A program made the translations under genes and the position numbers. Positions 1 through 64,000 of a DNA stretch of 64,000 bases are shown here, piece after piece. This DNA is from Saprospiraceae bacterium. Lineage in GTDB: Bacteria > Bacteroidota > Bacteroidia > Chitinophagales > Saprospiraceae. The DNA lies in NCBI GenBank assembly GCA_020628095.1, contig JAHDFP010000012.1, forward strand, positions 62,161-126,160, read 5' to 3'. A model generated the notes under the pieces. It saw only the letters and a program-made list of their open reading frames with translations. It searched no databases and had not been told where the DNA came from. Positions within the stretch are counted from its first letter, which is position 1. The number at the start of each line of letters is the position of its first letter.

Positions 1-90
1 CAGCCAAAGAGTTATTAAAGGTATTTAATGCTTAAGCACAAAATTATATAGACGCTATTTTGCATTTTTTTATTTATAGATTAGTATCCT

Positions 91-2997
91 ATGAAATATA
101 TCCTAAGTATTACAACACTACTCATATTATTATCAAGCAGCCTTGTTGCCCAAACAGATGACTGCATCACAGAAACAACCGAGGGTTACAACATGCTACT
201 CATAGGCAATAGTTTTTTCAGACCCTATGCGGAGAAACTTGATGACTTGGCTATGGAAGCTGGATTTGAAAATCACAACAGTACAAGAATTACTCGTGGT
301 GGAGACAATGGAAGACCGATCAACTTCTGGAATGATTCTAATAGTAATGAACACCTACAAATCAAAGCCACTCTTGATCAAGGCGGCGTAGAATTTTTTG
401 GAATGACTGCTGGACATGATCCCGAAGATAGAACTGAGGGGCATCGTGCATGGATAGACTATGCCTTGCAAAGTAATCCAGACATTACCATATTCATAGC
501 GATACCGCAAATTGATTTTCCAGCCGATTGGGATACGCGAGCAGAAGAATTTGGATTTGAAACAATAGAAGAATTGAATGATTACTTTATTAATGGTCTT
601 GTTCATGATTCGATGGTCAATCAGTTACGTATCGAATTTCCTTCTACAAGAATTTTCACCATACCGACAGGACTGTCATCTTTGAGATTAGATCAGATGA
701 ATGAGAATAATGAACTACTGGATAATATAACAAGATTTGGTCCGCAAGCAACTTCATTATTTGTTGACGAGAAAGGGCATCAAGGGGACATCATCAGAGA
801 AACAGGCGGACTTGTATGGCTTAATAGTATCTATAATGTAGATCTAAGCACCTTTGATTATGATACAGGATTTAATACTGATCTGCATGCGGTGGCTGAG
901 GACATCACGAATGGTCACGACTCGGATTACAAACTCTGTTTTGAAGAATCAGGCCAAAATGAAGACTACATAGAAAACACCACCGATCTAAACATGGAAA
1001 TGTCCTGGGATCAAGAACCAGACGGCTGGACTTATGAGACCTTCATTAAGGTTCCAGATGGAGCAACGCCACAAGATGTCTATCCCGTATGTATCGCCTT
1101 GCATGGCAATGGAGGTAATGGTGAATTTATGCGCAATAACATTGGCAACCTTCTAGACTGTCATATAGTTGTGGCACCTTCTGGTTATATGAGAAGCTGG
1201 AACATCTGTGGTGAGCGAAGTGATGCGCCAGACGTGGAATTTGTCAATCAGCTCATCGAAAAACTAATCCAGTATAAAAACGTCGATACCAATAACATCA
1301 AAATATTAGGCTCTTCTAATGGTGCTGCATTGACCAATAGAATGTTCATAGAAAATGATATGCCTAACGTTTCCCAGTTTGTAGCAATTGTTTCTCAATT
1401 GACCGAGCCACAATTTCATGATGGAAATTTTCATAGCCCGAGTGGCGAAACGAATAATCAATCAGATTTTTGTGGCTATGATGTAGTCAATTCCATAACG
1501 AGTAATAGAGAATACTTATCCATTTGCAATATTAACGATGGCGTGATTCCTTACGAGGGAGGCAGTTCTGTAGGCACCTCATTTATTCCTGCTGAACAAT
1601 CAATTTTTGAAATAGCCAAAAGTCAAGGCTACGCGGGTGCACAACTAGCTGATGGCGAGCCTATAGGTAACTCAGGTGTGTACGAGTTCTCTTATTTGGA
1701 TAATAAAGTCGTCCTTCTGAATGGTATGGCTGGACATGGTATCAATTCGACCCAATCAGAATATATCAAGACGTTCTTGAATGACTGCGAAATCGTTCAA
1801 CCCTCAGACACAGCGCCAATGGTAACCTGCGATAGCACCTATGCTGTTATTATAGAGGAAGGCATCGTGTATGCCGAAGGACTGACCCATGATGGCAGTA
1901 GCCCGACAACAATTGCAAAACCTTTATTGCTGGATGTCTATCGACCGGACAATGATTCTGACAACAGACCAGTCTACATGTTCGTCCATGGAGGAGCTTT
2001 TACTGGAGGATCGAGAACTCAACAAGCCCTAGTGGACCAAGCGTATTATTTTGCCTCCAGAGGATGGGTTTTTATTTCTATAGATTACAGATTAAGAAGA
2101 GACCTGGGATCAATTTATACTGGCATCATTCCCCAAGAATGGCAAGATGCTGTTACAGATATTGCTGATCCTTCACAGGCTGGTCAAGCCTTCGCAATGT
2201 ATACAGCTCAGCGAGATAGTAAGGCCGCGATGCGATGGATAATAGCCAATGCCGACAACTATAATATCAATACCGATTTTATTACCGTAGGCGGTGGATC
2301 GGCAGGAGCGACCACCGCAATAGCCCTCGGCATATCTGATCAGGAAGTTTTCAGAGATGAGATCAGTATTACTGATGACCCTACATTGGCTACAACTAAT
2401 CTCGATCAAACTTATGAGATAAAAAGTATCATCGACTATTGGGGATCAAATACGGCATTAGAAGTACATGAGATTATATATGGAATGCATCATTTTGACA
2501 GCAATGATCCGCCTCTATTCATAGTTCATGGTACAGAAGACCCGACGGTATTTTTTAGCGAAGCGGAAGAATTGGTGGAACTATATGATTCTACTGGCGT
2601 ATATGTAGATTTCTATCCGCTTGAGGGAAGAGGGCACGGGCCTTGGGGTGCTACAGTGGATGGTAAGAGTTTGTCGGAATTATCATTTGACTTTTTGGTA
2701 GAGCAGCAAGAATTAATTTTGGATAGTGCATGCGATCAGGTGACTTCCACTTTTGAAGTTTCTAATTTGGATGTCAATGTCTTCCCAAATCCCGCAAGCA
2801 ACTTTATTAACATCAGTACTAATGGAGAACTTAATTTTGAAGCGACTCTATATGATGTGAATGGAAGGATAATGGATTCTATCTTACATAATTCTCAGCT
2901 AGATATAGCTTTGCTGCCAACAGGAATTTATTTACTTGAAATAAAAGACATTAGTTCAGGGGAGAGAATAGTAGAAAGAATTGTGCTGGAGAGATAA
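91..2997 (+). CDS. Secreted T9SS multi-domain esterase (SGNH-like + PHB-depolymerase-like + BD-FAE-like)
   Basis: A 968-aa secreted protein with an N-terminal signal peptide (residues 1-20, ending VAQ). Three hydrolase-like parts follow in order. An SGNH-like segment starts with GNSFF near residue 39. An alpha/beta-hydrolase segment of the polyhydroxybutyrate depolymerase/feruloyl esterase type has ALHGNGGNG and a GSSNGA nucleophile elbow (Ser409). A second carboxylesterase of the BD-FAE/lipase type has the HGGAF oxyanion motif, GGGSAG elbow (Ser737), HGTEDP and GHGPWG. The C-terminus (about 890-968, starting VFPNPAS) is a type A T9SS sorting domain, so export and surface attachment or release are expected. 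The likely role is deacetylation or de-esterification of plant or algal polysaccharides. It lies 72 bp upstream of a polysaccharide-lyase-like gene, consistent with glycan use. Substrates are inferred. Confidence 0.85.
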   Translation: MKYILSITTLLILLSSSLVAQTDDCITETTEGYNMLLIGNSFFRPYAEKLDDLAMEAGFENHNSTRITRGGDNGRPINFWNDSNSNEHLQIKATLDQGGVEFFGMTAGHDPEDRTEGHRAWIDYALQSNPDITIFIAIPQIDFPADWDTRAEEFGFETIEELNDYFINGLVHDSMVNQLRIEFPSTRIFTIPTGLSSLRLDQMNENNELLDNITRFGPQATSLFVDEKGHQGDIIRETGGLVWLNSIYNVDLSTFDYDTGFNTDLHAVAEDITNGHDSDYKLCFEESGQNEDYIENTTDLNMEMSWDQEPDGWTYETFIKVPDGATPQDVYPVCIALHGNGGNGEFMRNNIGNLLDCHIVVAPSGYMRSWNICGERSDAPDVEFVNQLIEKLIQYKNVDTNNIKILGSSNGAALTNRMFIENDMPNVSQFVAIVSQLTEPQFHDGNFHSPSGETNNQSDFCGYDVVNSITSNREYLSICNINDGVIPYEGGSSVGTSFIPAEQSIFEIAKSQGYAGAQLADGEPIGNSGVYEFSYLDNKVVLLNGMAGHGINSTQSEYIKTFLNDCEIVQPSDTAPMVTCDSTYAVIIEEGIVYAEGLTHDGSSPTTIAKPLLLDVYRPDNDSDNRPVYMFVHGGAFTGGSRTQQALVDQAYYFASRGWVFISIDYRLRRDLGSIYTGIIPQEWQDAVTDIADPSQAGQAFAMYTAQRDSKAAMRWIIANADNYNINTDFITVGGGSAGATTAIALGISDQEVFRDEISITDDPTLATTNLDQTYEIKSIIDYWGSNTALEVHEIIYGMHHFDSNDPPLFIVHGTEDPTVFFSEAEELVELYDSTGVYVDFYPLEGRGHGPWGATVDGKSLSELSFDFLVEQQELILDSACDQVTSTFEVSNLDVNVFPNPASNFINISTNGELNFEATLYDVNGRIMDSILHNSQLDIALLPTGIYLLEIKDISSGERIVERIVLER

Positions 2998-3069
2998 TGT
3001 TTTTATAGAAGAAATAAACGTATCTTTTGACTATCCATGAGAAACCTCAAAAAACAATAAGTAAGTCAA

Positions 3070-4287
3070 ATGATCAAATTACTTCAAGTCTCTGTTTTGA
3101 TTACGCTCTTAGCGACGTGCAAACCAGATGACCTGAATGATTCGATTTCGGATACATTATTAATCGACTCCGCGTATCTCGCAAAAACAAAAAAACGGGT
3201 TGGGAAAAATGATCCGAAGATCAAACCGGCATTCGAGCAACTCATTGCAGATGCAGAGTTAGCCCTTACGCAAGGGCCGTTTTCTGTGACAGATAAGGAG
3301 AAACTTCCACCGAGTGGCGACAAGCATGATTATGCAAGTTATAGCCGATATTGGTGGCCTGATCCTAATCAAGCTAATGGACTTCCCTACATCCGAAAAG
3401 ATGGTGAAACCAATCCAGAAAGTCAGAATCCCAAAACATCAGATAGACAAAGGATAGGTTCTTTTGGTATCAATACAGAAACCTTGGGACTTGCCTTTTA
3501 CCTAACAGGAAAAGAAAAGTACGCCATAAAAGCCGCCGAACTACTACGCGTATGGTTTCTGGACAAAGCAACACGAATGAACCCCAATGTTAACCATGCC
3601 CAATGTAGACCAGGCCATAACCTGGGAACCAAGTCAGGGATACTGGATGGACGTCTTTTGGTCCGAGCCTTGGAGGGGTCTTTGCTCATTTCTCAGTCAT
3701 CGGCTCTTAGCAAGTCTGAGAAAGAAGGATTAAAAAAATGGGTTGCAGAATATTTTCATTGGCTGACTACTAACGACATGGCCCTGCAAGAATCCGCCTC
3801 TAAAAATAATCACGGTTCCTATTATGATGCCCAAGCCATATACCTCGCTCTTTATTCTGATAATCAAGAGGCCGCCAAAAAGATAGCATCGGCGTTTGTC
3901 CAAAAACGTCTCAATTCTCAGATAAGAGAAGACGGCTCTATGCCAGAAGAAATGGCTCGGACACGACCTCTTTTCTACAGCATTTATAATCTGCATGCGA
4001 TGCTTCTCGTAGCGCATCTTGCAGAAAAAGTAGATGTCGATGTCTGGACTACTGAGGGCGAGTCCCGATTAAAATTAGCACTCGACTATCTTGTGCCCTA
4101 CACTGACCCCAAAATAAAATGGCCGTCCCCAACTATAGGAGAGCCAGACATGATGGAAATGTTCCCTATACTAAAGATGGCTCATAATGCATATCCCGAT
4201 GAAAACTATTTGTATATGGAAAAACATCTTCCACCAGAAAGACGACAGATACACCGCGCCCAACTCGCCTATCCATTGATGCGATAA
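3070..4287 (+). CDS. Alginate-lyase-family lipoprotein (PF05426-like polysaccharide lyase)
   Basis: A 405-aa protein with a lipoprotein signal (lipobox LLATC, Cys17). The body matches the alginate lyase superfamily of all-alpha (alpha/alpha)-toroid enzymes. It has YWWPDP (about residues 95-100), GLPYIRKDGETNPES, LAFYLTGKEKYA..AAELLRVWF, and MNPNVNHAQCRPG followed by GILDGR. This signature is shared by several polyuronate lyases (alginate, glucuronan; PL5/PL38-type), so the exact substrate is not decided by sequence alone. Lipidation suggests it acts in the periplasm or at the outer membrane. It directly follows the multi-esterase gene on the same strand (72 bp gap), and together they look like a small polysaccharide degradation unit. 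No SusC/SusD pair is nearby. Confidence 0.82.
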   Translation: MIKLLQVSVLITLLATCKPDDLNDSISDTLLIDSAYLAKTKKRVGKNDPKIKPAFEQLIADAELALTQGPFSVTDKEKLPPSGDKHDYASYSRYWWPDPNQANGLPYIRKDGETNPESQNPKTSDRQRIGSFGINTETLGLAFYLTGKEKYAIKAAELLRVWFLDKATRMNPNVNHAQCRPGHNLGTKSGILDGRLLVRALEGSLLISQSSALSKSEKEGLKKWVAEYFHWLTTNDMALQESASKNNHGSYYDAQAIYLALYSDNQEAAKKIASAFVQKRLNSQIREDGSMPEEMARTRPLFYSIYNLHAMLLVAHLAEKVDVDVWTTEGESRLKLALDYLVPYTDPKIKWPSPTIGEPDMMEMFPILKMAHNAYPDENYLYMEKHLPPERRQIHRAQLAYPLMR

Positions 4288-4376
4288 AGAAAACTGTGAC
4301 CAACAAAAAGATATAATTCTTCTTGCTGCTAAGAACAAAATATATCTTCATCCTTATAAAAACTATTAGCCCATAA

Positions 4377-4730
4377 ATGACACCCAACTTTTTCCTTCTC
4401 GGAATCACTCTAATTTTTCTACACGAAATGGATGCCGTGAGATGCAAGGAATGGAGAATTTTTCCAGGGCTTTCGCGTCTGGATGATAGAAGAGGGTTTC
4501 TCGTTTTTATTCTTGCGCATGTGCCATTAGTCCATTGGGTTCTGTTACAAATTAAGATGGCTAATGAAAAATTCATTTACTACTTTGATATATTTTTGAT
4601 AGTACATCTGGTATTGCATTTGCTATTCTTGAGACATCCAAAAAATGAATTTAAAAATGCGGTGTCGTGGTTGATAATTGCAGGAGCAGCATTATGTGGA
4701 TTGCTGGATCTTATCATGCGTGGGGCGTAA
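4377..4730 (+). CDS. Small integral membrane protein (DUF6713-like)
   Basis: A 117-aa hydrophobic protein with three or four predicted membrane helices: residues 3-15, 40-60, 70-86 and 95-112. Its conserved-looking motif is LHEMDAVRCKEWRIFPGL near the N-terminus. I believe this is the DUF6713 signature, but I cannot confirm it here. The function is unknown. It is on the same strand as the lyase and the following DUF1801 gene, but its spacing does not prove an operon. Antisense ORFs over it are weaker. Confidence 0.6.
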   Translation: MTPNFFLLGITLIFLHEMDAVRCKEWRIFPGLSRLDDRRGFLVFILAHVPLVHWVLLQIKMANEKFIYYFDIFLIVHLVLHLLFLRHPKNEFKNAVSWLIIAGAALCGLLDLIMRGA

Positions 4731-4774
4731 GAGACTCATTGCGATGACCTACGGATTGCGTAGAAAACTTAATT

Positions 4775-5158
4775 ATGAAAATCCAATCTCCCCAAGACCT
4801 GATAGACATCATCCTGCCAGAAGAATGGCTTATGGTCGATATACTCAGACAGATCGTCCTAGCTAAGCTGCCAGACTACTGCAAAGAAAAAATATCTTTC
4901 AGTGTACCCTACTTTTATGGGCGGCGTGGAATATGTATTATCTGGCCTGCATCTATACCCAGAGGTGGATTTAAGGAAGGGGTTTTGTTGGGTTTTTGGC
5001 AGGGAAACAAATTAGCTGACGAGGATAACTATCTGACCAAAGGAACGAACAAAAAAGTCTACTATCGCATATACAAGTCCGCGGAAGAAATAGATGTCGC
5101 CGCGATAGAAAAACTACTGGATGAGGCCATCGCCATAGATCTTAGTCATAAGAAATAA
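4775..5158 (+). CDS. DUF1801 (YdhG/YdeI-like) protein
   Basis: A 127-aa cytoplasmic protein of the DUF1801 family: a helical N-terminus around ILRQIVLAKLPDYCKEKISFSVPYFYGRRGICIIWPAS, then GVLLGFWQGNKL. Members are small iron-chaperone-frataxin-fold proteins (YdhG-like) with no settled biochemical role. The start at 4775 follows the stop of the membrane protein by 44 bp. It ends exactly at the base of a terminator hairpin that better serves the convergent gene downstream. Family assignment is moderately sure; function is unknown. Confidence 0.7.
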   Translation: MKIQSPQDLIDIILPEEWLMVDILRQIVLAKLPDYCKEKISFSVPYFYGRRGICIIWPASIPRGGFKEGVLLGFWQGNKLADEDNYLTKGTNKKVYYRIYKSAEEIDVAAIEKLLDEAIAIDLSHKK

Positions 5159-5194
5159 AAAATCCCGAGCCACCGTTAGGCACTCAGGATTTTT
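5158..5194 (-). terminator. Intrinsic terminator of the SDR gene
   Basis: The arms are 5158-5169 and 5183-5194. Read on the minus strand the stem AATCCTGAG/CTCGGGATT pairs fully, with one U-G wobble, and is followed by a U-run. On the plus strand the same position is a C-A mismatch, so the hairpin is optimised for the minus-strand SDR gene but may also act on the convergent gene. Confidence 0.75.
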
Positions 5195-5227
5195 ATAATC
5201 AACTAACCTTTTTATGAGAAATATATC

Positions 5228-6091
5228 TTAGTTAAGCAGCTCTTTCATACCGAAGGCCGTGAGGAACTTATCATAATGTACTTTGACTTCTTTGTTGGCA
5301 TCCTCTACGAAAGTGCCTGTTGCTGGATCGACGACTGTCCTGAGTGGTCGTTGTCCTTTTGGGGTACTGATCAGTTTAGAGATAGCATCTGGGATCATCT
5401 GAGGATCAGGTTTGACTGTCTCGAATAATTGACCCATACCCTCTCCTATTTGCTCAGGTACTTTAGCGAGATCGCCATATTGCTCAGCGATATCTGCATC
5501 CGACCCATACGCCGTCTTACCGAATATCTCCGTCGGAAAAGCTCCGGGTTGTATCATCACGACATCTACACCCAGTGGTCTTAACTCATAATGCAATCCT
5601 TCCGTCAGTCCCTCCACGGCATGCTTGGTACCATTATAGACTGTCATGAAAGGCGCAGAAAATCGACCCAATGCACTGGAGATATTTATAATGAGTCCAT
5701 CATTCTGTTTGCGCATCTGTGGCAATCCGGCTTTGGTCAGTCTCCACACACCCTTGACATTCACATCGAACATTTTCTCCAGATCATCTTCCGTATATGT
5801 CTCCGCAATACCGCCACCGAAATAACCCGCATTGTTGACAATGACGTCCAGCCTACCCTCTTTGTCTATGACTTGTGAGACGGCATTTTTTACGCCTGTG
5901 CCATCGGTGACATCCAGTTCTACCACATGGATATTATCTATCTGTGATAGCTCATCAGCTCTCTCCTTGTTACGACCTTGCGTCTGTCTTATCGTGGCAT
6001 AGACCGCATGCCCTTGCTCTGCTAATGATTTGGCTGCCAGATATCCGAATCCACTATTGGTCCCCGTGATTAAAACAACTTTCTTACTCAT
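5228..6091 (-). CDS. SDR-family NAD(P)-dependent oxidoreductase
   Basis: A 287-aa classical short-chain dehydrogenase. It has the nucleotide-binding loop TGTNSGFG (residues 9-16), D60 of the LDVTD element, NNAG (86-89), active-site Ser138/139 and the YNGTK catalytic Tyr152/Lys156. The substrate is unknown. Its 5' side carries an inverted repeat (6145-6158) nearly identical to one in front of the upstream marR-type gene, so it is probably controlled by that regulator. A strong terminator follows its stop codon. Confidence 0.9.
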   Translation of the reverse strand: MSKKVVLITGTNSGFGYLAAKSLAEQGHAVYATIRQTQGRNKERADELSQIDNIHVVELDVTDGTGVKNAVSQVIDKEGRLDVIVNNAGYFGGGIAETYTEDDLEKMFDVNVKGVWRLTKAGLPQMRKQNDGLIINISSALGRFSAPFMTVYNGTKHAVEGLTEGLHYELRPLGVDVVMIQPGAFPTEIFGKTAYGSDADIAEQYGDLAKVPEQIGEGMGQLFETVKPDPQMIPDAISKLISTPKGQRPLRTVVDPATGTFVEDANKEVKVHYDKFLTAFGMKELLN

Positions 6092-6144
6092 TGATATTTT
6101 TTATTTTTTTGAATTATAAATGTGTCGAACATCTATATAATTTG

Positions 6145-6158
6145 TTTGTACATACAAA
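6145..6158. promoter_or_regulatory. Putative MarR operator upstream of the SDR gene
   Basis: TTTGTA-CA-TACAAA, a perfect 6+6 inverted repeat with a 2-bp centre, lies 53 bp upstream of the SDR start. A copy of the same 5+5 core (TTGTA-N2-TACAA) sits in front of the MarR gene. The pairing suggests one regulator controls both. This is inference from motif sharing. Confidence 0.6.
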
Positions 6159-6181
6159 TGTTCAATCAAAAAAAATATTTT

Positions 6182-6613
6182 TTATTTCATCTCCAATTTC
6201 ATAGAGGCATTATAGACGCTCTTAGTCAGCCTATCTACAGTCTTTTCGCCCAGTATAGCATTATATCTGACCGCCACCCTGTCCAGGCATTGACTTACTT
6301 TTTTCATAAATTTTTCACCCTCTTTAGTCAAATACACTTCCGTATTACGTCCCTCTTGTTTCCGTGTCATCAGCCCACGACGTTCCATCTTTTCTATCAG
6401 TCGTGTCACCGTAGATGGTGATAACTCCAGCGACTGGCTTATAACTGTGGGATTGACACCAGGATCACCAGCAACCTCCATCAGCAGATAAGCATAAGAG
6501 GATGTCAGGCTGATGCCTGCGAGTTCGTCATCCATGATTTTGGTCATGTTACGCGCCAGCGCATTAGACGCATGGCATAGGCAATTACAGAATTTAGATT
6601 TCATTTTAGACAT
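6182..6613 (-). CDS. MarR-family transcriptional regulator
   Basis: A 143-aa regulator when started at ATG 6613 (MSKMKSK). The open frame extends 13 codons further to a TTG that lies inside the operator palindrome, so the ATG is preferred. It has a winged helix-turn-helix with VNPTVISQSLELSPSTVTRLIEKMERRGLMTRKQEGRNTEVYLTKEGE, the DNA-recognition helix and wing typical of MarR. It contains CNCLCH (Cys9, 11 and 13 counted from this start), which might give redox sensing. It lies just upstream of the SDR gene on the same strand, and both have TTGTA-N2-TACAA sites. Repression relieved by a ligand or oxidant is the family norm. Confidence 0.88.
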   Translation of the reverse strand: MSKMKSKFCNCLCHASNALARNMTKIMDDELAGISLTSSYAYLLMEVAGDPGVNPTVISQSLELSPSTVTRLIEKMERRGLMTRKQEGRNTEVYLTKEGEKFMKKVSQCLDRVAVRYNAILGEKTVDRLTKSVYNASMKLEMK

Positions 6614-6640
6614 AACTATTACTAAGCTATAATGTTTTGC

Positions 6641-6652
6641 TTGTATATACAA
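6641..6652. promoter_or_regulatory. Putative MarR auto-operator
   Basis: The 12-bp perfect palindrome TTGTATATACAA lies 27 bp upstream of the preferred MarR start. It matches the core of the site at 6145-6158 in front of the SDR gene. Position and repetition suggest autoregulation. Confidence 0.6.
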
Positions 6653-6664
6653 ATAATTCCCGCA

Positions 6665-7573
6665 TTACCGCCTATCCCTCATCTCATCAAAGGCCTTAGT
6701 ACTCACCCAATAGATGTCCTGATTACTGGTGTAGAAAAAATATGCGCCGTCTTGAGTTACATAAGGGCAGAGCTCATGGCCCTCAGAGTTGATGGGTTCG
6801 CCCATATTGATGGCTTCCGTCCAGCGATCGTTTTCGTCTTTAAAAGAAATATACAGATCGCCACGACCCAAGCCCGATCGTCTCGCCGAACAAAAAATAA
6901 TATAACTTTCGTCTGGTGCTACGAATACATCCGCCTCGTAGTTTCTGGTATTGATTGTTGTATCTATTTTTTGCGGTTGTAGGAAACGACTATTGCTATA
7001 TTCTGATTTATAGATGTCGAAGTTGTGCTTTCTCCCATTGATATTCTCGATATTGGATGCAAAATACATTGTCCCCTCCTCTGAGAAAGAGATATAATAT
7101 TCGTGTGCCGCTGTGTTGATCTGTTTACCCGCATTAATGGGATCTGACCACAGGCCCATCTTTCTTATGGAGTACCAGATGTCATAATCTCCCAGCGTAT
7201 CGGACCGGCTTTTAGGTTTGTTAGATATATAATATAATCTCTGCTCATCAGGAGAAAGCATCGGATCATTATAACTTATAGAATCACTATAGATGACCTT
7301 CGCGGGAGTTGTCCAGACACCGTCTTTCAGCTCAGTATATTCTATATGCGCCTTTCCCTCTACATCGACACCATAATAGAAAGCTGTCCCCTCCTTATTG
7401 AAAACAGACCCAAACTCACTGCGATCCTCTTTACTTATAAATTCTTTGGCAAAGAGCTTTGGTATCACATCTGGCTTTGACTCGTCTATATATTGCAAGC
7501 TCTTATCTGATGGCGCGCAAGCATACCAGATGGCTGTCAGCATGATAAGAGTTATAATTATTTTTCCTTTCAT
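6665..7573 (-). CDS. PD40 (WD40-like) repeat lipoprotein
   Basis: A 302-aa protein with a lipoprotein signal (WYAC, Cys19), then TolB/PD40-type beta-propeller repeats: MLSPDEQRLYYISNKP, YISFSEEGTMYFASN, FVAPDESYIIFCSARRSGLGRGDLYISF and YVTQDGAYFFYTSN. Such lipoproteins are common in Bacteroidota and are thought to be envelope scaffolds or binding proteins. There is no catalytic motif. It is followed on the same strand by the SDR/MarR pair, but the operator between them implies separate control. Confidence 0.8.
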   Translation of the reverse strand: MKGKIIITLIMLTAIWYACAPSDKSLQYIDESKPDVIPKLFAKEFISKEDRSEFGSVFNKEGTAFYYGVDVEGKAHIEYTELKDGVWTTPAKVIYSDSISYNDPMLSPDEQRLYYISNKPKSRSDTLGDYDIWYSIRKMGLWSDPINAGKQINTAAHEYYISFSEEGTMYFASNIENINGRKHNFDIYKSEYSNSRFLQPQKIDTTINTRNYEADVFVAPDESYIIFCSARRSGLGRGDLYISFKDENDRWTEAINMGEPINSEGHELCPYVTQDGAYFFYTSNQDIYWVSTKAFDEMRDRR

Positions 7574-7615
7574 AAAATATGCATCTCTACGAAACGTCTA
7601 TGTATAGTGATCAAA

Positions 7616-8185
7616 CTACGTAACCATCTCGATTTCTTTTCTAAGATAAGGTATTACCTCCTCTAAGAACCAAGGATTTTTCTTGAGCCAAATATTATTG
7701 CGCGGCGAAGGATGCGGCAATGGCAAATAGCTCGGAAGATATTCTTCGAAATTCTTTACTGTCTCTGTCAATGTCTTTTTTCTATTATCGGAGAGATAGT
7801 ATGACTGTGCATAAGAGCCTATGAGCAAAGTGAGTTTCGCTTCGGTAAGGTGTTGCCATATAAGCTGATGCCATAAGGGGGCACACTCTTTGCGCGGTGG
7901 CAGGTCACCAGATTTTCCTTTACCTGGATAACAAAATCCCATCGGGATAATGGCAAATATCTCTGGGTTATAAAACTGCTCTTCGCTCACACCCAGCCAC
8001 TCTCTCAGACGATCACCACTTTTGTCCTGCCAGGGTACGCCGCTCTTATGGACCGCCATCCCTGGTGCCTGACCTATGATAACGATCTTGCTATGCGGGC
8101 TTGCTGATAAGACAGGATTTACCCCATGCTCTAACTCAGGCAAGCACACCTGACATTGTCTTATCTCCTTAAGTAATGACTGCAT
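7616..8185 (-). CDS. Uracil-DNA glycosylase family protein (4Fe-4S type)
   Basis: A 189-aa member of the UDG superfamily. The motif GQAPG (38-42) and the loop HPSPRN (158-163) form the uracil pocket and DNA-intercalating segments. Cys11, Cys14, Cys85 and Cys101 are spaced like the four ligands of the iron-sulphur cluster of family 4 UDGs. The role is removal of uracil or related deaminated bases in base-excision repair. The activating residue in motif 1 differs from canonical family 1 enzymes, so base specificity is uncertain. It is 30 bp downstream of the neighbouring lipoprotein gene and on the same strand. Confidence 0.85.
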   Translation of the reverse strand: MQSLLKEIRQCQVCLPELEHGVNPVLSASPHSKIVIIGQAPGMAVHKSGVPWQDKSGDRLREWLGVSEEQFYNPEIFAIIPMGFCYPGKGKSGDLPPRKECAPLWHQLIWQHLTEAKLTLLIGSYAQSYYLSDNRKKTLTETVKNFEEYLPSYLPLPHPSPRNNIWLKKNPWFLEEVIPYLRKEIEMVT

Positions 8186-8214
8186 TATACTCTTCCGAAA
8201 AAATATATCTGATG

Positions 8215-9117
8215 TTATAGGTTGTACTTTTTCCGTACCGCATTCCGCGTTTCTTCATCAGCCATAGGGACATCTACCTGACTACCAAATATTTGATTTT
8301 TATACTTTATCCAATGGACCCTATCGACCAACATCTTAAGAGGCCCACTAGTAGGTAACTCACGGTCTCGCACCGCCTTATGTACAATAGGCAAATACTT
8401 TTCCATCATCTTGAGATCAGAATGTTGCACGACAGCCCACATAACCGAGGCATATCGACCCCCTACGAGAGATCGCCCCACGTATTTGCCATATACGCTA
8501 TACAAAGAATCCACTATCTCCTGATTTCTTTTATCCAAGGGCGTCTGCTGAGACCAGTCAGTTTCTTTATCAAAACGATACTTTTTATCATTCGCATTGA
8601 CAGCATGAATTAGCTTGACTAAGTCCTTATCCAAGTTATTATCAGTTATATACTTATTAATATCAAAAGACTCGGATTGGCCCTTGGCATTCTTGCAAGC
8701 TGGATAAAAAGCATTAAATACATCCGGTATCTGAGATAAGAATTCGGCCTGAGTTTCCTGTGCATTATTTTCCATGTACTCACAATAGGTACAGATTGTG
8801 ACCGCATCTAGCTCTGCGGCTTTATTGAAATGTCTGGATATCAGATTGGGATTTTCTTTGAGCTTAAGTAAGGCGATGGTCATATTCCAGTAGTCAGAAG
8901 ATATCATGGTGTCTCCTTGATCTCTTCTATCGCGCACTTGCGATAAGATCATTAGTCCCTTTTCATAGTCGCTCTGAGATACACCATCTCTTTTGTCTAA
9001 CTGCATATCTAAGACACTTTCCGTTGCAGACGTGTCTTTGTCTTTTTGGCTTTTTCCAGATTGTCCACAGCAGGTGAAACAAAGACTGACCAGCCATAAA
9101 AATGTGATGAGGCGCAT
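8215..9117 (-). CDS. Lipoprotein with DUF6624-like C-terminal half
   Basis: A 300-aa protein with a lipoprotein signal ending at tandem cysteines (FTCCGQS, about residues 15-17). The C-terminal half (about 180-300) has VVQHSDLKMMEKYLPIVHKAV, LKMLVDRVHW and KNQIFGSQ. This resembles DUF6624, in which a QHs..Q..yGtq pattern recurs. The function of that family is not known. The N-terminal part is helical, without a recognised domain. It lies between the UDG and histidine kinase genes on the same strand. Confidence 0.65.
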   Translation of the reverse strand: MRLITFLWLVSLCFTCCGQSGKSQKDKDTSATESVLDMQLDKRDGVSQSDYEKGLMILSQVRDRRDQGDTMISSDYWNMTIALLKLKENPNLISRHFNKAAELDAVTICTYCEYMENNAQETQAEFLSQIPDVFNAFYPACKNAKGQSESFDINKYITDNNLDKDLVKLIHAVNANDKKYRFDKETDWSQQTPLDKRNQEIVDSLYSVYGKYVGRSLVGGRYASVMWAVVQHSDLKMMEKYLPIVHKAVRDRELPTSGPLKMLVDRVHWIKYKNQIFGSQVDVPMADEETRNAVRKKYNL

Positions 9118-9186
9118 TTGGTTATTTTATTGTTCAAAATAACACAAATTGTCATGACCACATATACTTGTCATCTCATTCACATA

Positions 9187-10356
9187 TCAACTAAGGTTTT
9201 TTGATATCGTGAATATAAAAACAGAACCCCCAGAGGCATTTTTTTCTGCCCAGATTCTACCTTTATGTATTCTGACAATTCTCTTGCATATCGACAGACC
9301 CAAACCCGATCCTTCAAATCCATTACCCTCTATCCTCTTAAAAGGCTTAAAAATTTCGTCGATATAATTATCATCTACGCCTATACCATTATCCGTAACA
9401 CAAAACAACCATTCCTTTTCTGTTTCTTTATGAGAACAGATAACTTCTGGTCTGGCGGAGGTGTTAAATTTGAGTCCATTACTGATCAGATTATAAAATA
9501 CGACACCTAGCAAATGAGGGTAACAACGTATCCTCAGTTCTGGTAAGTCCAAACTGACCTTACACTTTCCATCCGCCGTATACTGCTGGAGATCTAACAA
9601 TTTCTCAGAGACTATCTGATTAATACAGGCCTCCTTAGCAACCAATTCTTCTGTGCCCGTCCTGGCATAAGTCAATATATCATCTACCAGATTATACATG
9701 CGCTTACCAGAGTCTACGATGGTCGTAATGTACTCCTGTATGCTTTTACCAGGATTGGTTTTTTGAGTGCGGTCGATGAGCTGTGCATAGCTGACCATAT
9801 TTCTGATTGGCGTTTTGAGATCATGGGAGACGGCATAGGTAAATCTTTCTAGATCAGAATTCGCCTGTTCCAGTTCATTTTTGGATTTAGTCAGTTGTAG
9901 GTTGTAGTCGAGTAGTGCCTTATTCTTCTCGTCGATTTGGATTTTCATCTGCTTGTAATCAGTGATATCCACATACCATCCCAGTATACCTACGATGTTT
10001 TCATCTTGGTCATGTAGCGGTACTTTTGATGTAGACAACCATCTTATAGACTTATCCTTGAGAGTCTGAGTCTCCTCAAAATTAAGGCGCGGCTTACCTG
10101 TACTCATTACCTCCTGATCTATTCGGCGGAAAAAATCTGCCTCTTCCCTACTCCAGGGCATATCATAATCTGTCCTACCGATGACCTCGGATGGGGATTG
10201 GTAACCTGCTGATTTAGAGAAGTTATTATTACAGCCCAAATAGACAGAAGACCTATCTTTCCAAAATACAAATTGAGGATTGTTATTGATAAGTATATCA
10301 AGTATTTGTCCTTCCATATCCAGATTGTTTAGATGACCACACTCTAGTGTAGTCAT
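9187..10356 (-). CDS. PAS-domain sensor histidine kinase
   Basis: A 389-aa soluble kinase. It has a PAS fold at about residues 25-135, with a PAC-like end GILGWYVDITDYKQMK, and a coiled coil at 140-172. The HisKA domain contains the phospho-acceptor in SHDLKTPIRN (His178). The HATPase domain has the N box (YNLISNGLKFN), G1 (DNGIGV) and G2 (GSGLGLSICKRIV). No membrane segments are present, so it senses a cytoplasmic signal or a PAS ligand. No response regulator is adjacent, making it an orphan kinase. The architecture resembles phytochrome-like or light/redox PAS kinases of Bacteroidota. Confidence 0.9.
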   Translation of the reverse strand: MTTLECGHLNNLDMEGQILDILINNNPQFVFWKDRSSVYLGCNNNFSKSAGYQSPSEVIGRTDYDMPWSREEADFFRRIDQEVMSTGKPRLNFEETQTLKDKSIRWLSTSKVPLHDQDENIVGILGWYVDITDYKQMKIQIDEKNKALLDYNLQLTKSKNELEQANSDLERFTYAVSHDLKTPIRNMVSYAQLIDRTQKTNPGKSIQEYITTIVDSGKRMYNLVDDILTYARTGTEELVAKEACINQIVSEKLLDLQQYTADGKCKVSLDLPELRIRCYPHLLGVVFYNLISNGLKFNTSARPEVICSHKETEKEWLFCVTDNGIGVDDNYIDEIFKPFKRIEGNGFEGSGLGLSICKRIVRIHKGRIWAEKNASGGSVFIFTISKNLS

Positions 10357-11002
10357 AGGGTTATCTAATTTTCAAGAATACAGTACAGATAGGAATTGAC
10401 CGAAGATATGTACCACGAGTATCCACATATTAGAACAATGACATTCGTAGCCAATAGTCTCAAGAGCTAGCTTACCATCACTAGATCAGCAAAAATATGA
10501 AAGTTGAAAACTTGGAAAATCAATAGTCAAATCAAGATATTCCTAATATATAAATAGCAGACGACATTCACAAAAAAATTATATAAATGAGAATCAAATA
10601 TGTATAACCGATATGAGTAAACAAATAAATTAACATTCAGAATCAAAGTCTTCGACTCAAAGAGTGACGGCTATATTACAGTTTGTCTTGGTATGGTCTG
10701 ATTATATTGCCTCTACCCGCCATTAGCATCATTTTTGGTATATCATTTCGTGTAATATCAGATGTAGTCAGCTTCCATTCTTAATTTATTTTGATATCAA
10801 AATATTGGATTCTTCCGATATGTAAGAACCTATAACCCCTTTGGTAGAAAAGCCGAAGAGCCTCCGATAACCATAGGATCTCTACTCACTTTTCCTCATT
10901 TAATAAAAAGAAAAAAAATCATACTCGTCCGACGACAGACCGAGTCATGAAAATGTATAAAACGACACTAGTAATCTATAACCCGAATAACAAACAGTTA
11001 TA
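10357..11002. other. Intergenic region with one long palindrome
   Basis: A 646-bp AT-rich gap between divergent genes with no convincing ORF. The only clear structure is the perfect 18-bp palindrome TATTTTGATATCAAAATA at 10787-10804, about 200 bp upstream of the T9SS gene, a possible regulator site. No RNA gene is recognised. Confidence 0.5.
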
Positions 11003-11962
11003 ATGAAGACTAACCTAATATCCACGCTTATCATAATGCTCACCTTGCTTATAGCTAATGTCACGTATGCCTATAATGATGGCAGTATCAGCGGAAGCAT
11101 GTACGTCACATCCGAAGATATGCCTCTAGAGTCCTGGGTGTACCTATACTCTGTAGATGAAAATAATGCGCTAATAGATAGCGTCTACGCCACTGGAGGA
11201 GAATATACTTTTGAAAACGTGGCAGAGGGCTGGTACTTCGTAGAATTTGTCGCTCCTGACGTTTTCGAATTCACTTACAACAAAGACAACACGGGAAGCA
11301 AAGTGATCTATACATATAACAGCATAGATGGTGCGCATACCGTAGGTCAGTCTAATATTATATCTGTAGAACCTTCGGAAAATGTAGTAGAACTCAATGC
11401 GCTACTCAATGGTGCTAATATTACGCTAGACCTAGAGCTGCAACAATCACTAAGCGCCATCTGGAACGCCGACAAAAACACCGTCGATTTGTCATGGCAC
11501 CTTGTGCATGATGACGCCACTAAAGTCGTCATACTACAAAGCTCTAATGCAACCAAGGGATACAAAGAAATAGGACAACTAAATGTAGACAGTCAAGAAC
11601 ACTTTACTTTCCATAAAAGAAATGTAGCACAAGGACAACACTATTATAAAATCCGCATCCACCTAGCTAATGGCGAAAAAGCCTATAGCCAAATCGCGGG
11701 TGTCTTAGTGCCTGAGCTTGTATCACTTATTACCATCAGCCCTAACCCAGCATCAGACAACACCACTGTGCAGTTATCCGATACATCACATCCCACGCAA
11801 GTCAGTCTCATAAGCGCTCACGGTCAGCTTATCTATACCCAGAAAGTCACCAGCGACCAAGGATCAATAGATCTCGACATCTCTGGATTATCAGATGGCC
11901 TATATTATGTGAGAACGGAGGGGTTATATTCTGCTATGCAAAAATTAGTTGTGAGGAAGTAG
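11003..11962 (+). CDS. Secreted T9SS cargo protein with fibronectin-like region
   Basis: A 319-aa protein. The signal peptide (1-24, ending TYA) is followed by a prealbumin/CNA-like beta domain (about 28-130) and an FnIII-like segment (about 148-230, IWNADKNTVDLSWHLVHDDATKVVILQSS). A T9SS type A sorting domain runs from ISPNPASDN at about 243 to the C-terminal KLVVRK. There is no enzymatic motif. It is probably a surface or secreted adhesion/structural protein. It stands alone between the long gap and repeat DNA. Confidence 0.8.
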   Translation: MKTNLISTLIIMLTLLIANVTYAYNDGSISGSMYVTSEDMPLESWVYLYSVDENNALIDSVYATGGEYTFENVAEGWYFVEFVAPDVFEFTYNKDNTGSKVIYTYNSIDGAHTVGQSNIISVEPSENVVELNALLNGANITLDLELQQSLSAIWNADKNTVDLSWHLVHDDATKVVILQSSNATKGYKEIGQLNVDSQEHFTFHKRNVAQGQHYYKIRIHLANGEKAYSQIAGVLVPELVSLITISPNPASDNTTVQLSDTSHPTQVSLISAHGQLIYTQKVTSDQGSIDLDISGLSDGLYYVRTEGLYSAMQKLVVRK

Positions 11963-12013
11963 GTCTAGGGAGTTAAAGCACGCTCGGTGAATATGGTTTA
12001 CCTATTTCTTTTT

Positions 12014-12084
12014 CATTTTGAGCTTGTCGAAAAATCCTCAGAGAGTTGGAATAATACTGAAGGTCTCTCCACAAGGCAGACATG
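12014..12084. repeat. Dispersed hairpin repeat R1, copy 1
   Basis: A 71-bp copy of the family whose arms read CATTCTGAGCTTGTCGAAG and CTCTCCACAAGGTCGAGATG. The two arms are imperfect inverted repeats of each other. This copy is diverged and lies between the T9SS gene and dihydroorotase. Confidence 0.75.
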
Positions 12085-12133
12085 AAAAACAAACCATAAA
12101 GAAGCCAATCTGCATCTTATCCAGTATAAGACC

Positions 12134-13468
12134 CTAATAACTAAACAAGACCCGCTTCCCAGCTTTCACTTCGGTAAACTTATCATCACGATAGATCCAT
12201 TTCCCGTTGCACATCGTAGACAGAACCTTCCCCTTGAGGTCAAATCCCTCCAGTGGTGACCAGCCACATTTGTAAGCGACATTAGACTTATCGACAGTCC
12301 ATTTCTTGTGAGGATCGACGATGGCGAGGTCAGCATATTTTCCTTCGTCGATATAGCCGCGATCTGTGATACGGAATAAATCTGCCACACTATGACACAT
12401 CTTATCTATGATGAATGGTGCATCCAATTCTCCACGATGATAAAAGTCCAACATTATAGAAAGACTATGCTGAACGAGGGGTAATCCAGATGGTGCGGAT
12501 AGATAAGGATTGGATTTTTCTTCTATCGTATGCGGTGCATGATCGGTGGCGATCACATCGAAGTATCCATCTTTGAGACCTTGGAGTAAAGCCTCTCTGT
12601 CCTGGACTGATTTGATAGCAGGATTACATTTGACCTTATTGCCCAGAGGATAATAATAGGACTCATCAAAATAAAGATGATGGACACAGACTTCCGAGGT
12701 TATATTCTTATCTGTGAGTGGGATATCATTACTGAATAATCCGATTTCCTTTTCCGTACTGATATGAAGGATGTGCAATCGAGTACCATATTTCTTAGCC
12801 ATCTCGACCGCCATAGAAGAAGAGAGATAACACCCTTCCGTATTCCTGATAATCGGATGCATAAGTGCCGTTATACTATCGCCGTACTGCGATTTGGCCT
12901 TTTCCATATTGGTTCTGATGGTCTGCTCATCCTCGCAGTGGGTAGCGATCAGCATTTTGACATTGGAGAATAGACCTTCTAAGGTAGCTCTGTTATCGAC
13001 AAGCATATTCCCCGTACTCGATCCCATGAATATCTTAACACCACAGACCTTACTTGCATCTGTCTTGAGTACTTCTTCTAGGTTGCCGTTAGACGCGCCC
13101 ATGTAGAAAGAATAATTGACCGTAGAGGTCTTGGCCGCCACGTCATACTTTTCTTGTAGCAACTCTTGCGTCAGGCTGGCTGGCTTCGTATTGGGCATCT
13201 CCATGAAGGTCGTTACCCCTCCAGCCGCAGCAGCTCTGGACTCTGTACCTATATTCGCCTTATGGGTCAGTCCTGGCTCGCGAAAATGCACCTGATCATC
13301 TATGATACCCGGAATCAGCCATAATCCATTGAGGTCTATTTCCTCCGCGTTAGTGGTAGCTATCTGATTATCGATTCGCTCTATACGATCCTCTTTGATA
13401 AGAACATCCTGAGTCTTGATCTCGCCTCTATTGACGACGTTGGCGTTCCTTAGTATTGTTTGGCCCAT
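12134..13468 (-). CDS. pyrC: Dihydroorotase (pyrimidine biosynthesis)
   Basis: A 444-aa amidohydrolase-superfamily enzyme that cyclises carbamoyl aspartate to dihydroorotate. Evidence: LIPGIIDDQVHFREPGLTHKA (50-71), EMPNTKP, a HILHIST metal-ligand strand and ATDHAPHT with the catalytic Asp. In most enzymes of the class the first motif is HxHFREPG. Here the first His is replaced by Gln60, which removes a canonical metal ligand. My recollection is that this may be common in Bacteroidota forms. The long class I/III-like architecture and full length argue for an active DHOase rather than hydantoinase. It is not in an operon with pyrRB, but a TAnnTTTG promoter and an 18-bp palindrome precede it. 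Confidence 0.88.
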   Translation of the reverse strand: MGQTILRNANVVNRGEIKTQDVLIKEDRIERIDNQIATTNAEEIDLNGLWLIPGIIDDQVHFREPGLTHKANIGTESRAAAAGGVTTFMEMPNTKPASLTQELLQEKYDVAAKTSTVNYSFYMGASNGNLEEVLKTDASKVCGVKIFMGSSTGNMLVDNRATLEGLFSNVKMLIATHCEDEQTIRTNMEKAKSQYGDSITALMHPIIRNTEGCYLSSSMAVEMAKKYGTRLHILHISTEKEIGLFSNDIPLTDKNITSEVCVHHLYFDESYYYPLGNKVKCNPAIKSVQDREALLQGLKDGYFDVIATDHAPHTIEEKSNPYLSAPSGLPLVQHSLSIMLDFYHRGELDAPFIIDKMCHSVADLFRITDRGYIDEGKYADLAIVDPHKKWTVDKSNVAYKCGWSPLEGFDLKGKVLSTMCNGKWIYRDDKFTEVKAGKRVLFSY

Positions 13469-13489
13469 ATAATTTCTAAGTGATTACTT

Positions 13490-13507
13490 TTTATGATCGA
13501 TCATAAA
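13490..13507. promoter_or_regulatory. Perfect 18-bp palindrome before dihydroorotase
   Basis: TTTATGATCGATCATAAA is a perfect palindrome, 21 bp from the dihydroorotase ATG and just downstream of the predicted promoter. It would lie in the 5' leader near +8 to +25, where a bound repressor would block transcription. The binding protein is unknown. Confidence 0.55.
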
Positions 13508-13521
13508 TAAAATAATGATAA

Positions 13522-13529
13522 CAAAAATA
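13522..13529 (-). promoter_or_regulatory. Bacteroidota -7 promoter box of dihydroorotase
   Basis: Read on the minus strand this is TATTTTTG, an exact match to TAnnTTTG. It predicts a leader of roughly 45 nt. No clear TTG -33 element is seen at the usual distance. Confidence 0.5.
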
Positions 13530-13599
13530 GTTTGTTTTTAGTCCATAATATGCGTGTGGTTGTCCTCTTCCTTTTTAGTAAAGTAATTTTATTAGCAAG

Positions 13600-14480
13600 C
13601 TCATAATCTGCATAGATTCTACTGAGGTAATTACTTTAGCCCACTGGATACGACTTGGCTCAGTTTCTTTCCGAATATTCTACTTTTTTCATCTCGACCT
13701 TGTGGAGAGATCTTCAGAGCTATACCCGACTGTCTGAAGATTCTTCGACAAGCTCAGAATGAAAAAGGTATTTGAAAGTATGTAACAATAAAGTGGGAGG
13801 CCCGTCAAAAATCTGTTCGACGGAGGAGTTATTTTTGACAAGCATTCCTGCCTGACTTACCGTCAGGTAGGCAGGTTTGGTTCGTTTTTTTGCGACTGAA
13901 AAAATGAACGAAAGGTATGGAGTAGGAAATCCCCTTTTCAACATTCTATATGTTTTACAGGGTATAGTTTGAGATAAGCACATAAAATTATAGTGGCAAC
14001 TATAACCTATAATACCTTTACCTATTCTTCTTGTTCATTTTTTTCATTCGATAAAAAAACGAACCAAAAACCAGCCTGACTTACCGTCAGGTAGGCAGGA
14101 ATCTTGTCGAATGTAAGGCTCTCCACTATGCCGCACCCGCCACCCACCAACATTCGACTTGGCTCGGCTTCTTTTCTTTAATACTTTTTAATACCCTTTT
14201 TCATCTCGACCTTGTGGAGAGATCTTCAGAGCTATACCCACTGTCTGAAGATTCTTCGACAAGCTCAGAATGAAAAACAAACTATAATGCGGGTGGTCGG
14301 ATAGGTACGCGGAGCGGTTTAGCTGTCCAGGCATTCCTGTCTGACTTACCGTCAGGTAGGCAGGTTTGTTTCGTTTTTTTGCGACTGAAAAAATGAACGA
14401 AAGGTAAGGAGTGAGAAATCCCCGTTTTTAACATTCTATATGTTTTACAGAGATACGACTTAGCTCGGCTTCTTTTTTCT
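13600..14480. repeat. Composite repeat cluster A (R1, R2, R3 elements)
   Basis: This non-coding block between pyrC and purK holds several repeat units. R1 hairpin copies lie at 13690-13761 and 14202-14272. R2 hairpins of 29 bp, with arms CCTGCCT/AGGCAGG, lie at 13847-13875, 14071-14099 and 14336-14364. Adjacent R3 tracts contain GTTCGTTTTTTTGCGACTG and AAATGAACGAAAGG (about 13879-13915 and 14369-14405). A motif ATACGACTTGGCTCGGCTTC recurs near 13645, 14150 and 14452. An inverted copy of much of this lies at 21965-22400. Short ORFs across it are repeat-derived. Confidence 0.8.
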
Positions 14481-14570
14481 GTGTTTTTCATCGGGATATT
14501 GTGAGAGATGAAAAAAAGGCAATAGCATAAATAATTACTATTTGGATATAAGAAGGATAGGAATATAAAA

Positions 14571-14578
14571 TACCTTTG
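14571..14578 (+). promoter_or_regulatory. Bacteroidota -7 promoter box of purK
   Basis: TACCTTTG is an exact TAnnTTTG match. A TTTG at 14541-14544 is 26 nt upstream, slightly long for a -33 element. The predicted start of transcription, about 14584-14586, coincides with the beginning of the purK reading frame, so the mRNA would have almost no leader. Confidence 0.55.
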
Positions 14579-14585
14579 CATAAAA

Positions 14586-15746
14586 ATTATATCTCTGTCT
14601 ACTTATCCTAAAATAGGTGTACTCGGCGCAGGCCAATTAGGTCGTATGCTTGCAGAAGAAGCCTTTAAGTATGGTATTCATCCTTATTTTTTGGATGCAT
14701 CCAAAAGTTTTCCCGCTGGGCTGATCTCGTCTCACTTTGAGGAAGGAGATTTCAAAGATTACGATGATGTCATGGCCTTTGGTAAAGACAAAGACATCCT
14801 GACTATAGAGATAGAAAATGTCAATGTCGATGCGCTCCAAGCACTAGAAACACAAGGTGTCAAGGTCTATCCTCAGCCACGCGTTATCCGCACTATCAAA
14901 GACAAGGGACTGCAAAAGAATTTTTATAAAGAAAATAATATTCCGACCAGTTCTTATATACTTGTAGATAACAAAAGTGAAGTCCTACAAAAGATAAATG
15001 ACGGTATGATCTCATATCCTTTCGTACAGAAATCAAGACTGGCAGGGTATGATGGCAAAGGTGTCACGGTTATCAATGGTATAGAGGATCAAGACAAGAT
15101 CTTTGATGTACCATCTGTGATAGAAGATAAGGTCGATATAGAAAAGGAATTGGCGGTCATCGTGGCGCGTAATGCTTCAGGGATGGTGTCTACGTTTATG
15201 ACAACGGAGATGGTTTTTGATCCGCGTGGCAACTTGCTGGATTATCTGATAAGTCCAGCTGATATAGAAGATAAGATAGATGCTCAGTGCAAGTCATTGG
15301 CTCTGGAGTTGGCAGAAAAACTCGACATTATAGGTCTCCTCGCGGTCGAATTTTTTCTTACTAAAAATGGAGACATCCTGATCAACGAAGCGGCCCCGCG
15401 TACACATAACTCAGGTCACCATACCATCGAGGCATATCAGCAATCACAGTTCAATCTGCATCTAAGGACTTTGCTTGGCTGGAGTCTACCAAAGCAGTCT
15501 TCGTCGTACCACTCTGGGATTATCAATATACTGGGCAACATAGCGGGGACAGGGACACCGAGTTATGCAGGACTAGAGAAGATTATGTCTCAGGAAGGTA
15601 TCTTTCCACATATCTATGGCAAGACACTATCTAAGCCCCTCAGAAAAATGGGACACATCACAGTCCTCGGACGGAACAGACAAGAAGTACAGGATAAGAT
15701 TAAATTTGTAAAAAATACATTCAACGTCGAAATATGCCACACGTAG
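14586..15746 (+). CDS. purK: 5-(carboxyamino)imidazole ribonucleotide synthase (non-ATG start)
   Basis: An ATP-grasp enzyme that carboxylates AIR to N5-CAIR in purine synthesis. The first ATG (14646) would start at [10 protein letters not shown] and delete the nucleotide-binding loop [12 protein letters not shown], which is clearly encoded just upstream in the same frame (14610-14645). Between the upstream stop (14532) and that loop there is no ATG, GTG or TTG. The candidates are ATT 14586, ATA 14589 or CTG 14595. I give 14586 as the outer limit. ATP-grasp features follow ([38 protein letters not shown]). It overlaps purE by 13 bp. Confidence 0.85.
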
Positions 15747-16225
15747 GTATCATCATGGGATCGGACTCTGATCTGCCAGTTATGAAAGCTGCCGCAGACA
15801 TCCTTCAGCAATTGCATATAGATTATGAGATGACAGTTGTCTCGGCACATCGCACACCAGATCGTATGTATGATTATGCTCGCGATGCGCGATCTCGCGG
15901 TCTACAAGTTATCATTGCCGGGGCGGGAGGAGCCGCTCATTTGCCTGGTATGGTTGCATCACTGACCACGCTACCCGTCATCGGCGTTCCTATCAAATCA
16001 TCTAACTCTATCGACGGCTGGGACAGTATACTCTCCATCCTACAGATGCCTAACGGTATACCTGTAGCCACCGTCGCACTTAACGGTGCCAAAAACGCAG
16101 GACTATTAGCGGCCCGTATCCTATCGACGACCAAAGATCATGTCGCAGACCACCTCAGACAATATCAAGAAGAGATGAAAGCTGCCGTCATGGAAAAGGC
16201 TAAGAAGGTGGAAGGTGCAGGCTAG
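15734..16225 (+). CDS. purE: 5-(carboxyamino)imidazole ribonucleotide mutase
   Basis: A 163-aa class I PurE. Signature: [13 protein letters not shown] (residues 8-20), [27 protein letters not shown], and TTLPVIGVP followed by [19 protein letters not shown]. It interconverts N5-CAIR and CAIR, directly after PurK. The gene starts 13 bp inside the 3' end of purK, so translation is probably coupled. The length is the usual one for octameric PurE. Confidence 0.95.
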
Positions 16226-16244
16226 TGAGCTGCAAGCAAAGAAC

Positions 16245-16772
16245 ATGAGCAAAGAGGCATTTGTAGAATTACATACTGAACGATTATCACTGAAAAGATT
16301 ACAAAATTCAGATTGGAGGGAGATTTCCTATTTGCGATCTGATCCAATTATTAATCAATATGTAAAAAGACCAAATGCAAACACAAAAAAGAAAGCTATA
16401 GATTTTATTAGAAAAGTTGATACTGGAATAAAGAACCAAGACATATATTATTGGAAAATCGTAAAGAAGAAAGAAAATGAAATGATAGGTAGTATTTGTT
16501 TGTGGAATTTTTCTGAGGATAATAGAACTGCAGAAGTAGGATATGATTTAAAACCAGAAAACCATAAAATGGGAATTATGGACGAATCATTAAAATCTAT
16601 TATTCAATTCGGTTTTAGAAGGTTAATGTTAAAATCTATAGAAGCGTATACACACCGCGATAATGAAAGTTCCACTAATCTGCTTGAGAGGAATGGATTC
16701 AAAAGGGTTAGAGACAGAATCGATGAGAACAACGTCAATAATGTCATCTACGTCTTAGAAAAGGTTATCTAA
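16245..16772 (+). CDS. GNAT N-acetyltransferase (RimJ/RimL-like)
   Basis: A 175-aa acetyltransferase when started at ATG 16245 (MSKEAFVELHTERLSLKRL). A GTG start 10 codons earlier lies inside purE and is less likely. RimJ/RimL features: ERLSLKRLQNSDWREI, IGSICLWNFSEDNRTAEVGYDLKPENHKMGIMDESL (acetyl-CoA binding region) and AYTHRDNESSTNLLERNGFKRV. Only 19 bp separate it from purE, so it may be read through with purKE. It is visibly more AT-rich than purE, which suggests later insertion. The acceptor substrate is unknown. Confidence 0.82.
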   Translation: MSKEAFVELHTERLSLKRLQNSDWREISYLRSDPIINQYVKRPNANTKKKAIDFIRKVDTGIKNQDIYYWKIVKKKENEMIGSICLWNFSEDNRTAEVGYDLKPENHKMGIMDESLKSIIQFGFRRLMLKSIEAYTHRDNESSTNLLERNGFKRVRDRIDENNVNNVIYVLEKVI

Positions 16773-16796
16773 AAACAACAAAGAACTGGAAACACT

Positions 16797-16822
16797 AAAA
16801 AAGGCGAACCCATTGGCTCACC
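16797..16822 (-). terminator. Intrinsic terminator for the Cys-rich lipoprotein gene
   Basis: On the minus strand GGTGAGCC-AATG-GGTTCGCC forms an 8-bp stem with two G-U pairs, followed by six or more U. On the plus strand the G-U pairs become mismatches, so it is specific to the minus-strand gene ending at 16869. Confidence 0.75.
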
Positions 16823-16868
16823 TCTTCTTTTAATATATTAACCTATAAATGAATTATGATCAGATCAC

Positions 16869-17834
16869 CTATTGGCAATCTGCTAAATCGAAATCCACTT
16901 CCATTCTTGGGCATAGCAGTTCTCCTGTGGTAGTAGATTCTAATACCTCCCAGAAACCTGTAAGTGCGGTATCTGCATCATCCTCATAACAGAAGAGTGC
17001 CGAATGACTCACAATAGTACCGCTACCACCTGCCTCAACGACACCAGATGGTAAAGGACTTGGCATAAACCCAGTAGTGGAACTTCCAGAGTCACAAGGG
17101 TAGGATGTATTTATTTTCATGTGTGCCCAACAGCAATTCATTCCATTTTGTGGTGCAGAAGGTACTAGCTCAACTGTGAGTTCTAGATTATCGCAATCCT
17201 CACAATCGTAACACTTGACACTATCCTCGAAGCAAACAACACCAGCCTTATTAACCAATTGCACTTCTATGGTTTCTCCAGGTGCGGCACATATCATTTG
17301 CTGTACATCGCCGCTGAGGTTTTGAGGATTACCGTCAATGATAAGTGTCTGATTAGTTGCGCCAGAGGTGGTTACTGTCCAGCAACACTGACGTTCGTTT
17401 TCTATTTCTTCTATCGTGACATCGACACCGCAATCTCTATCACAAGTCACCACAGAACTGCATACCAGAATGGAGAAATCCCTCCCGCCTTTGATCAGTC
17501 TGACTGTTGCCGTGTCACATACAGTAAATACATTACCTCTTATGCGTTCGCCATTGACAGTAATGTAGTATCTCAGCTTACCAGTCTGAGAGGTCGTGCC
17601 AGCACGCGTATCATCTCCTCCTCCAGGTGGAAGTGAGATATAGTTAAGTCGATAGATGCAACATCCATTTTCGTCATACCCTAAGAAAGTAATACTGCAT
17701 GGCCCAGACGAGGAGTTTCGATTTTCGATTTCTGTATTGATTAGTTCTTGCTCTCCTAGGTAACCAGACTGGTCATCTTGACTACAGGAAAATACCAGTA
17801 AGAGCAATGGTAAAAATATAGCGTACTTTTTCAT
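16869..17834 (-). CDS. Cysteine-rich putative lipoprotein
   Basis: A 321-aa protein with a lipoprotein signal (VFSCSQ, Cys17). The body is rich in paired cysteines (GCCIY, QCCWT, NCCWAH, CYDCEDC), suggesting several disulfide-stabilised beta domains, each about 80-90 aa, exposed outside the cytoplasm. A run of glycines and DDTRAG follows the first domain. I do not recognise a family. It is monocistronic, with a strong terminator after it. There is no T9SS domain. Confidence 0.7.
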   Translation of the reverse strand: MKKYAIFLPLLLLVFSCSQDDQSGYLGEQELINTEIENRNSSSGPCSITFLGYDENGCCIYRLNYISLPPGGGDDTRAGTTSQTGKLRYYITVNGERIRGNVFTVCDTATVRLIKGGRDFSILVCSSVVTCDRDCGVDVTIEEIENERQCCWTVTTSGATNQTLIIDGNPQNLSGDVQQMICAAPGETIEVQLVNKAGVVCFEDSVKCYDCEDCDNLELTVELVPSAPQNGMNCCWAHMKINTSYPCDSGSSTTGFMPSPLPSGVVEAGGSGTIVSHSALFCYEDDADTALTGFWEVLESTTTGELLCPRMEVDFDLADCQ

Positions 17835-18012
17835 GACTATTTAATTTGTTATACGATTGAATAATTGACTGATGTCCACTAAAGTATGGGCGGCACCTAG
17901 CCGACTTCCCCAAACACTTAGTGTTATTTATACATCAACCTTATAACTGGAGAATTACCTTATTGTGACAAAATCACTGAGAAAAAATCTGAAATTTTAT
18001 TTCTCCCCAAAA

Positions 18013-18043
18013 CAAAAAAAAAGAGGGAAGCAAAACTCCCCTC
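18013..18043 (-). terminator. Intrinsic terminator of the TSP3-OmpA gene
   Basis: On the minus strand GAGGGGAG-TTTTG-CTTCCCTC (18043 to 18023; one G-U pair) is followed by nine U residues. It sits 36 bp downstream of the stop codon. Confidence 0.85.
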
Positions 18044-18078
18044 CTTTTCATTGAACTTTTTATATAGCCAGAAACCTT

Positions 18079-19659
18079 CTATCGTGGTTTCAATTTAAAT
18101 TCTACTCTTCTATTAAGTGAGCGGCCTGTGAGAGAATTGTTATCCGATATCGGATTGTTCTCACCGTAGCCTGTATGAGTCATTCTCGCTGGGCTAATAC
18201 CTCGTCTGATGAGATACTCGTAGCATGCCTGTGCGCGTCGCTCTGATAATAATTGGTTATTGACGGCACTACCGACGTTATCGGTATGTCCTTCTATGAC
18301 CAAGTTATAGTTAGGATACTTTTGCATGATGTCACCGATCTGATTGAGGACGGTGTTAGACTCTATTTTGAGTGTCGCCTTACCTGTATTGAACTGGACG
18401 GCGCGCATGGCAGTCTCCAGAGTGGATAAGTCGCTGGCGTCTATACCAGGACAACCGTTATTAGCGACACTACCATATTCGTTAGGGCAACGGTCTCTGC
18501 CGTCATCTATACCATCACCGTCAGAGTCTGGACAACCGCTGAGTGCTCTGAGTCCGGCTTTGTCTGGACATCTATCATCGAAGTCAGACACACCATCGCC
18601 GTCTCGATCTGGACAACCTTTGGCACTGGCAGAGCCTCTGAGATTAGGACATCTATCCTCTGCATCAGGGATGCCATCACCGTCTTTGTCCTGAGAATCA
18701 GGGCAACCATCATTGGAGGCAGATCCTTTAGTGTTAGGGCATCTGTCTTTGCTGTCAGGGACACCATCCATATCGGTGTCTTTGTCATCATCCATTTTCT
18801 CCAGCTTACCCATGCCGTCTTTATCTTCTGGGCATCCTTTGTTCTCTGGGACGCCAGCCATGTTAGGGCATTCGTCATCGTTATCGGAGATGCCATCGCC
18901 ATCTGTATCAGGACATCCTTTGAATGCTGCAATACCCGCGACCGCAGGACAGTCATCTCTATAGTCAGGGACACCGTCTTCGTCTTGATCAGGGCAACCC
19001 TTGAGCTCTCGCGGACCAGCCACCTGAGGGCATAGATCTATCTCATCTTCCAGACCATCACCATCGCTATCGAGAGGGGCTTCCATATCGATCATAGGTT
19101 TGACCTGTGTGGTATCTTTGTTACCGAATAAATATGTAAATCCTAATCCGTGATGCAAGTTGTTGCGATCATCTTCGAGCGAATATCTATATGATGATTG
19201 CCAGTTGAAATAAGCATTATCCGCTATCTCAAAGTATGCTCCGACACCAAAAGGTATCTGAAGATTGAACATGCCTTCTTCTTCCAGTTGCCCACCTACA
19301 CCGAGCATGGCATAAGGATTGAGCTTGGTGCTGGCTTTGTAGAATACATACTGTAACTGACCATCTACGCCATAGACTTTTTTATGAAAGCAGTTGAGTT
19401 CTCTATTTTCGTGCGAAGACACGACCCCATACTTAAAGGGGACATAGACGTTGATATTTTGATTGATGCTGCGCAGCAACCCGACTTCAAAACCATGATG
19501 ATAAGCCCCAAAATTAGAGATGTCACCTCCATTCTGAGATTGATAATCCATAAACAAGGTTTTGAAACTAACACCCCACGGATAAGCTGGATTCTGAGCC
19601 TGTAGCTGTGTCGTAAACACAAACCACAAAAGCACTGACGCTACCAAAATTCTTTTCAT
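18079..19659 (-). CDS. OmpA-family outer membrane protein with thrombospondin type 3 repeats
   Basis: A 526-aa protein. It has a signal peptide (1-21, LQAQ) and an N-terminal beta-barrel-like region (about 25-180) ending FTYLFGNK. Seven TSP3 calcium-binding repeats follow, of the form DSDGDGIxDxxDxCPxxxGxxxxxGCPD (about 197-405). The C-terminal OmpA peptidoglycan-binding domain (about 412-526) has VQFNTGKATL, IEGHTDNVGS, LSERRAQACYEYLI and RSLNRRVEF. It anchors the outer membrane to peptidoglycan. The combination is typical of Bacteroidota OmpA/OprF homologues. It has its own TAnnTTTG promoter and terminator. Confidence 0.92.
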   Translation of the reverse strand: MKRILVASVLLWFVFTTQLQAQNPAYPWGVSFKTLFMDYQSQNGGDISNFGAYHHGFEVGLLRSINQNINVYVPFKYGVVSSHENRELNCFHKKVYGVDGQLQYVFYKASTKLNPYAMLGVGGQLEEEGMFNLQIPFGVGAYFEIADNAYFNWQSSYRYSLEDDRNNLHHGLGFTYLFGNKDTTQVKPMIDMEAPLDSDGDGLEDEIDLCPQVAGPRELKGCPDQDEDGVPDYRDDCPAVAGIAAFKGCPDTDGDGISDNDDECPNMAGVPENKGCPEDKDGMGKLEKMDDDKDTDMDGVPDSKDRCPNTKGSASNDGCPDSQDKDGDGIPDAEDRCPNLRGSASAKGCPDRDGDGVSDFDDRCPDKAGLRALSGCPDSDGDGIDDGRDRCPNEYGSVANNGCPGIDASDLSTLETAMRAVQFNTGKATLKIESNTVLNQIGDIMQKYPNYNLVIEGHTDNVGSAVNNQLLSERRAQACYEYLIRRGISPARMTHTGYGENNPISDNNSLTGRSLNRRVEFKLKPR

Positions 19660-19680
19660 AATAGACTTCGCTTAGAAAGA

Positions 19681-19688
19681 CAAAATTA
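19681..19688 (-). promoter_or_regulatory. Bacteroidota -7 box of the OmpA gene
   Basis: Minus strand TAATTTTG matches TAnnTTTG exactly, 21 bp from the ATG at 19659, predicting a leader of about 15 nt. A convincing -33 TTG is not seen. Confidence 0.5.
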
Positions 19689-19787
19689 ATACTATTTTAT
19701 TAGAGAATATCTTAATATAATACATTATATACAACAATAAGAAATACACTTATCGCTGATAATCAGCAGATTATATTTTGGGAGACA

Positions 19788-20282
19788 TTATAATTCTCTG
19801 AAATATCCCGTTTCTCTATCCTTAACTACGGCATCCCAATTAAAATAACGTCCATTCATAGCAATATATACACCCTGTGGAAGAGTTTGTACAAACGCCA
19901 ATGCGCTGCCGAGGTTGAAGAATCCATCCGATGAGGTTCCGAATGCAATAGGCACCATCGCTCCTGTCAGGACGATGGTTTTGGGTATGTCAAAGGTCGC
20001 CAGGTAAGTCGCCGTCTCTACCATCTTATCTGTACCGTGAGTCAGCAGGACTTTGTCAGAGGCACAGTCTATGACCTGATCCTTGATCATGGTGCGGTTA
20101 TCATCAGTCATCTCGAGACTATCTACCATCATGAGCGTCTTGACATCCAGATTGAGCGTCGAGCGACCTAGCTCAAACATATCAGGCAAATGCGTATCCT
20201 TAAAAAACAACTCCCCTGTTATAAAATTGTATTCCTTATCAAATGTACCGCCCGTCACGAAGACTTGTATCTGATCATTCAT
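19788..20282 (-). CDS. Single-domain asparaginase-like protein
   Basis: A 164-aa protein equal to the N-terminal domain of type I/II L-asparaginases. It has VTGGTFDKEYN (residues 9-19, with the nucleophile-equivalent Thr13), LLTHGTDKMVETA (the second Thr-containing motif) and VLTGAMVPIAFGTSSDGFFNLG. Classical asparaginases are about 330 aa, with a C-terminal domain completing the dimer active site; that domain is absent here, without signs of frameshift. Short stand-alone versions occur in other bacteria and are of uncertain activity. It is 30 bp downstream of the carboxylase gene on the same strand. Confidence 0.78.
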   Translation of the reverse strand: MNDQIQVFVTGGTFDKEYNFITGELFFKDTHLPDMFELGRSTLNLDVKTLMMVDSLEMTDDNRTMIKDQVIDCASDKVLLTHGTDKMVETATYLATFDIPKTIVLTGAMVPIAFGTSSDGFFNLGSALAFVQTLPQGVYIAMNGRYFNWDAVVKDRETGYFREL

Positions 20283-20312
20283 ATCGTAATGAGGCTTTGG
20301 ATTTTAATAATA

Positions 20313-21854
20313 TTATAAAGGAATGTTACCGTGCTTTTTGTCGACGCGTTCTTTGACCTTTCCTTCGAGCATGGCAAAGGCTTTGATCAGTTTTCGGCGT
20401 GTATACTTAGGCTCTATCACCTCATCGACGAATCCCCTTGCCGCCGCCTTATAAGGATGGGCAAACATCTCAGCGTATTGTTTTTCTTTATTGATAATCT
20501 CCTGAGCGGGGTCTGCGCTATTTTTTATTTCTTTTTTGAAAATAATCTCACTTGCTCCCTTGGCTCCCATCACGGCAATCTCACCAGAGGGCCAGCAATA
20601 GTTGAGATCCGCGCCGATGTGTTTAGAGTTCATCACGTCATAGGCACCGCCATAAGCCTTACGCGTGATGACCGTGATACGCGGTACGGTCGCCTCACTG
20701 AAAGCATAGAGTAGCTTGGCACCATTAGTAATAATGCCATTCCATTCCTGATCTGTCCCTGGCAAAAACCCAGGCACATCCACCAGCACCAGCAGCGGTA
20801 CATTAAAAGCATCGCAAGTCCTCACAAATCTCCCCGCCTTCCGAGAAGCATTGACATCTAACACTCCCGCCAAAGAATACGGCTGGTTAGCCACCACCCC
20901 GATACTACGCCCTGCTATCCGCGCAAATCCGATCACTATATTCTCTGCAAACTCTTCATGTATCTCAAAGAAACTATCTCCATCTACAATATGCTGGATC
21001 ACCTCTTTGATATCATAGGGGTGATTAGGGTTAGGAGGGACGATATTATTCAGCTCTTCTCTTATCTCATCATCGAGTGCATAATCGACCTGGATGGGCT
21101 TGTCATGGCAGCTCTGAGGGAGGTAGCTGAGTAGTTGTTTGACCTTGTTAATACAGTCTACATCTGACAGCGAGCGCAGATGTGTGACGCCTGATTTCTG
21201 CGCGTGAGCCGCGGAGCCACCGAGTTCTTCTGAGCTGACATCTTCGTTAGTGACTGTCTTGACGACATTAGGTCCCGTGACGAACATATAGGACGTCTGA
21301 TCCACCATGATCGTAAAATCCGTTATCGCTGGCGAATACACTGCTCCTCCCGCGCACGGCCCCATAATCGCCGATATCTGAGGGATAAATCCCGATGCCA
21401 ATGTATTCCTATAGAATATATCGGCATAGCCACCCAGCGACTTGACACCTTCCTGTATCCTTGCGCCGCCAGAATCATTAAGCCCGACCAGTGGTGCACG
21501 ATTCTCCATTGCCAGTTCCATGATCTTGACGATCTTCTCAGCATGGGTCTCTGATAACGACCCTCCAAACACCGTAAAATCCTGAGCAAACCCAAACACC
21601 GTCCGACCATTGACCAATCCATAGCCTGTAATCACTCCATCAGACAATATCCTCTGATTCTCCATTCCAAAATCAAATGACCGATGCTCCACAAACATCC
21701 CTATCTCCTCAAAAGTCCCAGGATCAAACAATAGTTCTATCCGTTCTCTGGCAGTCAGTTTCTTTTTGGCGTGCTGCTTGTCTATGCGTTCCTGTCCACC
21801 ACCTAAGCGCGCCTTCTGTTTTTTTTCTTCTAATAGTTGAAGTTTATCTTCCAT
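20313..21854 (-). CDS. Acyl-CoA (propionyl-CoA-type) carboxylase beta subunit
   Basis: A 513-aa carboxyltransferase of the PccB/AccD5 family. It begins with KKLTARERIELLFDPGTFEE. Two crotonase-like halves follow, with oxyanion glycines in LNDSGGARIQEGV and GPCAGGAVYSPAITDF (N-half) and in VDVPGFLPGTDQE and ITRKAYGGAYDVM (C-half). It transfers carboxyl from biotin to propionyl- or another acyl-CoA, feeding methylmalonyl-CoA or branched-chain degradation. The biotin carboxylase/BCCP partner is not in the window. Substrate (propionyl versus methylcrotonyl) is inferred from overall length and motifs. Confidence 0.92.
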   Translation of the reverse strand: MEDKLQLLEEKKQKARLGGGQERIDKQHAKKKLTARERIELLFDPGTFEEIGMFVEHRSFDFGMENQRILSDGVITGYGLVNGRTVFGFAQDFTVFGGSLSETHAEKIVKIMELAMENRAPLVGLNDSGGARIQEGVKSLGGYADIFYRNTLASGFIPQISAIMGPCAGGAVYSPAITDFTIMVDQTSYMFVTGPNVVKTVTNEDVSSEELGGSAAHAQKSGVTHLRSLSDVDCINKVKQLLSYLPQSCHDKPIQVDYALDDEIREELNNIVPPNPNHPYDIKEVIQHIVDGDSFFEIHEEFAENIVIGFARIAGRSIGVVANQPYSLAGVLDVNASRKAGRFVRTCDAFNVPLLVLVDVPGFLPGTDQEWNGIITNGAKLLYAFSEATVPRITVITRKAYGGAYDVMNSKHIGADLNYCWPSGEIAVMGAKGASEIIFKKEIKNSADPAQEIINKEKQYAEMFAHPYKAAARGFVDEVIEPKYTRRKLIKAFAMLEGKVKERVDKKHGNIPL

Positions 21855-21964
21855 CGGGATTTTTGACGTTTTGTTGATATGATTATACTTATGTAAATAT
21901 CTAATTTAAAAAATAGATTTTGTTTTTATTAGCAGAACATGAGTGTGTAGTGTTATTGGTTGTA

Positions 21965-22400
21965 TTAAACATTACTCTGTGAAATATGTAGAATGTTGCT
22001 AAAGCGGGTTTCCCACTCCATACCTTTCGTTCATTTTTTCAATCGCAAAAAAACGAACAAAACCTGCCTACCTGACGGTAAGTCAGGCAGGAATGCTTGT
22101 CAAAAATAACTCCTCCGTCGAACAGATTTTTGACGGGCCACCCGCATTTTAGTTTGTTTTTCATTCTGAGCTTGTCGAAGAATCTTCAGAATAATAGAAT
22201 TACTACGGAAGATCTCTCCACAAGGTCGAGATGAAAAAGGTAGCATAAAGTAGGAATGAAGCAGAGCTAAGTCGTATCCAGTGGGCGGAGGGAGCGGCAC
22301 AGGGTAGAGCATAGGAGACGACAAGATTCCTGCCTACCTGACGGTAGGTCAGGCAGGTTTTTGGTTCGTTTTTTTATCGAATGAAAAAAATGAACATAAA
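21965..22400. repeat. Composite repeat cluster B (inverted relative to cluster A)
   Basis: The non-coding DNA between the carboxylase and aminotransferase genes contains the same elements as cluster A in reverse. These are an R3 tract with TTTCGTTCATTTTTTC and GCAAAAAAACGAAC (about 22025-22060), R2 hairpins at 22063-22091 and 22329-22357, an R1 hairpin at 22162-22233, and the inverse of the ATACGACTTAGCTC motif near 22265. The stretch 21970-22145 is close to the reverse complement of about 13790-13970. Confidence 0.8.
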
Positions 22401-22480
22401 GAATAGGATAAGGTATTATCCCATAATATTTATAAAATAGGAAATCATAATACTAACTTTACACATTAAAAATATAGGTA

Positions 22481-23680
22481 ATGTCTAAGCATCTATTGTC
22501 TCGAAAATTGCAGAATATGTCTGAGTCGGCCACTATAAAAATGGCTCAGAAAGCACGCGACCTCAAAGCGCAGGGTCACGATGTCATATCTCTCAGTCTG
22601 GGTGAGCCAGATTTTGATACGCCCGATTATATCAAAGAGGCCGCCAAAGCCGCGCTGGATGCAGGATATACCAAGTATACGCCCGTCCCAGGACTGATGG
22701 AACTGCGACAGGCCATCTGCAACAAATTACAGAGAGACAATGGTCTGGCCTACGAGCCATCACAGATCGTCGTCTCTAATGGTGCTAAGCAGTGCATCGC
22801 CAACATCTGCCTTTCGCTACTGGACGAAGGGGATGAGGTCATCATATTTACGCCGTACTGGGTGTCGTATTTTGAGATCGTCAAATTTGCTGGGGGGACG
22901 CCGAAAGCACTCTATGCAGGGATAGATAAGGACTACAAAGTCACCGCCGCCCAACTCCAAGAAGCCCTTACCGATAAGACTAAACTCATCATCTTCTCTT
23001 CTCCATGTAACCCGACGGGTAGCGTCTACTCGGCTGCCGAACTGGAATCTCTCGCTGCGGTTATAAGCAAGAAGGAAGATTTATTCGTTGTGGCGGATGA
23101 GATCTATGAGTACATCAACTTCCAAGGCAAAAACCCGAGCCTCGCACAGTACCCCGGCATGATGGACAAGACCATCACGGTCAATGGCATGTCCAAAGGA
23201 TACGCGATGACGGGATGGCGTCTCGGCTATATGGCGGCACCACAATGGATCGCTGGCGCCTGCGCCAAAGTACAGGGTCAGTTTACCTCTGGTGCAAATG
23301 CCTTCGGTCAGATGGCTGCCAAGCTCGCCCTCGAAACCGAACCCGAAAAACAATCCTATATGCGCGACAAATACCAGGAAAGAAAAGCGCTGGTCAAGTC
23401 GCTCCTCGATGACATCCCTGGCATCAAATCGAACGACCCCAAAGGGGCATTCTATTTCTTCCCTGAGATAAGTGACTATTTCGGAAAATCTAATGGCACT
23501 AAGACTATCAACAATGCGGATGATTTTGTAGAGGTGTTGCTCATGGACGCACATGTGGGTACCGTCACAGGTCGTGCCTTTGGAGATCCTAACTCTTTCC
23601 GACTGTCTTATGCGACCTCTGAGAATAAGTTACGTGAGGCCATGGCACGCATCAAAAGGGTGCTGGCGGAGTATGTATAA
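22481..23680 (+). CDS. Class I pyridoxal-phosphate aminotransferase (aspartate aminotransferase type)
   Basis: A 399-aa fold-type I aminotransferase of the I-gamma/thermophile AspC type. Evidence: SLGEPDFDTPDYIKEAA, YTPVPGLMELRQAI, NGAKQCIANI, SPCNPTGSVY, VVADEIYEYI, PLP-binding Lys239 in SMSKGYAMTGWRLGY context, and the carboxylate-binding Arg in SFRLSYATS. It most likely interconverts aspartate and oxaloacetate. Monocistronic on the plus strand and convergent with the SIR2-TPR gene. Confidence 0.9.
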   Translation: MSKHLLSRKLQNMSESATIKMAQKARDLKAQGHDVISLSLGEPDFDTPDYIKEAAKAALDAGYTKYTPVPGLMELRQAICNKLQRDNGLAYEPSQIVVSNGAKQCIANICLSLLDEGDEVIIFTPYWVSYFEIVKFAGGTPKALYAGIDKDYKVTAAQLQEALTDKTKLIIFSSPCNPTGSVYSAAELESLAAVISKKEDLFVVADEIYEYINFQGKNPSLAQYPGMMDKTITVNGMSKGYAMTGWRLGYMAAPQWIAGACAKVQGQFTSGANAFGQMAAKLALETEPEKQSYMRDKYQERKALVKSLLDDIPGIKSNDPKGAFYFFPEISDYFGKSNGTKTINNADDFVEVLLMDAHVGTVTGRAFGDPNSFRLSYATSENKLREAMARIKRVLAEYV

Positions 23681-23717
23681 ATGGGCATGTCATAAGGTCT
23701 AATAAGGCGTCTTCCCA

Positions 23718-25787
23718 TCACCTATACTTATCCAGTAGAGCCTTGTAGTCTGGATCATCTCTATAGTCTTTCCAGTCGTCATCTTGGTCTACGTCCTCAG
23801 CAGATAAATCCCTTCGCTTAAGACTTTCTTCCAGATACTTTAGAGCATTTTGTTTTTCTCCTAACAGGGCGTAGACGCAAGATAGGTTATATGGGGAGCT
23901 GCCTAGGTCGACTGCTTTTTGAAGTTTTTCTATGGCCTCTTTCAATAATTCCTCTGAATCATTTCCTGTTTTTTGCTCCGCTAATTTTCCTAAAGCAGTT
24001 CCCCATCCATAATAGGCGTCGTGCTTATCAGGTTTTATATCCGTTGCTTTTTGATATTTTTCAAACGACTGTAGGTATAATCTCTCCGCCTCTTGTCCTG
24101 TTTTTAGTTTTGCTAATTTTCCTAGAGCAGTTCCCCAATTGTAATAGGCTTCGTGCCTATCAGGTTTTATCTCTATTGCCTTTAGAAAGTTCTCAGTGGC
24201 TTGTAGGTATAACTTCTCTGCCTCTTCTCCCGTTTTTAGATCCGCTAAATTTCCTAAATCAGTTCCCCAATTGTAATAGGCTTGGTGATTATCAGGTTTT
24301 ATATCCGTTGCTTTTTGATATTTTTCAAAGGATCGTTGATATAATTTCTCTGCCTCTTCTCCCGTTTTTAGATCCGCTAAGTCTCCTAAAGAAACTCCCC
24401 AATTGTAATAGGCTTGGTGATCATCAGGTTTTATATCCGTTGCTTTTCGATATTTTTCAATGGCTTGTTGGTATAATCTCTCTGCCTTTTCTCCCGTTTT
24501 TAGCTTCGCTAATTTTCCCAAAGCAGTTCCCCAGTTGTAATAAGCATGGTGATTGCGTGTATATATATCCGTTGCCCTTTGATATTTTTCAAACGTCTGT
24601 TGATATAGTTTCTCTACCTCTTCTCCTGATTTTAGGTTTGCTACTTTTCCTAAATTATTCCCCCAGTTATTCAGTAATACCGACAAATTATCATTGACTC
24701 CATCATCATTGAGTACCTGTGCTTGAGATTCCAATTTTTCTATCCTATCCTTATCGTAATCAGCAGAAATAATAAGCTCTATGATTTTCTTTTTAAGCTG
24801 TTTTACTTTTGCTTCTTCTTTATCAAACTCTACTTCTTCACCAAAGTCATATTGTCTGATGGCTTGATCTACATTCTTTTTAGCCATTTCCAGACGTTCC
24901 TTGACAGACTTAAAGTGGTCTTCGTCTTCTATGTCCTTAATCTCATTGAGCATGTCCTTAAGAGCAGTAAATGGATTTTCGAGGATAACTGGCTGGTCGA
25001 GACCGAGAGCTTCATTGAGTTTTAGCATAAAGGCATCGGCGTCGTAGCCTTTGATGCTGTAAGCATTAGTATTGGGGTCTTTTAAGAAGTCTTTTACATT
25101 ATCATAGGGATCATCTTCTTTATATCCGACCCAGTAAAGACCATTATCAAAACGTCCCATATTTTTAATATGCTCAAAAACAGGATCGGTGCCGCTATAT
25201 CCAATGAATATCCAAGGTCTTTCATTCTTTAGGCCGTCAAAGATTCTGGTCAGGATGTTACTGACCTTGTCCATTTCTTCTTTTGTGTTGAGCAGCCATA
25301 GGCCATGATGCTGACCATGCAGATAGACGACAGACCCCTTTTTGAAAGTTGTCGTCGTGAGATCCTTAAGGATCGCCATATCATAAGTGGGCGGAAACTC
25401 ATTATATAATGCTAGGGCACGCAGCATTAGATTATCAAAATTAACCGTCATTACGTAGTCGACATATTCCTCCTTCAGTAGTTGTGCGAGGTAAATATGT
25501 GTCACATTGATCTTACCCTTGTCTATGTATCCTTTGAGCAGCTGATTTCTTTTGTAAGGCTGCAAGCATTCCATCAGATTGGCGTATGTCCTATCTTCTT
25601 CCTTGAGTTTAGCTATGAATGGATTGTGCTTATGCTCTCGCAATATATCCTCTGTGATCGTTTCTGCCAGTGGAATGCCACCAGTAACGGATGCTCCTGC
25701 ACCTAGAAAGAAAATAGGCTTCGGTCGATCGTCATCCTGGGCTTGTTTTAGGAAAAATGCCAGTTCTTCTATTGTTATTTCTTTCAT
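23718..25787 (-). CDS. SIR2-like domain protein with C-terminal TPR repeats (candidate defence NADase)
   Basis: A 689-aa protein. The SIR2-like domain (about 22-265) has the NAD-binding loop FFLGAGAS (27-33), TVNFDNLM (114-121), the catalytic-His region YLHGQHHG (His157) and FIGYSGTDP (195-202). A charged helical linker follows (270-360). Then come six near-identical 44-aa TPR-like repeats with the core YYNWGTALGKLA.LKTGEEAE (about 375-640), ending in a divergent TPR (NLSCVYALLGEKQNALKYLEE). SIR2 domains fused to repeat sensors commonly deplete NAD+ during phage infection. No partner gene is adjacent, so a defence role is inference. The repeats also align at DNA level (132-bp units). Confidence 0.82.
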   Translation of the reverse strand: MKEITIEELAFFLKQAQDDDRPKPIFFLGAGASVTGGIPLAETITEDILREHKHNPFIAKLKEEDRTYANLMECLQPYKRNQLLKGYIDKGKINVTHIYLAQLLKEEYVDYVMTVNFDNLMLRALALYNEFPPTYDMAILKDLTTTTFKKGSVVYLHGQHHGLWLLNTKEEMDKVSNILTRIFDGLKNERPWIFIGYSGTDPVFEHIKNMGRFDNGLYWVGYKEDDPYDNVKDFLKDPNTNAYSIKGYDADAFMLKLNEALGLDQPVILENPFTALKDMLNEIKDIEDEDHFKSVKERLEMAKKNVDQAIRQYDFGEEVEFDKEEAKVKQLKKKIIELIISADYDKDRIEKLESQAQVLNDDGVNDNLSVLLNNWGNNLGKVANLKSGEEVEKLYQQTFEKYQRATDIYTRNHHAYYNWGTALGKLAKLKTGEKAERLYQQAIEKYRKATDIKPDDHQAYYNWGVSLGDLADLKTGEEAEKLYQRSFEKYQKATDIKPDNHQAYYNWGTDLGNLADLKTGEEAEKLYLQATENFLKAIEIKPDRHEAYYNWGTALGKLAKLKTGQEAERLYLQSFEKYQKATDIKPDKHDAYYGWGTALGKLAEQKTGNDSEELLKEAIEKLQKAVDLGSSPYNLSCVYALLGEKQNALKYLEESLKRRDLSAEDVDQDDDWKDYRDDPDYKALLDKYR

Positions 25788-25902
25788 AAGATTAGCCTAT
25801 TATGACTTAGTTGTAGATGAATATAATGAAATAATAAAGCACCATACCTCTCTGTAGAGTCGTCGCACATGACTATGTTACCCCTCTTGTAGAAATTACA
25901 AA

Positions 25903-25970
25903 ACACAAATTGCAAAACTCAAAACTCAAAACTCAAATTACAAAATCCTAATTTCCAAAATCACCAATCC
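25903..25970. repeat. AT-rich low-complexity repeat (AAACTCAAA type)
   Basis: Iterations of AAAACTCAAAACTC and similar words within an otherwise featureless 206-bp gap between the SIR2-TPR and GNAT genes. It is non-coding, and it probably arose by slippage. Confidence 0.6.
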
Positions 25971-25993
25971 ACAAATAACAGATCACCAAAAAC

Positions 25994-26815
25994 CTACAGC
26001 CCCAGTTCCATCTCATACTGATTGATGCTTGTTTTTAGTCCAGCGTTTTTGATAGCGTCGATTTTGTCTATGAGGATGTGGTGGACGTTGATGATTTTTA
26101 CCTCTGGTGTGATGGACGATATGGCGCCAAACAATCTGTCCCACGCGGTCTTATCTTCCGTCAGTACATCAAACTGTGCCAACCTGTTATTAGACATATT
26201 AACCATAAAAAAGGACTCGACGGTATCACCATACATGACCTGATGATAATCATATTGTCCTGCCATGAGCGTTTCTTTCTGGAAATCCCAGGAATAAGAA
26301 TCTTGATGAGGCATACGATCCCAATCAATTAACTCTGGCGATAATTTATTTATGGTTATAGACGCTGCTGGATCGGCTTCTATCTTACCCGCGTAGCATA
26401 GGTATTCTTTGCAGATAGAGAAGCCGACGCTTTTGTAGGCTTTGATGGCTCTTTCGTTTTCTTGGATGACTTCGAGTGAGGATTTTTGGATGCCGTTTTT
26501 TTTGAGATCGGGAAGGGCATAATCATAGATGGCCTTGACCAGTCGCTGACCGCGATACTCAGGCAAGACACCCGTCCCCGTATTGAATGCAGTCCTAACT
26601 CCAAACCGCGTATCCACCGCATGGATCATGAAGGCTATCAACTCCTCTCCATCAAACATCCCATAAGAGAGGTCATAATCCACACCCGCGGCCTTCCAGC
26701 GCTGCTTATAACTGTTTCTATCCTTGGGTAATGGAACATAATAATCATCGAATGCCACAAAAAAACAATCCACCAAAGTATCAAACGAAATATGACTTAA
26801 TGACTTTACTTTCAT
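25994..26815 (-). CDS. GNAT-family N-acetyltransferase
   Basis: A 273-aa protein. The N-terminal GNAT domain (about 1-150) has the acetyl-CoA pyrophosphate loop TGVLPEYRGQRLVKAIYDYA (80-100) and SLEVIQENERAIKAYKSVGF. A second, less conserved GNAT-like half (about 160-273) resembles the C-terminal half of tandem GNAT proteins. The substrate is unknown. It is on the same strand as the SIR2-TPR gene but 206 bp away. Confidence 0.82.
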   Translation of the reverse strand: MKVKSLSHISFDTLVDCFFVAFDDYYVPLPKDRNSYKQRWKAAGVDYDLSYGMFDGEELIAFMIHAVDTRFGVRTAFNTGTGVLPEYRGQRLVKAIYDYALPDLKKNGIQKSSLEVIQENERAIKAYKSVGFSICKEYLCYAGKIEADPAASITINKLSPELIDWDRMPHQDSYSWDFQKETLMAGQYDYHQVMYGDTVESFFMVNMSNNRLAQFDVLTEDKTAWDRLFGAISSITPEVKIINVHHILIDKIDAIKNAGLKTSINQYEMELGL

Positions 26816-26899
26816 AATTATATTCTATTATAACGGTATAATATGCGCCTTATTAACATTACTCTGCATAACCATCTATAAGGCATTGCTAATGTACAT

Positions 26900-27355
26900 T
26901 TATTTGAGTCCATAGACCTGTTTGGCACTGGCTATTTGGTCTTCTTCTGTTATATCTGGAAACAGCCAATAGCTCGGTGCTATAATCGGCTTAGTGCTCT
27001 GTACGGTAATGACCGTTATGGTGTGAAAAGGATACTTGTCACCTGTCTCTTGAGTGAGTAGAGCGTACATGCCATCGTAGTCCTTATGCGCTTCATCTAT
27101 GATCTGAGCCGTGCCTTTGAGTTGGAAGCCTTTCTGGACTAGGATGTCGAGGATGCTGACACAGACCTTTGGATTTTGTTTGATATTATTGACAGATTGT
27201 GGGGAGGCGATGTTAGCGATAATAAGTTGATCGTCACCATATCTATGGAATAGTTCTTTGGGTGAGACATTGGGCTGACCATCTTGTGATACGGTGGCGA
27301 GCCAGCATAGTACGGTGTTGTCGATGTATTCTTTGATGTTATCGGTTAGTGTCAT
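26900..27355 (-). CDS. Pyridoxamine 5'-phosphate oxidase-like FMN-binding protein
   Basis: A 151-aa split beta-barrel protein of the PNPOx-like superfamily. It has VLCWLATVSQDGQPNVSPKE (16-35), IANIASPQSVNNIKQNPKVCVSI and GFQLKGTAQIIDE. Family members bind FMN, F420 or heme. Without the full PNPOx C-terminal motif, pyridoxamine phosphate oxidation is unlikely. It is probably a general flavoprotein reductase. It lies just downstream of the 27409-28251 T9SS gene on the same strand. Confidence 0.83.
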   Translation of the reverse strand: MTLTDNIKEYIDNTVLCWLATVSQDGQPNVSPKELFHRYGDDQLIIANIASPQSVNNIKQNPKVCVSILDILVQKGFQLKGTAQIIDEAHKDYDGMYALLTQETGDKYPFHTITVITVQSTKPIIAPSYWLFPDITEEDQIASAKQVYGLK

Positions 27356-27408
27356 AATTGGTTTTTATAATCTTTTGCATGACATGAATATGGCATATTA
27401 TTTTATCA

Positions 27409-28251
27409 TTATAACTTAACAAATCTTAAGGTTGCCATGTTTTGGTTTTTGCTTTGTACGACCAGAATATAGATGCCAGACTCATAAGCGGATGTGTTGA
27501 CGAATATTCTATTATGAGATATGATGCCATCGGTTATGAGCGTACCGTTATAACTATAGATTTGGTATCGACTCACTTCTGCACTTTCTGTTTCTATTGT
27601 GATATGATTGATGCAAGGGTTAGGGTAAAGAGTGAGTGCAGAGTCGGTAATGTCATTGACATTGGTAATAAAACAAGATGCGGGTGTCTCAGGATACAAT
27701 AATTGTCCTTTACTATAATGGCATAATAATCCATCAGCATAATCTGTAGCACAATAATTCCAGTGCGACATGACGCCATATTCCGATCCAATCCCCGCTA
27801 TCCAATATTGCGTACCCCAATTAGTATTATTTTTTCTTTCGAGTAACAGACGTTTTCTGATATCACCATTAATGAGTGTAATGCTATCGACTGCAATGAC
27901 TGACAGGATGCAATGCGCATTGACATAAAAGCTGTCTCCAACCATCAGACTAAAATCATAGAAGAGATCTTCCGCATTATCCTTCTCTTTGAGATAAACT
28001 TGTGAAGATTCTTGTCGGAGCAGTTGGCTTGTAAAGTGCCATTGGCTGCCGAGAGAGTCTCTGGACATATAGACTTTATGATAGGTCAAGTCATTGGCGA
28101 TAGTATCTTCGCCGATTTTTATGGAGTAGCTTTTGATGCTTGGTGAGAAGGTAGGATATACGGCGATATTCCATTGGTTATCTTCTTGGACCAATTGCGA
28201 CCAAATGTTGGAGCTAAGTAATATAAGGGTGATAATAAAGAAGTGTTTCAT
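27409..28251 (-). CDS. Secreted T9SS cargo protein, unknown function
   Basis: A 280-aa protein when started at ATG 28251 (MKHFFIITLILLSSNIWSQ), which gives a clean signal peptide; a start six codons upstream only adds KIRIN. The middle region is beta-rich with no recognised domain (SYSIKIGEDTI, HCILSVIAVDSITLINGD, YWIAGIGSEYGVMSHWNYCATDYADGLLC). The last 75 residues (LYPNPCINHITIE to ATLRFVKL) are a T9SS type A sorting domain. The protein is expected at the cell surface or in the medium. Confidence 0.8.
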   Translation of the reverse strand: MKHFFIITLILLSSNIWSQLVQEDNQWNIAVYPTFSPSIKSYSIKIGEDTIANDLTYHKVYMSRDSLGSQWHFTSQLLRQESSQVYLKEKDNAEDLFYDFSLMVGDSFYVNAHCILSVIAVDSITLINGDIRKRLLLERKNNTNWGTQYWIAGIGSEYGVMSHWNYCATDYADGLLCHYSKGQLLYPETPASCFITNVNDITDSALTLYPNPCINHITIETESAEVSRYQIYSYNGTLITDGIISHNRIFVNTSAYESGIYILVVQSKNQNMATLRFVKL

Positions 28252-28332
28252 ATTGATTCGTATTTTCATTAAGTCAAGTAGGTTGTCTTTACAGGATAGC
28301 TTGTTCAGGTGAAAATCTCACTTGTCTTAAGA

Positions 28333-29067
28333 TTAATTGGTTCTTATATATTCGATTTTAAGATTTACCTGTTCCCCGAAGACTCCGAATATCTCGAAAT
28401 ATATAATGGCCAATTCTTCTAATATCTTGAGTTTATTCACCTTATCGAAATTAGGTATTTCTTTCCTATAGTCCTCTGTGCTATAACCTAAGCGTTTTAA
28501 AGATATATGTGAGGGCGTGGTTATAAATGATTCCAAAACATGCTCCTGCAGTGTACTAAACTGGAACACCGCCACCTCCTTGTCGATAGATAAAGTCAGA
28601 TAGATTTTATTACGTTTTACTTCAAATTCTATTTTGTCAATCTCTCCACTACTTAAAGAGTCTAATAACTCCAGTATTTTGTCATCATCTATACGCGGGA
28701 TTATTGGTGTAGAGTTCAGTTTTTCCAATTCAGCTTTGCCATGTTCTAATCTCTGATACATCCGAGGAAATAATCTTTTCAGTTCCTCTTTCCGCTTTTC
28801 TTCTTCCGTTATATTGTCAAAATATTCTTTGTTGCGCATCATCTTTTTTACCACTTCTATCGTTTTCTCCAGATAGGTTATCTTACCGAGGAGAGGATTG
28901 CTAAGATTCTTCAGCACATTTAACTTATGCCTTGTGTGGATGACAGGTTTGCGAAAGGCCTCCGCACCTTCAAAATCCCATTCTTCGATACAAAGGTCCA
29001 TTGAAGACTTGAGGTGATTGTATTCGGTTTGTAGATATTCTATGACTAACTCTAAGTTGTTTTTCAT
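28333..29067 (-). CDS. Coiled-coil hypothetical protein
   Basis: A 244-aa cytoplasmic protein I do not recognise. The N-terminal half (1-120) is strongly helical and charged, with a UVR-like helical hairpin (LCIEEWDFEGAEAFRKPV). The C-terminal half (125-244) alternates strands and helices (KIEFEVKRNKIYLTLSIDKEVAVFQFS). No signal peptide or catalytic motif is visible. The start codon ATG and even codon use support a real gene. Confidence 0.65.
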   Translation of the reverse strand: MKNNLELVIEYLQTEYNHLKSSMDLCIEEWDFEGAEAFRKPVIHTRHKLNVLKNLSNPLLGKITYLEKTIEVVKKMMRNKEYFDNITEEEKRKEELKRLFPRMYQRLEHGKAELEKLNSTPIIPRIDDDKILELLDSLSSGEIDKIEFEVKRNKIYLTLSIDKEVAVFQFSTLQEHVLESFITTPSHISLKRLGYSTEDYRKEIPNFDKVNKLKILEELAIIYFEIFGVFGEQVNLKIEYIRTN

Positions 29068-29173
29068 TTTTAGATCAATGAAAATAAATATAAAAGAATC
29101 GTGCGAATAATACAGATCGTTGAGAAAGAACTACCTTCGACTACTGAGAGGTTTCTCACTAATTAATCGTTAT

Positions 29174-29689
29174 ATGTATAGGCATCATCTGTTTTTTGCG
29201 CTTTCACTATTCTGTGTGGTTTTGTTATATCAGTGCAAATCCGCACCTCTGCCAAATAACACCAATTTCATCATTCCAGAGGACTTTACTATCGTCGAGC
29301 ATGATGCCGATCGAGACGAAATCCTCGCGCTCAAATATAAAAACGAAATGCTAATCGTCGTTTCCCTCGACGCATCCAAAACTATAAAGGAGAGTTCGCT
29401 CTATGGCTCCGAACTTTTGAGAATAGCTGTAGATTCTAAATTTCCAAATCTTATCAAAGCGCATAATGGCACTAATCAGACGGAGCTAAAGAATTACTAT
29501 GTCGGTAAAAATCTCTATATGCACCGCAACTTTGATTTCTCCACCACTAAATCCAATGGCTATTACGAATACGGCGCCATGTACATAGAAGACCCCGAAG
29601 AATATTACGAAATATTTATCTCAGGTGACAAAACGAAACAAGAAAAACACCAGGCGGTTATAAAGGGGTTCTTGAGTGGGATAAGGTGA
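29174..29689 (+). CDS. Small putative lipoprotein
   Basis: A 171-aa protein when started at ATG 29174 (MYRHHLFFALSLFCVVLLYQC), which yields a lipoprotein signal with Cys21. The longer frame from TTG 29120 buries the signal and is rejected. The mature part is mixed alpha/beta without a recognised domain, ending in QAVIKGFLSGIR. An R1 repeat follows 43 bp after its stop. Confidence 0.65.
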   Translation: MYRHHLFFALSLFCVVLLYQCKSAPLPNNTNFIIPEDFTIVEHDADRDEILALKYKNEMLIVVSLDASKTIKESSLYGSELLRIAVDSKFPNLIKAHNGTNQTELKNYYVGKNLYMHRNFDFSTTKSNGYYEYGAMYIEDPEEYYEIFISGDKTKQEKHQAVIKGFLSGIR

Positions 29690-29731
29690 TAAAAGGTGCA
29701 ATAAAGTCTTAAAGCATTTTATGGCATTTTT

Positions 29732-29804
29732 CATCTCGACCTTGCGGAGAGATCTCCAGATTGCCATCTCTGCATACTTAAGATTTTTCGACAAGCTCAA
29801 AATG
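29732..29804. repeat. Dispersed hairpin repeat R1
   Basis: A 73-bp copy with arms CATCTCGACCTTGCGGAGAG and TTTTTCGACAAGCTCAAAATG, between the convergent ends of the small lipoprotein and the thioredoxin-like gene. It may also act as a bidirectional terminator. Confidence 0.75.
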
Positions 29805-29830
29805 AAAAAATACGAACCCCTCATCCTACC

Positions 29831-31249
29831 CTATTCATTTCCTTCCTCTTCCTCCGCCTTTTTTAGTGCTATGATATCGTCGATAATCTTGTCGAGTTGT
29901 TCGGCGCCGATGTCTTTGATGAGAATTTCTCGGTTTTTATCCATGACGAAAATCTTAGGCGTCTTAGAGACATTATATTTGATCTTGAATCTCGACTCGT
30001 GGTATTGGTCAGCGAGATTAATCATACGGAGCATGTCTTTGCCCTCGATGGCATCCCAGCAGTTTTTGGTTTTGGTCTGTAGCTTATTGCAGATGGCGAC
30101 AGTCTTGACACCTTTGTCTTTCCACTTATCATTGAACTCTACGAGAGCAGGCATAGACTTAGTGCAATGACCACATTCTGGTGCCCAAAAGAAAAGAACC
30201 AAATACTCACAGTCCAATTCGCTGAGCATCACCGCCGTGCTATCTTGCTTGTAGAGCTTGAGATCAGCACCTGTCTTGCCGATGAGCGTCGGTCTTATTT
30301 TATATGCGCGATCTACGATCTTAAGCAAGTTATCTTCTTCTACCCATGGGGCCTTGCCCTGCGCATAATATTTATCTACTAAGTGGACGTACACAGCATC
30401 GTAACCCACCACTTTGGTATTAGCATATTCGTTGAGATAGTGGCTAAGATAATATCTGTATGCTTCGCTGTCCTCCCCCATCTGACCTAATACATAATCC
30501 ATAGATCGTGATATACTATCCGGATGTGTTGCCGTCAACTTATCCATGTAGTATTTGATTTTAGAATATAAAAAAGGAGAGCGCAGCAAGGCGGGTTTTG
30601 ACAAGTCCATATTATCAAAGTAATGCGTACGATAATATTTGAACCTCTCAAATCCTGGTTCTTCCGCATCTTCAAAATCAGGCACCTCGATATCTTGATT
30701 AGCCTTGATGGTTATGCTGCTGAGAAAGTCAGGATTCGCATTGATGATTTCATTTTGCTTATTCAGGACATCCTTATCTATCTGATCAAGTGCCTCAGTG
30801 AACTGGTCATAAGGCAATTCTTGTTCTTGGAGCTTGGATATGGTGTCTCGGAGCTTTTCGGCCTCTGGTCTTTTCTTTGATAAAAAACTGACGTAATCCT
30901 GAAAGGCTTGGTTATCAGGAGCATTATGAAACTCAAGTATCGCAGGGTCATCATAATCATAGCGCATCTTAAATTCCGTCTCCGTCTCAGAGACCAAAAA
31001 CTGTACGAACTTATTATCTGGCTTAGTCAATAACAGATAAGTCCCAGCATCCAATGTATCTTCTCCCTGCAAGACAAATACATCCCCATCACGATACAAG
31101 GTATCCAACACCAACTGCTTGTCCATGATATAATACCCCACGACGGTGGTATCATTATCATAATTATCTATATCAAAGGTGATATTATATTGCCCCACCA
31201 TTGACGTAGAAAAAACCAATAAACTTATTAATCCGATTAAGTACTTCAT
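29831..31249 (-). CDS. Thioredoxin-like (TlpA/DUF5106-type) periplasmic protein
   Basis: A 472-aa protein when started at ATG 31249 (MKYLIGLISLLVFSTSMVGQ, a signal peptide). The N-terminal beta domain is of the DUF4369 type (about 20-110). A long helical middle resembles DUF5106 (about 115-320). The C-terminal thioredoxin fold has the active site FFWAPECGHC (Cys359 and Cys362) and a cis-Pro in KTPKIFV. It is probably a periplasmic or outer-membrane thiol-disulfide reductase. The C-terminus is a charged KKAEEEEGNE tail. It lies 84 bp downstream of pyrB on the same strand. Confidence 0.83.
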   Translation of the reverse strand: MKYLIGLISLLVFSTSMVGQYNITFDIDNYDNDTTVVGYYIMDKQLVLDTLYRDGDVFVLQGEDTLDAGTYLLLTKPDNKFVQFLVSETETEFKMRYDYDDPAILEFHNAPDNQAFQDYVSFLSKKRPEAEKLRDTISKLQEQELPYDQFTEALDQIDKDVLNKQNEIINANPDFLSSITIKANQDIEVPDFEDAEEPGFERFKYYRTHYFDNMDLSKPALLRSPFLYSKIKYYMDKLTATHPDSISRSMDYVLGQMGEDSEAYRYYLSHYLNEYANTKVVGYDAVYVHLVDKYYAQGKAPWVEEDNLLKIVDRAYKIRPTLIGKTGADLKLYKQDSTAVMLSELDCEYLVLFFWAPECGHCTKSMPALVEFNDKWKDKGVKTVAICNKLQTKTKNCWDAIEGKDMLRMINLADQYHESRFKIKYNVSKTPKIFVMDKNREILIKDIGAEQLDKIIDDIIALKKAEEEEGNE

Positions 31250-31332
31250 CCTCTTAATGACTGATATAATGAATAACAGCAATTTGTTATAAAAAAATTA
31301 TAATTTCTATTATTTAAAAGAACTTTAAAACA

Positions 31333-32280
31333 TCAGGCGGCGAGATCGTTTCTATCCTTGGCTAACAGAAAGAGGACCGCCATACGTATAGCGACGCCAT
31401 TTTCTACTTGCTGCAAGATAATCGAGTGATCTGAGTCTGCGACATCACTGGATATTTCTACGCCACGGTTCATCGGTCCGGGATGCATGATGACGATCTC
31501 TTTGTCGAGTTTGTCCAATCGTTCTTTGGTGATACCATAATACATACTATACTCTCTGAGTGATGGGATATATTTGATATCCTGACGCTCCAGTTGTATA
31601 CGCAGTACATTAGCCACATCACACCATCTTAGTGATTCTTCCAGATTATAGGACACTTCGACCCCCAGCTTATCTATATGCTTAGGTATCAATGTCGCAG
31701 GTCCACAGACGCGCACCTTAGCTCCTAACTTTTGCAAACAAAATATATTACTCAGTGCGACCCGAGAATGCAATATATCACCGAATATACAGATCTTCTT
31801 ACCCCTCAGATTACCCACCTTCTCTTGCATAGAGTAGGCATCTAAGAGTGCCTGTGTCGGATGCTCATGCGTGCCGTCACCGGCATTGATAATCTGTGCG
31901 TCGATATGCTGAGACAGAAAGTAATGTGCTCCTGGAGCGGGATGTCGCATCACGATCATATCCACTTTCATAGATAAGATATTATTGACCGTATCGAGGA
32001 GGGTTTCTCCTTTTTTGACACTGCTGCTGGAGGACGAAAAATTAACCACATCCGCCGACAATCTCTTCTCAGCTAACTCGAATGACAACTTAGTCCGTGT
32101 CGAATTTTCAAAAAACAAATTGGCAATAGTGACGTCTCTGAGAGAAGGTACTTTTTTGATCGGACGGTTGATCACTTCTTTGAATTGTTTCGCCGCCGAA
32201 AAAATAAGTTCTATATCCTGAGTGGTGATGTATTTGATACCGAGGAGATGTCTTGTACTGAGTCTTCCGTCTTGCATCAC
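31333..32280 (-). CDS. pyrB: Aspartate carbamoyltransferase catalytic subunit
   Basis: A 315-aa ATCase. It has the carbamoyl-phosphate site NSTRTKLSFELAEKRL (59-74), the SSSSSVKKGETLLDT loop, MRHPAPGAHYF, the aspartate domain motif GDGTHEHPTQALLDAYSM and MHPGPMNRGVEI. It makes carbamoyl aspartate, the substrate of dihydroorotase (encoded at 12-13.5 kb). The start overlaps the pyrR stop by 4 bp (ATGA type), so pyrR-pyrB is a coupled operon. No pyrI regulatory chain is present. Confidence 0.95.
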   Translation of the reverse strand: MMQDGRLSTRHLLGIKYITTQDIELIFSAAKQFKEVINRPIKKVPSLRDVTIANLFFENSTRTKLSFELAEKRLSADVVNFSSSSSSVKKGETLLDTVNNILSMKVDMIVMRHPAPGAHYFLSQHIDAQIINAGDGTHEHPTQALLDAYSMQEKVGNLRGKKICIFGDILHSRVALSNIFCLQKLGAKVRVCGPATLIPKHIDKLGVEVSYNLEESLRWCDVANVLRIQLERQDIKYIPSLREYSMYYGITKERLDKLDKEIVIMHPGPMNRGVEISSDVADSDHSIILQQVENGVAIRMAVLFLLAKDRNDLAA

Positions 32281-32837
32281 GCGTCCTTCTTAGTAGCTGA
32301 GTAAATTAATATCTTATCCTGACCATCGATGCCTTCCCACTGGACGCGCACATACGCCTCATCCAGACTATCCACCTGCAAGCCTGTATAATCTGATCTG
32401 ATAGGCAGGTGCCTGTTAAATCGTCTATCCACCATCGTCAGCAGCCTGATCTGATCTACCCTACCGATGTCTTGTAGCGCGGACATCGCCGCTTGTATAG
32501 TACGACCTGTATACAACACATCATCCATCAGTATTATTTTCTTTCCTTCTATATCAAAATCTATTTCTGTCGCCGTCGCCCTTAGCGGTGTCTCTCTGAG
32601 TCGATAATCGTCACGATAGAAGGTAATATCCAGCTTACCAAAATGAATGGGCGATGGAATATTCTTGCTCTGAATAAGTGCTATGAGTCGCTCGGCAAGC
32701 ACCACGCCGCGCTCTTGTATACCAATAATATAAAGGGGGTCTTCGACACGGTGATTCTCGATAATCTCATGAGCCAGTCTAAGCAAAGTAATCTTAAACC
32801 GTTGTGGACTTAGAATTTGTCGACCTCTTTGCATCAT
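32277..32837 (-). CDS. pyrR: Bifunctional pyr operon regulator / uracil phosphoribosyltransferase
   Basis: A 186-aa type I phosphoribosyltransferase of the PyrR family. It has the PRPP loop KKIILMDDVLYTGRTIQAAM, ERGVVLAERL and VDRRFNRHLPIRSDYTGLQV. In Gram-positive bacteria PyrR binds pyr mRNA leaders to cause attenuation. Here the predicted promoter box ends 2 bp before the ATG, so there is no leader for such attenuation. Either the RNA-binding role lies elsewhere, or only UPRTase or another mechanism operates. It is immediately upstream of pyrB. Confidence 0.93.
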   Translation of the reverse strand: MMQRGRQILSPQRFKITLLRLAHEIIENHRVEDPLYIIGIQERGVVLAERLIALIQSKNIPSPIHFGKLDITFYRDDYRLRETPLRATATEIDFDIEGKKIILMDDVLYTGRTIQAAMSALQDIGRVDQIRLLTMVDRRFNRHLPIRSDYTGLQVDSLDEAYVRVQWEGIDGQDKILIYSATKKDA

Positions 32838-32839
32838 TA

Positions 32840-32847
32840 CAAAGATA
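32840..32847 (-). promoter_or_regulatory. Bacteroidota -7 box abutting the pyrR start
   Basis: Minus strand TATCTTTG matches TAnnTTTG exactly and is followed by TA and then ATGATG. Transcription would be expected to start at or next to the start codons (second ATG at 32834), predicting a leaderless mRNA. No -33 TTG is apparent. Confidence 0.45.
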
Positions 32848-32962
32848 TTATTTTCGTTTATTCTATAAATAGACCTTGGGTAATAATATACTGAGAGAAT
32901 GCTTAAGAACTATGCATTGACTTAATTTTCAACCGTGCCGCATAGTCATTCGGACGTTATCT

Positions 32963-33885
32963 ATTATATTTCATTTTTCATCTCGACCTTGTGGAGAGAT
33001 CTCCAGATGTACTTTTCCAATGACTTAAGATTTTTCGACAAGCTCAAAATGAAAAAATGTTGAGACCAGAGCTTATCTATTCATGCTGTTTGTCGGCGTC
33101 CTCGCCGACAACAATACTTAATGATGCTTACTGGTGGAGACGCCATCAAGAGCAGAAAATCATATTTAGACCGTTCATTATTCAGTCTGTGGCGCGTATA
33201 TTCAAGGCTGCGGCTTGGGTTATGAAATAACACACTAGCAGCAAATATGGGAGCTCAGGTAGACAGGAATCTTGTCGTCTCTTAGACTCTCCACTCTACC
33301 GCGCCCACCACCCACTGGATACGACTTGGCTCGGCTTCTTTTTATATTTCATTTTTCATCTCGACCTTGTGGAGAGATCTCCAGATGTACTTTTCCTATG
33401 ACTTAAGATTTTTCGACAAGCTCAAAATGAAAAAAAATGTTGAGACCAGAGCTTATCTATTGATGCTGTTGTCGGCGTCCTCGCCGACAACAATACTTAA
33501 TTATGCTTACTGGTGGAGACGCCAGCAAGAGCAGAGAATCATATTTAGACCGTTCATTATTCAGTCTGTGGCGAGCATATTTACGTCTGCGGCTTATGTT
33601 ATGAAATAACACATGAGCAGTAAATATGGGAGCTGAGGTAGACAGGAGTCTTGTCATCTCTTAGGCTCTCCACTCTATCGCTCCCACCACCCACTGGATA
33701 CGACGTGGCTCGGCTTCTTTTTATATTTCATTTTTCATCTCGACCTTGTGGAGAGATCTCCAGATGTACTTTTCCTATGACTTAAGATTTTTCGACAAGC
33801 TCAAAATGAAAAAAAATGTTGAGACCAGAGCATATCTATTCATGCAACATGGGGCAATGTCAAAGTAACATAACAAAAAGAAAAG
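32963..33885. repeat. 378-bp tandem repeat array built on R1 elements
   Basis: Two complete units (32963-33340 and 33341-33719) and a third, internally deleted unit (33720-33885) are in direct tandem. Each starts with an R1 hairpin (32979-33051, 33357-33429, 33736-33808). In the full units the R1 copy is followed by a GTTGTCGGCGTCCTCGCCGA hairpin, GGTGGAGACGCC, and a tail ending in ATACGACTTGGCTCGGC. The third unit instead joins a tail GGGGCAATG..AAAGTAACATA. A reverse-complement copy of the family lies at 44257-44561. No gene is supported in this 1.1-kb gap. Confidence 0.85.
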
Positions 33886-33981
33886 GTTACTACTCTATAT
33901 CAACGAATATAGCTGATAAACTGAGTGCAGAACCCAAAAGACATTCCTCTACAGAATCGCTATTTTATAACCTAATCAAAA

Positions 33982-36423
33982 TCACACACTCCGATGCAAC
34001 TCCGCCTTATCCGCACCGTGCTTATATACGCGCCAAGCATAAAAGGCACCTATTAGCAGCAACAAACCAGAACAGATTAGACTGATCAGATTTCCTGTCT
34101 TATAGCTGCTTGGCTCGAAGACAAATTTGACTGTGTGATTGCCTGATGGGACTTTCATAGCACGTAGGATATAGTTAGCTCTGATGTGATCGACGAGCTG
34201 CCCATCTAGGTAGGCATTCCATCCTTTGTCTGGTCCATACCACACCTCTGAGAATACTGCAAACTGGTCTGAGTCAGAGCTGGTCTCATATATTAGTTCG
34301 TCAGGCTTATAAGAGGTCAATCGGATCGTACCAGATTTGCTGCCTGTCCATCCTCCGACATAATCCGCAAACTCTTTATGCACGAAAGCCTCACCCGCAG
34401 GATCAAATTCTTTCATCGCACCGATTTCTGCATCGGCATTGTCGACCATCGTCACTTTATTGACAAACCAAGCATTGCCCAATGCCGCCGTATTTCTTTG
34501 CACCTGTGCGGCGGCACCCTGACCAGGGCTGTAGATTATATATTTGGCATTGAGCATATTGAGGACGGGCATATCTCCCTTAGTAATGTAATATTCCAGC
34601 ATATCCTCGTAGCGCTGTAGCTTGGCGGCATGCATACCGCCTATCGTCTTGTGATAATAGGATGCCGCAGAGGAGCTGCGCTGATCGACGGTGTTATCCA
34701 TCACGCGGTAATAGATGTCAGGATCTTGGAGTATCTGCTGATCGACTGGTCGCTGCTCGAATGCACTCCTAGAGGCTCTTTGACTTGTAAAGTCATCAGC
34801 GGTAAAGTATTTGAAATTGATAAAAAACTGATCTACCACACCGAGTAATCCGATGATGATCATAAGGTATTCTTTTTTGAGGTAAGCCTTAGAATAAGCC
34901 CATAGACCGAGCAGAGCAAACATCATATAACCAAAAGTCCTCAAACAACTGCTGCGCATCATATCCCCTCTGTCATCCTCCAGTATCTGAGTATCAAAAC
35001 CACTCTGCGCATACTGCGCATCCGCAGGTGTCGACATATCAAAGAATCCTGGACCTATCAATCCTAATATCAAACTAAATACCGCCAGACCCACACCTGG
35101 TAATAGTAATTTTTTGAAATCAACCTTATCGTCTTTTATCAATTGGTCCAAACTGACTGCCGCTAGCAATGGAATAATAATAGCCGTCACAGAAAGCACC
35201 GAGTTAGGTGTACGAAACTTATTGAATACCGGAAAGTAGTCGAAAAGCAACTTATTAAACCACTCCAGATTATAACCAAGAGAAATCAGGAAGGTAAAAA
35301 TCGAGCCCGCGATTACCCACCACTTGAGACTGCCTTTGAGATAAAATGCGCCTATAAAGAATAGCAAGAAAATCACCGCCCCAAAATATATCGGACCACT
35401 CGTAAAAGGTAAGCCTCCCCAGTAGGTCGGTGCTTGTACGCCGTTACGGGTATTCATGCCACGTCTTCTGAGTTCTTTGGCGAAGCCTGACTTTGACGAG
35501 ACATGCTCACCTGAGCTACCTCCGACAAAATGCGGAATAAAACTCGGAAATAGGTCAATCCATCCATTACTCCATCTCATCGCATAATCCCACGCCAGAC
35601 CCTCTACCTTGCTGCTGCTATCCCCACTATTGGATTGTGTGAGGATGGGTTTGCCGCGCATAGTATCTGCGGAGTATTCCAGCGTCGGCAGCATCTTATT
35701 AGAGAAACTACCTAGAGCCAATAATAAGCCCACCACCATATATCCTGATGCCTTAGCGAAGTGCGCCAATTGTCCTGACCTAATAGACTTGATAAATTCT
35801 ATCAATACGTAGATCACCATCACCAGACCGAGATAATAGGTCATCTGAGGGTGATCGGACCTGAGATTGATCGCCATACCGATACCGAAAGTAACCAGAC
35901 CCAATAGGTAGCGCCCCCGATACGCCGCTATCACACCCGCAATGATAAGCGGTGCATTCATCAGCGTTGATATCTTAGTTACATGACCAGCATTGAGCAA
36001 GACGAGATTATTAGTAGAAAAAGAAAACAGTATCGCCCCGAATATCCCTATGATCGGATGCACACGCAGCACCAGCATCAGAATATAAAAACTGAGCATC
36101 CCCATCATAAATCTACCCGCCGGACTCGGCAACCAGAGCGACAAGCCATCTCTGATATGGCCTGTCAGATTACTCGATCCAGGCAGTGATATATAATACG
36201 CTGGCATCCCACCGAACATACTATTAGTCCAGAGGGCATCATCGCCAGTCTTTTCTTTGTGTTCCTTGAGCTCTTGCACCATGCCTTTCCACTGCCGCAA
36301 GTCGCCACTATTAGTCATCTTCTTACCCTGAAACTGCGGAAAGAAGAACACACAACAGGCCAGAAAAAAGGACAATATCGCCACAAGATGTATCCATTGT
36401 TTTTTCAGCGAAGAAAGGCTCAT
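33982..36423 (-). CDS. YfhO family integral membrane protein
   Basis: An 813-aa polytopic protein. The N-terminal helix (13-32) is followed by about a dozen membrane helices up to residue 560, with a loop MTNSGDLRQWKGMVQELKEHKE and MFGGMPAYY after TM1. A large extracytoplasmic domain (about 570-770) and a final helix near 785-803 follow. This layout matches the YfhO family (GT-C-like glycosyltransferases; the Bacillus member is linked to lipoteichoic acid glycosylation). In Bacteroidota the sugar acceptor is unknown. It has a TAnnTTTG promoter box and is flanked by the tandem repeat array. Confidence 0.88.
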   Translation of the reverse strand: MSLSSLKKQWIHLVAILSFFLACCVFFFPQFQGKKMTNSGDLRQWKGMVQELKEHKEKTGDDALWTNSMFGGMPAYYISLPGSSNLTGHIRDGLSLWLPSPAGRFMMGMLSFYILMLVLRVHPIIGIFGAILFSFSTNNLVLLNAGHVTKISTLMNAPLIIAGVIAAYRGRYLLGLVTFGIGMAINLRSDHPQMTYYLGLVMVIYVLIEFIKSIRSGQLAHFAKASGYMVVGLLLALGSFSNKMLPTLEYSADTMRGKPILTQSNSGDSSSKVEGLAWDYAMRWSNGWIDLFPSFIPHFVGGSSGEHVSSKSGFAKELRRRGMNTRNGVQAPTYWGGLPFTSGPIYFGAVIFLLFFIGAFYLKGSLKWWVIAGSIFTFLISLGYNLEWFNKLLFDYFPVFNKFRTPNSVLSVTAIIIPLLAAVSLDQLIKDDKVDFKKLLLPGVGLAVFSLILGLIGPGFFDMSTPADAQYAQSGFDTQILEDDRGDMMRSSCLRTFGYMMFALLGLWAYSKAYLKKEYLMIIIGLLGVVDQFFINFKYFTADDFTSQRASRSAFEQRPVDQQILQDPDIYYRVMDNTVDQRSSSAASYYHKTIGGMHAAKLQRYEDMLEYYITKGDMPVLNMLNAKYIIYSPGQGAAAQVQRNTAALGNAWFVNKVTMVDNADAEIGAMKEFDPAGEAFVHKEFADYVGGWTGSKSGTIRLTSYKPDELIYETSSDSDQFAVFSEVWYGPDKGWNAYLDGQLVDHIRANYILRAMKVPSGNHTVKFVFEPSSYKTGNLISLICSGLLLLIGAFYAWRVYKHGADKAELHRSV

Positions 36424-36456
36424 GATGAGAGGAATTTATTAATAATCAATAAGTTA

Positions 36457-36464
36457 CAAATTTA
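36457..36464 (-). promoter_or_regulatory. Bacteroidota -7 box of the YfhO gene
   Basis: Minus strand TAAATTTG is an exact TAnnTTTG match, 33 bp from the ATG at 36423. No clear -33 TTG. Confidence 0.45.
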
Positions 36465-36635
36465 ATTTTTTCTAATAAAAAACGTTTCGTATTTGTTGAT
36501 TATTTGTAGGAGGGGGCAGAAAGTGAATCCCCGCACTTTAGAGTCCAATCCAAGAACTGCATTAGTAATTACTTAATATGTGGTACAATTTGATAGTCCA
36601 TATAGACAAAAACGTTTTAAGTTTTTATGGTAATT

Positions 36636-38108
36636 TCACTCGACAGTAAATGTAACTCGACGATGAGATTCATGATATGGGTCGGCAATTTGGTTTGGAT
36701 TGGGTCGAGAATAACCAACTCCTGTAGCAGATAGGAACTTAGATGGAATTCCCATATCTATTAATATTTTCCGAACTTGCCTAGCCCTACCTGTAGATAA
36801 TAAGTATATAATTTTTTCTTCACCATTAATATCTCTTGAAGCATGTCCAATCACCTGTATAACCACCTTATCGTTGTCTTTAATTATTGCCTTTATTTTA
36901 TCATAAATATCTGATATCACAATCATTGACTGAGGTTTAACTAATGAATCATCAGGATTAAAATAAATTTCGGAAGCCAGTTTATTAAGTTCTTTGTTAT
37001 CAACACTAAGTTTTTTAATATCAATAATTCTCCTAGATTCTTCATTAAGATGACTTTTTCTTTTTTCTATTTTTTCAACATTTTTGATATTTTCTTGGTT
37101 ATATAACTGGTCAAATATGTATATCCCAGAACCGGCTGTCCCAACATAAACTTTATTATTCAACCTATCTTCTTCAATAACTGTAGCCATATTACTCTGA
37201 TACAAGGATGTATTATTTAAATTCAACCTAATAGAATCAGTGGAATAAAACAGGCTGTCACCACCAATCCAATGATTAGAATTCTTATCTCTATATACGA
37301 CAGAAATTCTATTCATTCCAACATCCAAAGGTGTTCCGCTAAAAGTACTTTTTTCATTTTTGGCATGTATCATGTAAAGTTTGTTTCGTGATGCTATAAA
37401 TGCCACTTTACCTTTGGTACTTATTGAGTGAATAATAATCTTTGAACGTCTTGATGATTCCATGAAACGAATTTTTTGAATTGTTGATTTCTTAAAATTG
37501 AATCTATACAACTCAGTTCTTGAAGCTAACAATATTGAATTTGTTGATAGTTTCGCTGAATAATAAACCGTAAACCTATTATCCTTATCCAGTTTATAAG
37601 GATATTTATTAATTCTATAGAAACCATCTTTTTCAAAAACAATTACCCCCTTCTTCCTAGTGATTAAGTAAAATTTGTTCTTAACGGAAATTAGATCAAC
37701 GATTTTTAGATCGTTCCAACCTGAGTCTAGAAATACGGATTCTCCATTCAAGCAATTCACCAAAAAGCCATTACCAAGTAAACACCATATTGTGTTCAAA
37801 TGGTTATCAACCACCAATTTAATTTTTGAGGGTGAGTTATAGTTTTTGTTTATTATGTCATAATGTAAAGATTGTAGATAATCGTCTTTATAACTATACT
37901 TAAAAAGTCCGTGCCTTTTCGTTAGAATATAGACGTAATCTTTAAAAACCTTAACGTCACGGATAATTGACTTCTTGGTTATCCCTATCGTGTTATCTAA
38001 TGCGGTATATACATTTTGGTCGAGTCGAACAACCTTTTCTTGAGAGCACATTGAGTTAATCAATACGAAACTCATAATGGTTCCTAATAATGTTCTGATC
38101 TTGCTCAT
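36636..38108 (-). CDS. Secreted beta-propeller protein with C-terminal OmpA domain
   Basis: A 490-aa protein. The signal peptide (MSKIRTLLGTIMSFVLINSMCSQ) gives way to a WD40/regulator-propeller-like region (about 28-345) with repeated strand motifs (FKDYVYILTKRHGLFKYS, NKFYLITRKKGVIVFEKDGFY, NKVYVGTAGSGIYIFDQ). The C-terminal OmpA-type domain (about 375-490) has IYFNPDDSLVKPQS, VIQVIGHASRDINGEE, LSTGRARQVRKILIDMGI and SHRRVTFTVE. It probably binds peptidoglycan and presents the propeller in the periplasm or at the surface. It overlaps the upstream 297-aa gene by 53 bp. AT-rich compared with neighbours. Confidence 0.8.
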   Translation of the reverse strand: MSKIRTLLGTIMSFVLINSMCSQEKVVRLDQNVYTALDNTIGITKKSIIRDVKVFKDYVYILTKRHGLFKYSYKDDYLQSLHYDIINKNYNSPSKIKLVVDNHLNTIWCLLGNGFLVNCLNGESVFLDSGWNDLKIVDLISVKNKFYLITRKKGVIVFEKDGFYRINKYPYKLDKDNRFTVYYSAKLSTNSILLASRTELYRFNFKKSTIQKIRFMESSRRSKIIIHSISTKGKVAFIASRNKLYMIHAKNEKSTFSGTPLDVGMNRISVVYRDKNSNHWIGGDSLFYSTDSIRLNLNNTSLYQSNMATVIEEDRLNNKVYVGTAGSGIYIFDQLYNQENIKNVEKIEKRKSHLNEESRRIIDIKKLSVDNKELNKLASEIYFNPDDSLVKPQSMIVISDIYDKIKAIIKDNDKVVIQVIGHASRDINGEEKIIYLLSTGRARQVRKILIDMGIPSKFLSATGVGYSRPNPNQIADPYHESHRRVTFTVE

Positions 38109-38949
38109 ATATTAATTCAAACTTATATCTTCCCTTTTGGTATTTTTTAAATGATTGATTGTTTATGTTCTCACTTATATCTATGTAATAGGATACTTTT
38201 CCACTTTCAACAGGTATGAATTCGGAACTAAACAATTCCAAAATTGACCCATCATTTTTGGTGTAATTTAAATTAAAGGCGTAATCTGGAAACTCCGATT
38301 GAAATCCGTCTACAACAAACTCAATAAAAACCGAATCAACTAGATTTGCCCGAATTTCACTTGTGTTTTTGCTATCCAATTTCAGACGGGTGTTAGGCTT
38401 ATTTCTAAAAAGCCTATCTCTTTGGTAAGCTGTTAATTTAAATGTATAATCAAATAAAAGTTGATTCACTCGCTTTATATCAGATACACTTTCTTTAATT
38501 AGTTCTTTATGCGCCTTAGAAAGAATATTAAAGTCCTTTTCTTTCGACAAATATTTTTGTGCAGCGAAAATTGAATCTTTTTTGTGCATTTCGATTAACT
38601 GAGCAGTCCGAAGTTTGTTTTTAGCATCCCTACTATCTGCCTTAGAAATTAATAACTCATATGTATTAATAATCGAATCTTTTCTAATAAGAGCGTCATT
38701 CAAGTCTTTAATAATTCGAGACTTCAATGCGGATCTTTCTTTCTCTTTTTGATATTCATTGTCAATAGACAGTTCATAATTAATTGCCTCCTCCTCTTTT
38801 TTTTTGAGGTCATTTAATATCTTGAAATCCTCAGAGACATCAACCTTGTAAGATGAATATTTTGTTGTACTCGTTTGAGCTTTTACCATGAAAGGATGAA
38901 AACTCAGAATCACCAAATAACAAAACATTTCTTTCCTAAATATTCTCAT
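38056..38949 (-). CDS. Secreted coiled-coil protein of the envelope cluster
   Basis: A 297-aa protein with a signal peptide (MRIFRKEMFCYLVILSFHPFMVKAQ, 1-25). A helical coiled-coil region runs from about 45 to 165 (KKEEEAINYELSIDNEYQKEKERSALKSR and following). A C-terminal beta domain (about 190-297) has FVVDGFQSEFPDYAFNL and SGKVSYYIDISENI. No family is recognised. Its 3' end overlaps the OmpA-propeller gene by 53 bp and its 5' end overlaps the 238-aa gene by 14 bp. The three genes are surely co-transcribed and probably form one envelope complex. Confidence 0.7.
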   Translation of the reverse strand: MRIFRKEMFCYLVILSFHPFMVKAQTSTTKYSSYKVDVSEDFKILNDLKKKEEEAINYELSIDNEYQKEKERSALKSRIIKDLNDALIRKDSIINTYELLISKADSRDAKNKLRTAQLIEMHKKDSIFAAQKYLSKEKDFNILSKAHKELIKESVSDIKRVNQLLFDYTFKLTAYQRDRLFRNKPNTRLKLDSKNTSEIRANLVDSVFIEFVVDGFQSEFPDYAFNLNYTKNDGSILELFSSEFIPVESGKVSYYIDISENINNQSFKKYQKGRYKFELIYEQDQNIIRNHYEFRID

Positions 38950-39652
38950 ACCTTTCCTTTAATTCGTTAACACCGTAAATCAATAAATACTCTAATGAAT
39001 CTTGATTAGGTTTATTTTGTAGGACATTTATCTTCATTCCGAAATAATTCAAACTAATACTTAGTAATTTGCACCTATTAGTTTTTTTATTTTTACATTT
39101 TTCTGAATAGTTCGTTTGATATTCTCCTAGCACATTCTTTGCCTCTTCTAATTTGTCATAATAAATCTGATCATTCGAATAACTTATATTACCAGCTTCG
39201 TTTTCATCACCATAAGAGTCAATTTCACTTAATTCCTCGAACAGCTCAATCAACAATTTCTCAGCCTTTTTTTTATTCTCATCAAATTCAAACGTATTAT
39301 TGTTCATAACTTTTAACATGCCACATAGTGAGTTTCTTTTTGCCTGATAGGACTGATAAAAGGTTCTTGACAATTGACTAGAAGAAGTTTTATGTTTCAC
39401 AATTGTACCCTTTAACTCACTAAATAAATCTGTAGATAATTCGGCATTCGCGAGCTTAAATTTAGTTAAGAGAATATTTAAATCACTTTTGAGATCATTT
39501 CTCAAATCAGTATCCATTTTTTCAGTTCCAATCTCTACTACGTTCATACCATCCAAACTAGGAATAGGGCACTTTTCTTCAAGCCTGTTGTAGAGAAGAA
39601 GAACTAAAAACGCCATTAGTAATAAGGCCATTAGTAAAAAAAGTCTTTTCAT
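38936..39652 (-). CDS. Membrane-anchored protein, first gene of the envelope cluster
   Basis: A 238-aa protein with one N-terminal membrane anchor (LFLLMALLLMAFLVLLLYNRLEEKC, 4-28). A charged, mostly helical extracytoplasmic domain follows (LRNDLKSDLNILLTKFKLANAELSTD; KKKAEKLLIELFEELSEID). No family is recognised. It is the first of three overlapping minus-strand genes, and its composition is AT-rich. Confidence 0.68.
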   Translation of the reverse strand: MKRLFLLMALLLMAFLVLLLYNRLEEKCPIPSLDGMNVVEIGTEKMDTDLRNDLKSDLNILLTKFKLANAELSTDLFSELKGTIVKHKTSSSQLSRTFYQSYQAKRNSLCGMLKVMNNNTFEFDENKKKAEKLLIELFEELSEIDSYGDENEAGNISYSNDQIYYDKLEEAKNVLGEYQTNYSEKCKNKKTNRCKLLSISLNYFGMKINVLQNKPNQDSLEYLLIYGVNELKERYENI

Positions 39653-39768
39653 TTCAATATTGATTATTCGTTGTTGTAATTAATATGTTGACGTCCACAA
39701 GACTACCCACTTTCAAAAAGAGTTATAATTTGAAAAAACGTTACCCCCCATCTCTCACTATTTCCAAC

Positions 39769-39803
39769 AAAAAAAGGGATTCCACCTTTCGGCAGAATCC
39801 CTT
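39769..39803 (-). terminator. Intrinsic terminator of the Omp28 gene
   Basis: Perfect 9-bp stem AAGGGATTC (39774-39782) / GAATCCCTT (39795-39803) with a 12-nt loop. On the minus strand it is followed by a U-run. It lies 27 bp after the stop codon at 39831. Confidence 0.85.
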
Positions 39804-39830
39804 CCAACAATGATTAATCTTTTAGTTATG

Positions 39831-41894
39831 CTATCTGATGACTGAGATGCGGCTTTTGCCTAGCAACTGCTGAGATTGTCCGCGTAGCTCTATCATATAT
39901 AATCCAGCTTCTAGTCCAGTCGCTTGGACTTGTATTTTTTGTTGTCCTTTAGTCATGTAGTCTGTGTGGACTAACTGACCTTGCATGTTATAGATACTCA
40001 ATGTCGCTCTCTCAGCCACACTTTGCTCCAGACTCATCGTGAATAAATCCGATGTCGGATTAGGGAAAACAGTCGAAGAGAACTCTGGTATCTCATTGAC
40101 ATCCGTGCTCAATCCGTAGAACCAATTATGCGCACGACGCAATATCCTAAGAGCCACATCACGATCAGATAATTGCTCTAGGTTGAAACCTAAGTAGACA
40201 ACTTTATAGTTGCCATCTGTATATCTGACACCACCTACTTTAGAGCCAGAGCCATAGTTGAATATCGCTTCTGCGCCGTTGATCGGGCTGAGTTCTTCTG
40301 GGTAGATGTTGCCACCACCATAGATATCTCTTATAGTCGATGTCCCTACACCACCAAATACATTATCTCCATCGACAGGTCTTATTGACCCGTTAGAAGA
40401 AGAACCATCACTGAGATAATCAGCGTGGAGGTAGTCCTCATAGAATGCCTGCGTGACTGGCGTACCATTACCAGCAGACTCCCATGTATCCCATCCAATA
40501 TCTTGTCCCGCCACAAATAGATTACCGCCTCTATCCAAGAACGTAGACAATGACGCCACCATATCTTCTGTCAGACCTGGGAAAGTCCATCCAATATTAT
40601 AATAAACATTATTGACACCTGCTAAGGCGTTATTCTCTTGGAAACCCACAAGTGTCTGAGGCTTGGTATTATAGAATCCACGATTGTCAGCCTCTTCTAA
40701 TGCAGACATATAATTAACCTCATATCTTTCTGCTTCTGCATTGGAGATAACAAGGTCCGTGACACCACTGATAACATTGACCTGATAAGTCAATGGCTTA
40801 GACTGCGGAAAGGCTTTGGACTGCATAGTCAGTGTCGCGACACCGATACCCACTTCGCTACCAGAATTTACTTTCAGACCGATATTCATATCCGTGTTAC
40901 CGTCGACATCTACAGAAGATGCGGCGTTACCATCCACAAGAACTTGTGCTGACCAAGAGTCTGGAGCATCCAGACTAAGGCTAATGTCATAAGTATCTGC
41001 ATCTGGTAAGAAATTACTCAGTTCCATATCTACATTAGCATCCTCTCCAGCATCCGTGCTGATGTAATTAGCTCCCGGTGCAGCAGAAAGAGAAGAAACA
41101 ACGACCGTCGATCCTCCATTGGCTTTCACTTTTTTACCTGTGAATATATTCCTACGACTTTCTGATACGTAAGCCACGATGTCACAGTCCTCTATATCAT
41201 AATCCTGTGGCACTGTCCATGTGTAAGACTTGCTATACTCGCCGCCCGCTTCTGGACTGGATACCTCATCACCCCACTGACCTGTCAAGAAATGTCTTAG
41301 TATCTTATTATGCTCGTAGTTATTACTATTTCCGTTACTGTAATCTACCTGATATCCTACGACTCCATTCTGTAAGAAAGCCACATGTACAAAATTAGAA
41401 GCTGATGTATTGCCGGTATAATATAATTCTACATTGACAGTGAGTTCTCTGGTCGTTTCGTCAAAGGAAGATTCTACACCCACATTGACAGGTGATTTTT
41501 CTTCTTTGATCTCATCACCATAGACTTGCCACACGGCTCTGGATAATGCTAATCCATCATCGAAAGTCTTTCTATTGACTGTACCACTTGGATAACCGAG
41601 GACACCCATTTCTCTGGCAAGGTTATCACCAAAAGGTGTTCTGAAATCTGGCTGACCAGCCGAAGGCGTCGCATATCCCCCTGCATGCACATTGATTATA
41701 ACCACATTGTCTGGATCTGCCGCTTTCATGTTATTAGCGATCCTGTGTCCATCTGGACAATATCCACATTTGATACCTGTGAATTCTTCCAAGATGACGA
41801 CTTTATTTTCTTCACTTTTAGAGACTAAACTTTGAGCCGTAGATAAGCTCGCAAAGAGTAGAACAGAGAATAGAGTGTAAAAGGTTTTTTTCAT
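39831..41894 (-). CDS. Omp28-related T9SS protein with thioredoxin-like motif
   Basis: A 687-aa secreted protein. It has a signal peptide (1-20, STA). The Omp28-type domain (about 28-265) starts with VVILEEFTGIKCGYCPDGHRIANN; CGYC at 43-46 resembles a thioredoxin active site. It continues VIINVHAGGYATP, GYPSGTVNRK and HNKILRHFLTGQWGDEV. A beta-sandwich region (about 270-385) and a GATase-like Rossmann segment follow (about 390-600, YNIGWTFPGLTEDMVASLSTFLDRGGNLFVAGQDIGWD). The T9SS sorting domain is VFPNPTSDLF to KSRISVIR. Likely surface exposed; activity unproven. Confidence 0.85.
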   Translation of the reverse strand: MKKTFYTLFSVLLFASLSTAQSLVSKSEENKVVILEEFTGIKCGYCPDGHRIANNMKAADPDNVVIINVHAGGYATPSAGQPDFRTPFGDNLAREMGVLGYPSGTVNRKTFDDGLALSRAVWQVYGDEIKEEKSPVNVGVESSFDETTRELTVNVELYYTGNTSASNFVHVAFLQNGVVGYQVDYSNGNSNNYEHNKILRHFLTGQWGDEVSSPEAGGEYSKSYTWTVPQDYDIEDCDIVAYVSESRRNIFTGKKVKANGGSTVVVSSLSAAPGANYISTDAGEDANVDMELSNFLPDADTYDISLSLDAPDSWSAQVLVDGNAASSVDVDGNTDMNIGLKVNSGSEVGIGVATLTMQSKAFPQSKPLTYQVNVISGVTDLVISNAEAERYEVNYMSALEEADNRGFYNTKPQTLVGFQENNALAGVNNVYYNIGWTFPGLTEDMVASLSTFLDRGGNLFVAGQDIGWDTWESAGNGTPVTQAFYEDYLHADYLSDGSSSNGSIRPVDGDNVFGGVGTSTIRDIYGGGNIYPEELSPINGAEAIFNYGSGSKVGGVRYTDGNYKVVYLGFNLEQLSDRDVALRILRRAHNWFYGLSTDVNEIPEFSSTVFPNPTSDLFTMSLEQSVAERATLSIYNMQGQLVHTDYMTKGQQKIQVQATGLEAGLYMIELRGQSQQLLGKSRISVIR

Positions 41895-42127
41895 CTGATT
41901 ATGTTTTATTTTAAATGATTGATTAGGAGGTATTTATAAATAACAAAATGACCTCCTCGTTGTGTCTTAATTATTTGGCTCACAGACGTTTCTTGTGAGC
42001 GACTTCTACAAAAAAAGTTATGTCAATGTAATCTTTATATCTCAGATTATGTGCAGATGTGGCAGTGTTTCTGATATAATTGATTATTAAGGACATCGTG
42101 GGGTCTGATCTAAGGTAAGATCATTCT

Positions 42128-43171
42128 TTACTCATTTTTATAAATGCCTATATATCGTTCTCCTGGTTTGGCATAACCGCGATACATTCCTGCGGTATTG
42201 AATGGCATGGAGATATTACCCTGCGCATCTAAAGCAATCAATCCGCCGCTGCCTTCGGCGGCAAGTAGTTTTTCATTGATAATATGGTTAGCGGCATGGT
42301 CCAGTGTATGATTGCCGTACTCCATCATCGCCGAGACGTCATGCGCCACAGCATATCTGATAAAATATTCTCCATGTCCCGTACATGAGACACCACAGGT
42401 CTTATTATTGGCATAAGTCCCGGCTCCTATAATCGGCGAATCTCCGATGCGATCATATTTTTTGTTAGTCATACCACCTGTCGATGTACCTGCAACGATC
42501 TGACCGTTCTTATCCAGTGCCACCGCCCCGACCGTACCAAATTTGCTATCTTCTGACACCTCTGTGATGTAGCCTGTTTCTTTTTCTTTGGCCAATATAT
42601 TCTGAAGGCTTTGCCATCTTCTCTCGGTGTAGAAATATTCTGGCTCGACGATCTCCATACCTTGCTCGGCACAAAATTGTTCCGCCCCCACTCCAGTCAG
42701 TAAGACATGGACACTTTTCTCCAGTACCGCTCTGGCTCCATCTATGGGATGCTTGACATTAGACACACCACCGATGGCGCCTGCATGGAGGGCAGAGCCT
42801 TCCATGATCGAGGCGTCCATTCTGTTCTCTCCGTCATTAGTAAAGACGGCTCCTTTACCTGCATTAAACAGTGGCGAATCTTCCATAGACTTGATCGTTT
42901 CTACGACGGCATCCATACTACTGCCGCCCTCCTTCAGTATCTTCTCACCGATGTCAAGCGCATGATTGAGTGCATCTTGATATTCTTTTTCTTTCTCTGG
43001 GGTCATGTTCTTTTTGAGTATCGTGCCTGCACCGCCATGTATGACGAGTGCGTAAGCGGGAGGGGTTGATGACATTTCCTGACTATTATGAGATGTGGAT
43101 TCTGTTTTGCAAGAGGCGAAAAATATAAGGCAAGCAGAGACTATACCGAGGGTGATCTGTCTTATGGTCAT
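42128..43171 (-). CDS. Isoaspartyl peptidase / plant-type L-asparaginase (Ntn hydrolase)
   Basis: A 347-aa protein when started at ATG 43171, which gives a lipoprotein signal (LIFFASC, Cys21); a start 12 codons further upstream adds a hydrophobic stretch. It has YALVIHGGAGT, NAGKGAVFTNDGENRMDASIMEG, GAIGGVSNVKHPIDGARAV and the autocleavage site KFGTVGAVALD with nucleophile Thr213, followed by GTSTGGMTNKKYDRIGDSPIIGAGTYA. The enzyme removes isoaspartyl residues or hydrolyses asparagine after self-processing. Lipidation implies action outside the cytoplasm. It is unrelated in fold to the short asparaginase at 19.8 kb. Confidence 0.92.
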   Translation of the reverse strand: MTIRQITLGIVSACLIFFASCKTESTSHNSQEMSSTPPAYALVIHGGAGTILKKNMTPEKEKEYQDALNHALDIGEKILKEGGSSMDAVVETIKSMEDSPLFNAGKGAVFTNDGENRMDASIMEGSALHAGAIGGVSNVKHPIDGARAVLEKSVHVLLTGVGAEQFCAEQGMEIVEPEYFYTERRWQSLQNILAKEKETGYITEVSEDSKFGTVGAVALDKNGQIVAGTSTGGMTNKKYDRIGDSPIIGAGTYANNKTCGVSCTGHGEYFIRYAVAHDVSAMMEYGNHTLDHAANHIINEKLLAAEGSGGLIALDAQGNISMPFNTAGMYRGYAKPGERYIGIYKNE

Positions 43172-43312
43172 GATGATATAAATAATTAAGAAGATTAAAA
43201 TAATCAATCTATGGGAAGTCCTGCTAATTTATATTATTGAATACCACTGATACGCCTTGCTATATGGTCAGCCAAGCCTTTTTATCTATCTTCATTTCTT
43301 ATTTCAAGTTGA

Positions 43313-44233
43313 TTGTTTTTGAGCCAAAAGAAAAAATACCTTATCGTCATCACTGGTCCGACGGCCATCGGAAAAACAGCACTCACCTTACAACTTAATC
43401 AAAAATATAACACCTCCATCATCTCCGCAGACAGCAGACAGATCTACAAAGAATTATCCATCGGCACAGCCAAACCAACACCAAGCGAAATTGCAAGTGG
43501 TCCTATCAAACTCGTGGATCATATATCGCTGGCAGATGATTATAGCGTGGGACATTTTGAGAAAGAGGCTATGGCGATTATTGCAGAGGATCATATGCAA
43601 GGAGACATAAGCATCCTTAGTGGAGGAACTGGACTATACATCAAAGCCGTCTGTCAGGGTCTCAACGAATTTCCAGCTGTGGAAAAATCCATCAGAGAGG
43701 CCCTCTCCTCAGAATACCAAGAAAAGGGAATTACTACCCTACAAGAAAAACTAAAATCCAAAGACCCCGACTATTATCATACCGTCGACATCCATAATGC
43801 CCAACGACTGATCCGCGCACTCTCCGTCATAGAGTCCACAGGCAAGACCTTTAGCTCTTTTTTAAATCAACCTTTAGCCCAAAGACCATTCGACGTAATC
43901 AGTATCATACTGAATCAAGAAAGAGATATCCTATATGACCGCATCAATCAACGCGTCGATAAAATGATCACCGCAGGACTTCTCGACGAAGTAGAATCCC
44001 TACTACCCTACCGCCACCATAACGCGCTCAACACCGTCGGCTACAAAGAAATATTCCAATACATAGATGGTGAGCTATCCAGAGAAGAAGCCATAGAAGA
44101 GATCAAAAAGAACACCCGCCGCTACGCGAAACGGCAATTGACCTGGATAAGAAAGTATAATGATGGGAGGTGTTTTTTGCCGAGTGATGTGGACGGGGTT
44201 ATGGCGTATATACAAAATAGGTTAGAAGTTTAA
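43313..44233 (+). CDS. miaA: tRNA dimethylallyltransferase (TTG start)
   Basis: A 306-aa MiaA that adds dimethylallyl to A37 of UNN-reading tRNAs. Evidence: P-loop ITGPTAIGKTALTL (13-26), ISADSRQIYKELSIGTAKPT, LSGGTGLYIKAV, QRLIRALSVIESTGK and NTRRYAKRQLTWIR. An in-frame TGA immediately precedes codon 43313, and the only upstream-of-P-loop starts are TTG 43313 and TTG 43319, so translation begins at TTG. Length is normal. It is followed by repeat DNA. Confidence 0.93.
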   Translation: MFLSQKKKYLIVITGPTAIGKTALTLQLNQKYNTSIISADSRQIYKELSIGTAKPTPSEIASGPIKLVDHISLADDYSVGHFEKEAMAIIAEDHMQGDISILSGGTGLYIKAVCQGLNEFPAVEKSIREALSSEYQEKGITTLQEKLKSKDPDYYHTVDIHNAQRLIRALSVIESTGKTFSSFLNQPLAQRPFDVISIILNQERDILYDRINQRVDKMITAGLLDEVESLLPYRHHNALNTVGYKEIFQYIDGELSREEAIEEIKKNTRRYAKRQLTWIRKYNDGRCFLPSDVDGVMAYIQNRLEV

Positions 44234-44256
44234 TCGCACTTAGGTATAATCAGAAG

Positions 44257-44561
44257 TGGCTTTTTCTTTATGGTATGTTACTTTGGCATTGCCCCAAAGT
44301 AATCAAAACTTTAGTTCATTAAAAGGTCTTTTTGCTCTGCTCGCCTCCTTCAGACTAAGTAATGAACGGCTTAAATATGATTCTCTGCTCTTGCTGCCGT
44401 CTCCGCCAGTAAGCATCATTAAGTATTGTTGTCGGCGAGGACGCCAAAAACAGCATGAATAGATATGCTCTGGTCTCAACATGTTTTTCAATTTGGGCTT
44501 GTCGAAAAATCTTAAGTCAGTGAAAATGCACATCTGGAGATCTCTCCACAAGGTCGAGATG
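44257..44561. repeat. Inverted copy of the 33-kb repeat unit
   Basis: This block is the reverse complement of the repeat family at 32963-33885. TATGTTACTTTGGCATTGCC (about 44273-44292) matches the tail of unit 3. GACGGCTT-like and GGCGTCTCC-like segments and GTTGTCGGCGAGGACGCC match the middle. An R1 copy is at 44489-44561. The remaining bases up to 44665 hold only a GCTGGCGTCTTCGCCAGC hairpin (about 44609-44626). No gene is supported. Confidence 0.8.
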
Positions 44562-44665
44562 AAAAAAATAAAAAGAACCCGAGACACGTTGAATGTTCTC
44601 TGCTCTTGCTGGCGTCTTCGCCAGCTCTCTCAAAAACAGGCTTATGAAAGTGGACAGAAAAACCA

Positions 44666-45007
44666 TTACAATATTTCCTCCACTCTCTCTGGCGGTCTGG
44701 CGATCACGGCTTTATCACCGTGGATGACGATGGGGCGTTCTATGAGTTGTGGGTAGGTGGTCATAGCAGTAATCCATTGGGTGGCAGTCATCTTTTTGTC
44801 CTTGTACTTTTCTTTGTATATGGGTTCGTTTTTGCGGATGAGTTCTTGAGGCTTGATGTCTAAGAGCTTGAGCAGGGCTTTGATGTCCTTTTTGGTGGGG
44901 GTCTCTTTCATATAGAGGATGATCTCTGGGTCTATAGACTGAGATTGTAATAATTCTAAAGTTTCTCGGCTTTTTCTGCACCTCGGATTATGATAGATTT
45001 TTATCAT
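44666..45007 (-). CDS. ArsC/Spx-family arsenate reductase-like protein (glutaredoxin-coupled type)
   Basis: A 113-aa protein when started at ATG 45007 (MIKIYHNPRCRKSRETLELL). The frame runs 21 codons further upstream across the divergent gene start, which is rejected. Catalytic-type Cys10 lies in HNPRCRKSR. The motifs LLKLLDIKPQELIRKNEPIYKE and LIERPIVIHGDKAVIARPPERV are the ArsC/YffB signature, including the Arg of the oxyanion site. Arsenate reduction is the name of the family, but many members act in general thiol stress. It is divergent from the thioesterase gene with 38 bp between the starts. Confidence 0.88.
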   Translation of the reverse strand: MIKIYHNPRCRKSRETLELLQSQSIDPEIILYMKETPTKKDIKALLKLLDIKPQELIRKNEPIYKEKYKDKKMTATQWITAMTTYPQLIERPIVIHGDKAVIARPPERVEEIL

Positions 45008-45045
45008 TGCACTTCGTTTTTTATGAGAAGGACCAAAAATAGAAT

Positions 45046-45474
45046 ATGATCTGGAAAAACAACCCGACACTGGAAGGAATCACAATGATCAATGCCAATA
45101 CGATGGTCGATCACCTGGGTATAGAGATGGTCGAGCTGGGAGATGATTACCTGATGGCAAAAATGCCCGTAGATAGACGGACCAAGCAGCCAATGGGTCT
45201 ATTGCACGGAGGGGCTTCTGTAACTCTTGCAGAGTCGCTGGGGTCCATTGCCTCAGTCCTGACCATAGAGGATATGTCCAAGCAATCCGTCGTCGGCATC
45301 GAAATCAATGCCAATCATCTCAAATCTGCCAAGTCTGGTTACGTCTTAGGCAAAGCCTACCCTATCAAGCTCGGTCGCCGCCTACACGTCTGGCAGATAG
45401 ACATCAAGGACGAAGATGGTAATATGGTCTGCACGTCACGACTGACAACGATGATAATAGATAATAAGAGCTAA
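45046..45474 (+). CDS. Hotdog-fold thioesterase (PaaI/YbdB/MenI-like)
   Basis: A 142-aa protein with the PaaI-type hotdog core: MVDHLGIEMVELGDDYLMAKMPVDRRTKQPMGLLHGGASVTLAESLGS (HGG motif and catalytic Glu68 in LAES), GIEINANHLKSAKSG and TSRLTTMII. It hydrolyses acyl- or aroyl-CoA; DHNA-CoA (menaquinone pathway) or general clearance are both possible. It is divergently oriented from the arsC-like gene with a shared short promoter region. Confidence 0.9.
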   Translation: MIWKNNPTLEGITMINANTMVDHLGIEMVELGDDYLMAKMPVDRRTKQPMGLLHGGASVTLAESLGSIASVLTIEDMSKQSVVGIEINANHLKSAKSGYVLGKAYPIKLGRRLHVWQIDIKDEDGNMVCTSRLTTMIIDNKS

Positions 45475-45585
45475 TCTGTCTCACTATTGATTGAGGTAAT
45501 TGACTTATTTGTCACTTAGGTTATCATGCAATAAGGCGAAAAATAGATATTCATCGTACTTTAGTATCAAAATTAGTTTTAATAC

Positions 45586-48126
45586 ATGAGATATATCTAC
45601 ATATTTTTCTTGCTGAATATCAGCTATATAGGCTTCGGCCAAGATATTAATATGGATTTGGTTGCCCGCGTACCACTGGACGAAACCGGGAATGACATCT
45701 GGGGTTATGTCGATGATAATGGAATAGAATATGCCATTATGGGAAGTCGCACACATACTAACATCTGGAGTCTGGAAGACAAAGCCAATCCACAACTAAG
45801 AGCCAGAATCCAAGGTGGCAGCAGCACCTGGCGTGATATCAAAAGCTGGAAAACTCACCTCTATGTGACTAATGACGAAACACCTGACGGTCTCCTTGTT
45901 ATAGACATGAGTATGGCACCTGATAGCATCTCATATAACTATCTGACACCTCAGGTATTTACGGAGAGTTCTGTGGACACGTTCATAGATGTAGATAGGG
46001 CCATCACCGTAGATACGGTCATAATGAATATGGACACGACCATCATCAGAGATACCATGATAGTCATAGATACGATCGTCACGATAGAGTCACTCGGACA
46101 GTGCCATAATCTATATATAGACGAATTTGGCTATTGCTATCTGGCAGGATGTCGTATCAGTGGTGGTAGCAAAGCCATCATCTTAGACCTCAATGTGGAC
46201 CTTGATAATCCTCCGATCATCGCGGCCTATGGTAGTGATCCATTCAATGGACCAGAATACGCGCATGATCTGATGGTACAAAATAATATCATGTACTCAT
46301 CTGAGATATATACTGGTCATTTGACCTTATTCGATGTCAGTGATAAGAGTAACATAATAGAACTCGGTGATGCACAGACGACCACTAATTTCACTCATAA
46401 TACCTGGGCGTCTACTGATGGCAACTATGCATTCACCACGGACGAAAGACCTAATGCCTACGTCGATGCCTTTGATGTATCCGACCCTGCTAATATCAAA
46501 TATCTGGACTCATACCGACCACTGGAGACAGAAGGTCGTGGCGTCATCCCTCATAACACACACTATCATGATGGCTATCTGGTGACCTCTTGGTATACAG
46601 ATGGGATCGTCGTCATAGATGGCTCACGCCCTGACAATCTTATCAAAGTAGGATCTTATGATACCTGGCCGTTTGGTGATGGAGGATTTAGCGGGTGCTG
46701 GGGAGCATATCCTTGGTTGCCTTCTGGTTATATCTTAGCCAGTAATATGTCCAATAACTCTGATGCTGGAGCCAGCGTGGGAGAGCTATATATATTCGAA
46801 CCAAAATATGATCGCGCTTGCTTCCTAGAAGGTACAGTAACCGACGTAGAAACTGGAGATGTTATCAATAACGTGGCTGTCGCCATAGAAGCCGCCCAGC
46901 TTAATGAGGCCAATACAGATGCTATGGGTGTATATAAGACAGGGTTGGCGACGGCAGGTGCTTATATGGTCTCCTTTGATCATCCAGACTATATCCCTCA
47001 GACTGTAGAGGCCACGATAAATAATGGAGAAGTCACCATACTGGATGTACAACTAGAAAAAAGACCGCGTGTCAATGTGACCATAATATTCATAGACTCA
47101 GAAACAGGTGCTAATATCCCGACTGGTAAAATCTCTATGACGAATAGCTCCAGAGAGGTAAATCTCAGCGCCAATGCAGATGGAGAAATTAATGCCAGCA
47201 TTTTTGATGAAACATATAATGAGGTCGTGGCAGGAGCTTGGGGTTATAAGCACTTCACGATATCAGAGCGCACATTTGCCGAAGGAGCTACGGTGACCGT
47301 TGTATTAGAGCCGGGTTATCAAGATGATTTTGCCTTAGACCTCGGCTGGACACAGAATGGAGACCCGCAGACAGGAGCGTGGGTAAGAGATACGCCTATA
47401 GGTACCTTCCGTCGAGGTGATATCGCTAATATAGACGCGGATGACCCCGATGATATCGGTGACATGTGCTATATGACAGGTAACGGTGGCGGTGGCCCTG
47501 GTACTGATGATGTCGATAGAGGTATCACAAGACTCGTCTCCCCTCCTATAGATGTGTCGGGGTATGTAGACCCTATATTGAGATATAAGGCGCATTTCTA
47601 CACGGTAACGGGTAATGGTCAGGCACCCCTTAATGATACGATGTTCGTCCGTATTTTTGATACAGAACCGCATACGATAGAGATTTTCACGCAGCCTACG
47701 GATGGCTGGACAGAACTCAGAGAGATCAGACTAAAAGACATCGTCGATATTAACGAAGAATTGATATTTGGCTTTGTTATATCAGATTTCTTTGATGCAG
47801 ATCTGGCGTCTGATGGACAGCACGTTGTAGAGGGGGCGACTGATGTATTCAGCATCGTAGAGGGCGAAACCAGCTCTACTGCCGATATAGAAGACATCGG
47901 ATTTGAGGTCTATCCTAACCCATTTGATGATCAGATCAATGTCATAATCAATGAAAATGACTATGAGAGCTTAAGTATCTATAATCTGCAAGGTCAGATC
48001 GTGTATCACACAGATGTCACGTCAAAAGTCATTAATATCAATGAAATAAAGGCATCTGGGCTATACACGATCCAGTTAAAAGGAAAGGATGGAACGATTT
48101 CTACAAAAAAAGTGGTTAAAGAATAA
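45586..48126 (+). CDS. Choice-of-anchor B family T9SS protein
   Basis: An 846-aa secreted protein with a signal peptide (1-18, GFGQ). The N-terminal region (about 20-405) is the choice-of-anchor B beta-propeller: DIWGYVDDNGIEYAIMGSRTHTNIWSLEDKANP, STWRDIKSW, LGQCHNLYIDEFGYCYLAG, HDLMVQNNIMYSSEIYTG, THNTWASTDGNYAFTTDE. Two carboxypeptidase-regulatory/CNA-like domains (about 410-585), a jelly-roll-like segment (about 600-745) and a T9SS sorting domain (YPNPFDDQINV to TKKVVKE) follow. An insert rich in Asp/Thr (about 125-170) with repeated DTVI/DTMI words is unusual. The function is not known. Confidence 0.85.
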   Translation: MRYIYIFFLLNISYIGFGQDINMDLVARVPLDETGNDIWGYVDDNGIEYAIMGSRTHTNIWSLEDKANPQLRARIQGGSSTWRDIKSWKTHLYVTNDETPDGLLVIDMSMAPDSISYNYLTPQVFTESSVDTFIDVDRAITVDTVIMNMDTTIIRDTMIVIDTIVTIESLGQCHNLYIDEFGYCYLAGCRISGGSKAIILDLNVDLDNPPIIAAYGSDPFNGPEYAHDLMVQNNIMYSSEIYTGHLTLFDVSDKSNIIELGDAQTTTNFTHNTWASTDGNYAFTTDERPNAYVDAFDVSDPANIKYLDSYRPLETEGRGVIPHNTHYHDGYLVTSWYTDGIVVIDGSRPDNLIKVGSYDTWPFGDGGFSGCWGAYPWLPSGYILASNMSNNSDAGASVGELYIFEPKYDRACFLEGTVTDVETGDVINNVAVAIEAAQLNEANTDAMGVYKTGLATAGAYMVSFDHPDYIPQTVEATINNGEVTILDVQLEKRPRVNVTIIFIDSETGANIPTGKISMTNSSREVNLSANADGEINASIFDETYNEVVAGAWGYKHFTISERTFAEGATVTVVLEPGYQDDFALDLGWTQNGDPQTGAWVRDTPIGTFRRGDIANIDADDPDDIGDMCYMTGNGGGGPGTDDVDRGITRLVSPPIDVSGYVDPILRYKAHFYTVTGNGQAPLNDTMFVRIFDTEPHTIEIFTQPTDGWTELREIRLKDIVDINEELIFGFVISDFFDADLASDGQHVVEGATDVFSIVEGETSSTADIEDIGFEVYPNPFDDQINVIINENDYESLSIYNLQGQIVYHTDVTSKVININEIKASGLYTIQLKGKDGTISTKKVVKE

Positions 48127-48144
48127 ATTAGGTATAGAATTTGC

Positions 48145-48176
48145 TTGTGTATAAATATCCAAAATTTATATATTTG
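48145..48176 (+). promoter_or_regulatory. Promoter of tRNA-Glu
   Basis: TTG at 48145-48147 and TATATTTG at 48169-48176, separated by 21 nt, match the Bacteroidota TTG-N19-21-TAnnTTTG promoter. Transcription would start near 48183, about 30 nt before the tRNA. Confidence 0.75.
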
Positions 48177-48214
48177 CGAGCGCTTTAAGTAGTCGCAGTA
48201 TTTATAAAAATTTT

Positions 48215-48286
48215 GGCCCGTTCGTCTAGGGGTTAGGACGCCAGGTTTTCATCCTGGTAGCAGGGGTTCGAATCCCCTACGGGCTA
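48215..48286 (+). tRNA. tRNA-Glu (anticodon TTC)
   Basis: A 72-nt cloverleaf. Acceptor GGCCCGT/ACGGGCT (first pair G-U) with discriminator A. D-arm around TCGTCTAGGGGTTAGGAC. Anticodon stem CCAGG/CCTGG with loop TTTTCAT, giving TTC. T-arm GGGG-TTCGAAT-CCCC. CCA is not encoded. It has its own promoter and terminator. Confidence 0.96.
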
Positions 48287-48307
48287 CTCAAGAATAAGGC
48301 AATTCTT

Positions 48308-48342
48308 GCCCCAAGGTTTCGTCTCCTTGGGGCTTTTTTTTT
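48308..48342 (+). terminator. Intrinsic terminator after tRNA-Glu
   Basis: Stem GCCCCAAGG (48308-48316) / CCTTGGGGC (48325-48333), 8-nt loop, followed by nine T. Perfect 9-bp GC-rich hairpin. Confidence 0.93.
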
Positions 48343-48513
48343 GGGCATCAATGAGTTACGCTTGCTCTCGTCTCTTTATTAACTCAACTTAGTTTTTAAT
48401 TGCAAGAAGTATATGAGTCTTAAGTGCTTCCCATTCGAATATGTTATAATCCTATTTTAACCAATGGTATCAATATTATGAATAGTCATATAAGATAAAG
48501 AGGCCCTTAGGTC

Positions 48514-48544
48514 TTGCAAGTCGGATAAGATAACATTATCTTTC
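48514..48544 (+). promoter_or_regulatory. Probable promoter of the zincin-like lipoprotein operon
   Basis: TTG (48514-48516), 20 nt, TATCTTTC (48537-48544; one mismatch to TAnnTTTG). It lies 25 bp upstream of the ATG at 48570. Confidence 0.5.
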
Positions 48545-48569
48545 GTTATCCTAAAAATTTATTTAGATC

Positions 48570-50306
48570 ATGAAACGACCACTAATAGTAGCTCTAGCAT
48601 TGTTATTCTTTTGTTCGTGTAACAAAGATTCAAACGAACTACATAAACAAAATGATAATCATAAGATCGAGCAGAGATCCCTGAACTTATCCGCATATCA
48701 ATTCAATTTACCCGAAGACAAGTTCTATGATCCTCAACCAGTTCCAGAAAAGTTACTAATTCACATCTACAATTCCCTGCATAATCTCGAAAACTGGAAT
48801 ACTTTAAAATCAGCCATAGAGGCTCATGGAGAATTAAGATGGAATTGGGCAGAGTTAGACGTTCAGTCAGACGAATTTTATTTTGGTTATATTCCGATCT
48901 GTAGCGGCTCTAATATAACAGGCTTAGTTAGGTACAATCATTTCGATGACCACTACCATTTTAATATAGTGACTCTTTGCGACCTGTTTATTGAAACAGA
49001 TGGTTTTTCAAATACGGATGTAGATCACTTCTATATTCCATTCGTTACTAAACTAATGGATTATCAAATTCTATCCACGGATGGGGATATATATGCTATC
49101 AACGAATGGATGAAGGACTTTAAGCTAACTATTCCTCAAGATCAACTAACTCCAAGAGATGTTTCCCTCACTGTTGAGTGGAAATTAACCACTTACGAGG
49201 TTTGGACTATAGGCGATAATGCAGGTGGTTACATTAATGAATCGGAGGCCATAAGCGTTGATACGTGGGAAACCGAAATTAATATTCCTTGTGATAATGG
49301 AGGGCCGCCTGCCCCACCTCCCCCATTTGATTTTGATGTTCCACCTCCACCAAATCCGGGAGGCCCATCAAATGGAAACCCTGGATCGACTCCGCCTGAA
49401 GATGGTGATGAAGACAAAGAAACCGAAAGAAAAAAAGATATAGAAATAAAAGACGAAGACTGCAAAAATGATCACATGAACTCTGATGCTGTTCGTTTTG
49501 TACAAAACGAGTTAAAAAACTATGAATTCCCTTGCGAGCAATTAGATGCCCAAGCATTGATAGATCAAATATTGGAAGAATTATGCGCAGAAGCTGATAC
49601 TCCAGGAGGTTTAGACTTAGAAGGTCTAGTAGGGTCAATAACACGGGATAAAGTCGAAGCTGAAATTGATAAAAATGACTGGATAAATGAAGATACAAGT
49701 TTTAGAAATTGTAAGACCTATAAATGTGTATCGGATTATCTCAATGCGAACAATTTAATACATTATTGTGAGGACTTAGATCCGCTATTTGATTCAGAAT
49801 TATACGGTGTCACTTACACAACGCACAATGTAGGGGCGGACGGTGAAACTAAGATCAGCAATTTAGAAAATGGTGAAATTACTATTTCGTTTCATACAGG
49901 TGATTGCAACCCAGAAGACACGGATCTACTCAAAGTAGCTGAGACACTTTACCACGAAGGACAACACGCTGCATTTTTTATGGAATTAATGAACGGAGGT
50001 TTAGACAGCACTAATGAAGAAGCAGTTCGTGAGGCATGGGCTCAATTTGTATCAGAAAATTATAATATCCCTTACAACAGCCAGCATCAGGTTATGAGAG
50101 ATCAATATATGGAAAAGGCGGCCGAATTTTTATGGAATTTGAATGGCCAAAATCTAACCAAAGAACACTACATGTACTATGTATATGTAGGATTAGATTG
50201 GTTTAATTTTCCTCAAAGCGATATTGACAGATGGAAAGATATGCATAAAGAACTCAATGGAATTTCTCCCTATACCACGGATCATAATACTTTTTCATGC
50301 AATTAG
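48570..50306 (+). CDS. Lipoprotein with HExxH zincin-like motif
   Basis: A 578-aa protein with a lipoprotein signal (FFCSCNK, Cys17). The N-terminal domain (about 30-225) is followed by a Pro-rich linker (about 248-275, PPAPPPPFDFDVPPPPNPGG) and a charged segment. The C-terminal domain (about 300-578) contains YHEGQH, a zinc-peptidase HExxH (His462, Glu463, His466), and a downstream NEEAVREAWAQF that could supply the third, glutamate ligand. No family is recognised. Extracytoplasmic proteolysis is inferred from the motif only. It overlaps the next gene by 10 bp. AT-rich relative to the preceding T9SS gene. Confidence 0.7.
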   Translation: MKRPLIVALALLFFCSCNKDSNELHKQNDNHKIEQRSLNLSAYQFNLPEDKFYDPQPVPEKLLIHIYNSLHNLENWNTLKSAIEAHGELRWNWAELDVQSDEFYFGYIPICSGSNITGLVRYNHFDDHYHFNIVTLCDLFIETDGFSNTDVDHFYIPFVTKLMDYQILSTDGDIYAINEWMKDFKLTIPQDQLTPRDVSLTVEWKLTTYEVWTIGDNAGGYINESEAISVDTWETEINIPCDNGGPPAPPPPFDFDVPPPPNPGGPSNGNPGSTPPEDGDEDKETERKKDIEIKDEDCKNDHMNSDAVRFVQNELKNYEFPCEQLDAQALIDQILEELCAEADTPGGLDLEGLVGSITRDKVEAEIDKNDWINEDTSFRNCKTYKCVSDYLNANNLIHYCEDLDPLFDSELYGVTYTTHNVGADGETKISNLENGEITISFHTGDCNPEDTDLLKVAETLYHEGQHAAFFMELMNGGLDSTNEEAVREAWAQFVSENYNIPYNSQHQVMRDQYMEKAAEFLWNLNGQNLTKEHYMYYVYVGLDWFNFPQSDIDRWKDMHKELNGISPYTTDHNTFSCN

Positions 50307-50827
50307 TAAAAACGACACTATTTGTTCTTTTTACTTCTCTCTTTATTCAATGTAATGGAGGTTATAACCACCATGTTATATATAACCACATTGCTATAGA
50401 AGAAAGACAAAATAAACCAAGCAAGAGAGTAAGAAAAGTCGACACCTTAGAATTTGAAAACAACGCCATCATATATTCATCAACTATAAATGCTACGTTG
50501 TCAAGGAAGTTTCTTATAAATAATTCGGAAACTAAACTTGATAAGAATTCACACCTAGGGATACCTTTGGATTACATTGATACCAAAGTGTTTCAAGTAG
50601 ATGGTAAGGAATATTCCGTAACAAAATTTTTGTTAGATGTACCGTTTAGTGAGGATGAAGAATCTCTTAAGTTTTATTGCTCAGATTTGGGGATTTTCAT
50701 GGAAATATTCAGCAGAAATACGGTAATCCGATCAATATCCGTTAATGATAGTAAGTCAGGAATTCTTGATAAAATTATTGACCAGATAGAGTTAGATACT
50801 ATATTTTCTTCTCGTAAAAGCTCTTGA
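50297..50827 (+). CDS. Small secreted partner of the zincin-like lipoprotein
   Basis: A 176-aa protein with a signal peptide that may be a lipobox (LFIQCNG, Cys19). The mature part is mixed beta/alpha (KRVRKVDTLEFENNAIIYSSTINATLSRK; DVPFSEDEESLKFYCSDLGIFME). It resembles nothing I know. Its start overlaps the upstream gene by 10 bp, so the two are co-translated; a substrate, inhibitor or partner role is possible but unproven. Confidence 0.68.
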   Translation: MQLVKTTLFVLFTSLFIQCNGGYNHHVIYNHIAIEERQNKPSKRVRKVDTLEFENNAIIYSSTINATLSRKFLINNSETKLDKNSHLGIPLDYIDTKVFQVDGKEYSVTKFLLDVPFSEDEESLKFYCSDLGIFMEIFSRNTVIRSISVNDSKSGILDKIIDQIELDTIFSSRKSS

Positions 50828-51010
50828 GATTATTTAATTCTCTTTACCAAATTTAGTTACTCTTATTTACTTAAACCATCTTGGATTTCCCGAAGACTTA
50901 TTTTTTAACCATACAAGTCAAAGACAATACTGCGAAAGGATTCTTTAATCTGATCCTATTCGCAAGCAGCTAAATCCCTATTAAAAAAATGTAATCTTAC
51001 AGATATCCCC

Positions 51011-51793
51011 CTACCGCTTCACCTTACCATACTCCACTATCCTCGCCTTCACGTACTGCTGATTATATCGATACCTGATCTTAGGCTTGAGGAATAAGGT
51101 GACATCTACCTTTTGGCCCTCTCTGATGACGCCGAGCTTTAGGGTGGTGCCTGCTTTTTTGTTTTCTATTTCCATCATCAGTTCTTCGACATCGTAGATG
51201 AGGCGATCATTGAGTGTGTGGATGATATCTTCGCGTAGGAGTCCAGACTCTTCGGCACTACCCTTTTCCATGATGCTCGTAATAGTGACACCATCTTCAG
51301 TATCCGAGATATTGACACCCAGCTGTCCCTTCTCTCTTTTAGATTTATCCTTGACGATGACCACGATGTCCCTACTCGTTTTTTTGACAACCTGATGTAG
51401 CTTATAAGGGTTGATACCGATGACGCGGAGAGCGTGCTTAGTACTCTTATCAAAGTCCCCAAACTTTGGCATGAAATATTGGTTACGATTGGCTCTCCCC
51501 GAAAAACCCTCCAGTATAATTTTCTTATGGGTTTCTCTTTGGTATTCGTCATAATCATAATTACTGAGACGTGTCGCTCTATAGTTGCGGTATTTGCGAC
51601 GACTAATTTCTGATTTTTCTGTGGAGGCTTGTTCCGTAGTGACTTCGGGTATCTCTGATACGTTATCGACCGGTGATGTCTGCTCTGGTAACTTGGTATC
51701 CGCTTGTGACAGACCGCAAGTAACGACAATCCACATCAATATCTGTAAGATGATCGGTTTGGTTTTTATATGCAGATAGACAATCCTGTTCAT
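51011..51793 (-). CDS. PDZ-domain periplasmic protein
   Basis: A 260-aa protein with an N-terminal hydrophobic signal (LQILMWIVVTCGLSQA, about 16-31). A low-complexity basic stretch is rich in Arg/Tyr (SRRKYRNYRATRLSNYDYDEYQR, shown in part). A PDZ domain (about 155-240) has GQLGVNISDTEDGVTITSIM, GSAEESGLLREDIIHTLND and VEELMMEIENKKAGTTLKL. No protease domain is attached, so it is not a DegP-type enzyme; it probably binds C-termini of envelope proteins. It is 40 bp downstream of the TonB-C gene on the same strand. Confidence 0.8.
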   Translation of the reverse strand: MNRIVYLHIKTKPIILQILMWIVVTCGLSQADTKLPEQTSPVDNVSEIPEVTTEQASTEKSEISRRKYRNYRATRLSNYDYDEYQRETHKKIILEGFSGRANRNQYFMPKFGDFDKSTKHALRVIGINPYKLHQVVKKTSRDIVVIVKDKSKREKGQLGVNISDTEDGVTITSIMEKGSAEESGLLREDIIHTLNDRLIYDVEELMMEIENKKAGTTLKLGVIREGQKVDVTLFLKPKIRYRYNQQYVKARIVEYGKVKR

Positions 51794-51833
51794 TATTTCT
51801 TTTACTTAGACCCTGTCATTTTTCCTACTCTGG

Positions 51834-52307
51834 TTATGGCTCAGAACTTTTATCCTCATCCAGACGAAAACGAACGGGCATCGTATATAAGACTCGCACA
51901 GGTTCTCCATTATTTCGCCCTGGCGTCCAGTAATCGTCCATGTCATTCATACCTTCGACGAGTTCTTTGGCAGTCTCTCCGCAGCCACCGCCGATATCTC
52001 TGACGACATTAATATCTGTAAGATAACCATCGACCTCCACAACGAATTGTAAATAGACTTTACCTTCTATACCTTCGGACTTAGCCACCTCGGGATACAC
52101 CAGATTGCCTTGTACATATTCCATGAGTTTTGTTTCCGCGCAACTCTTTTTTTCGGGTCTCGTCATTGTGGGATCTTCACAACCTGGGAATCGAGGCATC
52201 TCATGGACAACCTTATATAGTTCTGGTTCGCTATCGGTATCTTGAGAGAAAGCTACGGTTACTACAAACAAAAAAAGAATAGGTAATAAGACGTGTTGTA
52301 GATTCAT
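51834..52307 (-). CDS. TonB C-terminal domain (energy transducer-like) protein
   Basis: A 157-aa protein with a signal peptide (LLPILFLFVVTVAFSQ). A TonB C-terminal domain (about 60-150) has ETKLMEYVQGNLVYPEVAKSEGIEGKVYLQFVVEVDGYLTDINVVRDIG and YWTPGRNNGEPVRVLYTMPVRFRL. The MPRFPGCED motif before the domain is typical of short Bacteroidota TonB-like proteins. It lacks the inner-membrane anchor with a long proline spacer, so it may be an accessory periplasmic protein rather than a classical energy transducer. Confidence 0.87.
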   Translation of the reverse strand: MNLQHVLLPILFLFVVTVAFSQDTDSEPELYKVVHEMPRFPGCEDPTMTRPEKKSCAETKLMEYVQGNLVYPEVAKSEGIEGKVYLQFVVEVDGYLTDINVVRDIGGGCGETAKELVEGMNDMDDYWTPGRNNGEPVRVLYTMPVRFRLDEDKSSEP

Positions 52308-52410
52308 GCGCTATGGATTATTTCTTCTATAATATTTAATTTCCATTGTAAAATACTATATAAGCTACACAATGTCAAAATATCAAAGATTAGGACTTAC
52401 TTTTGGAAAT

Positions 52411-52947
52411 ATGAAAATGAAACTTAATATCATAATGACCCTAGCCAGTCTGGTGATGGCCTATACGACACAAGCGCAAAGCACCACAGACAGCAGAGGA
52501 TACATCGTACAAGTCGGAGATATGGCACCTGATTTTGAGATGGAATGGATAGATGGTACGCGATCATCTCTCTCAGATTATAGAGGTAAGGTCGTCGTCT
52601 TACAGTTCACCGCAAGCTGGTGCAGCGTCTGTCGCAAAGAAGCACCACACCTAGAAAAAGAAGTATGGCAAGCGCATAAAGATGATGACTTCTTACTTAT
52701 CGGCGTCGATAGAGATGAGCCACTGGAAAAGGTCCAACAATTTATCACCAAACTCGGTACAACTTACCCTGTCTCCCTCGATCCTAATGCGGACATATTC
52801 GGCTTATTCGCCAATAAGAAAAGTGGCGTCACCAGAAATGTTGTGATCGACAAAGAAGGACGTATCGCTTTCCTGACACGACTATTTGATCCAGAAGAGT
52901 TCGATGGTATGAAAGAGAAGATCGCGGAGTTATTAGGTGAGGGGTAG
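52411..52947 (+). CDS. TlpA/ResA-like thiol-disulfide oxidoreductase
   Basis: A 178-aa protein when started at ATG 52411 (MKMKLNIIMTLASLVMAYTTQAQ, a signal peptide); an upstream start at 52372 is not needed. AhpC/TSA-Redoxin thioredoxin fold: VGDMAPDFEMEWIDGT, RGKVVVLQFTASWCSVCRKEAPHLEKEV (active site Cys71/Cys74), FLLIGVDRDEPLEKVQQF and GVTRNVVIDKEGRIAF (cis-Pro position replaced by Thr-Arg). Likely a periplasmic disulfide reductase. The next gene starts 10 bp after its stop. Confidence 0.88.
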   Translation: MKMKLNIIMTLASLVMAYTTQAQSTTDSRGYIVQVGDMAPDFEMEWIDGTRSSLSDYRGKVVVLQFTASWCSVCRKEAPHLEKEVWQAHKDDDFLLIGVDRDEPLEKVQQFITKLGTTYPVSLDPNADIFGLFANKKSGVTRNVVIDKEGRIAFLTRLFDPEEFDGMKEKIAELLGEG

Positions 52948-52957
52948 AGATTATAGT

Positions 52958-53689
52958 ATGCACCTGAGGCTTCTATTAATAGTGTTTGTGTGGCTTACTT
53001 TTTCCTGCGGAAACGACGATGGCCCACCACACGAGCAGCGATATCCCATACAAGTCATAGACGGATTATCGGGTGACCCCATTCCCAATATAGAGATAAG
53101 TCTATCCTATAATTTCGGGAGTCAGAATTTTGACTACGTACAAGGAGTAACCGATCAAAACGGCATGGTCGAACTCGTCACCCACGTCAACACTGATTCT
53201 GTAGAATCGCTCATAGACACCTTTCCCAATGCCAATCCACAATGGGTGCACCAGAACATACAAATAGATAGTGACGAACATCTATATTACGAAGCTATAC
53301 AAGATACCGCATCGCGCATTATACGATCCAGATTCGCAACAGACAAACTCATCACAGTCAAAACACACAAACCCTATCCCGTCAAAATAACGGTCGAAGA
53401 CATAACACCTATCAGAGAACGCAGCCATCTGATATGGGTGGGTCTCTACCAGTCTCACCCTGCCTTTTCTTTTGATTATACGGGGGATGCCCTTTACGTT
53501 TTTGAGCTCGGCGCTAACGATATAGAAAGCCACACTTGGCTACTCGCCGACGAAGTCGATTACCGCCTTGATTTTCGACTAACGGTCTATGATACCTTAA
53601 ACGATCAATTAGATACGCTTTCTGTGACTCCGATAGATTTCAGAGTGGATGTGAATGATACGGATCAGGAGGTGTACTATAGTTACTGA
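52958..53689 (+). CDS. Putative lipoprotein with CNA/transthyretin-like start
   Basis: A 243-aa protein when started at ATG 52958 (MHLRLLLIVFVWLTFSCGNDD), giving a lipobox (TFSC). The mature protein begins with a prealbumin-like beta domain (YPIQVIDGLSGDPIPNIEISLSYNF) and continues as a beta-rich region. No enzymatic motif. It is probably co-transcribed with the TlpA-like gene. It is the last gene before the AT-rich accessory region. Confidence 0.7.
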   Translation: MHLRLLLIVFVWLTFSCGNDDGPPHEQRYPIQVIDGLSGDPIPNIEISLSYNFGSQNFDYVQGVTDQNGMVELVTHVNTDSVESLIDTFPNANPQWVHQNIQIDSDEHLYYEAIQDTASRIIRSRFATDKLITVKTHKPYPVKITVEDITPIRERSHLIWVGLYQSHPAFSFDYTGDALYVFELGANDIESHTWLLADEVDYRLDFRLTVYDTLNDQLDTLSVTPIDFRVDVNDTDQEVYYSY

Positions 53690-53767
53690 ATGAGAAAACA
53701 GTGGAGCCGCCGATTTCCGAAGGACTTTGACAATCAACACGTTACGAGCTACTAAAATTTTACTAAA

Positions 53768-53786
53768 ATAGAATCTTCTATTCTAT
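53768..53786. repeat. Inverted repeat near left edge of accessory region
   Basis: ATAGAAT-CTTCT-ATTCTAT, a perfect 7-bp stem, 79 bp after the lipoprotein stop. It could be a weak terminator or mark the element boundary. Composition becomes AT-rich from here. Confidence 0.45.
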
Positions 53787-53895
53787 ACTCTAATATACTG
53801 CTCCACTTAGGAACTAAGATATATGTTGAATAAAAATATGTGAAAGAAAATAGAACTTTTTCTTAGTCCATGTGGTTTCTAAATATGATAACGTC

Positions 53896-54010
53896 ATACA
53901 CGACGACTCACCGAGAAATCGGATTACGCAAAAAAAAATAAAGAATGTAAAAGCAAATTCTCTTTTTACATTCGACGTGTATGGTATTTTTTTTAATTGC
54001 GTAATTCGAT
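53896..54010. promoter_or_regulatory. Nested inverted-repeat region before the HTH gene
   Basis: Three pairs of arms are found. ATACACGACG (53896-53905) pairs with CGACGTGTAT (53973-53982) with one mismatch. ATCGGATTACGCA (53918-53930) plus an A-run pairs with a T-run plus TGCGTAATTCGAT (53998-54010) with one mismatch. GAATGTAAAA (53943-53952) pairs perfectly with TTTTACATTC (53964-53973). The structure ends 4 bp before the HTH gene start. It may be an operator, replication origin or recombination site of the element. Confidence 0.55.
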
Positions 54011-54014
54011 AATT

Positions 54015-54623
54015 ATGAATACCAATACCAAATTAAATTTTTTACTGCTTAACAAAGCAGATTTTCACATTGCTACATCTTTGCCTTATACTCATTCCAT
54101 TAGGCAACTTAAAAATGGAAAACTTTTAATTCAAGTTAAAATTTCCGAAACCATCTCCGATACAGATTTGGTCAAAAACATCATTGATTTCTATGGTAAG
54201 CACAATGTTGTTATTACTCATGTAAATGATTCAGCACCATTCATAGTGGTAAGTGAAATATTTTCTAATGCTGAAAGTAAAATGTTCTCGCAGGTTGTTA
54301 AAATCCAAGAAGTTGATGATAAAGTCTTGGAAATTGCTTGGCGACGAAAAATTGAAAATTTACTATTACAAATACTGTCCTTAAGTAAGTCCATACCTAA
54401 AAAGCTGGATAAACATCTATTGGAAGAGTTACGTACCGAGCATGTGAGTGAACTGACAGGTTATAGTCCAGACTACTTGTACAGAATTCCAAAGTCAGAA
54501 TTACTTTATGTGAAAAGAGGGAAGTATAGGTACTACCAGAGAAAAGATGTTCTTGACTGGATAAGTGAAAAACATCGGGAAGGAATAATTCAAGATGCCT
54601 TACTGCAAGTTGCAGAGCAATAA
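54015..54623 (+). CDS. HTH (excisionase-like) DNA-binding protein of the element
   Basis: A 202-aa protein when started at ATG 54015 (MNTNTKLNF); a TTG six codons upstream lies inside the inverted repeat. The N-terminal part is unknown. The C-terminal part (about 140-190) has VSELTGYSPDYLYRIPKSELLYVKRGKYRYYQRKDVLDWI, the helix-turn-helix plus wing seen in excisionase/MerR-like HTH_17 proteins. It likely binds the inverted repeats around its own start and regulates or directs the element. It is 23 bp upstream of the polymerase-like gene. Confidence 0.68.
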   Translation: MNTNTKLNFLLLNKADFHIATSLPYTHSIRQLKNGKLLIQVKISETISDTDLVKNIIDFYGKHNVVITHVNDSAPFIVVSEIFSNAESKMFSQVVKIQEVDDKVLEIAWRRKIENLLLQILSLSKSIPKKLDKHLLEELRTEHVSELTGYSPDYLYRIPKSELLYVKRGKYRYYQRKDVLDWISEKHREGIIQDALLQVAEQ

Positions 54624-54646
54624 ATCTCATACTTACTTATTCATTT

Positions 54647-55921
54647 ATGAGATTCACAATTATTCCTATTGAGGTCTATGACCTAATACTGTTACGGTTT
54701 AAGGAAACTGGTTGCAAGTTGAATAAGGACAAGTTGTTCTTCATTATCGACCTTATTATTAGGCTTGGTCGAAAACAAAAATCGGATTCTGTAAGAATAA
54801 CAAAAGAAATACTCAGGTTATATATCAGTGACTACAAGAAATATTTTACATGGTTAGAAAGTGAAAATATAATCAAAAGTGAAAGAAGTTACTTGGCGGG
54901 GAGTTTTGCACAAAGCCATGAACTTTCTAAGGACTTATATTCATTGCCAATTCAAATACCAATCACTGACTTTAAACTACTTCAACGAATAAAAAAGCAA
55001 AGTGCATTAAATCACGAAGTTTCTACTGCCGTTACGACCAAGAACTTCAAATTCTTGAAAGGCTTCTGGGAGAGTGGTCTTTTAAGAATTGATTTAGATG
55101 GAGTTGATTATACGATAAATGAAATAAAAAAATCAGGAAAAATTTCTGAGTGGGCAGAAATTTGCTGGCGACAAACTGTAATTAGAATAGATAGCAAGGA
55201 CTATAACTTTAGTATTGACAACACCAGCAATAGACTTCATACACCACTCACCACACTAAAAAAAGAACTGAGAAATCACCTAACATACAATAACCAAAAG
55301 TTGGTAGAGTCGGATATAAAAAATTCACAGTCATTCTTTGCTTCTTTATTATTAAGTATAGAAACCCTTACAAGTCGAAATGTATATGACGTCGTAAAAT
55401 CTTATAACCAAAGAGATAAACAACATATTTTGCAATTGATAAATAAGGTTAAAGAATTACAAAATGAAGATGATATTGTTGCGTTCAGAAATCTCAGTTT
55501 AAATGGTGTCCTCTATGAATATATCAAAGAAAAAATGTGTCTTGATTCCAGAAAGATTGCCAAGAAATATTTTTTTGTAGCAGTGTTTAATAAAAATAGA
55601 GCTTTAGGTCAATCCTCAGAAATGCAAGGCTTCAAAACAATGTTTCCCAATGTCTACAAAATATTTTCACATATAAAAAAAGGTGACGGATGTCACAATA
55701 CGTTAGCGATTGTACTTCAAAAGTTAGAATCAAATTTTATATTGAAATACTTATTGGAGTCTTTCAAAAGAAACTTTAAGTCAACACCATACTTAACGGT
55801 ACATGACTCAGTGATAACTTATTCATCAAAAAGTCAAAAACTTGAAAGGTTGATGAAAAACGAATTTCTTAAACGATACGGTATAGTTCCTGTTGTCGAA
55901 ACAATTCATTTGTCAGGATAA
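54647..55921 (+). CDS. Putative family A-like (TV-Pol-type) polymerase of a mobile element
   Basis: A 424-aa protein with palm motifs resembling superfamily A polymerases. Motif A-like: LVESDIKNSQSFF (219-231, Asp223), compare DYSQIE. Motif B/O-helix-like: SRKIAKKYFFVAVFNKN (301-317), compare RRxAKxxNFGxxYG. Motif C-like: YLTVHDSVI (382-390, His386-Asp387), compare VHDE. A helical segment with FKTMFPNVYKIF and LAIVLQKLESNFILKYLLE lies between B and C, as in PolA. There is no 3'-5' exonuclease and no fused primase. TV-Pol proteins of bacterial mobile elements and some viruses share these motifs. The N-terminal 200 residues, helical and KR-rich, are unassigned. The assignment rests on motif order only. 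Confidence 0.55.
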   Translation: MRFTIIPIEVYDLILLRFKETGCKLNKDKLFFIIDLIIRLGRKQKSDSVRITKEILRLYISDYKKYFTWLESENIIKSERSYLAGSFAQSHELSKDLYSLPIQIPITDFKLLQRIKKQSALNHEVSTAVTTKNFKFLKGFWESGLLRIDLDGVDYTINEIKKSGKISEWAEICWRQTVIRIDSKDYNFSIDNTSNRLHTPLTTLKKELRNHLTYNNQKLVESDIKNSQSFFASLLLSIETLTSRNVYDVVKSYNQRDKQHILQLINKVKELQNEDDIVAFRNLSLNGVLYEYIKEKMCLDSRKIAKKYFFVAVFNKNRALGQSSEMQGFKTMFPNVYKIFSHIKKGDGCHNTLAIVLQKLESNFILKYLLESFKRNFKSTPYLTVHDSVITYSSKSQKLERLMKNEFLKRYGIVPVVETIHLSG

Positions 55922-56007
55922 GAGAGTTCAATGCCTTTTGTCAGAATGTATGTTCAGTAGTATTTGTCAACATAAGAGAGTCAGTTCAATTTTGTCAGCA
56001 TTGTATA
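55918..56007. repeat. Direct repeat downstream of the polymerase-like gene
   Basis: Two imperfect copies of about 35 bp, with cores AAGAGAGTtcaa..TTTTGTCAG.ATTGTAT-like, at about 55918-55953 and 55970-56007. A third TTTGTCAACA sits between them. The first copy begins at the stop codon of the polymerase-like gene. They are possible iterons or recombination sites. Confidence 0.5.
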
Positions 56008-56073
56008 AGAAATGGATTAAAATAGATTAATATGACTATGGAAATCTGTACTATTTGATGAGTTATTGTGGAT

Positions 56074-56220
56074 ATGAGATTCAAATGAAGTTTGAATAGT
56101 TTTCTCATGGTGAAGTCAAATCGAAGATTGACTTTGCCATTCTTAATCTTAATAAATTTGAATAAGGTCTTATTGATTTATAATTTATGTTGGAAGTCAC
56201 CAATTGACTTAATGACTTCC
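56074..56220. other. Cluster of stem-loops between convergent genes
   Basis: SL1: ATGAGA and TTCAAA pair with TTTGAA and TCTCAT (56074-56108). SL2: AAGTCAA-N8-TTGACTT (56113-56134). SL3: AATAA-GGTC-TTATT (56161-56173). SL4: GGAAGTCA-N13-TGACTTCC (56192-56220). They lie between the polymerase-like gene and the minus-strand 202-aa gene. They could be bidirectional terminators or a structured RNA. Confidence 0.5.
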
Positions 56221-56240
56221 ATTATAATTTACCTTATGCA

Positions 56241-56849
56241 TTAGGTTGAGAAAGCTAAATCTAATATACTTTGCTCTAATACTTTAAGGTCTTTTTTATC
56301 CAAGTAACTTTTTTCACTGATTTCATTACTAATAATACTTAGTTCCAATCTATGACTATTCAACCAATCAAATGTGCGTATTAGATAATTGTGAAGCCTA
56401 CGAACTATGTGTACGTCTGAAATTTTTGACCATTCCAATTCATTAATGTATGGGTCTTGGGTTTCCATAAAAGTTTTTGTGTAAAGGATAGATTCCGTCT
56501 CAGAGTCCAAAGCATCTTCTAACTTCTCTTCGAGTGTAAGAATATCATTTTCATCATTAAATGATAATTCTGCAAAATGTTCACCTGCTATTCCTGCAAG
56601 ATTAAATCTGATATAATCTTCGTAAAATTTGGTATTCGGAAAATAATAGAATCGTGGTGAAATAATTCGTGATAGGGAAGTTAGAATTTCAGAGTCTCTC
56701 GGTCTTATATCAATAGATTCGGTGATGATATAAGCAGAATGACATGATGCCAAGAATTTTGCTCCAAGATAACATGACTGGATTTTTCGAATTTTCGGAT
56801 GATTTAAAGTCTCCTTGTTTTCTTCAAGCTGATTTTTGAAATTTTTCAT
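56241..56849 (-). CDS. FtsH-peptidase-like protein lacking the zinc motif
   Basis: A 202-aa helical protein. Its layout recalls the M41 (FtsH) peptidase domain. IQSCYLGAKFLASCHSAYIITESIDIRPR (24-51) sits where the AyHEaGHA helix and TIxPR would be. YIRFNLAGIAGEHFAE (79-94) resembles the LAGRAAE helix. A C-terminal helical hairpin ends in YLDKKDLKVLE. The HExxH zinc ligands are absent (LGAKF), so peptidase activity is not expected. The resemblance is by eye and could be coincidental. It is the only minus-strand gene inside the putative element and is convergent with the polymerase-like gene. Confidence 0.6.
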   Translation of the reverse strand: MKNFKNQLEENKETLNHPKIRKIQSCYLGAKFLASCHSAYIITESIDIRPRDSEILTSLSRIISPRFYYFPNTKFYEDYIRFNLAGIAGEHFAELSFNDENDILTLEEKLEDALDSETESILYTKTFMETQDPYINELEWSKISDVHIVRRLHNYLIRTFDWLNSHRLELSIISNEISEKSYLDKKDLKVLEQSILDLAFST

Positions 56850-57147
56850 GATTAAATAGTATTAAGATTTATTAAATGATGCTGCAAGCAATGGATTGAT
56901 TGCTTTCGTTACGAAAATCCTGCAATTATCACTTAGAAGCACTTAATTGTCTGTAAATCAGGCAAATACCATATACCACCATATACCACCTTATATTCTG
57001 AGTATTTGTTCATATTGATTATTAGCATAAAATTGTTTGAAGCATGACCATTTAATAGGTTTTACTTTTATAAATAGTAAAACCCAATCGTATAAATGGC
57101 TGGTGTCCAGCACGTTATGTTATTCAGATGAGGAACTAAATCCAGTT
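56850..57147. other. Non-coding region upstream of the recombinase
   Basis: About 300 bp without a gene. A tandem ATATACCACC x2 (56971-56990), preceded by a partial AAATACC copy, is the only repeat seen. The rest is AT-rich and could hold the att site or promoters of the divergent 202-aa and recombinase genes. Confidence 0.45.
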
Positions 57148-57186
57148 AGGTTATGTTTGTATGGTAAATACAAATAAATATAACCT
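57148..57186 (+). promoter_or_regulatory. Inverted repeat overlapping the recombinase promoter
   Basis: AGGTTAT (57148-57154) pairs with ATAACCT (57180-57186), and inside it TTTGTA (57156-57161) pairs with TACAAA (57169-57174). The right arm ends directly against the ATG at 57187. The left side contains TATGTTTG (57152-57159), an exact Bacteroidota -7 box. The whole could be an operator or mRNA hairpin limiting recombinase expression. Confidence 0.6.
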
Positions 57187-57816
57187 ATGGCTAAAGGACT
57201 AAAAACAACAACCCAACCGCTGAAATGGAGTAAGGCAATGATGTTGCTGGATGCCATGAGAGATAAAGCAGGTCAAGCAAATACCAGATTGATGTTAGCT
57301 TGTGGATTCTTCTTTGGACTCCGCATATCGGATATTTTGAATCTGACATGGGAGCAAATACTTAATGATGACGGTTTTGAGGTGGAAGAAGGTAAAACTG
57401 GGAAAACCAGATTTATTTCACTGGATTCAAGGTTTATAGAAATCAGGAATCAGATTTTAGAACTGATGCATCGCCCCCCGTCTGGCTTTATCTTTATTTA
57501 CAATAGAGATGGAAGTAATAAAAACAAACCCATATCAGTAACAGCAGCTAATAAAAGAATAAAAAAGATATTTGATGAGTACGAAATAAAATGTAAAAAT
57601 CCGTCCTCACATACATTGCGTAAGACAATGGGACTAAGAGTATATGAAGTCCACAATAGATGCGAAGATGCATTAATACTTCTTTCGCAAATCTTTAATC
57701 ATGGCGATATATCTGTAACCAGAAGATATATTGGATTAACGGAGAAACGGATTGCCAATGCTTACCTAAGTCTATCAAGTGGAAAAGCCATATATGAAAC
57801 AGTAAGCGAAGTGTAA
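57187..57816 (+). CDS. Short tyrosine recombinase (catalytic domain only)
   Basis: A 209-aa protein carrying the complete tyrosine-recombinase catalytic set: Arg46 (GLRISDIL), Lys70/73 in the beta-hairpin (GKTGKTR), His142-x-x-Arg145 (SSHTLRKT), His172 (FNHGDISVT) and the nucleophile Tyr181 (RRYIG). The usual N-terminal arm-binding and core-binding (SAM-like) domains, about 100-180 aa, are missing. There is no in-frame remnant upstream, so it is a native short form rather than a truncation. It probably integrates or excises the element, perhaps with the HTH protein as accessory. Confidence 0.88.
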   Translation: MAKGLKTTTQPLKWSKAMMLLDAMRDKAGQANTRLMLACGFFFGLRISDILNLTWEQILNDDGFEVEEGKTGKTRFISLDSRFIEIRNQILELMHRPPSGFIFIYNRDGSNKNKPISVTAANKRIKKIFDEYEIKCKNPSSHTLRKTMGLRVYEVHNRCEDALILLSQIFNHGDISVTRRYIGLTEKRIANAYLSLSSGKAIYETVSEV

Positions 57817-57974
57817 TTCTTAGTCTTAATTCTGAAAAAATTCAGAGAAAATTAGTCTGTTTTCATTGATGTACTCGCATGACGTGCTTCAATTTCTCTG
57901 TAAACCCTTACCACCACTGGCTTTAAGCGTTTTACTTTAATATTTCTATGCACTTTTTTGCAGAAAATTTGTGT

Positions 57975-57999
57975 AAAACAGCAACTTTTGAGCTGTTTT
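57975..57999 (-). terminator. Possible terminator of the hsdR-sir2-herA operon
   Basis: AAAACAGC-N9-GCTGTTTT, an 8-bp stem located 38 bp beyond the herA stop on the minus strand. There are four U residues within the stem but no long U-tract after it, so efficiency is uncertain. Confidence 0.5.
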
Positions 58000-58037
58000 C
58001 AAGCGCAATCAGGACAAATCAATTTCAGAATAACTTC

Positions 58038-59807
58038 CTATAAAGTAAACTGAGGTGTACCAGAGTTTGGTTCGGTATTAGGCTTATCAATCTTCAACAT
58101 AACAGACATTGGAAAGTCAACACCCATCAAAATTGCTTCACCAGCACCTAATACAGGAAGAAAACTTAGAGTATTCTTATTGCCTGATGAACTCGCATTT
58201 GCAATTGCTTCTTTATCCCAATGATTAATTAATCGGTGAACAATAAAAGTACCAATTTGGCTTAATGTGCCAATAGGTATATCTCTCGGCATCTGTGTGG
58301 TGATGCACAAGAACAATCCATATTTACGACACTCTTTCGCTATTGAGTCAAAAGCACTTAGGTCGGTAGATTCGAAATATTCGTCTTTAACTTTTTTATT
58401 TAGAAATTGATGCGCTTCATCCACAAATAAAACTAATGGGCTTTCTTGAAATGCAGATTCTCTTGCATTTTTTAAGAGATACTTACCAATGGCATTAGCC
58501 ATTATTTCTCTTGCTTGAAAATTGAACGGTACTTTTTCAAACCCAATTCTCAATAAAGATTTTTCACCGTCAGCATCAATAAAACTATTTAGAGTATCAA
58601 CCACATTCAGCCCAGAAGGGTTTTTAAAGCCAAAGAGCTTGCTAAAACCTTCATCCGATAAAACATTGTTTACTCGCATAATTAAACTTGTACTATTCCC
58701 ATAGTTTCTTGCGTCTTGATTTTCACTCCACCTATCTCCGTTATCATAGAAGCACTCATTTCTGATTTGCTTAGATAAATTTAAAATATCAAAATTTACA
58801 GTTTCATTATCCTCAATTTCCGAAACATATTTATAGTAGCAATACTTATAGGCCTTCGTTGATTGACCTTGCTTAATATAGCATCCATTTCTAATTAGCA
58901 CATCTTCGATTACCGATGAAGTAATTTTAACCTTGAATCTATAAACATTCTCTCCTTCTTCTACAACTTGATAGTTTTGCTTATCCCGAATTAGGCAGTA
59001 AACAATTTTTAATGACTTTATGGCTTCCAGCAATATAGGTTGTTGGACTTGTCCAGAGGGTCTAAACAAAACAAATAAATCACTTACAGTTAGTCTATTA
59101 TATGGAAAAAAAGAATTTTCAATAAGTATCAGTGAATTATCAGAATAAGATTTATTATCATGAACGGCATACTCCCCAGTTGCATCTATAAGAATTGACT
59201 TTGAGTTATTGTTACATAAGCCCTCAACTAATTTACTGGTTGTAAAACTTTTACCACCACCCGTTGTACCAACAACTGCGCAATGTCTACCAAATAATCC
59301 TTGTTGAGAAATCTGAACCTTTGCTTGCTTGTCATAAGTCAATGTGCCTAAATCAATTACTGGTGCATTATTTTTATTCTTTTCCTTGACCCCAAAATTT
59401 TTGAAATAGTCCTTAATAAATTCTGTCGAACACACAAATACTTTAGCACCTATAACTGGCAAGGAGTTTAGTCCTTTATCAATTTTTTGAGGTTCAAATA
59501 AATCAAAGGATAATAAGATTTCTATTTTACCAGTCGGGTGAAAATCTTTTGTATTAAATGACCTTTCACTTAATTCATATCTTTCCTTTTCTGGTAGTGC
59601 TAATTCTAATATTTTACCCAAGAACCCAAATCTCTCACCTTCAATAACTACAAAGTTTCCTACCAGACCACCGTTAAGATTTTCTCCTTCAAAAGTGTAC
59701 GACTTTAATAAAGTAGAGGAAGGGAAATGGACATTAACGTATTGCGGTGTTACCTGATTAATGTACCCAATGAAATAGCTGTGTTCAAATGGATTCCTAT
59801 TCTTCAT
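58038..59807 (-). CDS. herA: HerA-family ATPase (DUF87) of a SIR2-HerA defence pair
   Basis: A 589-aa hexameric translocase-type ATPase. The N-terminal HAS beta-barrel (about 8-65) has GYINQVTPQYVNVHF and GNFVVIEGERFGFLGKI. Walker A is VVGTTGGGKSFTTSKLV (178-194). Walker B is LVLFVDEAHQF (about 456-466). The sensor/arginine region is ECRKYGLFLCITTQMPRDIP and HRLINHWDKEAI. SIR2-HerA is a known antiphage system in which the two proteins assemble and deplete NAD+ or degrade DNA. The start overlaps the sir2 stop by 4 bp. Its hsdR neighbour makes it part of a composite defence operon. Confidence 0.9.
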   Translation of the reverse strand: MKNRNPFEHSYFIGYINQVTPQYVNVHFPSSTLLKSYTFEGENLNGGLVGNFVVIEGERFGFLGKILELALPEKERYELSERSFNTKDFHPTGKIEILLSFDLFEPQKIDKGLNSLPVIGAKVFVCSTEFIKDYFKNFGVKEKNKNNAPVIDLGTLTYDKQAKVQISQQGLFGRHCAVVGTTGGGKSFTTSKLVEGLCNNNSKSILIDATGEYAVHDNKSYSDNSLILIENSFFPYNRLTVSDLFVLFRPSGQVQQPILLEAIKSLKIVYCLIRDKQNYQVVEEGENVYRFKVKITSSVIEDVLIRNGCYIKQGQSTKAYKYCYYKYVSEIEDNETVNFDILNLSKQIRNECFYDNGDRWSENQDARNYGNSTSLIMRVNNVLSDEGFSKLFGFKNPSGLNVVDTLNSFIDADGEKSLLRIGFEKVPFNFQAREIMANAIGKYLLKNARESAFQESPLVLFVDEAHQFLNKKVKDEYFESTDLSAFDSIAKECRKYGLFLCITTQMPRDIPIGTLSQIGTFIVHRLINHWDKEAIANASSSGNKNTLSFLPVLGAGEAILMGVDFPMSVMLKIDKPNTEPNSGTPQFTL

Positions 59808-60997
59808 TCAGATAGATTATCTTCTTGTTGATAGGATTTCAAAGTCGGGAAATGAATTGCAAAGTCTTTAAATTCCTCAGCTACCAATACTACATTCTGC
59901 CGTCTCTTTGCCTCATCGAACAACCACTTCAAATCCCCTTTTTCTTTGATACTTCTATTTACAACCATGAGTTGAAAGCCAGAGTTTTGTCCTAAGGCTT
60001 CCTTAATTGCACTTACTACATGTTTATCTCCAAAGCTAAACCCCATACATACTAATAAGACATTCTGTTGCCTTAAACTTTGATGAAATCTTGACATTAA
60101 TTCAAAGAACGGTTGTTCATATGAACTTTCATATTTGCTATCTTTTGGATAAATCATTAATGGAGAGTCTGAGTTATCCTTTTGAAAAATACCTTTATCA
60201 TCCTTTTCCCAATCAACAGAGCCATGTAATTTATAAAGATGAAAAACTCTGTTTATAAAGTTATCTTCTTCTTTTAATCTGCTTCGGTCTCTTAAAACAA
60301 TATCATGGTCAAAATTTCTACCACTAAAATATCGTGGAGATGAAAACGAAAACCCATCAATGATAACAAAGTTACCCTTTCGACCAGCTTGCTCGAATAG
60401 TGTATCATAGTTTAGAGTAAAGATTTTAGCTCTCGGTAGAGTCGATTTGCGTAAGGTTATCTTTTCAATGAATGGTATATGCGGAGCATCATTGGGAAGC
60501 AGTAATTGACACTTTTCTTTTATTTCAGTTTCAATTATAGTAATGGTGTTTTGAATGGAATCTTCTTTACCTTCCACAAAGTTCTTTGCTGCATTAGCAG
60601 TTGATAATAGTTTTTCTAAATTCTTCTCGACCTCACCACTTTCAGTAATATCTGTGTATTTTACATCTTGGATGAATTGATTAAAATTATCTGAACCAAC
60701 CTTATTTTCTACATCTTTCCAAAGCTCAGAAAGTAATCTTCCCTTTTTAGCATCTTCACCAATTTTGACAGATGAACCTGCACCAGTTAAGAAAATAATA
60801 TTTTCAAATTGACGACTTAAAAACCCTTTATAGCTACTACGTTTAAGTTCCTGACATTTCTCATCAAGTGACAGACCTTCTTCTTCATCTGTCAATTTGT
60901 ATTCTTTTTCATTCACCCAAATAGATTCAACTGGGTCATCTTTACTATTTCTTTTTATACCAATAGTATGGCTTCCTTTTATGTATAAATATTCCAT
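59804..60997 (-). CDS. SIR2-family NADase-type protein (SIR2-HerA system)
   Basis: A 397-aa protein when started at ATG 60997 (MEYLYIKGSHTIGIKRN), 4 bp after the hsdR stop; a longer frame would begin inside hsdR. SIR2 motifs: IIFLTGAGSSV (67-77, NAD loop), TLNYDTLFE (194-202), YKLHGSVDW (255-263, catalytic His258) and CMGFSFGDKHV near the C-terminus. The N-terminal 65 residues form a small beta element before the Rossmann core. It is expected to hydrolyse NAD+ or act as effector together with HerA, to which it is translationally coupled. Defence role is based on the known family. Confidence 0.9.
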   Translation of the reverse strand: MEYLYIKGSHTIGIKRNSKDDPVESIWVNEKEYKLTDEEEGLSLDEKCQELKRSSYKGFLSRQFENIIFLTGAGSSVKIGEDAKKGRLLSELWKDVENKVGSDNFNQFIQDVKYTDITESGEVEKNLEKLLSTANAAKNFVEGKEDSIQNTITIIETEIKEKCQLLLPNDAPHIPFIEKITLRKSTLPRAKIFTLNYDTLFEQAGRKGNFVIIDGFSFSSPRYFSGRNFDHDIVLRDRSRLKEEDNFINRVFHLYKLHGSVDWEKDDKGIFQKDNSDSPLMIYPKDSKYESSYEQPFFELMSRFHQSLRQQNVLLVCMGFSFGDKHVVSAIKEALGQNSGFQLMVVNRSIKEKGDLKWLFDEAKRRQNVVLVAEEFKDFAIHFPTLKSYQQEDNLSE

Positions 60998-61001
60998 AAT
61001 C

Positions 61002-63890
61002 TTAATCTTCTGGTTCAGCAGCAATACTTACCGCCCCCGAACCAATTTCATATATCTTAGGACGTGTCGGTACACCGTTAATAAATGTATCTACAAAATC
61101 AACCATCCGTTTAAGTACCCTTTCCCCAATAGTTTTACGTTCAAGGATAGATGGTTTATCTTTTAGGCTCTTTATTATATCATCCTTCAATGGTTGCTTT
61201 CCAGAAAATAGGTAATCTCTGATAATACCATCTAACTTTTCTGGTACGACTCCTTCATCCTTACATAGTTGTCTAAAGGCTGATTTCTTTTCGTCATCCC
61301 AGTATGCGTCGAAATGGTCTGGAATATCCACACTATCTTCTATGCGGGGGAGATTCTCTTGGATGAATTTTTCAATGAGTTCCTTTTTGCTTCTTAGATG
61401 GGCTTGCCCCGCCAGAGTATCAATAATCTGTCTTTGCTTTCTTTCTTTTTCTTCTGGATTGGAATCATGCAGGTCAGCAAGCAACGTAAGTATATACGCT
61501 ACATTTATTTCATCACGGTGAATCAGTTCCAACTCGAAATCCACTTCGTCCAGCACCGACACCACTTCCTTCTGATTATCTGTTCTCACCTTGTCGTATA
61601 AGTCCAGATACTTGCTCTTGTAGTTTTCAAAAGTCTGCTCATCCATCGACACGTCATCCCAATCAAAATCTGCGAAAGATTGTAACACATTCAGCGTTCG
61701 CATTATCTCCCTAAACTTAGTCACAAACTCTAATTCTTCGTTTTCTTCTTTCAGCTTATCTACTGCCTTGAATGTCGGAGCTATCTTAATTAATTCTACA
61801 TATACATCATTGAATTTATCTACTTGTGTATCATACGGGGGAATGATGATTTCTTCTATTGCTTCCTTATTCGAGAATAAGGTAATGGCTTCATCTGTTC
61901 TCTTTTTTAGATTTCGGAATGACAGAATATTACCTTGTGATTTTAATTCATTCAGTATTCGGTTGGTTCTACTATATGCCTGTATAAGTCCATGATACCG
62001 CAAATTTTTGTCAACGTAAAGCGTATTCAAAGTCTTTGAGTCAAATCCAGTCAGGAACATGTTTACGACCAATAGAATATCAATCTGCTTTTTCTTAACT
62101 CTATTGGATATGTCCTTATAATAGTTGTAGAATGACTTGCTATCTCTTGTTGTGTACTTGGTGCTGAACATCGTATTATAGTCACCAATAAATTCTTCGA
62201 GCTTGTCTCTGGTATGTTTGTTTTCTTCACCTTCGGAGAAGGCTTCACCTATATCACCATTTGCATCCTTGTCATCCTGATTGGCTTGGTAGCTAAATAT
62301 GGTTGCAATCTTATAATTGTGCTTACCTTCTTCTTTTTTCCGCTTGAAAAGCTCATAGTATTTTATCAATACATCCACGCTGCTGACACAAAATATTCCT
62401 GTAAATTCTTCTGAATGTGTTTTCCGCTTATGGTTATTGATGATATAGTCAGCAATCTTATTTAGTCTGTCATCAGATTCCAGTAGTTCTTTTTTGTCTA
62501 TTGCTTCTACTTCAATGTCTACCTCATTTTGGCTATCTGTTTTGTCCTTATATCTACCAACATATTCTATACTAAACTTTAGTACATTTTCATCTCGTAT
62601 AGCATCTGTTATAACGTACTTGTGTAGGCACTCATCAAATAAGTCTTTTGTTGTTCTTTTGCCTAAATCATTTTTTGCAGCATTATCTGCAAAGATAGGT
62701 GTACCCGTGAAGCCAAAGAGTTGGTGATTAGTAAAGAAGTCAGTAATGCGTTTATGCGTTTCCCCGAACTGCGACCTGTGACATTCATCAAAAATAAAAA
62801 CTATCTTTTTGTCCTTTTGCCCTTCCATCTTGGATAGATAGTTTTTCTTGCTGATGGCATTATTCAACTTCTGGATGGTGGTCACTATCAGCTTAGTAGA
62901 GTCGGTAAACTGGTCGACTAATATTTTAGTATTGTTGGTGCTGTCTACACTACCTTTTTTAAAGTTGTTAAACTCCTTCATAGTCTGGTAATCCAAGTCA
63001 TTTCTATCGACACAAAACACCACCTTATCCACCGATGGTAGTTGCATGATAATCTGACTTGCCTTGAAGGATGTCAGTGTTTTACCAGAGCCAGTCGTGT
63101 GCCAGATATAACCATTCTTGGTAGAGTTCTTTACTCGTTCGATAATCGACTCTACTGCATAATATTGATAAGGACGGAGTGCCATGAGTATCTTATCTGA
63201 TTCGTGTAACACGATGTATCGGGTTATCATTTTCGATACATGACATTTCTCTAAAAACTCGTTCGCAAAGTCTTTTAACTGCGAGATTCGATTGTTCTCT
63301 TTATCTGACCAGTAGAAGGTCTGTTTATAAGAAGTCTTTCTATTGTTAGCATAATACTTTGTATTCACCCCATTACTGATGACAAATAATTGGACATAAT
63401 TAAACAGTCCATAGGCTGACCAGAAAGAGTGACGTTGATAACGGTTAATCTGGTTAAAGGCTTCTTTCATTTCCAGCCCTCGACGCTTTAATTCTATCTG
63501 TATCAGCGGTAATCCATTGACCAATAGTGTAACATCATAGCGGTTTTTGTAACTACCTTCTATCGTAACTTGATTGGTGACTTGGTATTCATTCTGACAC
63601 CAATGTTCCATATTGATGAACTCGATATACTGGTTCTTGCCGTCGTCCTTTATCAGATTGAATCTATCCCTGAGAATTTTAGCCCTATCAAAGATGCTAC
63701 CCTTATTAAGATGATTTAGAATCTTATTAAATTCTGTATAAGAGAAAGTCGTCTTATTGTGCTTCTCTAACTGAGCTTTCAGATTTGCAAGTAGCTCCTT
63801 CTCGTCACCAATCTTTACGAAGTTATAACCAAGCGTCTGTAACTGCTTGACCAAATTATCTTCTAATGCCTGTTCTGATTGATAGCTCAT
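61002..63890 (-). CDS. hsdR: Type I restriction enzyme R subunit
   Basis: A 962-aa HsdR. The PD-(D/E)xK nuclease domain has YKNRYDVTLLVNGLPLIQIELKRRG (Asp119, Glu133, Lys135) with the QxxxY-like NQINRYQ. The SF2 motor has HTTGSGKT (264-271), FIFDECHRS (DECH 369-372), GFTGTP (394-399), and motif VI region GLIQAYSRTNRI. The C-terminal helical domain binds the methylase core. It cleaves unmodified DNA after translocation. Its hsdM and hsdS partners must be upstream of the window edge; only a partial ORF is visible there. It is followed by sir2 after 4 bp. Confidence 0.95.
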   Translation of the reverse strand: MSYQSEQALEDNLVKQLQTLGYNFVKIGDEKELLANLKAQLEKHNKTTFSYTEFNKILNHLNKGSIFDRAKILRDRFNLIKDDGKNQYIEFINMEHWCQNEYQVTNQVTIEGSYKNRYDVTLLVNGLPLIQIELKRRGLEMKEAFNQINRYQRHSFWSAYGLFNYVQLFVISNGVNTKYYANNRKTSYKQTFYWSDKENNRISQLKDFANEFLEKCHVSKMITRYIVLHESDKILMALRPYQYYAVESIIERVKNSTKNGYIWHTTGSGKTLTSFKASQIIMQLPSVDKVVFCVDRNDLDYQTMKEFNNFKKGSVDSTNNTKILVDQFTDSTKLIVTTIQKLNNAISKKNYLSKMEGQKDKKIVFIFDECHRSQFGETHKRITDFFTNHQLFGFTGTPIFADNAAKNDLGKRTTKDLFDECLHKYVITDAIRDENVLKFSIEYVGRYKDKTDSQNEVDIEVEAIDKKELLESDDRLNKIADYIINNHKRKTHSEEFTGIFCVSSVDVLIKYYELFKRKKEEGKHNYKIATIFSYQANQDDKDANGDIGEAFSEGEENKHTRDKLEEFIGDYNTMFSTKYTTRDSKSFYNYYKDISNRVKKKQIDILLVVNMFLTGFDSKTLNTLYVDKNLRYHGLIQAYSRTNRILNELKSQGNILSFRNLKKRTDEAITLFSNKEAIEEIIIPPYDTQVDKFNDVYVELIKIAPTFKAVDKLKEENEELEFVTKFREIMRTLNVLQSFADFDWDDVSMDEQTFENYKSKYLDLYDKVRTDNQKEVVSVLDEVDFELELIHRDEINVAYILTLLADLHDSNPEEKERKQRQIIDTLAGQAHLRSKKELIEKFIQENLPRIEDSVDIPDHFDAYWDDEKKSAFRQLCKDEGVVPEKLDGIIRDYLFSGKQPLKDDIIKSLKDKPSILERKTIGERVLKRMVDFVDTFINGVPTRPKIYEIGSGAVSIAAEPED

Positions 63891-63913
63891 ATTTGGCTTG
63901 TTTAATTATAAGT

Positions 63914-64000
63914 TTATTCTTCTTCATTCACATCGTCACAAGAACAATTCACCTTTACAACATTTTCAAAGAATTGAAAAATTAAATTTTCTAATGCTTC
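63914..64000 (-). CDS. Partial C-terminus of the gene upstream of hsdR
   Basis: An open minus-strand frame entering from the window edge encodes 28 residues (starts EALENLIFQFFENVVKV and ends in an acidic NEEE), then TAA at 63914-63916, 23 bp before the hsdR start. Spacing and strand suggest it belongs to the same operon. The fragment is too short to identify; it is not a recognisable HsdM or HsdS tail. Confidence 0.55.
   Translation of the reverse strand, partial: EALENLIFQFFENVVKVNCSCDDVNEEE

Follow-up and report, generated by a model that had tools for sequence, protein, structure and literature searches.

A predicted TV-Pol-like family A polymerase in a defence-carrying element integrated at ssrA in a Saprospiraceae bacterium

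Background

The TV-Pol family of family A polymerases was defined by Iyer, Abhiman and Aravind in 2008, who named Microcystis phage LMM01 as a carrier and proposed both primase and polymerase activity for these proteins (PMC2579912). CCPol, which has been placed in the TV-Pol group by others (PMC10061031), primes and extends DNA in vitro together with its partner MP, according to the sections of the reports used here (PMC7581432, PMC10061031), and CCPol-MP is the nearest tested relative of the protein described below. For the divPolA2 proteins of barbaviruses and vibriophages, a role in repair or in RNA synthesis was suggested by their authors, on the ground that barbaviruses already have a regular PolB (PMC11348598, in the portion of that report used here).

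We analysed a 64,000-nucleotide stretch of one Saprospiraceae contig (the window), in which a sequence-only reading had pointed to a stand-alone TV-Pol-like polymerase in a small integrative element. We hold it to be fairly probable that this protein is a minimal TV-Pol-type family A polymerase of a 20.3-kb ssrA element, which would prime or copy the excised element with a host helicase and thereby retain its cargo. The locus matters for understanding how defence islands spread and are kept, and what the minimal functional core of a family A polymerase is, which was already asked in 2008 (PMC2579912). By title or start of abstract, no description of this branch or of its defence-island element appears among the matches listed in our literature search, outside of which most subscription papers lie.

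Results and discussion

An element integrated at the 3' end of ssrA

The polymerase gene belongs to an element integrated at the 3' end of ssrA, whose integration site was located computationally by a direct repeat. A host ORF ends at 53689, at 53.7 kb the GC content drops from about 0.41 to 0.32, and the sequence AGTGGAGCCGCCGA begins at 53700. Its second copy lies in the next stretch of the contig beyond the window (L069), where it is the 3' end of the tmRNA (ARAGORN; Rfam RF00023, 116.8 bits). No third exact copy is present on either strand of the 77,390 bases searched. The two copies lie 20,282 bp apart and bound an element of about 20.3 kb, from 53700 to 73995, that ends 10 kb past the window:

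53700-53713, no strand: left end (attL), AGTGGAGCCGCCGA, an exact 14-bp direct repeat of the ssrA 3' end
53997-54623, plus strand: HTH_17 protein, 208 aa, 23 bp before the polymerase gene on the same strand
54647-55921, plus strand: putative TV-Pol-like family A polymerase, 424 aa, from motifs, alignment, predicted structure and profile comparison
55909-56001, plus strand: four TTTGTCA repeats (55909, 55937, 55963, 55991; spacing 28/26/28), from the last polymerase codons into AT-rich DNA
56241-56849, minus strand: ORF, 202 aa, no known family in Pfam, PHROG and PADLOC scans
56968-56990, no strand: ACCATATACC repeats, about 200 bp before the short recombinase gene
57187-57816, plus strand: short tyrosine recombinase, 209 aa (PF00589 at 19-186, nearly the whole protein; phrog_216, E 6.6e-34)
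58038-59807, minus strand: HerA ATPase of a SIR2-HerA defence pair, cargo (PADLOC HerA, E 6.4e-177)
59804-61024, minus strand: SIR2 protein of the same pair, cargo (PADLOC SIR2, E 7.5e-82)
61002-63890, minus strand: HsdR, type I restriction, cargo
63914-64192: 92-aa ORF across the window end
L069, beside the tmRNA gene: full-length tyrosine integrase, 403 aa (PF00589)
L069 9982-9995 (73982-73995 in window numbering, outside the window): right copy of AGTGGAGCCGCCGA (attR core), at the ssrA 3' end

The element is thus not the small one first proposed: apart from its size, it carries defence cargo and has a second, full-length integrase at its other end. The cargo, likewise identified by computation, includes the SIR2-HerA pair and type I restriction genes that are split, with genes for RloB and an AbiLi-like ATPase between hsdR and hsdS/hsdM (61002-63890; L069 219-5081). 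The remaining genes past the window are those of a GmrSD-like protein, two unknown ORFs and the 403-aa integrase.

An HTH gene (PF12728, E 2.6e-5) and a tyrosine recombinase gene (PF00589, E 1.8e-19) do stand beside the polymerase gene, as had been claimed. The HTH_17 match scored 24.8 bits, under the Pfam cut-off of 27, and 27.5 bits, just over it, in the whole-genome scan. The 4.2-Mb genome has eight PF00589 matches, two of them within the element, and three HTH_17 matches, one of which is the gene before the polymerase. For the 202-aa ORF we found no Pfam family at E 0.05 (at E 1 only PF07929, E 0.073), no PHROG at E 1 and no PADLOC model at E 0.001. No replicative helicase was recognised among the element's genes, all of which were scanned except the 92-aa ORF at 63914-64192, and no packaging gene, as a phage-satellite reading would call for, was recognised in the element. 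The mobile context and the lack of a recognised replicative helicase that had been proposed are therefore borne out by the bounding repeats and the gene scans.

The ACCATATACC-type repeats are possible integrase arm-type sites. Besides those near the short recombinase gene, a similar one at L069 9957-9977 stops 4 bases short of the attR core at ssrA, and the two recombinases may accordingly have such sites in common. We searched for an empty site at the 12 tmRNA loci of the genus over the Rfam cut-off, one of which is the window's own, with flanks of at most 1.5 kb and shorter ones at contig ends. Neither an empty site nor an excised circle was seen; the other 11 loci share no tested flanking gene within those flanks, and no empty site could be demonstrated because no other genome of the genus shared the flanks.

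Several traits recall the CCPol-MP and A-family Pol-SSB primases, as described in the sections of the reports used here (PMC7581432, PMC10061031). Those systems also place a family A polymerase in an integrative element, and some of the elements (SCC-like) are likewise inserted at ssrA. In CCPol-MP, however, an OB-fold partner and a helicase are encoded adjacent to the polymerase, whereas the window polymerase adjoins a gene known by its HTH_17 match, with the unknown ORF and the recombinase as its other neighbours. SCC elements use large serine recombinases; the window element has tyrosine recombinases.

The window contains a second low-GC stretch, at 37001-40000 (0.30-0.33).

Conserved residues and predicted structure of the polymerase

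The motifs on which the sequence-only reading was based are found in the ORF translation where it had placed them (SDIKNSQ at 222-228, RKIAKKYFF at 302-310 and LTVHDSV at 383-389). We aligned 37 homologue sequences, 17 to 28% identical to the query (alignment A2; the partial homologue at L046, the L027 homologue of genome G343, which has no ORF at the cut-off, and repeated loci were left out). Seven residues are invariant in all 37 (R196, D223, S227, Y290, K306, E361 and D387) and five are nearly so (R209 in 36, H386 in 35, Q228 in 34, R302 and Q358 in 33 each). As the motif residues are kept across the 37 homologues, the motifs are not due to chance, and the active site is conserved by this computation. 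Loss of Asp223 or of His386-Asp387 among homologues, which would have spoken against a polymerase, was not what the alignment showed. The position that we take to correspond to the steric gate of Pol I is Gln in 34 of the 37 and does not decide between DNA and RNA synthesis. A conserved Asp in the fingers belongs to the TV-Pol description; between the palm strands of A2 no Asp is invariant.

As a single query, the 424-aa protein found no significant match in Pfam, PHROGs, PADLOC or the PDB sequences. It did not match PF00476 (PolA) at E 1, nor did any of the 37 members at E 0.1, and the A2 profile reached E 0.06 at best against PDB sequences. Pfam and NCBIfam have no model for this diverse polymerase family. 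The absence of an exonuclease and of a visible primase that had been pointed out agrees with our scans, in which the protein matched neither family (Pfam and PHROGs at E≤1, NCBIfam at E≤0.1); nor did the Pfam, PHROGs and NCBIfam scans show any nuclease in it. One of the 37 members matches a GIY-YIG/NUMOD homing-endonuclease tail. The homologue at L052 7971-10031 (the same gene as that of L017) is 686 aa long with an extra C-terminal tail in the alignment, and by this tail it is the member concerned. At L006 5351-6076 a NUMOD4/HNH homing endonuclease ORF lies antisense to a polymerase homologue and overlaps its start.

We predicted the structure with AlphaFold from a 37-row alignment (pLDDT 91, pTM 0.88). 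The model has these parts:

residues 1-108: N-terminal domain, predicted to be winged-helix-like
R196: hairpin
D223 and D387: palm
R302xxxK306: fingers

Foldseek matched the model to 35 PDB entries at E≤1e-3; going by their titles, one is a mitochondrial RNA polymerase and the others are family A DNA polymerases. The best was the apicoplast polymerase (E 1.9e-6), and Klenow, Taq, Pol theta, Pol nu and T7 were also among them. A model without a palm and fingers fold would have counted against the assignment; these best matches to family A polymerases indicate the opposite. Their TM-scores are modest (0.25-0.39 on the query), which may stem from larger targets with differently set domains. In a viral structure library the best two matches, an unnamed protein and a putative DNA polymerase I, both had a TM-score of 0.72 on the query, followed by the Barba31A DNA polymerase (E 1.1e-7, TM 0.28). 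On alignment and model together, the 424-aa protein is computationally assigned to the family A polymerases.

The top matches also bear on whether the protein might instead be a single-subunit RNA polymerase like that of T7, transcribing the element's genes or making RNA primers, a reading to which we give a very slim probability. The mitochondrial RNA polymerase (8att) is the last of the 35 matches, at E 8.8e-4, and RNA synthesis was left open by the divPolA2 authors for their proteins (PMC11348598, same portion). The 34 higher-ranked matches, however, are by title DNA polymerases or DNA-polymerase complexes, and CCPol-MP primed only with dNTPs, although CCPol supplied with a primer could also incorporate NTPs (PMC7581432).

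In the AlphaFold model helices precede the palm at 109-128, 131-142, 150-162 and 168-182, a candidate region for the thumb of two antiparallel helices described for TV-Pols. Residues 1-108 modelled alone (pLDDT 95) form helices followed by a two-strand wing and resemble a winged helix in the model. A fold search with this domain gave no PDB match at E≤1e-3, the top ones being the CodY winged helix (E 0.048) and then RecQL and SarS.

Relation to TV-Pols, divPolA2 and PolA

We compared the 37-row profile by hhalign with those of described families. The TV-Pol set comprised ten proteins: those of phage LMM01, two Polaromonas plasmids, Calothrix and Synechocystis plasmids and five genomes of the window's phylum. 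The phage protein, MAP_030, is our own assignment; it was chosen because it has a fitting length, is flanked by annotated transposase genes and shows a short match to the wing, and was then judged putatively to be the TV-Pol by its motifs. Against the ten TV-Pols the profile reached E 4.8e-12 in an alignment of 238 columns that extends from the N-terminal domain to include motif A, and against four divPolA2 proteins E 2.2e-12 over 177 columns; decoys (four unrelated families and three reversed profiles) gave E 0.34-0.95. Alignment with a five-sequence TV-Pol set including MAP_030 spans the N-terminal domain to motif C. The proposed TV-Pol relationship thus gains support from both the palm and fingers motifs and the profile comparison. 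Single sequences were less informative: neither profile A1 nor profile A2 picked up the TV-Pol of phage LMM01 (1.8 bits and E 1.5 with A2), hhalign of A2 against MAP_030 alone gave prob 0.5 and E 0.11, and the Polaromonas and Calothrix proteins found no relative as queries in viral scans.

The residues shared with TV-Pols are the two metal-binding palm aspartates (D223 and D387, both 37/37), the beta-hairpin Arg before the palm (R196, 37/37, aligned with SGR of TV-Pols) and the RxxxK of the fingers (R302 in 33 and K306 in 37 of 37). Both groups lack a nuclease domain, have a similar wing motif in the N-terminal domain and occur in mobile elements with recombinases. The window family differs in that its motif A is mostly D(I/L)KNSQP, that no D5-like helicase was recognised among the genes scanned at its loci, and that within what was searched it is confined to Bacteroidota, one Ignavibacteria genome and viral contigs. 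Some of the Bacteroidetes TV-Pols in the 2008 figure (PMC2579912) may fall in this branch.

The divPolA2 proteins, in the portion of the report used here, resemble the window protein in joining an exonuclease-less family A palm to an N-terminal domain, but they were reported from phages, and in barbaviruses they accompany a regular PolB, whereas the window gene lies in an integrative element (PMC11348598). Their motif C is FDE in the member read, against LTVHDSV in the window protein. TV-Pol and divPolA2 profiles barely match each other directly (E 0.023), and the window family links the two. Against 24 PolA sequences the profile gave prob 1.7 and E 0.03, not significant alone; in this weak alignment the R/K of the fingers, a Q and the HD of motif C are in register. 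The window protein differs from PolA in having neither a PF00476 nor an exonuclease match, and the host genome's own PolA is encoded elsewhere.

In a tree of 51 rows, which is unrooted, has long branches and leaves the 2008 Bacteroidetes TV-Pols outside, the ten TV-Pols split from the 37 homologues plus divPolA2 at 100/100, and divPolA2 falls inside the family's diversity, joining the L050 homologue (87/73) and not the window protein.

Homologues and their surroundings

Homologues occur in four of 60 relatives and 13 of 395 phylum genomes (own genome included in both), with ten loci in genome contigs and 13 in viral contigs; the family occurs in integrative elements of Bacteroidota. We compared 42 loci, of which three (L067, L043, L048) repeat others and were dropped, leaving 39 loci of 5.6 to 34.4 kb (540,643 bases). 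Tyrosine recombinases are found in 17 of the 39, to be compared with the eight PF00589 matches, by a different model, in the whole 4.2-Mb genome; serine-recombinase profile matches are found in eight of the loci, one a 52-aa fragment. The expected constant association with a short recombinase did not hold: frames of 205-225 aa occur only in the window, L010 and L050, a further one in L041 is truncated where its contig ends, and in 13 of the 17 loci with tyrosine recombinases all of these are longer. HTH_17-like genes adjoin the polymerase gene in ten loci, all on the same strand and within 305 bp, a count biased by its profile, which was made from eight HTH genes chosen beside the polymerase; the six of these scanned with Pfam all match HTH_17 at E≤0.001, and those of the window and L055 lie below the cut-off. 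An AAA_24 ATPase and DUF3871 are each found in six of 39 loci, together in five (L005, L051, L052, L060, L066), which suggests that the pair is a DNA-handling partner set.

Could the polymerase be one more cargo gene, a defence or counter-defence protein acting on phage nucleic acid? It sits in a 20-kb island of defence genes, and two genes named by Pfam on one member each recur among the loci, a C5-methylase-like gene (cluster c6: L013, L052, L059, L061, L062) and an HsdM-like gene (cluster c5: five loci, window included). We consider this very improbable, however: the protein matches no PADLOC model, and its gene keeps company with HTH and recombinase genes near the att end, with recombinases as the commoner neighbours (17 of 39 loci).

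Repeat-bounded elements were sought at the 13 loci bearing tRNA genes. At L052 a 40-bp repeat at tRNA-Arg bounds an element of about 10.8 kb round the polymerase gene, and at L068, of the same genus, a 21-bp repeat at tRNA-Asp bounds one of about 9.2 kb. L064 gave 12 bp only, and nine loci gave none. A candidate repeat at L051 was rejected as an att site, its match being the neighbouring tRNA-Met. No helicase was recognised among the seven L068 genes scanned (a 104-aa ORF lay outside the Pfam scan), and no D5 helicase among the genes scanned at the homologue loci (this ORF and an 83-aa ORF of L052 lay outside the Pfam scan).

Other homologues lie in different settings. In L040, L042 and L047 the contig also encodes terminase, portal or tail proteins. 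Further homologues come from six records of uncultured phages, 595-735 kb in size, and from a Hymenobacter plasmid on which a replication initiation protein (Rep) is separately annotated. With this Rep present, we dropped the idea that the polymerase is the plasmid's sole replicon gene. The plasmid and the phage-like contigs count against a replication role, as does the fact that the TTTGTCA array is not common to homologues. To be set against the favoured explanation are also the replicative helicase not recognised among the element's scanned genes, the empty site and circle not seen, the PolA profile score and the N-terminal domain's lack of a significant PDB match. The plasmid and the phage-like contigs favour the main rival, in which the protein would serve mobile DNA as an auxiliary polymerase for repair or gap filling, acting after integration, transfer or host attack and not replicating the element. 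That divPolA2 branches within the family's diversity (87/73) points the same way, as does the repair role suggested by its authors on account of PolB (PMC11348598, same portion). Set against this, no other replication gene was recognised among the scanned genes of the three repeat-bounded elements (window, L052, L068), and we judge the repair reading rather unlikely.

Proposed role and candidate origin

In the replication role that we favour, a protein built of a predicted DNA-binding-like winged helix, then thumb, palm and fingers, with no nuclease, would serve an element that the tyrosine integrase brings into the 3' end of ssrA. After excision the polymerase would bind element DNA and make or extend a primer, probably also as a primase, and would then copy the excised circle with a helicase from host factors. 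Such copying might protect the defence cargo from loss. In favour of this explanation we count the invariant active-site residues, the PDB matches of the model, the TV-Pol profile match, the direct repeats at tRNA or tmRNA genes (window, L052, L068), the tyrosine recombinases at 17 of 39 loci, the priming by CCPol-MP in vitro and a TV-Pol gene next to RepA on a Polaromonas plasmid. What we infer is that the product is DNA and not RNA, that the protein primes, that its N-terminal domain recognises an origin, and that the element is excised and replicates as a circle. With two active-site aspartates and a mapped att repeat, the proposal is testable.

The TTTGTCA array is the only such cluster in the 64-kb window, and of 5000 segments simulated by a Markov model, 46 had at least as many repeats as were observed. 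Across the 39 loci (540,643 bases) repeat clusters are not enriched near the polymerase gene: of 17 clusters, two lie within 600 bases (window, L063) and one inside it (L011). As the array is not shared by homologues, an origin there, or an operator, is only a lead. The array also enters a more ambitious reading, in which the protein would be initiator, primase and polymerase in one piece, its winged helix binding the repeats and its palm starting and copying the excised island with no helicase from the element. We regard this as quite improbable; if true, few self-replication modules would be smaller, and it would explain how defence islands outlast excision.

Short-repeat clusters also lie between integrase and tRNA genes at L051 (6571-6679, GGTACAC x5) and L066 (10601-10756, AAAAGTG x4), placed as expected of integrase arm-type sites.

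On the 7.2-kb Polaromonas plasmid pW9NP1 (L126), the product of a TV-Pol gene is annotated as hypothetical. The gene stands 10 bp upstream of one annotated RepA, with a ParA gene nearby, which makes this plasmid a small natural replicon suited to studying TV-Pol function.
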